Origin: Micractinium sp. NFX-FRZ
Taxonomy: Eukaryota; Chlorophyta; Trebouxiophyceae; Chlorellales; Chlorellaceae
Direction: 5' to 3'
Assembly (NCBI GenBank): GCA_029339195.1
Contig: JAPTJF010000173.1
Location: forward strand, 52,117-116,116
DNA: 64,000 bases
Below, in pieces: positions 1-64,000 of this stretch (positions are counted from its first letter, which is position 1; each line of letters starts with the position of its first letter). Below the pieces are notes generated by a model. That model had not been told where the DNA came from. It did not search any database and saw nothing but the letters and a program-made list of their open reading frames with translations. A program made the position numbers and the translations under genes.

Positions 1-3000
1 TGGTGGTGGTGAAAGGCGCACGCACGCCTGGCGGGCGGCATGCGCCTGATGAAGGTGAGATTTGGGCATGCAGAGAGGGCAAGAGCGGGGGTGGCTTCCA
101 CCACCCGCCGCCGTCTTGCCCCCTGCCCCCGCCTTGCCCCCACCGTTTCATCCCTTTGACCTGCCTCAAGCTATGCCCGCTCCTCTCCCTCACCCCCCAC
201 ACCCCTGCCCAGCCCCATCCAGCCTCACCTGGCAACCCCCTCATCCTGTGACAGATCCGTCTGCTGCATGTCCAGCCGAGAGAGGCTGCCCTCCTCTGTC
301 CCCGGCAGCGCCGTCACCACAAACACGCGGTCGGCGCCCGCCGCAGCCACCGCTGCCTCTGTGCTGCCCGGCGCCGGCTCTCCCCGCGCCTCGGCGGCAG
401 CAACCGCGGCAGAGGACTGCGCGGCGGGAGCCTCCGAGAGGCCCGCCAGCTGGCAGCACACCTCGTGCACGGCACGCAGGCGCTGCATGCGGAACAACTG
501 GAAGCCGTTTGCGATCATCGCCTTCACGGTGTCGTTGCGGTTGGGCATCACAAACTGTGGGTGCAGCGCCGCCGCTGCAATCCCACCCCGGAGCCGCTCT
601 CCTCCCTCGCCGCTGCCGTTGGCACCGCCCTCCTCCTCCTCCACCTCCTCTCCGTCCTCCTCCCGCTCCCGATCCTGCTTATCCTCCTCGGCAATCGCGC
701 CAGCAGCTGCTGCGCTGCGCCGCCGCCCCCGCTGCGCGCGCTCCTTTTGGCGGGTCCGCTCGTCTGTGCCGCTGCCGGGCAGCGCGCGCATCGTGCGGCC
801 GGGCAGCAGGGGCTTGAGGTTCACTACCGGCAGCGCCTTGCCTGCATGGATGGGGGATAGGTACAGATTCATAGGTGTGTATACATATATAGCTGTGCCA
901 GAGGCAACAGCGGTGGGGTCTTCAAGGGTGTGAAGCTGGCAGGGCACTCAGGGCAGGCGCCGACGGCGATGGGGTTTGGTGGGGAGGGCAGATGCTGATC
1001 AAAAGCATGCAGGCGGGAAGGTTGGGAGGCCTCCGATCTGTGCCCCTGCTCTGCCCGTCCCCCCTCTGCCCGCCCCTTCTAGCACCCGCCCCCTCTCCGC
1101 CCTCAGCCGCATTGCCATGCGCTGTTGCCAGCTGTTCACGAGTCCCCCCCCCCCCCAACCCCCCCGGCCCCTGCCTCATCATCTCCCCTGCACCTTTCCC
1201 AACCCCTCACCCTCGATCTCGTGCTGCATGGCCCGCTTGTGGTAGGAGGCGCTGCCGTGCGCCCGCTTCTTGAAGGCTTGGTAGTGCTGCAGATGGGAGG
1301 GCGGGGGTAGAGGGGAGGGGGTGAGGCAGAGGGGTGGCGCGAGTGAGGTCTGCGTGCTTGGGATGGGCTGCCCTGGGGCCCACACACGTGCCCGCATCCC
1401 GCCCAGCCTTCTCTATGACTCTGCCTGCCTCCCATAATCATCCCATCAGCAGCAACTCGTGGCCCCACCTGATAGACCGCCGCCACGAAGCCCTCGTCCG
1501 GCTGCGCGCCCGGCGGCGCCAGCACTGTGTGTACGCGGTTGCTGAGGCCGCCGTGGGTGGCGGGGAAGTTGATGGTCAGGATCTGCGGCGGAGGCGGGGC
1601 ACAGATGGACGGCAATGGGTTTCAAGGGCAGCAACGCATGTTGGGGTGGGAGGCGGGGATGCTGATGCCTAGGAGATGCATGCTATGCTGCGCAGGGAAG
1701 AGGCAGGGGGTGGGGCGCAGGATGCGGTCAGCAGCAGGGGCAGGGCGGGGGCGAGGGAGGGGGAGCCAGAAGATGCTTGGCAGTCCACCCCCCTGGCCTA
1801 ACCCTAAGAACCACCACTTGTACTTGATGCCTTCACGCCTCTGCAGCTTTCAAAATTTGTAAAGCCCAGCTCGGGGTGATCCCTCTGCCTGCCCCCGCCC
1901 CTCCCTGCCCACCTGCAGCAGCCCCTCCTGCTGCCCGCGTTCCATCACGCGGTCGCACGTCTTGCGGTCCGGCAGGGTGGCCGCCTTGCCCGTCTCCGCC
2001 TCTTCCATGTCCTGCTCTCAACGATTGGAGGCATGTGAGGGAAGAAGGAGGCTGGGTTGGAAGAGGGAGACAGGGAGGGAGGGAGGGGAGCGGGCACTGA
2101 TGACTAACAGAGGCTGTGCTTGCCCTGCCCAGGCAGGCACTACAGCTGAGCCGCCGGGCGCCGTGCAAGCCACCCCGTCCTGTAAGTGACGTTTCAGAAG
2201 CCAGGCGGAAGCCGGCGCAGAGCACCACAGCATGGCACCATGACACAGCATAGCACAGCACAGCCGGCTTTCACAAAGCGCGCCACCTAGGGAAACCAGG
2301 AGGGCATCCCAGCAGACAACAGCATGGCAGGGTTGCAGTCGGCAACGGACATAGATAACCACCTTGGAAGTGGGTGGCATTTTGAAAGCGACGAGGAGTC
2401 CATCACAGCACAGTACAGCACAGCACAGCACAGCACAGCGCAGCACAGCGCAGCGCACCTTGAGGAAGCGCGGCATCTCGGAAGCCAGCAGGAAGCCGGC
2501 GTGCCGGATGCGCGCCAGCACCCAATCCAGCCGGCGGTGCGCAATCTCCGTAAACGTGCTCTTGTGGAGCAGAGTGGCTGCACCGGCGCCGGAGCCGGGG
2601 CGCAGGGGCGCACCGCCCAGGGAGGCAAGCATCCCTTGGGGTAGCTGCATCCCCTGGCCAGGCATGATGATGAGCGGGGCGGTGCCGCCGCCGCCGGGTT
2701 GCTGCACAGCTGCCGCCAGCGCCTGCTGCGGCAGGGGCGTGACCTGGGCAGCTGTGGGGGCTGGGCCCTCGGGGGCCGGCCCAGGCCCGCCCGCAGAGGC
2801 AGCGGCCAGCGCCTGCAGCAGCAGGAAGGCTTGGGCATCCACATCCTGCATGTCCACATCCTGCGGCCCCTGCTGCTGTCCCTGCTGCTGCTGCTCCTCC
2901 TCCTGCTCGCCTTCTGCTGCCTGCTGCTCGCCTCGCTCCTGCTGCTGCTGCTGCTCCTGCGCATGCTCTGCCGCCCCCTCCTGTTGTCGCGCTGCCCCCG

Positions 3001-6000
3001 GCCAGGGGAAGGGCTCCCCCTCATCCAGCCCTGCCTCCACGGCGTCCACCACCGCCGCCAGCCAGCCGCCGGGCGGGTGCAGCGGGGCCACAGCGCCTTG
3101 GAAGCGATTGAGCAGCGCTGCGGGTGCGGTGTACCGGTTGGTGATCATGCGGCCCTGCGGTGCGATAAAGGCAGCCTCACAGGACACGTGAAAAAGGGAC
3201 GCCTCAAAGGGACGCCTCAACGGGACGCCTCAACGGGACGCCTCAAAGGGACGCCCCAACAGGAACCTCCAAAAGGAAGACAGGGCACCTTCAGATGGTG
3301 AAGGCTGGCTCACCCACAGAGCTGCAAACGTGATGCTCTTGTGGGACCCTCTGCACGTCCCAACTGCTTCCCCCCTTCACTTTCCGGATACCCAACAGAT
3401 TGGGGTGCGGCCTTGCGCGCCCACTGGGTCGTCTCCACCCAGCACACTGCCCCCACGGTAAGGCATCCCCATTGCTCGACTGTCTCCCCACCTGGTTGAC
3501 CGTGGCCTTGCGCGCGCCGTAACGCGCCTCCACCTCCCGCAGCCGCGGCTCGTTCCTCTTCATGTTGAGCTTCAGAGCCGTCCCCATGTCGTTGACTAAC
3601 ACGCCATCCATGCCTGTGACGCACAGGCAGGCAGGGATCCGGGATATGGCAGGGCAGACGAGATGCGGGGGAGGGTTGCTAGGCTGTGTGTGCGGCCAGT
3701 CTCAGGATCACTGCTCGGCATGTTGCCCATCCCTCCTGCCATGTCAAGTGCGCAGAAGTGAGGGAGGGAGCAGGGAGAGGAACTGAGCCCCCAGATCCCT
3801 CACCAGCATGCAACTCACGCCTATCAAGACGGAAGGAAGGGGCAGGGGCGGGGCAGACGGGACAGAAAAACAGAAAGAATGACAGAACGATGGGAAGAAA
3901 GGGAAAGTAAAGAAGATGAAGAATTGGCCCACCTGCTCTCACCAACTCCAGCAGCAGCTGTCTGTCGATGGTGAGCTCCGCCACCTGTCGACCCAGCAAC
4001 CCCGCCCCCTCCTCCCCCTCCTCCTCCTCCTCGCTCTCCCCATCAGACTCTTCCTCCTTCCAGGGCTTGCGCAGCTTGATACACCTGCAGGTGCCAGGTG
4101 GAGGTTGTCAAAGCAACGGCACACGAAAGGGACCGGGTAAGGCACGCTGCCAGGGATGGCTTCCCGGGGCTTCCACAGCCTGAGGCGCCTGCGGGAGGAG
4201 GTCACCAAGGGCAGCGGGAATGAACAGGATGGGTCCTAAATGCAGGGCAGGCCCGGGCCAAATCGGCTTCAAAACCCTCTGCACCCTGGCATCACATCCA
4301 AGCTGTGCAACAAGCCGCCAGCAGAGCACCGCCACCTGTGCCAACAGAGCTGCTCCCCCTGTGCCCCTCACGCACTTGAAGGCCTTGTCATCCGCCCGGT
4401 TGTGCGCCAGGAACTCCTCGATGTGCCCCCGCTTGATCAGCTGCGGCTTGATGCGCCGCCACAGCCGGTGGCCGCGCGTGCCCCGGAAGCCCAGCACCAC
4501 CTGAGGGCGGAGGGAGGCAAGCAGTACAAGGATTACCAAGCATCAGCAGAGAGAAGCAAGCAGTACAAAGTTGGCATGCATGCACAAGAGTGCGCCGCCC
4601 TGCTGTGTGCGCCTGTCGTGCAGCAGTGCCACGGCACCTCTTCACCATACACCCTACCCCACACACGCTGCCAGCCGCCCCCACTCACAAGCATGTCCTC
4701 TGTCCCTCCCCCCGCACCTCCCTCCCTCCCTGCCCCCCACCTTGAGCTCCGACTCGTTTGCCTGCTGCCCCGCGCACGCCGCCAGCTGCTGGCAGATGCG
4801 CCGGTAGTGGGTGGCATCATCCAGCACCATCAGAGCGTCCTCGTCCCCAACGGCACCCGCCCCGCTGGCGCCGCCCAGCACGCCGCCGCTGCCGCCGTGC
4901 GCCTGGCTCCGGCCATCCTGCGGGGAGACGGGCAGTACAGGCGGAGGCACAATGAGGGGCATGAAGGGGTGAGGGGTGAGGAGATCAGGCGGGGGCGAGA
5001 GGGTAAGGAAGGTTGGAATGGCAGGCATCAGCGCCAAGCTTACGGGAGCAGTACAATGCACAAGCGGGCCCAGTCACTGCCGGCCATGCCCGCCACTGCC
5101 CCACGCCGCTGCAAGCACGCCGCACACAGCAACGCACACAGCAACATATCAGCTGCCCCTCCTGCCCTCCCTCCCCAGCACCCGGCCCATGGTACCGCCA
5201 CACCCGGCCGCCGCTCACCGTCATCGTCGCCGTCTTGCTGATGCCCGGGGGCGCAAAGCGCGTGAGGTGGAGGATGTTTGTGGTCACGTGGGAGGCCACG
5301 GCGGAGCGCCCCGTCTGCCGCTTGACCACCAGAGGGTGCTTCACCACCAGCCCGCGCTGCTCCAGCATCTGCGGAGCGGCAGCACAAGGGGAGGCATACA
5401 ATACAGGGGTGAGGGGTGCTGTTGCCACAGGCGGCGGTGCTTGCCTCACCACCAGCCCCGTTGTTCCAGATCTGCAGCAGCGCTTACACATGGGGCTGCA
5501 ACAAGAGAGGGGTGGAGGGGCGAGGGGCGCTTGGCTGCCAGCGGGTGCTGCACCACCAGCCTGGCGTTACAGAAGCTCAGGGAAGGCTCCTGTTCCCTCG
5601 CCTGCAACGGCATGGCCCAGCCGTCTGGCAGCATGCCTCGCCCACATCCCTGCTCAACTAACACACAACTGAAGATACCTCTTACCTTCACGACGTAGAA
5701 GAAGTTGCGGTTCTCAACTCCCAGCTGCGCGGCCAGGTCGTTCTGCAGCGCGCCCCGCGGCCCCGCCGCGCCGATCTTCTGGAGCGCCGTGCGCTGCAGG
5801 GTTGAACAGGCGTGGGGCGGGCATTGGGGGGTTGGATGAGCGGGAGGGAAAAAGGCACGGGATGGCGGGTCAGTTGGAGTAGCGTACACTGGCAGGGGTG
5901 TGGAGGTGTCGGGGGTGGGTGGGTGACTGGGTAAGCGCCCCCAACCAAGCCAGGCATCGCTCAATTCCTTGCGTGATCCATCCAGAGCTGTGGTACAGCT

Positions 6001-6825
6001 ACAAGTGGCTTGCTCTTCAGGTGACCCACACCCACCTGTGACTCAGACATTGAGAAGCGTTGGAAGACGGCGTCATACAGGCCGACAGCCGCCTGCTGCA
6101 GCTCTTCCGAGGCCGCCAGCTTGGCGCCTGCCGCCTCCGCTGCCTCGGCGCTGCCCAGGGCGCCGCCCTGGCAGGCGTCGGCGGGGGACACGCGGCGGCC
6201 GCTGCAGGGGCGAGGGGAAGGCAATGGCATGGGGCGTCTTCTAGTGAAGGGGTTCTGCGTCATCTTCACGTGGTCGCAAAGACAATGACAAACCAAAGAG
6301 GCGGCAGCGGAGGCAAGTGCCAGGGTGGGGAGGGGGTCGGAGGAGGGCTTCATGCAAGGGCGTGGCTTGAGCGGCGTGCCGGCCGGCGGCACAGCCTGGG
6401 CCACGATTGGCTGGCCCCTGCTGCCTGCAGACCATACCAGATGCTGACTCCCAGCCTGGATCGCATGCTAGGTTCTCCCAAGCAAACTCGCAGCCAGCCC
6501 CACCCACTTGGAGAGGACCGCTTCAATGCCCGTCTCTGCTGCCAGGAGGCGCCAAAGGGCGGTGCGCACCGCCGGCGCCTCCAGCTGCACGCCCGCCTCG
6601 TCTGCCGCGTCGCTCAGTGCAGCCCATAGCTTGGGTAGGTTGATGCCTGCGCCACGAGGGAAGGGACGGGGTGCGGCGCAAGGCAGGTCGCGTGTTCGAG
6701 CCCCGCTGCGGCCAAGCTTGCGGGTGCCCTTGTTCGTGAGACTTTCAAGAGCACTGCCGCACTTTCTGCTCACCTTTGTCCGCCAGAGCGACCTGCTCCA
6801 CCGCTGCGCTGAGCAGTTTATCCAT
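1..6825 (-). CDS. GTF3C1: TFIIIC subunit 1 (B-block-binding), 3' end beyond window
   Basis: Largest subunit of the RNA polymerase III factor TFIIIC, which binds the B-block of tRNA-type promoters in the nucleus. The first exon (6825-6774) reads MDKLLSAAVEQVALADKG and splices to INLPKLWAALSDA near 6646, like the N-terminus of animal GTF3C1. Exons near 5796-5690 and 5371-5220 form a winged-helix/B-block domain (GPRGALQNDLAAQLGVENRN, then LEQRGLVVKHPLVVKR). Later exons carry a GTF3C1-like CIKLRKPWKEEESDGE segment with an acidic run (4086-3935), DGVLVNDMGTALKLN (3620-3490), a Gln/Glu-rich insert (about 2990-2850), DRKTCDRVMERG (2012-1914) and ANGFQLFRMQRLRAVHE (530-460). The protein continues off the left edge. 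It diverges from the helicase gene across 359 bases. Individual exon ends are approximate. Family assignment rests on order and character of motifs, not on a database search. Confidence 0.72.
2185..2500 (-). repeat. degenerate copies of a TFIIIC exon end and 5' splice site
   Basis: On the minus strand the exon ending GFLLASEMPRFLK (near 2458) is followed, inside the intron, by decayed copies of its end: DGLLVAFKMPPTSK near 2400-2365, DALLVSLGG near 2310-2285 and SAWLLKRH near 2215-2190. Spacing is about 90-110 bases. The copies look like tandem duplication across the donor site. Confidence 0.5.
2404..2456. repeat. CAGCA-type microsatellite
   Basis: Short imperfect run of CAGCA/CACAG units inside an intron of the TFIIIC gene. 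Confidence 0.8.
3196..3260. repeat. 13-base tandem repeat, five units
   Basis: Five head-to-tail units close to GGGACGCCTCAAA lie in a TFIIIC intron next to the exon that starts near 3165. There are no spacers, so this is a minisatellite and not a CRISPR array. Confidence 0.85.
5335..5590 (-). repeat. three tandem copies of a TFIIIC exon start and 3' splice site
   Basis: The exon start encoding LEQRGLVVKHPLVVK (5371-5320) has two diverged upstream copies in the preceding intron, near 5480-5428 and 5585-5535. All three share a GGGCTGGTGGTG-like core. Spacing is about 105 bases. Confidence 0.7.
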
Positions 6826-7184
6826 GCTGTCAGCAGCTACCGAACTGTGCTCGCTACCGCCAGTCCGGCCGCATTGCAGTGTGCCTTGATGCACGAGAAA
6901 CGCGTGCTAACCTTGCTAGCCCTTTCTGTGCAGGTCGGGAGCTACTTTTGCCAGGTGGCTCCAAGTCATCGGCGGCTCGTTCCACCACCGGGCTTTCACA
7001 TACCCGTCGCAAAATCCGAGCATTTGTGACCACGTTGGCAGCAGCAGCGCGGTGCATTCCGCTAGTTTCTCTCTCAACTTGTGAACCAGTGCCTCTCGAC
7101 GCGAGCTAGCATATTAGAACGTATTGTAAGTTTCTTCACGTTCACCAAGGGCGTCTTGCGGCTTGCGCAGCGGTGCCCGACAAC
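6826..7184. promoter_or_regulatory. divergent promoter region, TFIIIC subunit / helicase
   Basis: The 359 bases between the two start codons must hold both 5' UTRs and both promoters. No TATA box or named element is clear to me. Confidence 0.5.
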
Positions 7185-8462
7185 ATGTCGCTTCTCGCAC
7201 TGTCGCTGCGGCCGCTCGGCCGGCCCCTGGCGGCCCTCTGCCACCTGCGCCCTCGTCCTCTAGCCTTGCTGGCGCTGCGGGCGACCCGGCGGGCGCACAG
7301 CATTGCTCCCAGCTCGGTGACGGTGCGGGCGACGGCGGCGGCGGCAGCAGAGCGCGACGCGCCCGCAAGCTTTGGCCAGCTGGGCATCACCGCAGACCTG
7401 CAGGTGAGCTGGGCGGCGTGTGATGATTATGTTTAGCAGGTGTATGCCAATGAGCGGGAGAGGCCTTTGTTTGGGGGCAGCAGGCCTGGCACCGCCCTGT
7501 GGCGGCGGCCCCTGCCGGGCCCTGTGCCCTGTGCCCTGCGCAGCTCTGGACCAGCAGCATTTCATATATATGCTATTCATATATAGGCATATAGTGCAGG
7601 GTTGGAAAGGATCAAATCCCCTCACACTGCTGTCAGGTCCTTTGCTAATGCTGCCCCTTGGAGTGGATCCCACAGCCTGCTCTGTGCCAGGCTTCCCACC
7701 ACCTCCCCTCATTGTTGCATTGTCTTGCAGATTGCGCTGGCTGAGAAGGGGATCAGCGAGCCGACTGAGATCCAGGCGACAGCGGTGCCCGCCCTGCTGC
7801 ATGACCGAGCCAGCGACTTCATCCTCGCCTCTCATACCGGGTCCGGCAAGACGCTGGCCTACCTGCTGCCCATTGGTGGGTGGGGAGGCCCGTGCGCATG
7901 CCGTGTGGGGTCTAATCTAATATAAGAGGGGTGGCGGGCAAAGGAGGGCGTGCCGCCTGCCTGGCCTGCCTGCTCAACTGCCTAGCACCGCCGCCCTGGG
8001 CGCAAGCAATCGGCCTGCGACAATGCACCCGTTTCAGCGCCATGATGCACTCCCTTGATGCACTCCCACCGTCTATTCCTCAAAGGGGCCGCAGCAGCCA
8101 CCCAGCCTGGCACGACTTTGGCCTCCCCGTGCCTCCTCTCAAACTTGCATCCCCCCACAACCTCCGTGCCCTCTGCAGTCCAACTGCTGAAGCAGGCCGA
8201 GGCGGCGGCGGGCGGCCCCCTGGCCAAGCCCAAGCGCCCGCGCGCCCTGGTGCTTGGCCCCACTCGAGAGCTGACCGACCAAATCCTGCGGGTCGCAAAG
8301 GCGCTGGCCCACACCGCCAAGTTCCGGTCGGGGCTGGTCAACGGCGGGGGGGACATGGGCACCCAGCGGGAGCAGCTGGAGCGGTCGCTCGACTTGCTGG
8401 TTGGCACGCCGCAGCGCGTGATGCAGCATGCAGGTGCGCTCGAGGGGGAGGGGGGAGGGGCG

Positions 8463-8494
<32 letters not shown>

Positions 8495-11400
8495 CTTGTT
8501 GGGAGACGGAGGGGGCAGTCGGGGAGGGCACGTCTTGTGCTACTCAGTCTTACTTCCCGCCCCTGCCCTACGCCTGCTGCCTGCAGAGAAGTCGCACCTG
8601 TATTATGGCGACGTGGAGGTTGTGGTGCTGGATGAGGCAGACACCATGTTTGACCGCGGGTTTGGGCCCGAGGTGAAGGCCATCCTGGCGGCGGTGCGCA
8701 GCAAGGCGCAGCCCGCGCGCTGCGTGCTGGTCAGCGCCACTATGACCAAGGCAGTGCGCAAGCTGGTTGGTGAGCAAGCAAGTAGGGAGGGCCATGTCTT
8801 TGCCCTGCCTGTCCACATCTTGTACCACGTGTGTCTTGATTGGCACTGGCATGGTGATGCGGGCGCGTGTGCTGGTCAGCGTGGCGGTGCCCACGGCGGT
8901 GTGCACGCTGGTTGGTGAGTGGCACAATAAGATTGGCAGCAGGCCCTTTGCAGCGAGCAATTTGGAATGGATGTGGCAAGCTTGGCAAGGGTTGGGTGAT
9001 GGGGGTGCAATTCTGCATCCTGTTGATTAACTTCCTTCTGTGCTTCCACGTGTTCCCCCCCTGCAGAGGAGGACTTCCCCCGCATCCGCCAGCTGGAGAC
9101 GTCCAGCCTGCACCGCGGCGTGGCGGGCGCCCGCCACACCTTTGTGCCCACGCCGCCCAACGGCAACAAGCTCGACCTGCTGCTGCAGGTGGGTGTGGGG
9201 GCCTGCTGCACGGCATGCCTAGTCCTTGCATCGCCTCAGACATTCCTCCCTCGCAAGGCTAGCTCGTTTAGCGCCAGCACCAGCGGCGAGGCTCTGAGTT
9301 CCAGCCAGCTGACTGCCCTTAGGCTCTTGTCCCCTCTTGCCTGGCAGGTGATCGAGGGTGAGCACCAGCGGGGCAAGCGCATCATGGTCTTCTGCAACAC
9401 CCTGGCCAGCTGCAGAGCAGGTGCGGGGGGCGGGCAGCGGGTTGGGGGCATGGAATGAGGGAGAGGTGGGACAACACTCAAAGTTCTGTTCCCCCTGTGC
9501 TGCGCAGCCCCACTCCTCGCCCCCGCCTGCCAACAGCACACGGCCCCTCTCCCCTCCACACGCACCCCCTCTTGACCCCGCCTCCTCAATGCTCCCCGCT
9601 CACTGCTTGCAGCCGACCACTTCTTGACGGAGCGGGGCCTGGACACGGCCTGCTACCATGGCGACGTGCCCGTTGAGGAGCGCAAGGCGGCCATCCAGGA
9701 CTTTGCAGAATCTGACGACGGCGTCCGCCCGCCGCTGCTGGTGTGCACCGACCTGGCGGCACGGTGAGAGCGGGGCCTGCCTGGATGGCTGACTGCATGG
9801 GCGGCTTGGCCTCCGACCTGCCTGCTTTGTTTCATGGCGTGTCTTCACCGGCGTACTCTGTGCCGCCCCGCCTGCGCCCACCGGCTGCCGGCCCCGCCAG
9901 CCCTCTAAGCCCCCTGCCCTGCGCCCCGCAGCTTGCCCCGCTTCCCAGTCCCAAGCTCTCCTTCGGACCCTTGCCCTCACTCTCCCTCTCCACATGCGCT
10001 CCCGCCCTGCCCCCCGCAGCGGCCTGGATATCCCCGGGCGTGTGGACCACGTCGTCAACTTTGACTTCCCCCTCAACCCAGTGGACTACCTGCACCGCAC
10101 CGGGCGCACCGCACGCGCCGGCGCCACAGGCACGTGCTGGGCCTGGGCGCTCATGCAAGGGGGCCGGACAGTGGGCAGGGGGCAGGGGACAGGAGTGAGG
10201 CACTGCAGGCAAAGGTGATCCTGCCTGCCCGTCTCCCACACGAATCAGCCAGCACCCTCGCTCGCTCTCTGACCCTGGGTCACCTCGCTCCCCAGCGTCC
10301 GGCGGCGGCAACATCACCTCCCCTGGCAGGCAGCATACGGATGACCCATGTCGGCGTGGCGCACCACGACCCCTCAAACAGCCACATCTGCCCATGTCTC
10401 CCCTGCAGGCCGCATCACCTCCCCGGTGCCCAAGGGGCGGGTGTTGCGGCCAGGCGCACCACCACGTCTCATTCAACCACACACACACACCTGCTGTCCC
10501 TCCCCCTGCAGGCCGCATCACCTCCCTGGTTGCCAAGGGCGACCGCGTGCTGGCAGGGCGGATTGAGGAGGCGCTGCAGCGGGGGCTGCCCCTGGATGCC
10601 CTCTCCTCCAGCAAGGAGGAGCTGCCGGCGCACATGAGGTGGGGGGGCGGTGGCCTGGGGGTGGGGTTGTGGGCAAGCACTGGGATGGGGGGTTGTTGTG
10701 TGCACATGAGGTGCGCTGTGTCGGGCCGGTTGCAAAGGGGTGAAGGCTCGAGCGGGGCACAGTCTGCGGGCCCTAAAACAGCAGTCGGGGTGGGGGGTGG
10801 CCAGTGGGGGGCCTCTAGCACAGCAGTGGCGGGTGGGGCGTGCGGGCAAGCAATGTGGTGTTGCCGGCACAGATCGAGGGTACGTTGTGTTGTGTTGTGT
10901 GCTGTGGCATGAGGCCGCGGGCAGGTGCACTACCCTACTGCTACCCCTCGGCTGCCTGCCTGCCTTCCCATTTCATCCGCGTCTTGGCTACCGCCACATG
11001 TCGGCCATCCCCTGTGGTTCACTCTCCCTTGGCCCTGTAGGCATGAGCGGGAGGCACTGTCCGGCTAGTTCTTGGGCGTCGTTACCCTTGTGTTCCCCTT
11101 GCCGGGGTGACGATCGACAAGGTGTGTGTTCCTGGTTGGATTCATCCCACTGCCTGCAGGCCCAAGCCGGAGACGCTGCGACGCAAGGCTTTGGAGAGGA
11201 AGGCGGAGAAGCATGGCAACAAGGGGGTGCGGGGGGCCAAGCGAGTGGAGCGCTTTGGAGGCGGCAGCAGCGGCAGCGGGAGTGCAGGCAAGAGCGCCAG
11301 CGGTGGCAGCAGCGGCGGATACAAGGGCAGCAGCAGCAGCAGTGGAGGCAGCAAGAGCGGCGGCAGCTTCGGCCCGGCCAAGAGCGGTGGCAGCTTTGGC

Positions 11401-11760
11401 GGCGGCAGCAAGAGCGGTGGCAGCTTCGGTGGCGGCAGCAAGAGCGGTGGCAGCTTCGGTGGCGGCAGCAAGAGCGGTGGCAGCTTCGGTGGTGGCAGCA
11501 AGAGTGGCGGCAGCTTCGGCGGTGGAAGCAAGAGCGGCGGCAGTTTTGGCGGCGGCAGCAAGAGCGGTGGCAGCTTTGGCGGCGGCAGCAAGAGCGGCGG
11601 CAGCTTTGGCGGCAGCAAGAGCGGCGGCAGCTTCGGCGGCAAGAGCAGCACCGGCAGCGGCGGCGGCTACAAGGGGGCTAGCAGCAGCAGCGGGCGTGGC
11701 GGCAGCGGCAGGCCTGCTGGTGGCAAGCCGCAGCAGCGGCGGCAGCCAAAGTTCAAGTGA
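7185..11760 (+). CDS. RH39: DEAD-box ATP-dependent RNA helicase, RH39-like, probably chloroplast
   Basis: RNA helicase that unwinds or remodels RNA using ATP; plant RH39 acts in chloroplast 23S rRNA maturation. Ten exons give 661 residues: 7185-7403, 7731-7875, 8179-8433, 8587-8769, 9067-9188, 9348-9420, 9613-9763, 10020-10129, 10512-10638, 11160-11760. The Arg/Ala/Leu-rich N-terminus (about 55 residues) looks like an organellar transit peptide. The Q-motif region starts near residue 63, motif I is HTGSGKT (108-114), motif II is [13 protein letters not shown] (DEAD 222-225), motif III is SAT (256-258), then VFCNT, CTDLAARGLD and [10 protein letters not shown] (408 on). The DEADTMFD context is typical of RH39. 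Motif Ia reads PTRELTDQ instead of the usual PTRELA. The tail is a [10 protein letters not shown] repeat ending RRQPKFK. Intron 8 appears to be GC-AG; only that choice keeps the frame. Confidence 0.86.
8726..8921 (+). repeat. duplicated exon 4 end and donor of the helicase gene
   Basis: The exon 4 end CTGGTCAGCG...CTGGTTG|GTGAG (8727-8774) is repeated in the intron at 8872-8921, ending in the same CTGGTTG|GTGAG. The copy has lost the SAT motif (it would read SVA), so the upstream donor is taken as the real one. Confidence 0.75.
10358..10545 (+). repeat. duplicated exon 9 start and acceptor of the helicase gene
   Basis: CTGCAGGCCGCATCACCTCC occurs at about 10405 and again at about 10506, each preceded by GGCGCACCAC and a pyrimidine-rich stretch. 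The second copy opens the real exon ([15 protein letters not shown]). The first would read [10 protein letters not shown] and then leave the family pattern. Confidence 0.8.
11355..11650 (+). repeat. 30-base coding repeat ([10 protein letters not shown]) in helicase tail
   Basis: About eight tandem units encode [10 protein letters not shown] with small variants at the ends ([22 protein letters not shown]). Third positions vary (GGT/GGC, TTC/TTT), so the units are not freshly copied. A Gly/Ser/Lys-rich tail of this kind is likely flexible and may bind RNA. Confidence 0.9.
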
Positions 11761-12319
11761 TCTGGCAGGCTTGCCGGGGACTTGCAAAGCACGAAACAGC
11801 TGCGGTTGTAGAGGAAGTGATTGTGAGTTTGCTGCCTCTCAACTGGGACTTAAAGTGTAGTTACACAGCCTAAGAGGCACGCCACACTTGGTGCGATTTA
11901 GGCAAGTGGCCACCTTGCTGTTTGCTGGCATGCAAGAAAGTAGTGCTTTCACGGATGGCCGTGTATAGCAAGCCTGAGCGCAGTACTGCGGAATGCTACA
12001 GAGCCATAGATGGAGGGCAGGGTGTCAGAAGGAGCAGTTCTCTGGCGTGGGGTGCACAGGCTGGAGGTGCTGTGCTGCGAGGGTAAAAGAGCACGCGGCG
12101 GCTCAATGCAGCTCAGCATGGATGAAAAGGCTGAGGGGCAGGGGGGCACAGAGGGGCACCGAAGGAAGAAACAGAAAGTACAGTGGGGAGTTGGGTGCAG
12201 CAAGTGTGAGGCGCTGGCAGAGTGAGAGCAGCAGCAAGCCGGCAGGCACGGGCAGGGGGCAGTGCCTCGGCACCGCCATTGGCCGTGCAACCGCCCAGTG
12301 GTTCCAGGACGTAGGTGCC
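11761..12319. other. convergent 3' intergenic region, with a possible TGTAA signal for the minus gene
   Basis: This stretch lies between the stop codons of the helicase and the first receptor kinase. A minus-strand TGTAA at 11865-11861 is a candidate polyadenylation signal for the kinase, about 455 bases past its stop. I see no gene here. Confidence 0.4.
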
Positions 12320-15300
12320 TCAGGGCGCCAGGGGCAGCAGCTCCTCCAGGCGAGCAACAATGGCGTCAAAGGCGGGGCGATCTGCCGGGTCATCCGCCCA
12401 GCACTCGCTGCATGGGTAGGGAGGGAGGGCGGCGCTGTGGTCAGCGGCGGCACGTCCGCCTGAGCGACTCCAGGCCAGCACGCGGGGAGGGGGCACAGCG
12501 GCGGGGCATTTGCGCAGCAGCAGGGACCAGGTGCACACTCTCGTGTCCACTGCCTCCCCGCCCCTTCTTCATATAGATCAAACTTTCCATAGAACAAGGA
12601 GAAGAACCAGGAGGTGAACGCCCCCTCACCTCATCAGCTGGCAGTATGCGTCCACCCCCCGGAAGGGGCCCTCCGCCCCGGGCAGCGCCTCTGGCGGTGG
12701 GATGGGCGGGCGCTGCCCGCTCAGCACTGCCTGCATGATCTTGAATGGCGCCATGCCGGCCCAGGGCAGCTGCCAGGTGAGAAGCTGCAGGTGGGAAGCA
12801 GGGGAGGGTGCGGGTTGGGTGCGGTTAGTGCCAGCGAAAGGGACCCCCCTGCCACGGGGCACATGTCCTCGCTGGTTCACTCAAGCCGCGCCCAATGGCG
12901 TATTCACATTGTCCTCTGCATCCTCGTGCGCTTCATCACGAGTGGGACTGCGGTTGGGGTGCATGCATTTGAGCACGGGGGCTTCGCCTGCCGACATGCC
13001 TCCCACCCAAGTGCCCGCCCCACTCCAGCGTCGCCCCCGCCTCGCACCTCCCATAGAATGAGGGCGAATGCGAACACATCCGATTTAGAGGTCGCCTTGT
13101 CCCCACGAAGCATCTCAGGCGACTGCATGGGCAGGTCAAGCAAGCAGGGAGGCAGGGGTGTGGTTGCCAATGGGGCCCTACAGCAGGCGAGCGCCAGCTG
13201 GCAGGAGCATCGTGTGGGCTGTCGCACCCAGGTAGATCAGCAAGCCTTGAGCTCGCCTGCAACAGCTGGCGCACCAGCGGCTGGCACACCAGTTGGGGGC
13301 CTAGTGGGCACGGCTTGCGTAGCGCAGAGCCCCCCAGCACAACTCTGACAGGCTTGGCACACCGCCTCCATAACAGGGCCGCCCCGCTGGCGCTGGCCAG
13401 GCAAACGGTCATACTAGGGCTGCCCTCCTCCTGACCACCCACCAGCCAGATGGGGTTGAGCGCCCCTCCCAAGGAGCTTGCCACCGATGCGATGCCCATG
13501 GTGCGCTCCTCCAGGACTTTGCTGAGGCCAAAGTCTGCACGCACAGGGAGATGGGGGGGCACTTCCAAGGTTGCGCACATGCCCTGGTCCCTTTGCAGGA
13601 GGTGGTCCGAGGTTGCATAGCAACGGGAGGGGGCACTGGGCAGGGGGAGCGGCGCTCAGCAGCAGCGTGTGCAGATGCAACAGTGGCCCAGGAGGACCCC
13701 CAGCATGTGTGGCGTGGCAGGTGGCAAGCACAGGCAGCACGCTGGGGCAGCACTGAACCGAGCATGCTCACCTCCCACTTTCACGGTGAAGTGCTTGTCG
13801 ACCAGCACTGCAGGGAGGGAGGGCAGAGGGGCAAGTGTTGGGCGGTGGGCGGGAGGCAGCACCGGGAACTAAGGTCGGGGCGCTGACTTGATGCTGGCAT
13901 AACCACGCTGCCACCCCCCACACAGGCCTCGGCACTCACGGTTGGGCGACTTGAGGTCGCGGTGGATGATGGGCGGGCTGCGGGAGTGGAGGTACAGGAT
14001 GCCCGTGGCAGCGTCAATCGCCTGCAGGGTGGCCACACAGACAGTGCAAAGAGTGAGGCGGGTAAGCAGAGTTACCGGCAGCTGCCGCTGTTGTTGCCAC
14101 CCACGGGCCATTGGCAGGGACGAGGGCGGCAGCATACAGAGCCCCAGCGGCAGTCGGTAGATCAGTGGGCAACATCGCCAGGCACTGACCATGCTCAGGC
14201 GCAGCTTCCAGGTGAGGTGCGCGGCACGGTCGGGGTCGCTGGCACCGCCACGCAGCACGTCGTACAGGCTGCAGAGGCAAGGGGAGGCAGGTGGGGGAAG
14301 GAGCGCTTAGGTGAGGCAGCCCTGATGAAAGAGACGAGGCCTTCGGGCCAGGCCGCGACAGCCTTGCTTCACACGTGCGACGGCACGGCAACCCCCCATT
14401 GCTGCCAATCCACATGCGGGTACTTCACAGCCGGCCAGCCCACCTGCCGTGCTGGCAGTACTCCGTGATGATGCAGGCCGGTTTCTCGCACAGCCCCATG
14501 AGTGCCAGCACGTTGGGGTGGCGTATGCGGCTCAGCACGCGGGTCTGCCAGGGGAGGGAGCAGGGGAAGGGGGAGAGGGTTGTTTGGGCAGGCAGGGATG
14601 GGGCGGAAGCCGAGCGGGCACATGGGGGCGCTCCCACACAACCTTTTCTCCAGCAACCGCTTGTGAACCCTGAATGCCTCCCTCTTGTCTATCATTCAGC
14701 TCTCCCTCAGCCAAAGCCCCCCTCGGCCAGAGCCTCCCGGCTGTGCGTGTCCCGCAGTGGAATGCTGTACAGGCTAGACTAGACTACCCTATACATCATG
14801 CCAGCCCCACACTCCCCACACTTGAAGCAGTTGTGAGCCCACCTCTTCCTCCAGCGAATGCATCAGCGCAGGAGGCAGCGTGAGTGCACCCGCCTCAAAC
14901 GTGTCACGGTCCACCAACACCTTGACCGCCACGGGGGTGGAGAAGTACTTGCCCGCAAACACCTGCAGGCGGCGGCCGAGAGGTTAGAGGGTCAGAGCCT
15001 TCCATTCGGGGTGTGATTGTATGCGGGCGACAGCTTGGCACGTTCCATTCCCGGCTTGCATGAACAGGGAGCCTCGGTGTGTGCTGAAGATGGGACAGCC
15101 AGCCGCGCTTGCGTGCAGATTGGTCCTCAGGGTGTGTGCCCAGAGGTGGACAGCGCTAGCGGTGTGTGAGTGGACCGCAAGCAACGGACCTGCCCGAAGG
15201 ATCCGGCGCCAATCCTCTTCTCGATTACCAGATCATCCCACTTGAGGATCAGGTGCTGCACGTCTGGGCGCTGGGAGACGCTTGTGGCGCGGGAGGCGCG

Positions 15301-18300
15301 CGACACGCCGCTGGCCCCCGACTCCAGCTGGCCGCTGGCCACGTCAGCACGGCCGGCGGTGCCGGCGGCGGGCAGGGAGGAGAGGTTGGAGGCGATGAGG
15401 GCCAGCAGGGGGTCGCTGCCCAGCGCCTGCTTGCCCCTGCAGCAGAGGGCGTCACATGGGGGGAGGCGGCGCAGTCAGGTGGTGTGGCGGGGGCAGGTGC
15501 AGCAGCGATTTGGCTGGGATGGCACGGGCGCAGCAGGCGTTGGGAGCTGGGTGTGTCAGTGAGGCCGCCGCAGCGGGTGAGAGAAGAGGCGAGCGTTGGA
15601 ATACCAAGACGAGAGATGGACAGTAGTGTCCCTGCCTGCCCACCTGGCGGAAGCGTGGCTGGAGGGAGATGAGCGCTGCGTGGGGGCCAGCTTGCTGCCA
15701 GTGAGGAAGGTGTCAGACGCGCCCCCCTGGGACTGCAGCTGCCATCCGGAGAAGCGCTGCCCGGGGGGCGATGCTCCCTTGGGCTGGCTGCCGCCTGTGG
15801 ATGCACTCAGCTTGTGGGAGGTGCTCTCCCCAGCCTCCGCCAGTTGCTGCACATCTCCGCCCCGCTGCTTGCGCTTGCGGGACCAGATGAAGAAGCCAGC
15901 CGCCAGGGCAGCCAGAGCTGCGGAGGGCGCAGAGCAGGCAAGGCGTGTGGCGTGTCGTCGCCGGGTGGGTGGTCACTGGTTTGGGTTTGAAAGTGAGTGC
16001 AAACGGTGCCACTAAAGGTCTGTCAAGTGTACCGCTGGCAGGCCACAGCAGCACATGACAGCATCGCCCCTGCCTGCCCGCCCCGCTGCAGTCTGGCACC
16101 CCTTTCCCAGCCCCAAGCAGCGCGCAGCAGGCACTCACCAACAGCGCCCGCCACACCGCCGATGATTGCACCCAAGGGCACGGAAGAGGATGAAGGTGAG
16201 GCCGGAGGTGAAGGGGGAGGAGGGACAGGGGAATCTGAGAGTTTGGGCACCAGCTGGCCATTGAGGGCGGACGTGGGCGCAGTCAGGCTATGCACATTGA
16301 TGTACAGCTGCCCCGCTGCCGCCATGCGCATAAAGGCGTCGGCGGGCTGCCCCTTGAGGTCGGCGTAAAAGTGGGCGGGGGTGAAGGTGCCCCTGCAGAG
16401 TGCGCGCGAGGGTCGGCGCCAGGTCAGCAGGTGCACGTTGCGCGCGTGTGCCCTGGCAAGGAGCCCAACCAGGCTAGCAGCCCTTGGTAGTGCCAAGGCA
16501 GCAGGCAGGCATGCGCGTTTGCAAATTGCTTCGCCCACCCGCCCACACACTCACTCGAAGGAAAGGTTGCCGGACCGCGGCGGGTCATAGGGGGTGTGGG
16601 TGTCGCCCTGCGGCAGGGGGGAAGGTGCATTGGGGTTGGGTAAGGGTCCAATGGGCACAGCAGTATCGCGCTGCCAGCACAGCGCAGCACAGCACCACGT
16701 GTTTCTGCAACCCGTTAATGTGGTGCCTTCAGACGTGCTGTGCATGCCGTGGCAGGGCGGGGTGCACCGCTCACCGTGCCGGGCGGCAGGAGGCCGACCA
16801 GCAGAGCCGCGCCGCCAGCGGAGGGGTTGCCAGAGTGAATGTGCACCTGCTCGGAAGGGGGCACGGATGTGGGGTTTAATATACTATAAGCACCCCACCT
16901 GTGCCAATACAGCCACCCCCTGCGGGTGCCACCCGGGCCACCCTGGGTGGGCAGTGAGCCATGTCATCAGCGCTGCCCTACCAACATCCTCTGGTACCGG
17001 GGGACTCCCAACAGGTGCCGCTCCTCCCTTGTGGGGGCGCCTGCCGCTCGCCCTGCCCCCTCTCTCTACCCACAACTATGGGATTTGAGGCAGGGCAGTA
17101 CAGCCCTGCCCTGCTGCGCTGCCACGCCTGTGGCTGACAGGGTCCCAGGTGACAGGCCCCCTCCACACACCTGAGTGAGGCCCTCCATTCCCTGCATGTT
17201 CAGCACCCATCCAAAGGCAGAGCCGTCGTCCTGCAGCCTCATGCTGAGCTTGGCTGCTGCTGCTGAGCCGCCGGCTGCTCCCGGGGGTGGCACCAGAACG
17301 GCTTCCAGGCTCTGTGGGCGGGCGGGGGAGCGGCAGGGTCATGCGCAGCAGCCTGGGTGGTTGTGTGAGGGGCAAGCAGGTGCGGTGGAGTGGGGGCAGG
17401 CTGGTGCATGTCTTGGCATGCTGGGCGTACCGTTGCAGGGGCGGGGACCGCCCCGCCGGGGGGCAGGAGCGGGCCATTGAGGGCGGACGTGGGCGCAGTC
17501 ACGCTATGCACATTGATGTACAGCTGCCCCGCTGCCGCCATGCGCATAAAGGCGTCGGCGGGCTGCCCCTTGAGGTCGGCGTAAAAGTCGGCGGGGGTGA
17601 AGGTGCCCCTGCAGAGTGCGTGCGAGGGTCGGATGCAGAGGGCAAGTCAGCATGCAGGAGCTGCACGTGCTGTGGATGCCGGTAGTATGGTTCATTTTTG
17701 CCGGCTTGACTGAGTGGAGCAGGTACGCCATGTCAGCAGCACTTGCGCCCCCACACTCACTCACTCGAACGACAGGTTGCCAGACAGCGGCGAGGCGTAG
17801 GGGGTGTGAGTGTTGCCCTGCAGGTCGAAAGCGGATCAGATGGGTGGCTCAGATGGGTGGGTCAGAACTGGAGTGCCAAACACAGCCCCACACATGAGCC
17901 TGCCTGACAGCCTGCGCAGTCCCAACACCCTGAGCTGCAGCCGTTGGCTGCTGCCCCGGCGGCCAGCTTTGCCAGTGACGGCAGCGCTCACCGTGCCAGG
18001 GGGCAGGAGGCCGACCAGCAGGGCAGCGCCACCGGCTGAGGGGTTGCCAGAGTGGATGTGCACCTGCTTGGAGGGGGGCACGGATGTGGGGCAAAAAGGG
18101 GAGCGCGTCAGCCAATACTGCGCGCGCGTCGTTGCAAGCCTTGCCCCACACAAAGCGCCACTGCCAGCCGTGCCCACTCGGTTGCCCACGTACTGCGCGC
18201 TGTGCCCAGTCAGTTCCCACACTTGCTTGATGTGCCTGCCACACCCTGCTAGGCAGCACCTGGGTCAGGCCTGTGATGTTCTTCACAGTCAGGAGCCAGC

Positions 18301-20095
18301 CAAAAACGTCTGCACCGCTTGCGCGCGTCATTGTGAGGGTGCCTGTCGCTCCACCAGCAGTCCCGGCGGGGGCCGCCAGGACCGCTTCCAAGCTCTGCAC
18401 ACAGCAGGGCACAAGGGACGGCGGCAGCTGCTGTGAGTAACCCATATGTGGCCGGGGTGAATGCTGCTGACAGTCATGCTGTGACAGCAGCATGGCATGC
18501 CACCGGCGCAACCTGCAGGTGCACATTCGGGCGCCATCAGGAAACGCACCTGGACGCCAGCAGCAGAAGATGCGGAGACCGTGGCTTGTGTGGGTGCAGG
18601 GGCAGGCGCAGGGCCGAGCATGGGCACGGGTGCAGGCTCCAGTGCCGGCGCTGGTGCGGGCAGGGGGATGGTGCGAGGGAGCGGCGCCGGCGCCAGGGCA
18701 GGCGCCAGCTGAGAGGGTGCAGGAGCCTGGGCCAGGGCGGCAAATGGAGCAGGTGCTGGTGCCAGTAAGGGAGGCTCGTCAGCCGGAGGAGCCAGGGCCG
18801 GGGTGGGTGCCGCCGAAGGGGCAGGCGCAGTCGTGCCGGCAGCTGGGGCCGGTCCAGTTGCAGGGATGGGTGCTGACGCAGGCGCCAGCTGGTCGGCAGC
18901 TGGGGCGGGGGCAGGTGCAGGGTTGGCGCTGGCAGCGCCCTGTGGCGCCGGCACTGGCGCAGGCGCCAGTGGACTGCCCTCGGGAGCAGCGGGGGCCGCC
19001 ACATCAGGGCCAGGCGCCTGCACCTGAGCCGGCGCAGGCGCAAGGGCCGGCGCGCCGTTGAGCATGCTGCCGTGGCGGTCCACCACCTGTGCTCTCAGTG
19101 CGCCGTTTGGGTAGGGCAGAGTGTGGATTGTGGTGTAGATCTTGTTCTGCGCCACGAGCTGGAGAAATTCGTCCGCTGTGCGGCCCGCGAGCAGGTTTTT
19201 CCAGGAACTGGGCGGGGGTGAAGGCGCCGCTGCAGGGAGCAGTGTGCAGGCAGGGCGCAGGGCGGCAGCAGCGTCGTGAGTGAATGTGTGCTCCGCTCAC
19301 TGCGCACAGCTTGGCACCAGGGAGCCGGCGAGCCGCCCATTGCCCGGATGGGTTTGTGCTGTCGGGATGCAGGATGCCGTACTCACGACAGGGTGACGTC
19401 GCCAGAGAGCGGGCGCGGCAGCATGTCCGTGCTCTGCAGTTGGATGGGGGCAAGCGGGGCGGGTGCGCGCATGCGCGCCAGCAGGTGACTGAGAGCGTGA
19501 AACAGGCCGCGCCGCACATGCAGCCATTGGCTGGGTGGCTCCGTCCCGGACGCACCTCAGTCTGGAGTGTGTTTCGCAAGTTGCTTTGCGTGAGACGCAG
19601 AGTGGCAACCCAAAACAAGCAGGGGTCGCTCACAGCAGCGGCCTCACCTTGTCCGTCCCAATGGGCAGGAGGACGACCAAGGCAGGCCCCTTCTCTCCAG
19701 GTCCGCCGTAATGGAAGTGTGCCTTTGTCACCTCTTTGACCCCCGTCAGATTGAGGTTCCACAGAAATGTGTTGCCATCGCTCAGCAGGTCCGCCTCGAG
19801 CCGGCCGGTCCCCACCTCGGCAGCAGACAGGTTGGATGAGACCGGACCCAAATCGACGGTCAGCAGCTGCGGGCAGGCGCAAGGGCAGGCGGGTGGCTGT
19901 GAGGTGGACGCCCACATATAAGGGCGCAGATAGCACCAGCGAGCGACTGTCAGTTTATTTCTGGGGTTGGATGGGCACCAGCAGAGCAGGGTGATCTCGG
20001 TCCGAACTCACCGCAAGCTTGTCGACTGCGGCGGCGGCGGCGGCAGAAGGGCCGCCAAGCAGCAGCAGCGCCAGTGCAACCAGAGCGGCCCGCAT
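12320..20095 (-). CDS. putative receptor kinase A: signal peptide, three CHRD domains, TM, TKL kinase
   Basis: Many-exon gene. The start at 20095 gives a signal peptide (MRAALVALALLLLGG); ATGs further upstream fit less well. CHRD domain 1 lies in about 19870-19080, followed by a Pro/Ala-rich linker of about 165 residues (19050-18550). CHRD 2 is in 18400-17430 and CHRD 3 in 17313-16230, both with VHIHSGN and YINVHS motifs. A membrane span (GAIIGGVAGAVG, then ALAALAAGFFIW) is followed by SRKRKQ. The cytoplasmic kinase has GAGSFGQV, VAVK (about 14925), IIHRDLKSPN (about 13950), DFGLSK (about 13530), SPEML in place of APE, and ends ECWADDPADRPAF. Stop 12322-12320. All catalytic residues I looked for are present, so an active Raf/TKL-like kinase is likely. 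The ligand is unknown; CHRD is a chordin-derived domain of poorly known function outside animals. Paralogue of the next gene. Confidence 0.78.
16230..16876. repeat. internal duplication in kinase A, copy 1 (CHRD 3)
   Basis: Near-identical to 17446-18092 at a constant offset of about 1,216 bases, including intron sequence such as GGGGCACGGATGTGGGG. It covers the exons for VHIHSGNPSAGGAALLVG, the short TPYDPPRSGNLSFE exon and FYADLKGQPADAFMRM. Confidence 0.9.
17446..18092. repeat. internal duplication in kinase A, copy 2 (CHRD 2)
   Basis: Partner of the preceding repeat. The short exon here reads TPYASPLSGNLSFE. Intron as well as exon sequence is shared, so this was a genomic tandem duplication and not convergence. 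Confidence 0.9.
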
Positions 20096-21622
20096 GGCTC
20101 CGGGACTCGCTTGCAGCATGCCGGGGCCTGTTCTCCGGCGCAGAAGCAGATATTTAAGGTCCAAGCCAAAAGGCGAGCGGGCGAGTTGTGCGTTCCAACG
20201 CCAAGCCCTGAGAAATGCACAGTGCCGGGCGCCCGCTGGTAATCAGAGATGTTCCGATTTAACAAACCCGCTCAGATTGTGAACACCGCTTTCGAGCCCG
20301 CTTTCATGTCCCGCGTCCACCGCTTCCCATGCCGCTTCCTTGCACATTCCGGGGAGGGAGGGCTTTGCATCTTCGCACGGGAGGCCGTGAAAAACGTGTT
20401 ATATTGGTTGTTTCAGCGTATACTGGGCAGCACGGCTTACTTTCTCTGCAACACAGCGGCTGAGCTGGAGGCGGCTGAGCTGGCACCGCCGTACCTGCGT
20501 TGCATGACTGCATGGCATCACATGCCTGAGTCGGTCACCATGGTGTGTGTTTGGGGGGAGATGCATGGCTCAGTAGTTGCAGTTTGGGGGTGCCCCTGCC
20601 GCTCCCGCTGATTGTGTGGCCAGGGCTGGCACCGCCAGAAGCGCTAGCTGGGCACGCAGGGGCCGGCCCCCCTGCTGGTTGGAGGGCACCACCCAGCTCT
20701 TTCGCATTGCACTTGAGAAAATGTTAATGCCCACCAAGGTGCCTCTAGTGCGTTATGACCTTGGCTGCCGCACCGCCAGCATGCCTGCCAGCAAGCCAGC
20801 CTCCCTGGCGCCTCTGCGTGCAGCCAGATCTGCACGCAGAGAATCAGCACGAGATCTCGGGCTGGCAGCAGCTGGTAACATCTGGTAGCAGCTGCATCCT
20901 GTGCTGGCAGCAGCGGCGCCGGCTGCCGTGCAGGACCAGCCTCAAAGGGTCCAGCCTCGGAGCCCCCCGCTGCCGAGGCAGCGGCGGGGAGGGGGGACCT
21001 GGCATGCGGACCACCCAGTGTTAGACAGCCCGCCCGGTAGCAGCCCGCCCAGTACCTGAATTGGGGCGGAGCATGCCTGGTACTCGTAATGACAGCCCAA
21101 ATGTGGCTCACGATCATTGTTGCATGAAGCTGCACCTGCACGGTCATGCTGAGCATGCTGCTCTTGTGAGATGCAACAGGGCTGATTACAGGGCCGGATC
21201 ATCGCTACAGTAGCAGAGGAGATGTGCAGACGAGACAGGATCATGCAGGTGTGCAACCGGGCCGCAACCGGATCTGAGAAATTGCCCGGGTGGATCTGAG
21301 AGATTGTCAACAGCATTTATCAACAGGATTGAAACCGTGAAAGCTCGTGTACCGGATAGGCTGAGCAGGCAGAACAGGGTCATGCCAGGGCAGGTGCCAC
21401 ATATGGTTAATCAGAAAAGGAGAGTGGAGGCCTGCACGGATGGCAGGCGGTGGGGATGAGAGCGCTGGCCCACGCAACGGGCCGGAACCAAAGAGCGGTT
21501 ACAGGGGTGTCAACTGATGCTGAGACGGGCGGTGCACCGGCTGCTCAGTGTGCCGGTGCTGATCATGAACTGTTCCATTGCGCCGGCAATGCAGCGCACA
21601 CCAACAGGTGCGCGAGCACTCC
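20096..21622. other. intergenic region between the tandem kinases
   Basis: Holds the promoter and 5' UTR of kinase A and the 3' UTR of kinase B. A minus-strand TGTAA at 21503-21499 lies about 120 bases past the kinase B stop and is a candidate polyadenylation signal. Open frames here have no recognisable domain. Confidence 0.45.
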
Positions 21623-24600
21623 TCAGCGCGCCGCCGCTGCAGGCGCCAGGGGCAGCAGCTCGTCCAGGCGTGCGATGATGGCGGCAAAGGGCGGGCGCTC
21701 GCAAGGGTCGTCGGCCCAGCACTCCCTGCACAGCAGCCAGTGCACGAGTAGAGGCAGGAGCGGCAGGAGTGGCATTGCTTCAAGCTAGTTCAGCAGGCGG
21801 GCGCTCATTGGGTTCGTCCTCCCAGCAACATTCATGCAGCGCCAGGTGAGGAGTAAGACAGGCATTACAGCTCTGGTGGAACGAAGCACTCATGCAGCAG
21901 CGTGCATGCATGCGGCAGCATCGCAAGCAGCAACAGCAGGTAAGCCCGCGGAGCCCGCCATACTGGGTTCAAATGGCAGCATGCCCCCCCTCACCTCATC
22001 AGCTGGCAGTACGCCTCCAGCCCAGGGAAGGGGCCCTCCGGCCCGGGCAGCGCCTCTGGCGGTGGGACCTCTGGGCGCTGCCCGCTCAGCACGACTTGCA
22101 TGATTTTGAAGGTGGACAGGCCGACCCAGGGCAGGCGCCAGGTGAGGAGCTGCGGGGGAAGCGGGCGGGCAGGTGGGCAACCATAAAGCGGCGGGTGGGT
22201 GAAAGGAGCTGCAGACCGTCCAGGCCCGCACAAAGGGCTGAAGGGCTGAAGGGCTGAAGGCGCAGCTGTGCACCGGCGGGCAACCACCAGCAGTCAGAGC
22301 GGCAAGCAGCAGGCAGCAGGCGGCAGCGGCAGCAGGCGGCAGCCATCCAGCCACCAGCGTCTCAAAGTCGCGGGGCAGCAGGCAGGCCATCCCGTCCTGT
22401 GGTGGCTCAATGCCAAGGTGGCATCTTCTTCTGGGTGAGGCGGGAAGCTGAGGAGGCACACTTGACTTGCCGTGCCAGCAGGGCAGCGCACCTCGAGCAT
22501 GACGATCCCAAAGCTGAAGACGTCGCTGGCGGCTGTGGCCTTGTCGCCACGCAGCACCTCCGGGGCCTGCACGAATGAAGTGGTTCGTGCAGGGGGCCCA
22601 AAGGAGCGCGGCAGCTTGCAAGGGGGCGGGCAGGCTGGCGGGGCTGCGCTGCTGGGTGTCCTAAGGGCCCCCTAAGGGGAGGCAAACACAGCGCAGCACA
22701 GCATGGCGCCAGTTGGCGGCATCTGCGCTCAACAAGCTCCCTTGCTGTGCGCCGCATCACTTGGGTCTACACAGCTGCTGCCCCCCCCCCCCAGATCACG
22801 CACCAGCCAGAGGGGGTTGAAGGCTCCCCCCATGGAGCTGTTTGCCGACGTGGCGCCCGGATTGTGCTCCTCCAGGATCTTGGATAGGTTGAAGTCTGCA
22901 GCGGGAGAGGAGGAGGCACTTGGGCAAATTGTGACTCAGCTGTCCAGTTCGGTCATCGGGAATAAAGCGGGCAGCACGCAGGAAGGGGTGCAAGGGGTGC
23001 ACGCAGCCGGCCAGCAGGGGAATGAGGAGGGAGGGAGGAGAGGAAGGGGGTCAGCGCCGGCTGTGGCGGGCATGCATGCCCGGTGCAGGGCATTGCGCTG
23101 CATGTCGCAGGCAGCGCTGAACAAGGCAGTGGCAAAGCTGCACAGCAGGTGCCGCTGGCTGCTCACCTCCCACTTTCACGTTGAAGTGTTTGTCCACCAG
23201 CACTGCAGGGGGAGGCATGGAAAGCATGGATGAGGTCATGAGAGAATGACAGTGAGCGGGGAATGCAGCACGGCAGGGCAAGCAGGCAGGGGGTCGCTGG
23301 GCAGCGGGCAGCAGTAACCATGCTGCCACCCCCCACACAGGCCTCGGCACTCAACGGTTGGGCGACTTGAGGTCGCGGTGGATGATGGGCGGGCTGCGGG
23401 AGTGCAGGTACAGGATGCCAGTGGCGGCATCAATTGCCTGCAGGACGGGGGAGGGATCACGGCATAGGGGAGCTCAGGGCAGCTGCTAGCACCAATGTAT
23501 GGCGCACAGCTGTGGGATGGGATGAGCAGGGCAAGGGTGGGCAGGGCAAGCGTGGGGCACATAGAGCGGCAGGCATGGCAGGGGCAATCTCACCATGCCC
23601 AGGCGCAGCTTCCAGGTGAGGTGGGCGGCGCGGTCGGGGTCGCTGTTGCCGCTGCGCAGCACGTCGTACAGGCTGCAGCAGCGGGAGAGGGGTGAAAGTG
23701 GAGCCTCTCATTAGGTCGACACACGGAAGCAAACAACAGCTGCCGCACAGCGTGCACAGCAGGCAGCACGCCCTCTACCCACGCGGCACCACGCCGCCCG
23801 TGTTCCCCGTGCCTGAAATCACGCATGCAGTCACGCCCAGGCTCACCTGCCGTGCTGGCAGTACTCCGTGATGATGCAGGCCGGCTTCTCACACATGCCC
23901 ATCAGCGTGAGCACGTTGGGGTGGCGGATGCGGCTCAGCACGCGGGTCTGCACACGAGCATACGAGGTGACCCCCATAAGGGGGTGGGGCAGGGTAACTA
24001 GGGCTGGAAATTGGAACACGGGTGCTTGAAACTTCACTTGAAACTTGGCATGCCCCTGCGGCAGCGGTGCCCCTGTGAATGCATGGCTCCTCTCCACCCT
24101 GTACAGCATCCCATCCCCATCCCTGTCTGCTTACACCACTGCACACACGACCCGCCCCACCCGCTCACCTCCTCCTCCAGCGAACGCATGAGCGCCGGCG
24201 GCGGCTGCAGGCTGCCGGCGGCGATGCCAGAGTCGGTCTCAGAGCCAGTGGCGGGGTTGGTGGGGTCCAGCAGGATCTTGACCGCCACCTGCATGCACAT
24301 GAGACGAGGACGGTAAAGGCAGAAGGGGGGCATGTGAGGCACGTGCCGTCTGGCATCTTTACTGGGGGGCAGTCCACCTATCATCTGCCATGCATGCAAA
24401 CGCTAGATGGAAGAGGAGGTTGCTCAATTTATCCTGCCCTTGACACACCTGCACGCATGGGCATGGATGCCTGACACATGATCTGCCCCGACGCAGCTCT
24501 TCCACCCCACCCCAGGCGCCCCGCCCACCGCCTCACGTCGGTGGAAAAGTAGCGCGCGCGGTACACGCGGCCAAACGACCCCGCCCCGATGCACTGCTCG

Positions 24601-27600
24601 ATCACCAAATCCTCCCACTTGATTGCCAGCTGCTGCATGTCGGGGCGGCCGCGCAGCGTGGAGGAGCCACGCGACAGCCCCCCAGTGCTGCCGCCGCCGG
24701 CAGAGAGCAGGCTGCTGACGCCTGGCGGGACGCCGCGCGAGCCCACGCGCGCGCTGCCGCCACTGGCGGTGCCGGGCTGGGAGGAGAGGCGGGAGGAGAT
24801 GAACGAGAGGAGGGGGTCGTTCTCTATCAGCTGCTTGGACCTGCGGCAGGCGGAAGCAGGAGAGGCAGCGGTACGTATGGTCAGGTGGTGGGAGGGCTGG
24901 GGGGGCGATGACGGAGAGGAGGGGCTGCTGTTGAAGTGCAGCCCTGCTTGGAACCTGCAGTCAATTGTGTCGGTAGGGTGGGTCGAGCTGGGCTAGGGTG
25001 GTGTGGGAGGAGATGGTTGGGAGAGACGAGGCAGGCAGGGTGTAGCCGCCGCTTCCAGCCCTTTTGCAAAACCCTCTCAACCCGGGCCCACCCTGCCCAG
25101 CCGCACCTGGCAGCCGACGAAGCAGAGTGGTTGGAGTGGTGGCTGGAGGGGGAGTACCGCTGGACCGGGGCGGGTGCCACCCTGGTGCCTGGGAGGAAAG
25201 TGTCTGTGCCTGGGTCGGACTGCCAGCCAGAGGCTGCGGATGGCGCCTTCAGTTGGCTGCTGTCCAGGGAGGGGGCCCGCTTGGAGTGGCTGCCCCCTTC
25301 CTCCACCAATGCCTGCCCGCCGGCGCCCTGCTTGCGCCGGCGCGAACACATGAAGAGCGCCACCGCACCGGCGATGAGCACTGCAGGCAGGGGCAGGGGG
25401 GCGGCAAGAGTGAGGCATTGCCCTCACATATGGCAAGTGTGCAACCCAGGCGTTGGGGTGGCAGCAGAGTCGACGGCATGCGGCATGCCGAGGCAGCACT
25501 CCTTCCTTGCTTGCAGGGCACGCTGCAGGAGGCAGACCAAAGCGTACACAGCTTGGCCAGCAGGCGCACTCACCAACACCGCCCACAGCGCCGCCGACGA
25601 TTGCGCCGATGGGAACAGAGGACGACGGAGCAGGCGGTGCGGCGAGCGGGGAGGGGGGCGGCGACACCGCCGGCGACAGAGACGTCGCAGGCAGGCCGCT
25701 GGCTTTCAGCACGCCGCTCACGGCGCCGTCGGGCGCATCCACTGTGTGGCAGTTGATGTACAGCTGCCCGGCAGCTGCCTGCTTCATGAATTCCTCGGCA
25801 GATGCGCCCTTCAGGACGGAGTAGAAGTCGGCGGGGGTGAAGGAGGACCTGCATGGGTGGGCGGGGAGGGGAGGGGAGATGCACACACCTCAGCAAGGCT
25901 CGCCAGCAACTCGCAAGCGCCTGCTAGATAGGAGATCTGCGCACCTGGAAACCGCCACATCCTGCACACGCCCGTGTGGTCCCAGACCAGTTATTCCTTA
26001 TTTGCACATGTGCTGCCTGCCAGGCAAACCAAGTTTACGCCCCTGCCCCAACAACCGCCTGACGCCACGCCTGCCCGACACCACACCTCACCCCACGCCC
26101 GCCAGACCCCTGTGACCCTCCCAGCCCCCTGCCTCACTCATAGCTGTAATCGCCATTGACGGGAGGGGCGAACTTTGTGTAAGTGTCCCCCTGCAGGCAA
26201 ACGGTGATGGAACAGCGGTCAAGGTGGGCGGAGCGGCACAGCATGCCAGATTGGCGCTGGGAGCAGACGGCAAAGGGGCACTCTGCCTGCATCACACCAC
26301 GGGCGCTCCCTGCACAAACTAGCAACACGCGCCCTGTTGCCCTCTACCACTGCCGAACCCCAGACCTCTCTCCCTCCCTGCACACAGCATTAGCAGCAGC
26401 GGCAGCACCCACCGTTCCCACGGGCAGCAGCCCCACCACGAGTGCGCCCCCACGCGTGCGGTCCCCCTGGTGGATGTGCACCTGCGGGGGGGCAGCATGC
26501 ACAGCGCGGGCAGCACGCGCAGCCGGTGTATCTGTGTCAGCATACACGACCATTGAAAAAGAGCATCCTTTTTTATGCCTATTGAAGGGGCGTAACAGGG
26601 GTGACTATTGAAGGTTCTGGCAGAGAGGTAAAGTTGGCTCAAAGGGTGCCCTCACGCCACCCTCTGGAAACTAGAGCGCACAGGTTGTCCAGAGCTCTGA
26701 AGTACTGCCCGGTACCACCCTGCCAGCCCACCCACCAGCGTCAGGCCCACAATGTTCTTCAGGTTGAGCACCCAGCTGAAGGCCCCGCCAGCCAGGGTGG
26801 CTGTGAATGTGCCGCTGGTGACGCCCACCGGGCCCGAGGGCGGCGTCAGCACAGCGGATACAGTCTGCAGCAGGTGGGGACGGGGGGTTTGGTGGGTCAT
26901 ATGGTAGGGGGTGGGGTGGGGGTGCGCTGTATGCAGCATGCCGTGGCGTTTGCCAGCATGCCAGCATTCGCCAGCTCAGCGCAAGGGCCGAGGCATGGAG
27001 GGCGCTGACGTGACGGCCGTCAAGGTGGTGGGCAGGACGGGGCATGAGGACGTGGCACAGCACATCACAGCAGGCAGGCAAGGCAGGCAAGCCATCAAGA
27101 GCTGCCTGCCGCCCTGTGCACCTGGGCAGTGTTCTGAGGGGTCGTGGGCGGTGCCATGCTCGGGGCAGGCGACACAGGTGCGGGTTGAGGTGAGGGCGCG
27201 CCAGCTGGCGCCAGGGAGGGCGACGGCCCTGCACCGCCCTGATCCTCAACAACCTGCCCCCTCAGCGCGCCATTTGGGTAGTCGAGTGTGTGGACAGCCA
27301 TGTACACCCTGCAGCCAGGCAGTACGAAAGCAAGCACGCATGGGATCTCTCATCTCGCGCTCTGCCCGAGCAGCCCAGCATACTCCTGTTCTGTACGCAA
27401 GGCAGCAGCACCAGCTGCTGTGGGCAGGCAGCCCCCCTGTGCACCTCACCTGTTGGCAGCGACCATCTCCAAAAACTGGGAGGCAAACATGCCTGTCGCC
27501 TGGTTTATGAAGTTTGCAGATTCGAATGTGCCCCTGCAGCAGGCGGCAGGGAGCGTGAGCAGCCAGCCGGGAACACAAGTGCCGCCCCTTTCTGGGGAGG

Positions 27601-28408
27601 CGTTCCGCTGCCCTGCGGCCAGCCTAGCCACGTACGCTAGGTTTGATCTGCACCCTCTTCTGCCCACTCACTGGACAGAGACATCTCCAGACAGCGGGGT
27701 GGGCAGCTGGTCCTCAGAGCTCTGCACACAAAGCGGGCGCGGCAGGGGCATGCTGGGCTTGCTGGGCACGCTCCCCGACTGGGAGGCACGGGCACGGGCA
27801 CAGCGTGCGGCATGCTGTGCACGCTGCCCTCCAATACACAGGCAGGCCTGAGCAGATCACCTGATGAAGCTGCAAGCTGCCCCTCTACCCAGGACCAGCT
27901 TGGACAATCGCTTCTGCCCCGCCAGCTTCTGCCCAGCAGCTGCCAGACGCACAACCCACCCGCCAGCTCACCATGCCGCCAGCTGGGACGAGCACCACCG
28001 CAACTGGCCCGACGTCGCCCGGCCCGCCGACGTGCAGGTGCGCCTTTGTCACGCCCGTCACTCCGGTGAGGTCTGCCTTCCAGCTGAAGATGTCGCCCTC
28101 CGCGGAAAGCGTCACCGCCAGCCGGCCGTCGCCCACAGAGGTGGGCAGGTCGGATGCGACGGGGTTCAGGTCAGCGGCCAGCACCTGGGGAGAAGGCAAA
28201 GCCGGGGGGCAGCAGGGGGCAGTGAGCGAGGCACAAGCACAGTGTTGGCAGGAAGGCCACTCGGTAGGTACCACATGCCCGGCTTCCCAGCTCAGTGCTC
28301 CCTGCCGCTTACCGCCAGCACGTCACTGCCGGCAGCGCCGCTGCCAGCCAGGGGGCCGGCCAACAGCGCGAGGCACCACAGCAGCGCTTCCATCTGCTGG
28401 AGACGCAT
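21623..28408 (-). CDS. putative receptor kinase B: signal peptide, two CHRD domains, TM, TKL kinase
   Basis: Tandem paralogue of kinase A on the same strand. The start at 28408 gives MRLQQMEALLWCLALLAGP, a signal peptide. CHRD 1 spans exons in 28190-27240 (VLAADLNPVASDL, KAHLHVGGPGDVG, VYMAVHTLDYPNGALRGQV). CHRD 2 spans 26870-25700 (VHIHQGDR, FYSVLKGASAEEF, YINCHTVDAPDG). The membrane span is VPIGAIVGGAVGGVG plus VLIAGAVALFMC, then SRRRKQ. The kinase has GAGSFGRVYRARYFS, VAVKILLD, CEKPACIITEYCQHG, IIHRDLKSPN, then DFNLSK where DFG is expected, NPLWLAPEVLRGDKA, and ends ECWADDPCERPPF. Stop 21625-21623. The metal-binding Asp of DFG is kept and Gly is replaced by Asn. It lacks the third CHRD domain and the long Pro/Ala linker of A. 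Exon ends are approximate. Confidence 0.78.
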
Positions 28409-30057
28409 ACTGTCTTCCCTGGCACGCGGAGTGGGGCGCCTGTGCCGAGCGGCGTGCAATTCTGAGCCTGCGAAGCCCTATCAAAGCTGCTCAGCTTGTT
28501 GCGGGCTCGCTCTGTTTGTCCGGAGGTTTACAGCAGCTTGGAATTGGCGCGGTGGAGAGACCCGCCGCGTTCACGCGCCCCAGCAGTAGCCTGCCCAGGT
28601 GGTGCGCTGCCAGCCAGTCAATCTGGGTGCGAGGTCCCCGAGACTGCCAGCGCTGAAACAGTGCCTCCAGGCAAGCGGTATTGGGAAACACGGCCTGCAA
28701 GCGCCTGCAGATGGCGCGGTCTTGGCAGCTTCCAGTGACGGCGGCGGCAGTACCACTGGCAGGCGCTGACAAGCCCACAGTTGGGCCGGTTTACGTTCTC
28801 AGCCAGATCGAATCAAATTTACTACGTTGTAAGCATGCTGATGTGCTACATTACCTGCCAAAGAGGCAGCCACAGGCCACTGTTGCTGCCCCGTTGGCGC
28901 CCCTGCCTTGCATGTGCGCCGACACAGGGCAGGCTGCCCATCGACGGAACAGCAGAGGTACATTTAAAATGATGGCAGCAAGCCTGCTAACAGCAGTTGA
29001 GATAGTCGAGCACTACTCTTTGGATGCCATTCCAGGGCGTTGCACAGTTGTTTCCCAAGCAGGCGTGGGCGTCATGGTCATGGTCATCCCTCGGACCCTC
29101 CTGCCCCAGCGGCTGGGCACATCCCTGGCAGGCAGCTTGCTTGTTTGGGCTCACAGTCTGGTTTTCCGCGAGGCAGCTTGCGACATGGGCCCAGCAGCAG
29201 TGTCGCGGAGGCCAGGGGCAGTGCGCTCCCACTGCGGAGGAACCCACGGGTGTCGTGCGCATACCATGAGCAACACGGTAACCTTGGCTACGGCCGCCCG
29301 GGGCACAGCCTGGTCCCAGGCTGCCCCCAGCCTGCCTGCCCCAGTGGGCCCTGCCTGCCCCAGCGGGCCCAGCCTCGACGTCCCTGATGTCAGCAGGTAT
29401 GCTGCTGGCACCACGTGTTCCAGTGGCGGCCACAGCGGGTGAAGCTGCCGGCGTTGCCACTTGGCCTGCTCCTGTACGAATACACGAGCAGACGGGCAGG
29501 GCAGATGAGGGGCAGGTGAGGAATTGGCTGGCAGTGCAGCGATTTTGCCGCCAACGCCTCTCGTGCGGCTGGCATCAGGAGAAATGGCTGGGCGGCCGTG
29601 CCGCGAGTCCCAGAACAATTGCCGAAATTCGACCTGTATTTGCAGCTCTAATTGCAGTTTGTCCCAAAGAGAAACAGCGCTGGGCGGGGCACAGCGGTGG
29701 CGGCGTGCTCTTTGCGAGGATACACGCACCTCTGGCACGCCGGGAGTTGAGCGGGCCTGAACCGCCGCCGCACGGTGCCGCACGCCGCCCCGTGCAAGCT
29801 TGCGCGCAGCCTGCCCTCCCCTCCCTTCTGCGTGCATGCACGTTCCTCTCACCCCCGGTTGGCCCTACGCGCCGCAGGGGACCTCCCTGGCTACGGTTTG
29901 ACCGACTTTTGAGTGTTCGCATGAGCAGTGGCGTCACTGAGGAAGATGCTTGGAATTTCTCGGCTGCCCGAGCTGCTCCCGCATTCGCGTTCTGGTGCAT
30001 TTCTGATCAAACATAGGTGCACGCCACAGCCGCAGCAAGGCTGCAGAGCGCGGCACC
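28409..30057. promoter_or_regulatory. divergent upstream region, kinase B / purple acid phosphatase
   Basis: About 1.65 kb between divergent start codons. Open frames here lack domains and good starts. No promoter element or known phosphate-response site was identified by eye. Confidence 0.4.
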
Positions 30058-33000
30058 ATGCGCCTGGCCCTGCTGTTGGCGTGTCTGGCGCTCTGCGCGG
30101 CGGGGATATATGCACAGACCTGTGGAGCTTGCTGGGACCAGCGGCCGCCCAGCCAGGAACCGCTGGCGGAGAGCCACCCCCGACTGGCGCGGCCACTGGA
30201 CGCCGGTCCCCACTGGCCAGAGCAGGTTTGTAGGAGCGGCGATACACGCATTGCGAGCAATGCCGGAGATGCCGCTGTCCCGCTGGGTGGGCCCACCGCA
30301 AAAAGAGGACCGCCGGCCTTGCCTGCAGGTGCACCTGGCCTTTGCCGGGCCCGGCTCCTACGCTGTAACCTGGATGACGTACCCACTTAGCGACCCCAAG
30401 CTGGAGGAGGCTGTGGGGGCGGTGCAGCAGGCGGCAGCCCTGCGCCGCCGCCTGGCGGCAGCGGCGGCGGCAGGCGAGCAGCCGCACCTGTCGGCGGGGG
30501 AGGCTGATGAGCTTGACCCTGCCAGCCTGGAGAAACGGAAGCACCGTCGCAGGCACAAGCACACCTGCCAGCATGTGATTGCCGCAGGCGGCCGCTCTGT
30601 GGTGCAGTATGGCATGCAGGCGGGGGAATACGAGCATACAGGTGGGCAAGCGGGGCGCCAGCTGTTGCGCACCGGTGTGGGGCTCTTCATGGTGCCTGTG
30701 GGCAACTGCGTGGGTGCTGGACTGCAGAGCTGAGGACTGGTTCTGGCTGCAGGCCTGCCGAGGAGCGCAACTAGCCGTTGAGAGGCTGCCGCCGCCAGCG
30801 GAGCGCCGCTGCCCGCCTGTCTCACGCGCCCGTTGCCCATCCCGCCTCCCCTCCTCACTCCTCCGCATTAGCCTCCCTCCTGTCCCCCCATGTGCTGCTG
30901 CAGTCGAGTCGCCCGACCCAGTGGACTGCTACTCCTCGGGCGCCTACCTGTCGGGTGCCATCCACCGCGTGCAGTTTGGGGCGGGCGACGAGGGGCCGCT
31001 GCCGCCCAACACCACGGTTTTCTATCGCGTGGGGGACCCCGTGCGCGGCTGGAGCGTGGAGTTCAGCTTCAAGACGGCGCCGCTGGTGGGGGAGGAGGCG
31101 CTGCCCTACCGGCTGGGGGTGATTGGAGACCTGGGGCAGAGTGACCACTCCACCAGGTGATTGAGGGTGTGTGGGGGGGACTGCGCGCGAGGGGGTGGGG
31201 GCGGGTGAGGTGCAACCACTCCATTGGGCATGCTGCGGGTGGGTGCGTGTTGGCGGGTGCGGGTTGGTGGGTGGGGGTGCGTGGGTTAAGGGCTTGGGGG
31301 GTAAGTTGGGGCCCACTGTGTCACCACATGCGCCACACATGTAGCAACGACAGCTGGCACGGGTCACCCTGGGGTGGGCCGGACAGGTCGTGAGGTGCGT
31401 GCCAGCATGGGCAGCGTGCTGGGCGTGAGGTGAGTGCTGGCCCGCCCGGACTGCCCCTCCTCCGGGCCCTCTCCGCATGGTTGACTGCCCCTCCCACATG
31501 CCTGCCGCCCTCAGTCCCCGACCGACGCGACCTGCTCACCCGCTGGCTCTCCTTGCCATGCAGCACCCTGGACCACCTGGTTGTGAGCGACCCCGGCTCA
31601 ATCATCCTGACTGGGGACCTGTCGTACGCCGACGGCTACCAGCCCCGCTGGTGAGGGGCGGCAGCAGGCAGGGGCAGGCTGCAGGCTCTCTCAGCAGGCG
31701 CAGTTTCAGCAGCAGCAGGCGCAGTGCCAGCTGTGCGCACCGCAGCAGCAGCAGAAGCAGCGGAGGCCTTGCAGCTGGCGTTGATGCGGCGGGTCAGCCT
31801 GGCGAGGCTGCCGCTGCCGCTGCTGTATTGCTGGTCCACTGCTGTGCTCTCAGCGCTAGCTTGGGGCAGCAACATCGCATCTAGCTGTCTCGCTGGCTGG
31901 CCGCAGACGCGTCCGCACCTGCCCCTGCTCCCCTCCCGTGCGCACTCCGTGCTGCAGGGACACGTGGCAACGCATGGTGCAGCCGTTCACCGCCACACAG
32001 GTGCGGCCATGCGGGGCGTGCGTCTGTGTGAGCAACCACGTGACTGAGCTCACCCACTCCCTCTTCTGCACGCCTCTTACTACCTCACCCTCCATCCCCT
32101 GGGCCCCGAGCAGGTGTGGATGTACTGTGTGGGCAACCACGAGATTGAGCTCACCAACGGGCGCAAGGACTTTTTGGCTTTTGAGACGCGGTGAGCAGGC
32201 AGGGGGTGGGTGCAGAGCCAGCACCGGGGTGCTGCGCCAGGTGGGATGAGGTTGCTCGGGTGAGGCCAATCGGCACAATCGGCTTTCCTGGCGCGGGAGG
32301 CGTGGTGAGCGCTGCAACACGAGGGGACTGGGCCACAGGGGTGGGGCGCCTCCCCGCCTGCTTCACCACCCTCCGTGCAGGGCAGGCCCACTGTCCCACT
32401 GCCACCCACTGCCCCCTCCACACACACACACACACACACCACGCCGCCTCCCCCATCCCCCCCGCAGCTTCTACTTCCCTTACCGCCAGTCGCTGTCCCC
32501 CTCCAAGCTCTACTACAGCTATGACGTGGCCGGGGCGCACGTGGTGATGCTGGGCAGCTACGCACGTGAGTGACGGTGCACACCGCGTTCCGCACGGCAC
32601 CGTTTTCACGCTGTTGCTGTCTCAAGGGGTTGTGGGGTTGCCAGGCGAGAGCAGTGTGCGGTGACCTGTCCGCATGTGCTGCAGCCTGCAACCGCACTGC
32701 ACCTGCCACACCCCACTTCAACTGAGCACCCGTATCCTATGCCATGTACTGCAGCCTACGGCCAGGACTCTGAGCAGTACGCCTGGCTGGTGCGTGACCT
32801 GGCGGGAGTTGACCGGGCACGCACCCCCTGGGTGGTCGCCGTGCAGCACGCGCCGTGGTACAACTCAAACTACGCCCACCAGGTGCGCTTGTGTGCTGTG
32901 GGTGTTGAGTTGGTGGGCAACCAGCCAGGACAAGGAAGCGGTGGGGCCGCGCTGTTGGCACCTTGGCCCCTCCGAGCTGCCACGGTGCACGGAGTGGCAT

Positions 33001-34639
33001 GCTCATACTCGCCCGGCATTGCAGGGCGAGGGGGATGCGATGCAGGATTGCATGAGCGGGGGGCTGCTGCACGCTACCTTCCCCGGTGCTCACTTGCTGC
33101 TGCCCACCTGCCCCGCTTTTCATGCTGCAGGGCGAGGGCGATGCGATGCGCGACAGAATGAGCGGGGGGCTGCCGCACGCGTGCTTTCCCACCTGCTGCC
33201 GCCCACCTTGCTCTCCCCCTGTATCCCTGCCCATCACTGCAGGGCGAGGGCGATGCGATGCGCGACAGCATGGAGGAGCTGCTGTACCAGCACGGCGTCG
33301 ACTTTGTGTTTTCAGGGTGAGCTGTGTGTCATGCTACCCGGGTGCCGTGCTGCAGAGGGATGTTGGGGGCAAGGCGGCAGAGGTGTGCAAGGGCGCACAA
33401 GGCTGGAGTGTGAAGGCAGGCAGCGGGAGCGAGGCGTACCCAGCCACTGGCTCCCTCTCCTGCTCACCTTGTGCTGCTCACCGGCGCTGTTTCCTTGGAA
33501 GCCTTCCACCCCTGACCTGCCCCATCTATTGCTTCCCCATGCCCGCAGTCACGTGCATGCCTACGAGCGCCACCACCGGGTGTTCAAGGGCAAGCTGGAT
33601 GAGTGCGCGCCTGTGCACATGTGAGAGATCGGGCGGGGCCTGCAGCAGTGCGCTCCCCCACTGCGGGGGCCTGCCTGGCACAACGCTGTGGTCACTGCTG
33701 AACGGGCAGCCGGGCCAGCTGGGTGGGCAGGCACAGGACCCTGTGTGTATGAGCCAGCAGCGGAGGGCAGGAGGGAATCGCCTTGCCAGTTAACTGAACC
33801 CCACCTTCCCACTTATCCTGATACCCACGCGTGAGCAGCAACATTGGCGACGGCGGCAACAAGGAGGGGCCCGACAAAAAGTACTTCAGCCAGCCCAAGT
33901 ACAGCGCTTTCCGAGAGCCGTCCTTCGGCCACGGCACGCTCGACCTGCTGGACGCCACGCACGCGGGTGAGTGAGGCCCGCTTGGGTGTTCAGCCGGCCT
34001 GCTGGGGTGACGGTGGGGTGGGCTGAGCTGGCGGCTGGGCAAGCCAAGCCGGCCAGCTTGAGCAGCCGGGGACTCCATTTGGGCACCACCCACCGCGCTG
34101 ACCATGCCCTGCCCTGCTTGACCTGCCAGACAGCTGGGACTGCCTGGCACCACAACATGACAGTGGTGCAGAGAGCGCTGGTAGTCCTGCACTCATCCAC
34201 CCGCTTCACCTGATTGACCCTCTCCCCCGCCCTCCGCGCAGAGTGGCGCTGGCACCGCAACCAGGACGACGGGCCAGAGAGCGCCGATGCAGTGAGCGTG
34301 GTGCGGGATCCAAACTGCAAGTCACGCATCTCTGCCAGGCTGGCAGCGCTGCGACAGGAGGCGCAGCAGGCGGGGCAGGCGCAGCAGGAGCGGGGCATGG
34401 GCAGGGGTGATGTGCAGGAAGAGGAGGAGCGGCAGCAGCAGCTGCTGCTCGAGCAGGGCTTCAGCTCGCAGCGCAGCAGGGGCGGCTCTGACACCGGCGC
34501 AGCACAGGCGGAGCAGCAGCAGCAGGAGCGGCCGCAGTGGGCAGAGGCTGATGCGCAGCAAGAGCGGCATGGCTGCCTGTGGCGCCGTGCTCTCGACTGG
34601 CTGGCGGGCCTGGCTCGCCAGCTGGATCAGCTGTCGTGA
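30058..34639 (+). CDS. secreted purple acid phosphatase
   Basis: Metallophosphoesterase that releases phosphate from organic esters at the cell surface or outside the cell. Twelve exons give 612 residues: 30058-30225, 30329-30641, 30904-31156, 31564-31650, 31958-32000, 32114-32190, 32468-32565, 32755-32882, 33243-33316, 33549-33620, 33839-33966, 34242-34639. MRLALLLACLALCAAGIYA is a signal peptide. The N-terminal fibronectin-like region (VHLAFAGPGSYAVTWMTYP) carries a His/Lys-rich insert. All seven metal-site residues can be placed: GDLG (D236), GDLSYADGY (D263, Y266), GNHE (N296), QHAPWYNS (H378) and HVHAYER (H415, H417). The last 110 residues form a Gln/Glu-rich extension ending WLAGLARQLDQLS, not usual in plant enzymes. 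Two introns carry duplicated splice regions. Induction by phosphate starvation is typical of the family but not shown here. Confidence 0.92.
32022..32160 (+). repeat. duplicated part of phosphatase exon 6
   Basis: GTGTGAGCAACCACG...TGAGCTCACC at 32022-32052 mirrors GTGTGGGCAACCACG...TGAGCTCACC at 32126-32156, a 104-base offset. The second copy encodes the catalytic GNHE; the first lies in the intron. Confidence 0.75.
33020..33270 (+). repeat. three tandem copies of phosphatase exon 9 start and acceptor
   Basis: GCAGGGCGAGGGNGATGCGATG starts at about 33022, 33129 and 33239. The first two run on into ATGAGCGGGGGGCTG; the third runs into the conserved SMEELLYQHGVDFVFSG exon and is taken as the real acceptor. 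The unit is 107-110 bases. Confidence 0.85.
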
Positions 34640-35228
34640 GCCAGCTGGCGTGCTGCTGCCCTTTTGTTCTCAACACTCTGGGGTGTGCGGGCCCCGTCAG
34701 CAGCACTTCCTGCAGCAGCCTGCGCGGCCGGCCCTCCCATTGCTGGTTTGCTGTTACCAATTCTAGCGCCCTCACGCAGGGACGCCTTGCCTGCTTGCGC
34801 AAGCCTGGCGCCTGCATGCATATGTCCTGCATACCTCCCACTTGCTGCTGTTGCTTTTCCTGTTGCTTCCACTGTTTCCACGTTTTTCCGGCAGCCTGCT
34901 GCCTCTCAAGGCCACCCCCCGGACCGCCGCGAGTTTTTCCCCCTGAACTAAGCAGCCCTCCGCACCACCTAGTTGCAGCGTTCATGCCGCGTTCCCATGC
35001 ATCAAGCCACTCCCATTTCGTTTGTTGAGAGCCTAGCAGCCAACTCCCCGCAAGATGTTGCCCCCTCAAACCCAACCCGTTTCATCGTCTGGCACTGACC
35101 CTGCTCCTTTTGACCCCCGCTAGCAGCGGTTCGCCCCGCCCCCCGCGTACCCGCCCAACCCACCTGTGTGACTGCTGTGGTAGCGATTTCATGCCTTGAT
35201 TGACTGCCTGCATGCCTGCTTGCATGCC

Positions 35229-35233
35229 TGTAA
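35229..35233 (+). terminator. candidate TGTAA polyadenylation signal of the phosphatase
   Basis: TGTAA, the motif used by chlorophyte nuclear genes, lies about 590 bases after the stop. It is the first clear match I saw downstream. Confidence 0.45.
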
Positions 35234-35445
35234 GTTCGACATCTACGCCCAGGGTTGCGTGCTCTGGGGGGTGGTGCTGGGATGTGGGTGACAGGATCTC
35301 AGCTCAGGGCACACGGCATGGCCACGCAGGCGCAGGCACGAGACGCCTGCCCAGCGGCCCTTGAGCACACACCTGCCGCGCGCTGCTTTGTGATTTCCCC
35401 AAGTAGCACGTGGAAGTTGTGCGTGTGGGATGGGGTGGGGTGATT

Positions 35446-35450
35446 TTACA
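35446..35450 (-). terminator. candidate TGTAA polyadenylation signal of the CBM20 gene
   Basis: The complement of TTACA at 35446-35450 gives TGTAA on the minus strand, about 790 bases past the CBM20 stop and only 213 bases from the phosphatase signal. Confidence 0.4.
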
Positions 35451-36238
35451 ATGCAGAGGCTCGTCGCCGTCAGCAGGGCGGGGTACAGGGGCGGGAAGCA
35501 GATGGGGGCCCCATGGCAGGGGTGCGAGAGTTAAGGTTCTCAGGGGAAGGTTGTCCGCGGAAAGGGGTGGCACTGAATGCGGCACCGGACACAACCTGGG
35601 GGGGGAGCAAGCCCGGGGCAACAGTAGGGTTGAAAAGCCGGGGCGCGGCGTGATGAGATGATGAAAGGGCGGGGCGGGATCAGATGAAAGGAAGAAACGC
35701 TGGGGGGCGCCGCTGCGGCGGCGTGCTTGTGCATGGCAGGGGGCTGTTCTCAGAGTGGGGGCAGGCTGGGCAGATAAAAGGCAGACAGACTATTGGAGGG
35801 ACGGGGCGTGTGGGCCAATGGGAGGGGTGCTGGTTCGGTTGGGACATCGACTGTGCATTTTGGTCTCGAGGCAAGCAGAGTGCCTGGCGGTAGTGCGCTC
35901 ATACGTTCAGTGCGGGGGAGGGGGAACGAGACGAGGGGGCGTGCGGTCGGAAGGCTGCTGGGGCGGCGCCACGAGGGGCGCGGCTGGTGGGCGGGAAAGA
36001 GAGGAAGGGAGATGGGCAGGCATGGCAGGGCTGGTTTCAGCTGGCACATGCGTCGGTCGTCTGCTGCGTGATCCGCGGCGCGCAAGCGGGACACAGCAGC
36101 AGGGAAAGCAAGGGACAAGGTGGGGCGTTTGGGGCGGTGCCAGCGCCCAGGCGGGCGGGCTTCAACAGCTGACAAAACAAACGCGCAGGCGGGGAGGCAC
36201 AGGGCTGCGTGCGCGGGCGAGCGGGGTCACGCTTGCAC

Positions 36239-39200
36239 TCATTCGGTGTGCATGGTGCGCAGGAGCTGTCCCACGTTGCGCAGCACGTCGATGTTGTGCT
36301 GGGCACGTGCCGCCGCCGCCTCAAGCTGCGCCTTCTCCGCCAGCGCCGCCGCCAGCTGCTCCTGGGCGTGGTGCAGCTGGTGCGCCAGGCTGTCCCGCTC
36401 CCCCCTCAGCTGGTCCCTCTCCGCCTCCACCGCCCGGCGCGCCGACCGCTCATCATCCATGGTCCACCCCAGGTGCTGCCCCGCCGTGCCCAGCGCCTTT
36501 GCCTGGCGGGTGCCATTGCCGTTGCCGTTGTGGCCGTTGGTATTGTGCCCGTTGGTGGAGTGGCCGTTGGTGGAATGGTCGTCAACTGGCAGCTGAGCCT
36601 CAAGCCAGGCAGCAGTGTGGTTGCCCCACTCCATGACGACGGAGAAGGCGCCGCCGGCCTTGGCCTCGGAGCTGGGCACCTGCAGAGAGTGAGAGCAGTG
36701 GGGACATGCACGAAACAGTGAGCGAGTGTGGGGCGGGGAGTGGGGTTTCAAAGAACCGACTGCCCTGCCCTCAGAGCTGGGCGCCAGCAGTGGCCTGGGT
36801 GGCAGAAGAAGAAGGTGGGAGAGGGTGGTCTGCGTGGCGCGCCAGCAGGTGTGCAAACTTGGTGGCAGGCACAGCTCCTTTCTGCCGCCAATGTTACACT
36901 CCCGCCTGCCACAGCTGCTCCCTCACCACCCCCTGCGCACACACACACAAACCGTCAGCTTGCCTGCTCCCATCTCCACCCCCTGCCCGGCACACACAAC
37001 GCAACCGCCGGCTTGCCTGCAGCACGCGGTTGGGCCCCTGCTCCCACTCCACCGCCACCTCCTCCTTGGTGGAGCCATCCACGGCCACAGCCGCAGCCTT
37101 GAACTCGTGCTCGCCGGCGGGCAGGTCCAGCTGCAGCAGCCACATGTCGCCATCGCTCCAGGTCATCACTGCGGGGGGGGACGGGGTGAATGGCAAACAC
37201 GAAAGGCGGTGAGAGGGCGCGGGGGGAGCAGAGGAGGGCGGGATGCCCAGCAGTCATTTGTCAAGCCAGGTCAGCACGGCGGGGAGGGCGGGGCCACAGA
37301 TTGCTGCTGCCGCGTGCAGATACAGTGTGCAGATTCCGGCACGTGTGCAAAATGCGTGCTACGCGTTACTCAGCTTCCCAGCCCTGCAGACCCCCTATGG
37401 GCACTCACCCGGCGCCTCGGCGCAGTCCCAGTCCCCCATGGCGGGGTGGCCGCCCACCAGCTTGAGCACCTGGCCAAAGGGCAGGGTGCGGCGGGCCTTG
37501 AAAGTCACGCGGGCGGTGGGGCCGTCCCAGGTCGTCTTGCGGGTGCGCACCGAGTGCTCAGCCACGTACACGGCCTGGCACTGCAGGGGCGGGAGCGGCG
37601 GCGGGCGGGCCGTGAGTGAGCTGGGGCGGCGGGCCACGGACGGTGAGCGGCAGAAGCAAGCGAGTGTCCAGGCAGCGTGCAGGCACTGCAGGCCATGGCA
37701 GCTGTTGCAGCTGTGTATTGATGGCATCGCTTGCCTGCCCAGGGCGCATGCGCCGCTCCGGCTGCTGCTTGGCGGCCGGGCGCGCGGCGACAAACGGGGC
37801 GGCGGCGGCGCCGCGAAGCCTCACACCTGCACGTCAGCAGAGGAGGCACCCGCAGCGCTGGCGTCAGTAGGGCGGTGCGCGGGCTGATGACGCGCATTCT
37901 GGCATGCTGCGGGTCCTCACCTTGGCAGGCGGGCGCCGCGGCCCTTGCTGCGGTGGTGGTCTGGCGCAACATAGTGGGGCGGTGGTAGGGCTCGGCCTTT
38001 GCAAAGCTCGGAGGCAGGGAGGGGCCCGCGGAATTGATATCAGACACTGGCACAAGCGCTGGGTCGACGCGGGAAAGCCGGTGGAGCGAGGCGCTGGGCG
38101 CGGTCGGAGTAGGTGCGAATGCTGCCGGCAGCGCTTGCAGGGCTGTCCACCGCGTGTGATCGGCGCTGTGACTTGTGCCGAGGCGGAGGAGGGTGCCGGC
38201 AGTCAGTGCAGGGCGCAACGAAGCGTTGATACTACAACCATCGTGGTGCCACCTCAGCACCTCAGTGCCCGATTGCAGTGTCTGATCTCATGGGGCATTC
38301 CTTGTCAACAGGAAGCTCGACCAGAGTCCTGATGGGCACCATCAATCTTTCCTTGTGTTCCTGGCATTGCAAATGTGTGCCATAAGCGACTGTCGGACTG
38401 GTCTGCAATGGATGCATCATCCGGTGCATGCGCTGGCGCCTCGTGCCCCCCACGCAATCTGCTTCTCCACACCCACGTCCGAGATTTACAGTGTGAACAC
38501 TGGAGCCCCAAAACGAAATCATCTCTGTGCACAGTATGCACCCATGCTTCATATGGCCGGCTGCATATACGCTTGCTTCCTGCCTGCCTGCCTGACTGGC
38601 CGCGCTGCGCTCAGCGCCCCTCCCTAGCGGCTGCGGTGGGCTGCAGGGCAGGTGAGGGGGCGCGGCAGGCATGGCAGGATCAGCTGCTACAATGTTATTT
38701 GACCATGTACGTTGGTGGGTACTGAAACGAAAGCATTTCATGGCAGGACCGATGTGCACCTCTGCGGCCACATGGGCAGGCAGGCGCGTGAGCAGGAGGG
38801 ACAAACTTGAGCGCACATCTGGCGGGCAGGTGGGTCAGGCAAGTGATGCAGAAGCATGTCATGCTTGGGCAGCAAGCCAGGAAGGCAGCGCGCCACAGCG
38901 CAAGGTAGGGCCACGAAGGACAGAGCAGGGCCAGACAGCCCTCCCCTACAGTAAGCCCCCGTTCCACTCACGCGGCGTCTCCGCCACCGTGTGCTGCATC
39001 GCCTCGCTCAGCCCCGCCACGTCCTGCCCGTGCCTGGCCACATCCAAAGCGGCTGAGGGGGTGTCTGCGGCCTCAATTGCGGCCGCGGGGTGGCCCTGCA
39101 GAAGTGATGGTGTTGAGAGGTGTCGGGGGCACGGGGTGGTGACCGGGCGGGGCAGGAGGCAACTGTCCCAGGGTGGGGCCGCAGAGCACTGGCCAAAGTC

Positions 39201-39533
39201 AGCAGCCGGCTGTGTAAACTAGCGCCTGGGAACGCACACCACATGCCTGGAAATGAGCAGAGCTCACCCCTACCCTTTCCCACCCTCTGTCCGCCGGCCT
39301 CTCCGCCCGCCCGCCCCCGCGCCCGCCCGTCTCACCGGCGCGTCGGCGCCTGCACCCATGCGCCCCTTGGCTGCCTCCCACTGCTCTCTCAGGTCCGCCT
39401 CCAATGAGCGCTGCCGCTGCTGCGGCTGATGTCCCGCCTCGGAGTCCTCTCCCGGCTGCCCCTCGGCCTTGGACGGTGCCTGCGGCGGCTGGGCCTCCTC
39501 GGCAGGGCCTTTCAAGGGGTCGTGAGCAGACAT
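36239..39533 (-). CDS. CBM20 starch-binding protein with C-terminal coiled coil
   Basis: Likely binds starch granules through a family 20 carbohydrate-binding module; no catalytic domain is seen. Six exons give 392 residues: 39533-39336, 39095-38972, 37826-37735, 37580-37409, 37168-37017, 36679-36239. The CBM20 (about residues 150-245) reads ARVTFKARRTLPFGQVLKLV, GGHPAMGDWD, MTWSDGDMWLLQLDLPAG, HEFKAAAV. A NGH/STNGHNTNG-rich linker follows, then a heptad-like coiled coil (about 310-385, ERDQLRGERDSLAHQLHHAQ and on) ending LLRTMHTE. Introns 3 and 5 begin GCAAGC after CAG; treating them as GC-AG keeps the frame. The N-terminus is Gln/Glu-rich without a clear transit peptide, although exon 3 (RLRGAAAAPFVAARPAAK) is basic. 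CBM20 plus coiled coil recalls the Chlamydomonas pyrenoid starch proteins SAGA1/SAGA2, which are far longer; a pyrenoid role is only a suggestion. Confidence 0.78.
36915..37020 (-). repeat. duplicated donor region of CBM20 intron 5
   Basis: On the minus strand GCAAGCCGGCGGTT...GCAGGGGGTGG is followed about 66 bases on by GCAAGCTGACGGTT...GCAGGGGGTGG. The first copy abuts the exon end CTGCAG. Confidence 0.65.
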
Positions 39534-40432
39534 GGCGAACTGGTGCCAGCAGTGTGGTTGGGGTTTGGTGCGTGAGGGAGCGAGGTACTGAAGTGCTTCT
39601 TTCAGCTTGTGCTGGAAAGCAGGCTGTGCAGGGAATTATACGAAATTTGCATGCTTGCGCCGATTTGAGGGGCGGCATCCAAGGTGGAGCATGCGCATGG
39701 TGGAATGGTGGGGTGGAGCGCTGACGCAGCGTTGGCGGCGGGCAGTGCCAGCTGCCAAGCTGGGCGGGACAGCATGAAGCTGACAGTGGGCAGGGTGGCG
39801 TTGTTTTTAAACACTGAGTACCTCATACACGCACGTACACACGCAAACTAAACCGGTGCCAAGCACAAACGGCCCGCCACCCCGGTCTCAGCTTGCGGTG
39901 CTACAGGTGTCTGCTCCGCTTCCTGCCCCGCCTCGCCCCGGGCAAGCGCCCGCTGCCTCAGTGGACCTGCTTGTCCCAGCACCATGCAAATTGAGCAGCA
40001 TATGGTATCTAAACACAATGCTAAAGCTGCGTTGCATTGCACGCACTTCAATCTGCTCGATGAAGTAACAAACAGGCATCAAAAACGCAGATGGGGGCGG
40101 CAGGAGCAAGACATGCGCGGAGGCAGGGGTTGTGCGCATCGCAGCAGCACGGCTTTCATTTCTTCCGACTGAACTCTACGAGGCTGCTGGCGTGCAGGAG
40201 TGGATGAGCCACAGGAAAGAAAAACGAAGGCAGCCCTGCTGCTTGGCACGCAGGGCTGGATGGAAGAGGCACGAGTGCAGCGGCCTGGGCGGAGGGGGCC
40301 ACCTGGCGGGGCAGGACTGCACCTGCCAGCTGTGCCAGCCCTGCTTCAGCTGTGCAGGCGGGGTTCGTTCATCTGAAACGCTGCACTGCTTCAGCTGTGC
40401 TAATTGGCGTCCCGCAGCAGCAGGCTGCCACA
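39534..40432. other. intergenic region, CBM20 promoter side / ARM-MYND 1 3' side
   Basis: About 900 bases between two minus-strand genes. No gene is supported. The right part (from about 40100) resembles sequence past the second ARM-MYND gene, so it belongs to the tandem duplication. Confidence 0.4.
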
Positions 40433-42085
40433 TTACGCTGAAGGCTGGGAGTTCGCGCTGGCGGGAGTGGAGGAGGCAGCGGCAGCGGCCTGCATGCGCC
40501 TGCACTCGGGCTTGTGCGCCTTCCAGCTCGCCTGGCTGCACGCCTCGCTGCAGTAGCGCACCGCCTGGCACCTGCAGGCCAGGAGTTGCACAGGCAAGGA
40601 AGGGGCCACCATGCATGGAGTCAGAGCAGGAACAAGGCCTGCACAGGTGGAGTAACAGTGGGCGTACGACAGCAAACAGCAACGGGCATACAACAGTGGG
40701 CAGCAGGGACAGCCACCCCTCAACTTACGCGCTGCAGCGGCGCAGGCGCCCGGTGCTGCTGCACCCCTCAGCGGCGCACGTGTGGGCAGCAACAGAGCTA
40801 GCTGCGGGCTGCACAGAAGACGTGGGGGGCGCAGCAGCCGGCGGCAATCGCGGCTCCGCTGCCGCTGTGGCCGGCTCCTGTGGGGGTCTGGCTGACAGAG
40901 CGGCGGCTGCCGCAGCTGCAGCTGCAATGGTGGGAAGCGCGGAGGAAGCACACTGCCTCACTGTTTCATCTGTGCTGTTCTGCTGCACCTGCTCCAAAGC
41001 TGACACAGCCCCAGCCTCTGCAATAGCTGTGGCCAGCTCTGGGCAGCTGAATGAGAGGTATGACAGCGCACAAATTGCGCATGTCACCAATTCGTGGCGA
41101 TTGCTGGCGCTGGCGCAGTTGCTGCCGCCGCTGCTGCTGCTGCTGCTGCCACTGCTGCCGCCACCGCTGCTGTTGCGTCCGCTGCCGCTGTCGCGCCGCA
41201 GAATCTGCATGAATGCGGGTATGCCGCCTGCGCCAGCGGTGGCCATGCTGCGTTCCAAGCTGCCGACTATTAGTTGAACAAGTGTAAGAGCCGAGTGGAG
41301 CTTTCCAGTTGCCTCGCTGTCATCGCTGCTCTCAAAGCAGCGCATGAGCGCAGGGATGCCGCCTGCCATGGCGATTGCTGCACACTGGTCTGGGCCTTCC
41401 ATAGAGAGATCAGACAGCACAGCAGCTGCCCAGCGGTGAAGTTCGCCGCCCCTGCTGGCATCCAGGCACTGCACCAAAGCAGCGATGCCTCCCGCGGCTG
41501 CAATGACTGCGCACTGCTCTCGGCCGACAAGAGCAACGCGGTGCAACACCTCTGCTGCAGCTACTTGCAGGGCCTCTTCACTGCTGTGCAGGTGCTCAAC
41601 CAGCACAGGGATGCTTCCATCAGCTGCAATGGTGGCGCACGCCTCAGCACCCTGCTCTGAGCGTGCTCGAAGCGCTCTGAGTTCACCTAGCAGCCGCACC
41701 CTAGCCTCCAATGCGGTTCTGTCCTGCCGCTGGCGCTGCCCCACAGCTGGCATGCTGCTGCTTGCCCCAGCCATCTTCTGCAATTGAGGAAAAACGTGTA
41801 TGATGAGGCAGTGAGCTTTGAGCTGGGCCGTGCCGCCCTACCACGTGCAGCCTGTGGGATGCAGGGCACGCAGGCGCGAGCCTTGGGCGCGCGGGCGGGT
41901 GGGCGGGTGGGCGGAAGGAGAGCGACAGGGCGGCCAGGGCGGACAATTCGCCGGCAGTAAAACATAGAGCTCCTCCACCGCGGGTGGGAGGAACGAACCT
42001 GCGTGTTGGTTTCCAGTGGCCGCCGGCGGCTTCCGAAGGACAAGAAGCCTGCCTCGGCTGTGTCCTCACGGTGGTAGCCTTGGAG
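40100..42085. repeat. tandem duplication unit 1 (ARM-MYND gene and flanks)
   Basis: The homology with 42510-44480 includes flanks: GAGGCAGGGGTTGTG on the 3' side and the CAGCCGAGRCA...TTCGGMAG-like stretch on the 5' side. Offset is about 2.4 kb, direct orientation. Edges are approximate. Confidence 0.7.
40433..41774 (-). CDS. ARM-repeat protein with C-terminal MYND zinc finger (copy 1)
   Basis: Probable protein-protein interaction scaffold. Two exons (41774-40729, 40571-40433) give 394 residues. Armadillo-type repeats fill the first two thirds: [91 protein letters not shown] Ser/Gly-rich loop of variable length breaks repeats four and five. The C-terminus is a MYND finger, CAAEGC, then CSAC, then [18 protein letters not shown]; the zinc ligands are in place and the finger is split by the intron. 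Start: ATG at 41774 is the first in frame; it follows a CAATTGCAG that could be a 3' splice site, so a further 5' exon is possible. Paralogue of the next gene. Partner and process are unknown. Confidence 0.85.
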
Positions 42086-42766
42086 AGTCCGTCGAGAACA
42101 TCACAGAGAGATGCCACGATGTCGCACTGATGATGTTGGCTAATCCAATGGTTGTGCAGCGGCACGCACAGCGTGGGCAGCAGCGGAGGCGGCGGCGGTC
42201 ACAGGAGGCTGCTGGGGGCCGCCTAAGTACGATCTCAGAATACGCTGCATGGGCCTACATCGCGCTTTTCATCAACTAGGTGCTACACCTGTGCGCGCAG
42301 AGCCAGTGCGGTCATGGTTGTACAAATGGCTGGGGCGGGGCAGGGCGGGTGGGGCAGGCGGGTCGAGAGGGCCAGCACCCATCGGATCGAGTTGCATGTG
42401 TATCATCGATGCACTGATGACATGACACGGAACTGCAAGCACATTCTCGTTCGTCGCTTGGTAGTAGAAAACATGGGTGCCTCAACAAGGCAAACAGAGG
42501 TAGCAGGCGCAGAGACATGTGCTGAGGCAGGGGTTGTGCTCATGAGCACATTGATCAACGGAGCAGCGCGGCTTCCTTCTGGCAGGCAGCGGCGGTTGGG
42601 CACAAAGGAGGCAAAAAGCAAACGTACTCAGGGCTGGGTGAGAGGGGTGTGGTGAGAGTGGCACAAGCAGAGGGTGCTTCCTGGCGGGACGGGGAGGGCA
42701 CATGCCAGCTGCGTCAGCCGTGGCTCAGCTGTGCTAATTGCCGTCCCGCATCAGCAGGCTGCCACA
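41775..42766. other. intergenic region between the ARM-MYND paralogues
   Basis: Holds the promoter of copy 1 and the 3' UTR of copy 2. A minus-strand segment near 42085-41990 (TVRTQPRQASCPSEAAGG in one frame) is matched upstream of copy 2 (SVSTQPRQLSASSAAAS). It could be an unrecognised first exon or a conserved leader. Confidence 0.4.
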
Positions 42767-44480
42767 TTAAGCTGAAGGGTGGGAGTTCGTGCTGGCGGGA
42801 GTGGAGGAGGCGGCAGCGGCAGCGGCCTGCAGGCGCCGGCACTCGGGCTTGTGCGCCTTCCAGCTCGCCTGGCTGCACGCCTCGCTGCAGTAGCGCACCG
42901 CCCGGCACCTGCAGGCCAGGAGTTGCACAGGCAGGGAAGGGGCACCATGCATGGAGTCGGTACAGAAAACGGGGCAGGAACAGGGTCAAACACAAACGGA
43001 ACAGCAGCGGGCGTGCATGAAAGAGCCCACAGGCGTGGGGCAACAGGTGGCAAACAACGGCAAGCGACCGCGGTCAGCCACCCCTCGACTCACGCGCTGC
43101 AGCGGCGCAGGCGCCCGGTGTTGCCGCACCCCTCGGCGGCGCAGGTGTGGCCGGGAGCAGAGCCAGCAGTGGGCTGCGCAGAAGGCGTGGGGGGCGCAAG
43201 GGGCTCCGCTGCCGCTGTGCCCACCTCTTGTGGGGGTGCGGAAGAGGGAGCGCGTGCTTCCAAGATTGAGGCTGCTGCAATGCCCGCGAGGCAGTAGCAT
43301 GCCTGCTCCCTCACCGATGCATCGGTGCTGCTCTGCTGCAGCTGCTCCAAAGCTGACACACCCCCAGCCATCTCAGCAGATGTGACCAGCTGTGGGCAGC
43401 TGGTTGCGAGGCAGCGCAGCGCTTCACTTGCCACCATCAGCAGATCGCTGCTGTCACTACCGCTGCTGCTGGGGCTGGTACCGCTGCTGCTGCTGCTGCT
43501 AGTGCCACTGCTGCTGCTGCTGCTGCTGCCGCGCCGCAGAATCTGCATCAACGACGCAATGCCTCCCGCCGCAGCGATGGCTGTGCTGCGTTCCGGGCTG
43601 CCAATTGCGAGTTGGTAAAGGATGTGAGCTGCCTGAGCCTTCCCATTAATCTCGCGGTTGTCGCTGCTCCTGAGGCAGCGCACCAGCGGGGGGATGCCGC
43701 CTGCCAGGGCAACTGCTGCGCGGTGGTCTGGGTTGGGATCGTGGATGAGCAGAGACAGCAGCGCCAGCTGCGTGAAGGCTTGACAGTCGCCGCCCCTGCT
43801 GGCATCCAGGCAGTGCACCAAAGCAGGAATGCCTCCTGCGGCTGCAATGGCTGCGCACTGCTGTGCGCCGCAGGACGCGATGCGTCGCAGAGCAATTGCC
43901 GCCGCTCCTCGCACGCCCACAGTGCTGGACTGAAGGCCCTCTACCAGCAAAGGAATGCTCCCACCGGCTACAATGGCTGCGCACGCCTCAGCACCCTCGT
44001 TTGAGCGTACGACCAGCGCCTTCACTTCTCCTGCCAGCCACAACTCCCTGCGAGCCTCCGCCAATTCTGTGAGAGCCTGCTGCTGCCGCTGCCGACCCGC
44101 TGCTGCTTGCTCCACAGCTGACCTGCCGCTGCGTGCTCCCGACATTCTCTGCAGTGAACAGGCGGGATTCAGGCGCACTAGTGGTGTCAGGGTTCCGGCG
44201 GCGTAAGATGGGCTGTGCCACCCAGCCGCATGCCGTGGGGATGCAGGGCAGGCGCCGGAGGCAGGCGGACGGGCAGGCGGACGGCAGACGGGCGGGTGGC
44301 AGGAGCTGAGTGACAGGGCACCCAGGGCTGACGGGTGCCTCGGCAAACGATTGCAAAGCATATCGCACACTACAGGTCAGCACAAACACCGCTTGAGGAC
44401 CGACCTGCGCGCAGGTTTCTGGCGGAGGCGGCTGCCGAAGAAGCAGAGAGCTGTCTCGGCTGTGTGCTCACAGAGGTAGC
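42510..44480. repeat. tandem duplication unit 2 (ARM-MYND gene and flanks)
   Basis: Partner of 40100-42085. Confidence 0.7.
42767..44145 (-). CDS. ARM-repeat protein with C-terminal MYND zinc finger (copy 2)
   Basis: Two exons (44145-43094, 42908-42767) give 397 residues. The intron position and phase are the same as in copy 1. ARM-type repeats include [53 protein letters not shown] and [18 protein letters not shown], followed by a poly-Ser loop. The MYND finger reads [18 protein letters not shown], then [18 protein letters not shown]. The finger and the last 15 residues are almost identical to copy 1, while the ARM part has drifted. As in copy 1, the ATG sits just after a possible 3' splice site (CACTGCAG), so an upstream exon or 5' UTR intron is possible. 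Confidence 0.85.
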
Positions 44481-45132
44481 AATGGTGAGTCCTCGAAGGC
44501 GGAGCACAGAACGAGGTCTAGATGTGGCAGGGTTGTTGGCTTCCCATGGCAGCACACCGCACAGCGTGGGCAGCAGGCGGGCGGCGGCGGCGAGTGGGCT
44601 GCAAAAGGCACATAAACCTCTATCTCTTTGTCCTGCATTTGGCACCTGCGCGACTCAGGTGATACACAACATCATCCGGGGCAAATGTGAGCGCAGGTGC
44701 TAGTGGCGCAGTGTTGTACAAAAGGAGCCGGGGCGGGCGGGGGGGGGGCGCGGGCACAGGAAAGTACAGTCCGCCGGTTGGCGCTGTAGAAAGAGGTGCG
44801 GCACAGCGGCAGCAGGCAGGGAAAAAGGGAACATGGTGTCCGGACAGGGCACAGGATTGCAGTGCACAAGTGAGTCTAGCAGTGAGGAAGCCAGGGAGGG
44901 AGCGTGCGTTGCAGTGGGGAGGGGGTTAAGGTTGAGGGGCGAAACAGGAGCAAACCGATGTTCGGTTCGATAGTTTAGGGGTGTGCGAGCTTTTGTAATG
45001 CCTGGCAGGTGCCAGAAGCACACCGGCAAGCGACAAGAGAAGCACCTCGCTCCCATCTAAGCAGGGGAGGCGAAATCAGGCTCCTGGGACCAGGCCAGCC
45101 CCGCTGCCAGTGCCGCCTTTCTGCCAAGACGG
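44146..45132. other. intergenic region, ARM-MYND 2 promoter side / calredoxin 3' side
   Basis: No gene is supported. A G-run lies at about 44731-44750. I found no minus-strand TGTAA close to the calredoxin stop. Confidence 0.4.
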
Positions 45133-48100
45133 TCACGCCGCCTCATCGCCAGAGGAGCCCGCGCCTGGCACATCCAGCCACAGCGGCTCCTGCTCGGGCT
45201 CCTGGTCCCCATACGCCTGCACCAGTCAGTCGAGAGGCAGGCACACGGGACGCAGGAGGCAGGAGCTGAGCGGGGTGCGTACATGTGCCAGGAAGGCATG
45301 CCGTTGTGCATGCTTTAGGTGGCAGGGGCAGGCCGGATGCAGGCAGTGCAGTGGAGCTTGCAGCCTGCTGTGGCACTCACAGCAGGGGCACTCACCTCCC
45401 GCAGATGCGTCTCCAGCCGCTTTGCATTGGCGCCGGTGCAGCTTGCCAAGATGGCGCCTGCAGGTGCTCCCAAGGCTGTTGTAAGAGCAGGAGGTGCACG
45501 CTCCGGGCTGGCAGCTGTCGCTCACTATGCGTCTTCTCCAGGCTCCCTGCCCCCCGGTCCCTTCTTCACCTGCACCTCCCCTCTGTACCCTGCCCCACGC
45601 CCCCTTCACCCGCCCCGTGCACGTTTTCTCTGCCCTAGGGCACAGCCATGCTGCTCTTCCCCCATCCCGATCTCTCCACACTGCCGCGGCCACGTCCTGC
45701 CAGCTACAACTGTGGACACAGGCTGAGGGTGAGGTGCAGTTGAGGCAGCACACCCCTGCTCCCCTGGCCCCTCCCATGCCTCACCACCATTGCGCACACA
45801 GAGAGAGGGTGTGGCGAGGCATGCAAGCTCACCCCCAGCCCCTCCTCCCCACCTCACCCTGTCCCCACGCCCCACCCCCCTCCCTGGGCCTCACCATCGA
45901 TGCAAACCACCTCTAAGACAGAAAGCAACATCCAGTCGTTCCCCACGCCCCGCCCCCCTCCCTGGGCCTCACCATCCTTGAATACAAAGAAGGAGGGCGT
46001 GGTGCGGCACTTGAGGCGATCCTTGAACAGAGCCTTGGTGCCCTCGTTGGAGTTGCCTGGCAGGCGGGGTGAGGGGGCAGTCGAATGGCAGCACAGGGTG
46101 AAGCTGTGAAGAGGCAGATGCCTGTTCAGGAGCTGTGTTTGTTGGGCGCACTCGTGGGAGGGTCAGAGGGGCGGAGGGGCAGATTGGCGCAAGTTGCGGG
46201 CAGGCGAGGGGGCCTGTTGCGTCTGTCTGCGCACCTGCAGCTCATGCGTGCCCTCTGCCTTGCCATTCGCGACTCAAACCAACAACGCAGGTTTCTGCAA
46301 TCAATGCAGACACCCATTCTGCACTGTGCTCTTCCTTGCCAATGACATCCTGCACCCCTTCTTCTGCTCCCCAGCTGTAGCTTCTTCCGCCCCCTCAGCT
46401 GCCCCCCGTCCTCACCGTAGAACTTGAGGAAGATGCAGTCCTTGTAGTGAAGAGCCGTCTTCTGCGGGCACAAAGTGAAGCCAGGGCGGCGTAGGGAGCG
46501 GGGGCAAGGTGCAAGGTCGAGGGCGGGGGCGCCGGAACGACGAGCGGGGGCGGCGGCGGCGCGCTCCCCCCACTACCTGCCGGCCCACCCCCTCCACCTC
46601 ACCCACGCCTCTCACCTCGTACTTGTCCTGGAAGGCTTTGCAGGGGCGGCACCACGTCACGCTGGCCATCAGCACCACCAGCTTGCCCGGGTTGGAGGCA
46701 AGCACTGCAGGGAGGGAGCGGAAGGGGGAACAGGAAAAGGGGGGCGTGAGACGAAGGATGGGCGGCAGGCGGGCGGAGGCACATGATAAACGCACCACCA
46801 GCTTGCCTTGGTTGCCAGCCAGCGCTGCCAGAAGCGGGGCAGGGGGCAGGAGGCCACAACAGAGACCCAAAGCTACCCCCCTTCATCTGGCAAAACACAG
46901 CTTCCCTGGCTCACCCTTGTCCACGTCCTCCTTTCTTAACAAAACTCCTACGCCCCGCACCAACCTCCCCCACACCAGAAACCTGCCTCCGCCGCTTTTA
47001 AAACAACCCACCCCAGTCAGGGGTCCCTGAAGCTCACCCCTGTCAAAATCCTCCTTGGTAAAGAACAGGTTCACCCCGCCCGGCAGCAGCTTGGCCCCGC
47101 CCTTGCCAGCCGCCACCTCCTCCTCAACCGCCGGCGCTGCTGCCGCGAACGCCGCGGTCGAGGCGGTTGTGACGGCGGCGTGCGCCCCCGCTGCCAGCTG
47201 GTCCACAGGGATGGCCTGCCCCTTGGCGGCTGCCACGGCTGCGTTGGAGGCGGTACGCTTCTTGATGTACGCCACAATGTCCTGCAGTGCAAAACGCGGC
47301 AAGCAGAGGCAGGCTCACATCTCAGCAGGGCAATTTTGAGCCGTGAGCAGCGTTTCTCCATGCAGGCGGGCGTGCGGGCAGACGGGCGGGCAGGCGGGCA
47401 GGCGGGCAGGCAGACCCCCACCAGCAGCACGTGCAAGCAGGCCACCGGCAGGCGGGCAGCCCAGGCAGCCTCCTCACGGCAGGCAGGCGGCCTTGCTCAC
47501 GGCAGGCATTCAGGCAGACAGGCAGACGGGCAGGCAAGCAAGTAGGCAGGCAGGCGGGCAGGCAGGCCGATGCCCCGTCAGCAGCAGGTGGGCCAGCCCA
47601 GGCATGCCCCAGCAGCAGCAGGGCGCAGCCGGGCCCCCCAAGCAGACCCCCTCCCCAGCTCCCTCCTCACGTTGAGGTCCAGCAGCTCCCCTCGGAACAT
47701 GCGCAGGAACTCTCCAAAGTCGATGACGCCTGCGGGGGAAAGGGCGGGGCGCCAAACAGGCGAGAAGGGAGGGGCGGCACTGGGTTTCCTCGCAGCTGGG
47801 TTTGGGATGCAGGAGCCGGGACAAAGCCCGTCATTGCTGTTGGTTGGCACAAGCAGAGAGCGGTCCCACAGCCTGCACTGTTACCACCGTCCGGTGTGCC
47901 CCGCACACCCTCCACTTGTCCACTTGGGCCCTCTCGCAAAACACTTCGCTGCGGCGATCTGCCCACCTGACTGGTCCACATCATACTGCTCCATCACCAC
48001 CACCAGCTTCTCGTACCTGTGCCAGCACAAAGGAATGAGAAGAGGGTAGGCAAGTGGGCAGGAGGGGTGGGCAAGCAAAGGGCGGGCACAAGAGGGTGGG

Positions 48101-50262
48101 CACCTACAGGGGGTGGCCACCGGCTTCCAGCACCTGCAACCTGGGAATGCACGCAGAGGCCGAGGGTTAGGGGCATATGTGCGGGAGCAGCAGCGGCGGC
48201 AAGAGCACGTGCGCAGGCCTGCCGACTTCTAGCCTGCTTCCATCTACGCCACTTCCATGCCCTGCCCTTGGGCCGGTTGACTCACCAGCAGGTGCAGCTC
48301 CTTCCCCCACCAGAAGTATATTACACCCCACAGAACAGGTCAGCTGACGCCAGCTTCCCCCTACTGAAATGTTAACTGCGCACACTCACGTGATGGGGTG
48401 GCCAATCCGTTGGAAGAGCTGGTAGAGCTCGGTGGCGCTGATGCTGCCGTTGCCACCCGCGTCCACCGCCCTGCGCACGGGTGCAGCCGGGGGCACACGA
48501 GCAGTGTGGGAGCACACCCAGCCGAAGGCATCCCCGGCAATGCTGCGGCACGCTGCGGCACGCTGCGGCTGCCCCTGGCCCGCCCTCCCATCCCTTACCA
48601 CCCCGCGTCCTCCCACCTCTCCACCCGCCCATTCCACCTGAAGGCGTCCTTGTACTCCTGCAGCTTGCCCGCCAGGAAGATCTTGTCCTGCGCCATGCGC
48701 ACAAACTCGTCAAAGCTGCGGGGCAGTGGGGGGGCGAGGGGAGGCCGTAAGCAGGTGCCGACTGGCAGGGGAGCATGCATCGGGCACAAGGTTTGGAGCA
48801 CAGGGCGCGCAACCGCGGCACAGCCTCGAGCGGCTAGCGGCATTGGGGGGCCTGCGGGGGACGGGTAAAGTGCAAGCCGGCGAGGAGCAGGGAGTCACAA
48901 CCTCTCCCTCCCCTGCACCACCCATGTTGCCCCCACCAGATTACGCCGTCCCCGTTTGTGTCGTACTGCTCCAGCACCTCGCTGATGTCGTCCTCAGTCA
49001 GCCAGTGCTGCTGGGTGGGTGTGGGGTGGGAGGGGGTGGGAGGGGGGTGGAAGGTGAGGGGGACTGTGTACGAGGAGGGAGCAGAGCCAGTCAGTGCAGC
49101 AGGATGCAGGGGGAATGCAGTGGTCACATGAGGAGGCCGGGCAGGCAGGCAGGGAGACTAGCAGAGCGCGTCAACGTTGCAGGGCAGGGCGGGGTGAGGG
49201 GAGGGTGAGGGGGCAGTGTGCAGTGGGCAGGAGGAGGGCGAGCATAACAGACACCACAGCGCATCACAGCGTCCACACCAGCACCAGCAGCACCAGCAGC
49301 AGCAGCGCGCACCAGCAGCAGCAACGGTGCCTCCCACCAGGTGTACTGACAGGCTGCAGCGCACGCACTTACCACGGGCACTTCATCATCGCCGTCCCCG
49401 ACCCGCTCCAGCAGGCTGCGCAGCTCCTCGCGGTCGATCACGCCGTTGCTGGGCGGAGGGAATAGGAGGGGGGACACAGGGGCATACAGGGGTTGGGGGT
49501 TGGGGTTGTACCTGGCGGGCTGGTGTGTACAAATGTGAGCGAGCAGGACAGGTGGGAGCGGGCAGCGTCATGGAGAGCGCCGAACTCTCGCCCACGGACG
49601 GGGGGGGAAAGCGGGAGGCGGGTGAGGCATGCTTCCTCGCTGCCGCTCCAGCTGGCGGCTGAGCTCGTCATGTGTGCTGCCGCCAGCCTCTGCAATCCTG
49701 CTGTCTTGGGTGGATACCACAGGAGCCAGAGCGACCCGCCCTCCGTGCCTGCCTCCCCCCACTTCCGCCCCCTCACCCATCCTTGTCAGCCGCCTCAAAC
49801 AGCGCCACCAGCCGCTGCATGCGGCTCTCCGACTCGCTGTCCCTGCAGGGGGACGGCAGTAAGTCAGCAGGTACATGGTCGGGTGCCAAGGGCGCATGCA
49901 GCACCTTCAGCGAGGCAGCTGGTTGCAGTGCCAGTGATGCCTGCAAATAAGCCGCCTACCAACTGCCTGCCCGCTCACTTACATCCAACATCCGCTCACC
50001 AGGTCTCACGCTCCGCATCCCACGGCACCAGCACGAAATCTGCTTGCACGCGCGCGGTGGTGCGGCTGCCACGGCTACCCGCGCCGCCGCTGGGACTGCT
50101 GCTGCTGCGGCCCGCGCCGCGGTGCCGCTGCCGCCAAGCTGCCGCCGCCGCCCTGGGTAGCCCTAGTGTGGCTGGCCCGCCTGGGCGGGCGCTCGTTGTG
50201 CCCACAGCCCTGCCATCCCGCCCAGGTCCCGCTGAACACGGTGTGTGCAGCGCCACGAACAT
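45133..50262 (-). CDS. CRX: calredoxin-like protein: four EF-hands plus thioredoxin domain, chloroplast
   Basis: Calcium-sensing redox protein; Chlamydomonas calredoxin links stromal calcium to thioredoxin activity and peroxiredoxin reduction. Fourteen exons give 451 residues: 50262-50000, 49842-49777, 49448-49373, 49010-48937, 48715-48638, 48470-48390, 48016-47967, 47729-47671, 47281-47038, 46704-46616, 46461-46416, 46056-45973, 45457-45396, 45216-45133. The basic, Ser/Ala-rich first 75 residues look like a chloroplast transit peptide (TTARVQADF near the cut). EF loops: DKDGNGVIDREE (about 106), DTNGDGVICFDE (152), DAGGNGSISATE (189, with Gly at a position usually acidic) and DVDQSGVIDFGE (225). 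An Ala-rich linker leads to thioredoxin with WCRPC (348-352) and cis-Pro in TTPSFFVF (396). The more usual thioredoxin site is WCGPC. Frame is kept at every junction. Confidence 0.88.
45876..45975 (-). repeat. duplicated donor region of calredoxin intron 12
   Basis: The exon-end/donor GATG|GTGAGGCCCAGGG at 45976-45960 is repeated about 78 bases further into the intron (45898-45880). Using the first donor gives FVFKDGAILASCTGAN, the normal thioredoxin pattern. Confidence 0.75.
46660..46835 (-). repeat. duplicated exon 10 start and acceptor of calredoxin
   Basis: The real exon start VLASNPGKLVVLMASVTWC (46704 down) has an upstream intronic copy, ALAGNQGKLVV, at about 46830-46791 with its own CAG acceptor. 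The copy lacks the WCRPC part. Confidence 0.75.
47363..47575. repeat. GGCAGGCGGGCA-type minisatellite in calredoxin intron 8
   Basis: Imperfect short repeats of GGCA/GGCG/AGAC units in two blocks, about 47375-47412 and 47505-47572, separated by unrelated sequence. Confidence 0.7.
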
Positions 50263-52105
50263 GTCGGGGGGTTCTTGGGGGAGGGTTTTGGACTGTGCTC
50301 AGGAGAGGGTGTGCAAAGCCCTAGGATTATCCTGGGTGTGATCGCTAACTAATTAAACGAGTTAGAGGACCTGGCTAGGCCGCGATTGTTTCGGCCTCGT
50401 CGTCCACGCTGCCGCGCGCTGGAGGCGCCACCTTTGACCTCCCGCCACTCTTTTGCTCTATGGCCGCGCCCAGGCGCATGTAAGCGTCACAAAATGAGTT
50501 GACCAACACGAGTGGGTTGCAGTAGCCCTGACCTTCACACGGGCCATGTGTTTCGGTGTTCTCTGGAGAGGCAGACGCCCCCGATCGCCTTCACGGAAGG
50601 GTTTGTGCAGCAGGTTACGGCAGCATGGCGATAGCGCCGGCACAGAGACGGCGCTGCGGCAGCCACGCACAGCTGCCGCCACTGCTGCCGCCTCTGCCGC
50701 CCACTTCTTTGTGGTTGCTGCCAAGCCTGCGAAGGCATGTTTTTCTGCCTCCGCTGGCTGACAGCGGGACGGCACACCTGCTCACAGTTATGCCATGCAA
50801 ACCATTGGTATGAGGTGGGTGCAAGTGGCTCCAGGCGCCGCGCCCTTCTCTCCTTGCGGCGTTGAACGCTCGGCGGAGCGCTCACCCGCCGTGACAACCC
50901 CGTCCGCATTGAGTGTCAGCAGCATGTCCACCTAAGGTGGCCCAGGCAGGAAACATAATGGCCGGGGCTTCGGAAAGTCGGGGCTCGCTGCCGGGGAACT
51001 GCCCCTGTTCTCAAAGGCGGCGGCTAAAATGGCGTGCACGAACGGCACACTGGGGCGCGCCGTGGCCACTGGAACGGACTGTAAAAGCAAGCAAACAGTC
51101 ATGATTTCAGTTTGTTCGGCTGCTTCAGCCTCCGCCCAGCTTGTAGTGAGTGTCCTCACCAACACGAGATGGTAGCTTGCTCTCTGTTTCCAGAACAACA
51201 CAAGTCACAGCCGGTCGCACGGGGCGGCACAAAAGCAGTGATGCCGGCAAGCACCCACCACCCAGCAATTGGCTCTGCTGCCCGCAGCGGATGCGCACTT
51301 GTGTTAACTACTTGATTCCTATTCCAGAGATCTCTACCGAGCTTGAGACTGCCCGTTGGCAGGCCTCGCGGGCACTGCTTGCCCGTCTGGCACTGCCCGC
51401 CTGGCGGCGCCTGTCGCCGGCTGCCCTACAAGGCACCTGGGTGTGGTCTACACGCGCTGCTCTTGACCGATTTTTTAAAGTGTTCAGCGACTCACGGGCA
51501 TCATCGAACGCCCAGCACGAGGTGAAGAGATCACTTCGGCTTGGGCCGGCTCGCCAGCATTGTCGCGCCCAGGCCTGCAACGTGCCTCTCACAGCGAGGC
51601 TGGGTGCACGTAGGCGCCAAGGTTGGGGGCGAGCTTTCGCTGAGCGTTGCCGCCGCGCTTGCGCGTTTGGCGCGGTCTGGGGTCCCCCTGGAATGTCCGG
51701 CGAGTGGGGCGGACGTTTTTAGGGTACAGCGAATTGAGAGGGCGCCGCAGCGGAGCTTGGGTGCTGCCCCGCCTCTGGCGCCGCTCCTGCCTGCCGCTCC
51801 CGCTTGCCGCCCGCCGCCCAGCCCCGTGCCACACCCTGCTGCTCCCTGCAGGCCTGTGCAGAGCCGTCTTGCTGGATAGCACCTGTTAAGGACTCAGAGC
51901 TGACGGGCTTGCAGGTCTGGCGCCTGGCGTGGGGACCTAGCTCATCTGGGCCGGGCAGCCCGGCGGACTGGCTGCTGACGCATGGAAAAGCGCAAGGCAG
52001 CTCCCGCCTGTTCACTTGCACCTGCTTCGCTTGCACCTGCGTCCACTTCTGCTGCTGCGTGCTCACGACCCATGCCCTGCTTGCTGCAGGTGCTCCTTCA
52101 CCAAG
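50263..52105. promoter_or_regulatory. divergent upstream region, calredoxin / ankyrin gene
   Basis: About 1.8 kb. A CAG acceptor just before 52106 suggests that the right part contains a non-coding or short first exon of the ankyrin gene. Open frames elsewhere show no domain. Confidence 0.4.
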
Positions 52106-54867
52106 ATGCCTGCCTCTCTCCCAGCCCGCACCTTCGTCATTGGCACCCTGGTGAGACCATGTGGCTGTGCCTGGCTCAACCCCGCGCCGTTCTATGTGCT
52201 GCCGCTGCGCCCTGGGCCGCCGGAAGAGGCTGTGCAACAGTAGCAGCTCCATGCAATTCCACCTCTCATTTCGCATCTCCCCTGCTCACCTCCCGCAGCT
52301 GCTGGCCAGCTATGGGCTGCTCCTGTCCTCCTACTACCGGGACGTCGAGGCGGCCACTGCCACCAGTGGATACTCCTTCAGCTGCCGGCGCCAGGTGTGC
52401 CACAACCGGCACATTCAAGAGGCGGCGCTGCGGCACGGCTTCTGTGCTAAGGCAGCCACCCTCGTGGCGGCAGTCCTGCTCGCCATGGAGGTGCTGCTGC
52501 CAGCCTACTCCCTGGTGGCTGCGCTCAGCTGGGTGCTGACCGCCTTGGCTGCGCTGGGGCAGGCGTGCCTGCGCTGGCATCCCGCTCAAGCACCCGCTGG
52601 CCCCGCGCTCGCCAGCCCAGCCCGCGCCCCTCCCAGCCCCGCCCACCCTGGCCCCTCCACTGCTGCCCCCACTCTCAGCCACGCTGAGGCCAGCCCATCC
52701 GCTGCCGACCCCATTGACGCCAGCCCTGCCACCCCCACCGCTATTGGCAAGCCGCCGCCACCCTTCTTTGGAGAGGTTGTGCAAGATGGGAAGAAGTGGA
52801 AGGTGAGGAGGCCGCAAGGTGTTCTGCTGGCTTGGTGCTCACCTGAGCTGGTTGCATGCAGCACGCGTACCCAGACCCTAGTTCATGCACACCTGCACCC
52901 CCATTGTTCGACTTGTGCAGGCTGTGTTCGAGTTCTGCGGCAAGCGGCGCGAGCTGATCAACCTGTGGTCCCAGTCAGAGGCGGAGTTGGCCCTCGACAT
53001 GCTGGCCGGTGAGTCAGGGCTGGGTTGGTCCTGCAATGCCGAATTTGTGCCGTTGCCTTCTAGCTGCCTGCCAACCGTGATTTCAGGCAGGGGCGTGCCC
53101 TTGTCTAATCGCTGCTGGTTTAACACATGGGTCAGTTGCTACTTCATGAAATGCCACCGCCGTCATCTCCATGTACTGCAGTTGTGGATGCCCCGGATGG
53201 CAAACCCTACGCGCTGCGCCGCCCCTTCGGACCACCCAGGTGGGCAGAGCTGCCAATGCGGCGTGCGCCAGCTGGCTCTGCAATTGAGGAATCTGCAACC
53301 AGTTGTAACAACAGTGTACCACAAATCTGAGCGAGCCGCGCTCCCCCGTCCGAAGCGCCTCCATTATCCCTCCCACCCCCACCCCCACCAACTTGAATGC
53401 TGACATGCACGTCCATGTTTCTCCACGTGTCTCCGTGCAGCCATGACTGGATGCGCAGGGCGCGTCAGACCATGCCCCGGGCCGCGCAGTACCTCTGGCG
53501 ATTTGATGTGCTGTCTGGCCTCAGCGCCGCTGCTGCCGACGCTGCTGAGGGAGCATTTGCAACGCAAGGTGAGGTGGATGCGGTTTGTGTTCATGTGTAA
53601 GGCACACATGGGTTTGGTGTGGTGTGCTGAAGCAGTTCAAGTTGCACTATGGCATTTGAAAGCACCTGCATGGGCCCAGGTCATCGTGATTCGCGATCAA
53701 CCCCTGTGCCCATCCTCACCGGCAGCCACAGGATGGCAGGTGAAGTTGGGGTATGCGCGCCCCCACCATGTGCAAACTCTGAACACTTGAAATTTGTGGT
53801 AACCCCGCTGCTCCAATTCTGCTGCAGCCTGCATGCTGGCAGAAGCCCTCATTGACTCTCCAAAGGTGGACTCCCGGCTGGCGCTGCTTCTCCTGGCAGC
53901 TGCGCCTTCTCTGGCGGCGCGCACGTACAGCTATGGCCGCACGCTGCTACGTTTTGCTGTTGACCAGCACAATGCTCATGTGAACAGCAAGACGGACCTG
54001 CTGCTGCATGCTGCACCGCACCTTGCTGTGCACAGGGACGCAGATGGCCGCCTGCCACTGCATGTGGCTGCTTTGGGCTGCAACAGCGGCGCGGTGCAGC
54101 TTCTGCTGGCGGCAGCACCTGAGACAGCCGCAGCTGTTACCCGCACAGGCGACACACCCCTGCACGATGCAGCCCTTTATGCCAATCGCAACCTGGCAGT
54201 CATACAGCAGCTGTTAGAAATCGCACCTGAAACAGCCGCTACCCCGGACAGCGACGGCCACCTGCCTGTGTACTCCGCAGTGTTACATGGCGGCGTGGCT
54301 GCCGTTGCGCTGCTGCTGGAGGCAGCCCCAGATGCACGCGTGCCATGGTCGGGCAGCCTTCTGCACGTGGCCTTTGAAATTGGCAATTTTTCAGCAGTGC
54401 CAGTGATTCTCAGGGCCGTGCCCAGCTCGGCAGCGCTTACCAACCACCAAGGCCGCACTGCACTGCAGCTGGCTCTGAGGAGTGAGCCAGCTGTGTTAGA
54501 GCAGCGTGCCCCAGCCATCCGCTGCCTGCTTGCAGCCGGCAGCACAGCCAGCGTCCTGCTAGACATCGCTGCTGCTGGCCAGCACGCTGAGCGCTTCTTT
54601 GCTGACTGCGCCATCGTGCGCCCCGCACTGACGGCTGAGGAGTGGGCCATGGTGCCTGTACCCTGCCCAGGCCTGGGGCGGGCGCTGCCCGCTGTGCTGG
54701 CCCGCTCTTGGCTGGAGGCGTGCTTCCTGGTGGAGCACCTGCCGGCAGCAGACAGGGCACGGCTGCGCGCCGGTGTGCTGTGCCTGGCGCATGCGCAGGC
54801 AAGCGGCGGTGCCACGCTGCCAGGGCACGTGGCCGAGCGCATCCTGGCCCTCTCCCTGTCCACATGA
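52106..54867 (+). CDS. membrane-anchored protein with AP2-like segment and ankyrin repeats
   Basis: Six exons with compatible phases give 620 residues: 52106-52150, 52299-52802, 52921-53008, 53182-53239, 53441-53568, 53828-54867. Hydrophobic segments lie at about residues 8-28 (FVIGTLLLASYGLLLSSYY) and 67-105 (LVAAVLLAMEVLLPAYSLVA and on). After a Pro/Ala/Ser-rich linker comes a segment at about 172-232 with AP2-like spacing (GEVVQDGKKWKAVFEFCGK, then EAELALDMLAVVD). The rest is five or six ankyrin-type repeats (DADGRLPLHVAALG, TRTGDTPLHDAALYA, DSDGHLPVYSAVLHG, GRTALQLALRS). The start is the first ATG of an exon that follows a good acceptor, so an upstream exon may exist. Alternative: two genes, the first ending at 53600 and the second starting at ATG 53833; the shared phase and good splice sites favour one. 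The AP2 reading is tentative. Function unknown. Confidence 0.6.
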
Positions 54868-55354
54868 ATACGGCCGCCGAGCCGTCAGGAACCCTCTGCC
54901 GCTCTGGTGCACCCTTAGCGTTTCTTCATTTCCCCTGTATCCCTTCGCGCATGCGACGTCACGTTCTGCTTTTGGTTTTGCTGCCTCGTTCATCCTCTTC
55001 CCTTCCTTCAACCCTGACTGGTTTATCCACTGTGCGCGCGCCCAGCATGGCAACTTTGAATGTGTTACAAAGCGCAGTGCAGAAGGATTGAAGCACGACG
55101 TGGCAGAGCAGGTCGAAGGAGAAGGAGGGGAAGGGGCGCTGTCAGGCAGTGGGCCGGCTGCAAGGCTGCCTGCACTCCCGAAAACATTGAAGGCTTCACT
55201 GGCGGCAGGCAGCGCCAGCATGCGCCACACGAGGGGGTTCGATACAAACCGTGGCTGCCTGCCACTGTGCACGAGCCAGAACAGAGGCCACTACGCGCGG
55301 GTGCTCTCCGTCGGCGGCAGAGAGGTGTTGCACCACCAGGCCTCTGCTGCAGCC
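54868..55354. other. convergent 3' region, ankyrin gene / dioxygenase
   Basis: No gene is supported. A minus-strand TGTAA at 55069-55065, about 286 bases past the dioxygenase stop, is a candidate polyadenylation signal. Confidence 0.45.
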
Positions 55355-58300
55355 TCACTCGGCATCCAAGGGCACCGTGTGTTTAGTGTTGGCAGTGTAC
55401 ACACCCAGCCGGCTTCCAGGCTGCCCAGGGCCAAACGCTGCAGGCGGAGCAGAGGCACAGGGAGGCGGTCAGCGGCGGCGGGATACCGAGGAGCAGTGAC
55501 CAGGGTTCAAGCTTGCTGCCTCAGGCGCATGCAAGCGCACTGCCCGTCGGAGTGGCAAGTGACAAATGCGCCCTGCTTGCCAACTACACAACACCATGTC
55601 AGCCTGTCAGCTCACCTGCGGGATCCAGCGGGCGGGCATCCTCTGGTGACAGATGCAGGCGCAGCAGGTGCCGCCGGTTTTCAACGCCCTGCGTATGGAC
55701 CCAAACCAGGAAGGCAAGGGGTGGATAGGAAGCCAGGATGCGTTGGTGGCGCTGGGGAGACAACAGGGCTGCAATCAGGCAGGCCAGGCGCATTGACACC
55801 GCCGCTCATATGGTCAAAGAGTGGGCACCTGCCAGCTGGCGCTGCCAGCTCACCGCATGATCCTCAAACTCCGTCCTCATGTGCAGCATTGTCCAATTGT
55901 GCAGCAGCTGCATGTGCACGGCAACAGCAGGTGGGTCAGGGCAGGGTGGGCGGCGGCAGGGGAAGGTGTGGGTGGCAGCACATCCAGCACAGCAGCTGCA
56001 CTGGCTGACCTGCACCTTGAAACCACACCACACTACAATCCTGCTCAAGGCCCTCACCCCCACCTCGCCCTCTCCCCACCTGAACATCTCCCGGCTCCAG
56101 GTCCCACTCAAGGTGCAGCTCAGGAGAGTTGGCCAGCTGAGTTACTGCCTGCAATGCCTGCGGCAGGCTTGGGCACGCGACAGGTGGCGGCAGCATGCAC
56201 ATGGGCACCAGAGCCCCTGCTAGCTGCGAAGTCGGAGCTCGCCCGGGAGGCTGAGCGCTGTACCCCGCACGCAAATCACGCACGTGAAGGAGAGGCCAGG
56301 AATGAGGGGGGTGGCAGGCACGGCATCACAGCTCATGGACAAGCCCGCCCCTCCCCCTGCAAGCCAGCTACTCTCACCTCTTCCTGCTTGGGTGTCAGCC
56401 GGGGGACCTGGGGAAAGCGCTGCAGGGCAGGATGGGCAGGGCAATGAGGAGCATATCGAACATGCTGGTGGAGCTAGCGGGCGGTCGTGCTCGGCCGGAG
56501 GTGAACAAGCCACAGGCTGCCTGCCAGCGGCGCCGGCGCCTGGACCTCCCTCCTCGGGCCTTATCCCCCAAGCCTGCCCTCCTCCCACCTGCGCCTCCCG
56601 TGTCATTCTGTCATTGTAGTAAATCGTAAGGTAGCCCTACAGGCGGGCACACAGGTGGGTGGGTGGGTGGGTGGGTGGGGAGGGGGGCATGTGAAGAGAT
56701 CCCCACAACGGCAGGCGTGCCCCTGCCTCCAGGCGTGGAGCCCTGGCCCTTCAGGGTTCTTCGTCTTTGGCAAAAGAACAGGCAGCGGTGCAGGCAGCAA
56801 CCAACTGACCGTGCACCGCTTACTGCCGACCCTGTCCCCCACTGCCGGGGCCCCGGCAGCGCAATCACCCGATAGAAGGAGACAGCGGGGATGGCAAAGA
56901 AGGGCGCCTCCTCCGGCATGTGCTCCCCTTTCCGGTCGTAGTAGAACGGCTTGCGCAGCTCCTGAGGGGTTGGGTGGGGGACCGAGGGTGGTGTGTGTGT
57001 GTGTGGAAGGAAGCAGCGAGATGGGGCCTCATGCAGCGGCCGAGGGACCGGGCGCACCACGCTCTGCTGGGCGGTGCCCCAGATCACGCCTGGCCAGCGC
57101 AACTCCCACCCAGCACGCCTCCCCTGCCAGATCAGCGGCCGCCCTGCCAGCTCAACGCCAGCTCAGCTCCTCTCACCTCTATCAGGTCTGGGCGGGACTG
57201 CAGGAGGCGGTTGTAGATGCTGACGGAGCTCACCCAGCCGCTGCAGGGAAGAGCGGGAAGAGAGGAGAGGGCGTCAGGGAAAACGTGGTTGCGAGAGATG
57301 CGTGTGGGTGCCACAAACGACGCCCCTCCTCGTTGCCCCGCTGCTCGCTGCAGTGCGCCCACGGCATGCAGCACCACACACACTACCTGTCCCGCTCTTA
57401 GCCCACAGTTCTGCGGTCGCAGCACTCACCTGCGCCCTCCCGTTTTGGCCTTCTTCAGGCACAGCAGTGCCACTAGATCGCACGTGTCCACATGCCTGCC
57501 AGCAGGAGGAGGGGAGTAGAGGGAGGCTCCCAGTTGGTCGCTGTCTGGGGCAGGGTGTAGGCACCTTTGTGCAGGTTTGTCAACAGGCACAGGCACACCT
57601 TTACAGGGGGCAAGCAGGCAGCGCGGCGCGCATCGCTTACCAAGGCTACGGTGATGGCGGGTGTGATGGGTTGGTGGGCGACGGGGTGGTCGGGCAGGCG
57701 GCAGGGTAAGGAGGGCGGGGTGGGGCGAGTCAGTGATGGGAACGACGCGCACAGCGACAGCCCGCTGGGACAGCCTACTGAAACTGTAAAGCAGGCACTT
57801 CCCAAGTTCAGTTGGTGGCTAGGCCTGAGTAGCAAGAGCTTGTGCCTCACTGCGCATGCACTCTCACGCACCCACCACACCGCACAGCCCACGCCACCCA
57901 CCAGGAATGAGATTAGAATGTGGCGCCCCGCCTCGCCGCCCTGCTCTGAGCTGGCCCTGTCCAGCGGACAGCACACATATTGTGCTGCCCTCTTGCTCCT
58001 GCCAAACAAAGCATTGGCCCGCAACATCGCAGAGCTGTCTATCCCCACGCAAGCACCCCACCCTGTGCAATGCCAGGCCCGGGCCCACCTGCGCTGCGTG
58101 CGTCTGGTACACCCTCACGTCATCGGCATCGGGATTGAGACCCAGATCCTTGACATGCCCCACCTGCGGTGGTGCGGGTGGATGGGAGCGTTGTGCTGCA
58201 GGTACCAGTATTGAAACGGACAGGCGAGGAGACTGAGCGAGCGTGAGTGGCAGGCAAAGCAAGGCGGCGCCCGTTGGGGGCTGCGCTGCAAGGGGTTTGC

Positions 58301-59179
58301 GCTGGGAGATGGGCCTGTACTGGGGAAGCCTGCAGTCAATGCACCAGCGGCAGCTCACCACATGCCCCTTGGCGTTCTGACTGCGTGCGTTGCCCCAGTG
58401 TGTGCCCAGCCCATAGAAGGCAGCTACCGTCTCCCGCTGGCTCAGCCGCTCCACCGGGAAGCCTGGAAATTATGGGGAGGGGCGCAGGGGCTGGGGCTGG
58501 CCTGTTCTAAATGTCGGGGCGAGAGGCAGCACATGCGGGTTGCTCGCTCACCTGACACTGTGTCTGTCAGAATGCAGGGCGCCCCTGCAGCCCCATGCCT
58601 GGCCTAAAGAGTGCTGCAGGTCCGGATCCGCATGCAGGTGCCCTGGTGCCCTTGCCCAGCGCTCACCCCGCAGCAGATGGAAGCCGCGTCCATGCAGGGC
58701 ATCCCGCTTGATGCTGCCCAACTTGGGACCTAGAGTAGGCAGCGGGAAGTCGGCAGCAGTGAGGTCCTGCTTCATGGGGCAGGCGCGGGAGGGGGCATGA
58801 TGGTGCCGTCGTGTGCCGGCAAAAGCGGCGGGCGAGCGAGCGGGCCGCTGCATCAGGGACCGCGCAGCTGCAGCCTAGCGACGAGCTCTGCTCACATCAC
58901 ACGCTGGCAACCATCTACCAGCCAGCTGTATTCATTCAACAGTCAACACTGCATGCCTACCTGGATAGGCTTGCCTGTTGCCAAGGCGTGCGCCGTCGCC
59001 GCCAGCACCTCCTCTACTTCTGTCGGCGACAACACCGTCTGCCACTCTCCTGACGCTGCTAACGCCTCCGCCGCAGTCCACGCAGCGGCAGTGTGCAGAG
59101 GCTGGCCAGGCACCGCGCCCTCGCCGGCCTCGGAAGCACACTCCACCGCCATGGCGCGGCGGGCCGGGTGAAATTGCAT
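55355..59179 (-). CDS. TauD/TfdA-like Fe(II)/2-oxoglutarate dioxygenase
   Basis: Predicted non-heme iron oxygenase of the TauD fold; substrate unknown. Thirteen exons: 59179-58961, 58766-58667, 58462-58359, 58163-58089, one ending 57430, 57240-57177, 56961-56869, 56636-56589, 56419-56378, 56157-56080, 55907-55854, 55688-55616, 55437-55355. The chain shows GKPIQ-DLTAADFPLP, LHGRGFHLLRG, GLGTHWGNARSQNAKGH, GHVKDLG, YQTHAAQ, the metal motif HVDTCD, LLCLKKAKTGG, WVSSVSIYNRLLQSRPDL, FYYDRKGE, RFPQVPRLTPKQEE, the distal His in LLHNWTMLHMRTEFEDH and the 2-oxoglutarate Arg region NRRHLLRLHLSPEDARPL, ending HTVPLDAE. This matches the fungal/bacterial group that also includes plant At3g21360-like proteins. 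Start: ATG at 59179; 59152 is an alternative. One junction, just before HVD, does not keep phase under GT-AG. All others do. Confidence 0.83.
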
Positions 59180-61040
59180 GCAACGAGCCCCAGTATAATC
59201 TGCGACACTTGTTGGGTTCCTGCGCTTCCTCCAGCACTCTGCAGCCAGCTGGCGGCCGCCAGCAGTGCGCCGCGGCGTGCCGTGCTGCCCGTGCCGCCGT
59301 TCGAGGCAGCGTCCTGTCCACCATCTATGCTTGCACACAAAGCTTCACGCATGCAGCAGTACCATACGAATCGACATGAAAGATTGGCCCCTGCCAACCC
59401 ACCTTTTATTCCCGCTTGTTGCCCCGCCGCTTGCTGGCCCCGAGCTGGTGCTGCCCGGCCTGGTGCTGCCCGGCCTGCCGTGTGTATCGGCCCGATTGCC
59501 CGGTAGCGACATGCGCAGTATCCGACTACGCTGCCCTGCTGCTATGCTCACTGCATTTCACAGTGCCGTATCCTGTAGCCATCCACTCACTCAAACCCTA
59601 CTGCAAGCTACAGCAACCTCAGTTGCTGTTGCCCGGCTGCTGGGCCACCGCAGCGCTGGCCCTTGCCGCCGCTGCTGCTCCCCAGCGACCCGCATTCAGC
59701 AGCGTGCACGTCCTGCAGTGCTCCGCATGCCAGTCAGCGTGCGACATTTTGTGTGCCTGCCTGCCCTCTTGCCTGCCTCATGCCTGCCGCCAGCGCCCTC
59801 TGGTGGCACCGCCACAGTGTCCTCATGCTCCGCGCACACCGCCATTTGGGTGTGCCCCTAAGAGCGCTGTAGTGACAAGCTGCTTGGTTTGCGTTTCCCT
59901 GGTGGTGGTCATGCTAGCCTTAAGCTCGTAGGCCTGCCTGGCCTGCCGCCGCCGCCTCGGCGCGGCGCAGCATGCCTGCTGTCTCTTCCTTGGCTGCGGT
60001 CGAAGATACTTATAGCCCCATCATATTCGGTTCCTCGAAAAAGTGAAGCGTGCTAGCACTGTTCTCCTCACTCACAATCGGGTTGCCCATGTTCGCCATC
60101 CTCGACGTCTGCAAGCGGGCGGCGTTCCGCTTTCTTGCACCGGCACCCGATTTATTGCACTGGAGCACGCACCGCCGCCATTTCCGCCCCCCTTTGCGGT
60201 GGCGGTGGCCCTCCCGCCCTGGCGTTGACAGCCCGCCCGGCGACGTTGCGCACAGGCCCAGGCGCACTGAACTCTGCCAGGCTGCGCATGCTCCCTACTG
60301 GGACCTGGAGTTTTCTTCTCGCCTCGGGGCTGGTGGTAACCCATTTGTGATAACCAGGGCCACAGGGCCAACCAAAAGGTTGGCGCCTACAAGCATCCTG
60401 CGGCACGCTGTCGGCCGCATTGCTGCCGCATCAGCATGCCCCTTGCTCTTTGCCTCCGCAAGCCCAAGGTGACCATGTACCTGTGGCCATGGTGGCAAAA
60501 CTTCAAAGGCGAGGAAAGCCAGCAGGACAGCTGTATGCATCAAGATGATGCGTTGCGCCTTGCACAGCCAGTGCACAGCGCAGCGCCGCGGACAAGGCCG
60601 GGGCGAAATTAGCTGTTTCGCCGATCTGCCGCTATCTTGCGCCACCACCGCGACGCTAGACCGCAGTTGCACGCGTTTCGTTTGCAGGACGCTAGCTAGT
60701 TCCTTCATCCTTGACCTCGACCTCGGCCGCCGTTGTCGGAATCCGCACCCGCGTTGTCTGATCCGGCGATAGGCAGAAGAGGTGAGGCGCCGGTCCCGGC
60801 CGCCCGGAAACGCAGCAGCCGGTGTGCCAGCAGCGGCGGCGGCGGGCGGCGGGGGAAGACGGCGGCGCGGAGCGGCACTTTCTGCTGCTGCTGCCCCTGC
60901 TTTTGTCAGCCGCTGTTGTCTCAGGGTTGCGGCATTGACGCTTTTCGGCCCCCGCAAGTGATCTGCCTCACCTCCCAGCCCGCCGGTGCCCCTCACTGCA
61001 GCACCCACCTGGGGCCGGCACCGTGGGTGCTGCTGGCACC
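59180..61040. other. divergent upstream region, dioxygenase / coiled-coil gene
   Basis: About 1.86 kb. It contains the first copy of a 386-base direct repeat (60067-60451). Long open frames on both strands have biased composition and no domain. Confidence 0.4.
60067..60451 (+). repeat. 386-base direct repeat, copy 1
   Basis: Nearly identical to 63341-63726, from CTCACTCACAATCGGG to GCATGCCCCTTGC. Both copies keep one open frame (MFAILD.CKRAAFRFLAPA and on) for about 115 codons, with few changes. No terminal inverted repeats or target-site duplication were seen. Confidence 0.92.
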
Positions 61041-62948
61041 ATGTCAAGCCAGGAGCAGCAGCCAGCTGTGGCAGCTGAGGCATTGGCGGCAGAGGGGTCC
61101 GATGCAGAGAACCAGGGCTTTTGAAGAAGGCTGGAAGGCCGTTGCTCCTGCCCGTTGCGTCTTTGCGCTACCCAGAACCCCAGCCGCCGGCCCCACGTCG
61201 ACGCCACCATTGACAAGTGCCCTTCTGTTCCTGCCCCTCTGCCCTCGCTCCCCTACAACAGGTGGAGGGTGCGGGGCGCCAGTACGTGAAGCTGATGGTG
61301 GGCCGCATGATCGCTGGCGCTGTGGCGTCTGTGGAGGGGCAGCATGCGGTGCGTGTGCCTGGGCACATGGGGTGGGCAGGGGGGCACGGGAAGCGGTGCT
61401 GGGCGGTGCCGGTAGGGCAAGCAGTGGCCATGTATGCAAAGGCAGGTCAGGTGAGAGAGTTACTGGGATGGTGTGCCTGAGCCCTGTGGCGCTGGCAGTG
61501 GTTTGGGGAAGAATCCTGCTCCCCATGTGTTTTTATTCACCTGCCCCCTGACCGGCTCGCTCGGCATGCCCCGCCTGTTGCCGGCACCGCCCATCCTCCA
61601 TGATTGGAGGGGCGATGGCAGTTCCTGGTGCTACGGCGGCGCTGGCGCTGGCGGCAGGCCTGGCAGCAGCCCTGAAGCCTGCCCTGTAAGCCGGTCACCG
61701 CTTTTCCCGCCCCGGCCTGGTGGCTGACGTAACACCCGCCCTGCCACCTGCCGGGCCTGCCTCTGTTGCCTGCCGCCCATGCAGGTGGGGGTGCTGCAGA
61801 GCACCCTGCAGGCGGTGCGCGACGACGCCTCTGAGCAGGTGAGCGGCATGTGCTGGAGGGCTGCAGTACGCGTGCGCCATTATGGGAGGACTGGGACAGT
61901 TTTGCTGGCCAGCGCATGCCACTGCTCCTGCTAAAGTGAATCTGTCGCTGCCAGGTGCCCTCAGCTGCTGCCGCTGTTTCACCCTGCCCCCCGTGTTCCC
62001 GCCCCGCCCCTCTGCCCTCCCCCCCACTGGACGCCCAGACAACGCGCCTGCTTGCGGCTCGGGTGGCAGCTGGTGCTGTGCTGGGAGCTGTGATTAGGAG
62101 CGAGGCAGAGGTGAGTGCAGGCGATGTATCATGAAGCAGTGGGCCAGCGGCGGACCTTCGGCGGGGAGGCATGTTGTTGGAAGAAGTTATATGATGCCCC
62201 TTGCAGCGGGCATCGCGTTGGTGTTTGATGTGGGAGGTGCACGCGAAGCAGCAAGCTTGCATTGGCGCTGGCCTGGCCTTGAGCCCATACCTGTCCCACT
62301 TGCTGTGCGCCCCTCCTTATGCAGCTGAATGTGGCAGCCACGGAGCAAGCCGCACAGGTGGCGACAGCGCTGGCAGGGATGCAGACTCAGATGGCGCAGC
62401 AGGAGCAGGCGAACACTGAAGCTACGGCAGCGCTGCAGGCGCAGCTGCACGAGGTGCAGCAGGCATGGGCCGAGGACGCTGCTGCGTCAGCGGCAGCACT
62501 GGGGCAGCAGCTGGAGCTTGCCCAGCAGGCACAGCAGGTGCATGCGCAGCAGGCGGCCATGGCGGCTGCACAGCTGCTGGAAACCGAGATGGAGGTGCAG
62601 CGCTGGCGGCAGCTGTCCGCTTGGCTGCATGACATGTGGCAGGAGCAGCAGCGGGGGCGGGCAGCAGATGTGGCGGCAGCTGGCATGGCACAGCGTGACC
62701 TGGGGCGCCTGCAGTCCGCCTGGCTGCAGGTGAGACATGGAATGGGAATCAGAGGGAGTCCAAGAGTTCTGCATGAGGTCGTCTTGGCAGGCCAACAGCC
62801 GCTGAATTGGCGTGCATTACGCAAGTGCACTGGCGCCACTTACACGCAGGCAGGCAGATGATCCTTGCCTGCAACTCCCTCACTGCAGGCAGTGGCGGCC
62901 CTGGTGCTGGCTGCTGTGCTGGTGTGGAGCTTCCCGCACTGGTTCTGA
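61041..62948 (+). CDS. coiled-coil protein with C-terminal membrane anchor
   Basis: Unrecognised protein. Secure exons are 61262-61348 (VEGAGRQYVKLMVGRMIAGA and on), about 61785-61839 (VGVLQSTLQAVRDDASEQ), about 62039-62110 (TTRLLAARVAAGAVLGAVIR), 62325-62729 (a long Ala/Gln-rich coiled coil, LNVAATEQAAQVATALAG to LGRLQSAWLQ) and 62890-62948, which encodes AVAALVLAAVLVWSFPHWF and a stop. That end is a single membrane span two or three residues from the C-terminus, so a tail-anchored topology is likely. The 5' end is uncertain: ATG at 61041 opens MSSQEQQPAVAAEALAAEG but I could not find a donor before its in-frame stop at 61122. An exon near 61617-61687 (PGATAALALAAGLAAALK) is probable but its phase is not resolved. 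Confidence 0.55.
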
Positions 62949-63122
62949 CTATTTGTGCTCAGAGCAGGGGATGCATGGGGCAGCTGTGAGCAGGAGCGGC
63001 GGGGGCAGCGGGATGCGCCGTTCTGCATGACGGCGGACAGCAGGTGTGGCGGAGCTGGCTGGGGGCCTGGGTGGCAGCCGTCTCCGCTCCTGAAGTGGTC
63101 ATGCCACTGCCTATGCTGCGTG

Positions 63123-63127
63123 TGTAA
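63123..63127 (+). terminator. candidate TGTAA polyadenylation signal of the coiled-coil gene
   Basis: TGTAA about 175 bases after the stop codon, on the gene's strand. Confidence 0.5.
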
Positions 63128-63340
63128 CGAGACAATATCATGGGAGGAAGCTACGCTGCAGGTGGTGGGTCAGCTGGCCTGCAGCCCATGACGTGGCATC
63201 GTTTAGAGGCTAGCACTGATCACTAATTCAAGATACTGTTGTGTGTGCACATGTGGAGGAAACATGTGGAGAAGGTTTGCGCTGGCTGTGGTTATCCTGA
63301 CCGTCGGTGTCGGTTTCCGGCGGGCGTATGTTAAAATAGA

Positions 63341-63726
63341 CTCACTCACAATCGGGTTGCCCCATGTTCGCCATCCTCGACGCCTGCAAGCGGGCGGCGT
63401 TCCGCTTTCTTGCACCAGCACCCGATTTATTGCACTGGAGCACGCACCGCCGCCATTTCCGCCCCCCTTTGCGGTGGCGGTGGCCCTCCCGCCCTGGCGT
63501 TGACAGCCGGCCCGGCGACGTTGCGCACAGGCCCAGGCGCACTGAACTCTGCCAGGCTGCGCATGCTCCCTACTGGGACCCGGAGTTTTCTTCTCGCCTC
63601 GGGGCTGGTGGTAACCCATTTGTAATAACCAGGGCCACAGGGCCAACCAAAAGGTTGGCGCCTACAAGCATCCTGCGGCACGCTGTCGGCCGCCTTGCTG
63701 CCGCATCAGCATGCCCCTTGCACTTT
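63341..63726 (+). repeat. 386-base direct repeat, copy 2
   Basis: Partner of 60067-60451 at an offset of about 3,274 bases, same orientation. It lies about 390 bases past the coiled-coil gene. Confidence 0.92.
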
Positions 63727-64000
63727 CAGGAGAGCCTCCCTGCCCATCTGCCCACCACCATGACTGAGCAGGGTCGCCGGGTGGGGCCCTCATTAGGAGC
63801 ACCCTGCTGTGCCTGCTGCGCTGACGGTGCACGTGCCTCCACATCTCCGCAGCGCATGCGACTCGCGCATGCCTGCCCCTGCCAGCCTCTGCCGCGGTTC
63901 CTCCAAGCCCGGCAGCTTCCCATCATGACACAAGGGGGCCAGTAGTCAGCCACGTCGCAGGCTGCGGCTGCGTCAGGGGCACGGCAGCAGAACGGCAGGG
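63727..64000. other. window end, no supported gene
   Basis: The open frame of repeat copy 2 runs on to 63945 here, but this part has no counterpart after copy 1 and no recognisable domain. Confidence 0.4.

Follow-up and report, generated by a model that had tools for sequence, protein, structure and literature searches.

A tandem pair of predicted receptor kinases with CHRD ectodomains in Micractinium, probably part of a wider algal TKL set

Do two neighbouring genes of the green alga Micractinium sp. NFX-FRZ, each joining CHRD domains to a protein kinase, encode receptors, and to which group of kinases would such receptors belong? The genes, here called A and B, lie side by side on the minus strand of a 64,000-nucleotide stretch of DNA (the window, about 65% G+C) in an assembly of 66 Mb and 838 contigs. 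We modeled them by comparing the minus-strand reading frames of both halves with each other and taking splice sites from conserved exon pairs. Our analysis favors the view that A and B are paralogous single-pass receptor kinases, with a CHRD array outside, a CTR1/Raf-like TKL kinase inside and ligand-driven signaling, a reading to which we assign a probability of roughly 0.75. The modeled features, in window coordinates, are listed below; the 5′ limits of the two kinase regions (24635 and 15255) were computed from amino acid positions.

21623..28408, minus strand: gene A, 20 exons, 858 aa, two CHRD domains, membrane span and TKL kinase (spliced model and Pfam)
28313..28408, minus strand: gene A exon 1, carrying the initiation codon and a hydrophobic leader, the putative signal peptide
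27122..28184, minus strand: gene A exons 2–5, CHRD1 (aa 33–168) and proline-rich linker
25574..26864, minus strand: gene A exons 6–9, CHRD2 (aa 211–342), Ser/Pro-rich stalk and the first part of the membrane span
25381..25573, minus strand: gene A intron 9, phase 1, splitting the membrane span at the seam between ectodomain and TM
25107..25380, minus strand: gene A exon 10, rest of the membrane span, SRRRKQ stop-transfer and juxtamembrane DTFL motif
21623..24635, minus strand: gene A TKL kinase (aa 546–853), from the last part of exon 11 through exon 20
12320..20119, minus strand: gene B, 23 exons that give 1112 aa when the 19207 acceptor is used, three CHRD domains, membrane span and TKL kinase
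20012..20119, minus strand: gene B exon 1, carrying the start and a hydrophobic leader
18550..19866, minus strand: gene B exons 2–4, CHRD1 and long Ala/Pro linker
17431..18394, minus strand: gene B exons 5–8, CHRD2, a four-exon unit
16139..17311, minus strand: gene B exons 9–12, the four-exon unit of CHRD3, together with the stalk and the first part of the span
15644..15917, minus strand: gene B exon 13, rest of the membrane span, SRKRKQ and juxtamembrane part
12320..15255, minus strand: gene B TKL kinase (aa 815–1112), exons 14–23

All introns have GT-AG borders (19 of 19 in gene A, 22 of 22 in gene B). Gene A is a single open frame without an internal stop, and in both genes leader, ectodomain, single span and kinase are read in one frame, in gene B only with the acceptor at 19207. 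Leaders and spans were judged by hydropathy: each protein begins with a hydrophobic stretch and has a single strong span upstream of the kinase (aa 377–395 in A, aa 656–674 in B). The leader of A is weaker than that of B; its score of 1.66 lies below the threshold of 1.75, and it was therefore left unflagged in the span scan of the relatives. The initial annotation had read a leader, two or three CHRD domains, one span with a basic stop-transfer and a TKL-like kinase in each gene. Gene models, Pfam and hydropathy bear this out, and its outer coordinates, 12320 and 28408, are the ends of the modeled genes. It had also proposed searching the translated exons with CHRD and kinase profiles, and both profiles matched in A and in B. 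CHRD (PF07452) scored 103 bits in A (E = 2.3e-29, two stretches) and 116.1 bits in B (E = 2.1e-33, three stretches) against a gathering cut-off of 24.1, while PK_Tyr_Ser-Thr scored 170 bits (9.2e-50) and 180 bits (6.9e-53), respectively. Apart from these two families and the overlapping Pkinase, no Pfam family exceeded its cut-off in either protein, and the vWC domains of chordin had no Pfam match up to E = 0.1. Residues of a putatively active kinase are present in both: the Gly loop (GAGSFG), the VAVK lysine (K582 in A, K851 in B), the HRD aspartate (D700, D959) and the DFx aspartate (D718 of DFN in A, D977 of DFG in B).

The closest solved structure to the kinase of A is plant CTR1 (3ppz, 184.9 bits, best of 2455 PDB rows), and the next non-CTR1 row scores 137, about 48 bits lower. 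Entries of TAK1, MLK-type kinases and B-Raf fill much of the best 60 of the 2455 rows, among which are also tyrosine kinases (EGFR, a Src-Abl ancestor and ephrin receptors). With the A kinase as query, these best 60 rows contain no RLK/Pelle kinase. The comparison fits the TKL/Raf-like (CTR1) class and not the RLK/Pelle class, supporting the view that the predicted kinases of A and B resemble CTR1/Raf-like TKLs more than RLK/Pelle kinases.

How widespread is the combination of CHRD and kinase? Among named proteins, those most similar are from Micractinium and Chlorella. A whole-protein search returned 42 proteins, of which only P0001 from Micractinium tetrahymenae (ABPG75_000254, 'hypothetical protein') has both CHRD and kinase, with 722 bits overall and 63% identity over the kinase. 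Like A and B, this protein, itself a prediction, combines CHRD domains with a TKL kinase of the same kind behind them. As differences, visual inspection gives three CHRD units, one of which seems to be truncated in the deposited sequence, there is a C-terminal extension, and a hydrophobicity scan found no span in it. A structure model of whole P0001 had a mean pLDDT of 36.1 and was not used. In the main text of the M. tetrahymenae genome paper, the words 'kinase', 'receptor' and 'CHRD' never occur (PMC12516953).

A search with the kinase region matched 3922 of 7992 scored proteins. Among the best 120 of the 3922, CHRD occurs in P0001 alone, and other proteins carry Pfam accessions that we take to be LRR, RCC1 or F5/8C. 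Five related kinases (P0047, P0119, P0131, P0132 and P0143) also carry PF00211, presumably guanylate/adenylate cyclase, and P0132 has PF13458 in addition; these proteins are possible receptor kinase–cyclase fusions. A motif scan covered 122 proteins, in 115 of which the HRD motif was readable. The DFx motif of these 115 is DFN in 101, DFG in three (gene B included) and DFA in one, with ten unread; the DFN of gene A, common as it is among relatives, counts against the mechanism proposed below. A hydrophobic span lies upstream of the kinase in 80 of the 115, some of these spans being Ala-rich and doubtful. Juxtamembrane motifs of the DTFL type (12 of 115) and of the D-x-LL-x-x-I-x-S-R-L type (six of 115) are confined to near relatives, and both types recur in the LRR kinases P0002, P0046 and P0064.

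We placed the kinases in a tree of 51 hand-picked sequences, built by a quick search with SH-aLRT support only and a long-branched outgroup. In this tree A joins P0043 (99), then B (96) and then P0001 (100) to form a CHRD-kinase clade. The clade is nested with support of 99 in a group of 19 rows, the other 15 being nine LRR kinases, three RCC1 kinases and three kinases without an annotated ectodomain. Three PERK rows lie outside the 44 algal rows, with PERK within the outgroup chosen for rooting (support 86). Since the clade is nested among LRR and RCC1 kinases, CHRD appears as one of several ectodomains on related transmembrane kinases. The earlier suggestion of an independently evolved algal receptor family therefore stands in part: the receptor layout and a kinase unlike RLK/Pelle are consistent with it, but in place of a separate family we find one branch of the TKL group. 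Elsewhere in the genome, related kinase exons gave 116 matches in 54 clusters, not all of which need be receptors. Three paralogous loci (L109, L111 and L113) show LRR motifs that are only suggestive, as their single LRR_1 matches all fall just under the cut-off. On another contig, two kinase-exon sets about 3.1 kb apart have identical scores (G000:C127:125700-127765 and 128778-130843), which suggests a recent tandem duplication.

Both halves of the proteins, CHRD and kinase, are under purifying selection. When A is compared with B, the kinase has a dN/dS of 0.30 and the TM–juxtamembrane part one of 0.59. The corresponding ratios for CHRD1 against CHRD1 (0.34), CHRD2 of A against CHRD2 of B (0.33) and CHRD2 of A against CHRD3 of B (0.46) are rough, because dS of the CHRD domains is about 1 or more. 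Together with the deposited CHRD-plus-kinase protein of M. tetrahymenae, the dN/dS values argue that the architecture is not due to chance. The third CHRD of B appears to have arisen when an exon unit was duplicated in frame, since CHRD2 and CHRD3 share their start phases and are 77% identical. The locus is a well-supported tandem pair of probable receptor kinases; their ectodomain is unusual, and they belong to a wider TKL set of algae.

It is reasonable to regard CHRD as the candidate sensing module. In the genome, the Pfam model detected CHRD in genes A and B and at one further locus, C20; one CHRD of B as query found only A and B, and CHRD1 of A found both genes plus weak matches at C20 and C51. 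These searches were exon-wise, so that the counts are lower bounds. The C51 match is doubtful (E = 0.07), and a viral scan yielded one CHRD relative. The C20 locus (G000:C20:256500-266400, L024) encodes two CHRD units with the His motifs kept. It was rejected as a third receptor, as a motif scan of 9.9 kb revealed no HRD/DFx motifs and only two short minus-strand chance matches; perhaps its product is a secreted partner of the receptors. CHRD had been ascribed at first to animal and bacterial proteins, an origin that has to be widened to green algae in view of the C20 locus, where no kinase was found, and of a Chlamydomonas protein described in the accessible part of PMC6313938. An alignment search with three ectodomains scored 7996 candidates, none at E ≤ 0.001; proline-rich words probably swamped it, making it uninformative on absence.

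What might the CHRD array sense? One tentative answer, which we consider possible yet doubtful, is an anionic polysaccharide, the array then serving as a sensor of wall or matrix. Chordin offers a parallel in that its CHRD domains bind sulfated glycosaminoglycans, according to the accessible part of PMC13382577, and the Pro/Ser-rich stalks would suit a sensor spanning the wall. The charge of the domains disfavors an anionic glycan, as all 13 CHRDs counted are net acidic overall (−2 to −10).

A second answer, which we consider unlikely, is that the array senses metal or redox state. CHRD domains are taken to be SOD-like beta-barrels with the Greek-key arrangement of SOD, and each barrel has three His, an H-x-H pair on one strand and a third on the strand before last. 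These could correspond to three of the four residues that bind copper in Cu/Zn SOD, the signal then being copper or its redox change by superoxide. Three of the domains (CHRD1 and CHRD2 of A, CHRD1 of B) contain no His besides these, too few for both a Cu and a Zn site, and are not SODs. Structural comparison used the model of a bacterial, not an algal, CHRD: Foldseek found no match at E ≤ 0.001, and its best 50 rows comprise 47 SODs and three nitrophorin entries, with no chordin entry among them. Aligning 13 CHRDs with E. coli SodC by hhalign superposed the H-x-H pairs non-significantly (E = 0.28, probability 0.2%), so that the match of His to copper ligands is based on fold and motif order. 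Conservation of the three His is biased upwards in the 79 loci drawn from the best 80 of 231 relatives of P0041, since these are the nearer relatives of this protein (close to Lewinella) and were picked up with a pattern that lies directly behind the third His. Moreover, crystals of human chordin CHRD lack metal at this place, and the metal ligands are cited as unconserved (accessible part of PMC13382577). A more specific version, quite improbable in our judgment, would have SOD-fold barrels without catalytic loops but with three copper-type His, arrayed in twos or threes and exon-shuffled at a phase-1 intron onto a TKL chassis, sense extracellular copper or superoxide. If true, such a surface kinase would be a kind of receptor for which we found no description.

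The phase-1 intron within the span is not peculiar to A and B. Ten kinase loci of the same genome were fetched, six of which have a GAIVGG-type motif, giving eight motif-bearing loci with A and B; a phase-1 GT donor lies at the same span codon in seven of the eight (A, B and five others), L116 being the exception. An ectodomain encoded upstream of this intron could be exchanged with the rest untouched. The intron is therefore a plausible seam for ectodomain swapping, which may have taken place there. The same seam bears on the idea that its retention yields separate or alternative transcripts, one for a secreted CHRD protein and one for a kinase, which we think rather unlikely. P0043, an open frame of 526 aa from a contig of 2483 bases, is 83% identical to the A kinase region. 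Its first residues resemble the last part of intron 9, which separates CHRD from TM, running on into the TM exon; from there it crosses all ten junctions of A exons 10–20 without gaps. The frame of gene A is also open through intron 9 (ORF 25077-25889). This apparent retention may be a way of making a soluble ectodomain, or P0043, a single contig, may simply come from incompletely spliced RNA. Against separate transcripts speak the deposition of P0001 as one protein, the presence of the seam intron at other kinase loci, and the fact that the phase-1 intron splits the span, so that neither half alone makes one. If it is a transcript, P0043 supports the splicing on the kinase side, the junction between CHRD and kinase being predicted by the gene models.

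That gene B is a decaying copy whose protein is never made is very unlikely: with the acceptor that matches its paralogue (19229), the frame does break inside exon 4 (19229-18550), but assembly error could equally be the cause, every other exon is open, the catalytic residues are kept, dN/dS is low, and a second acceptor, 22 nt deeper inside exon 4 so that the exon begins at 19207, opens the whole gene of 1112 aa at the cost of one strand of CHRD1. The neighbour converging on gene B (window 9793-11760, plus strand) contains a helicase piece (Helicase_C, 34.9 bits). Downstream of this piece, and assumed to belong to the same gene, lies an open frame rich in a GGSKSGGSF repeat, which is encoded by 10.2 copies of a 30-bp tandem unit at 11342-11640.

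The preferred reading, a pair of single-pass CHRD receptor kinases, builds on the computed architecture, the purifying selection, the Micractinium CHRD-kinase homolog and the kinship with kinases bearing other ectodomains. Located at the cell surface, as the layout suggests, the receptors would bind an extracellular ligand or wall component through the CHRD array on its Pro/Ser-rich stalks. Binding would alter receptor association or conformation, and activation would lead the presumably catalytic kinase domains to phosphorylate each other and cytosolic targets. As to the ligand, two guesses seem most worth testing: a metal bound at the three conserved His, and a polysaccharide of the wall.

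How does this pair compare with known systems? Plant CTR1, to which the A kinase is closest among solved structures, has to our knowledge no leader, CHRD or membrane span. Plant RLK/Pelle proteins have the same succession of leader, ectodomain, one span and kinase, but differ in kinase group and ectodomains. TKL kinases are joined to membrane spans in other lineages as well, namely in the TKL receptor-like kinases of oomycetes and Dictyostelium, and we know of no CHRD in these. A further comparison is with chlorellalean TKL kinases, such as P0002, P0046, P0050 and P0003, which have a related kinase with a glycine-rich span upstream. The LRR, RCC1 and F5/8C kinases of this group usually have DFN and, in the nearest ones, juxtamembrane motifs as in A and B; they differ in their ectodomain and are deposited as hypothetical or CTR1-like proteins.

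On the ectodomain side, human chordin shares the CHRD family and the SOD-like barrel (accessible part of PMC13382577). It differs in being a secreted BMP antagonist with vWC domains and no kinase, and the third His is absent in all three of its repeats that are aligned over that place. Green-algal CHRD proteins are represented by Chlamydomonas Cre12.g533100, which has a signal peptide, and by a protein of Chlamydomonas W80, as cited in PMC12825985. Unlike A and B, both are reported as secreted, with no kinase mentioned in the accessible parts of the sources (PMC6313938, PMC12825985). The titles and abstract beginnings of the open PMC matches listed, a scope outside which fall preprints and most subscription journals, do not describe a CHRD receptor kinase. 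For the widespread and poorly understood microbial CHRD domain, the conserved His triad offers a concrete biochemical hypothesis, and the shared phase-1 span intron makes ectodomain swapping testable. As for receptor kinases in general, a 2024 review reports, in its accessible part, RLKs in nine of 18 chlorophytes, with one to about four per chlorophyte row among those listed, a few and patchy distribution (PMC10868138). That chlorophytes are usually said to have few receptor kinases follows from surveys that count RLK/Pelle genes; the A/B locus points to a parallel algal set of TKL receptors with differing ectodomains.
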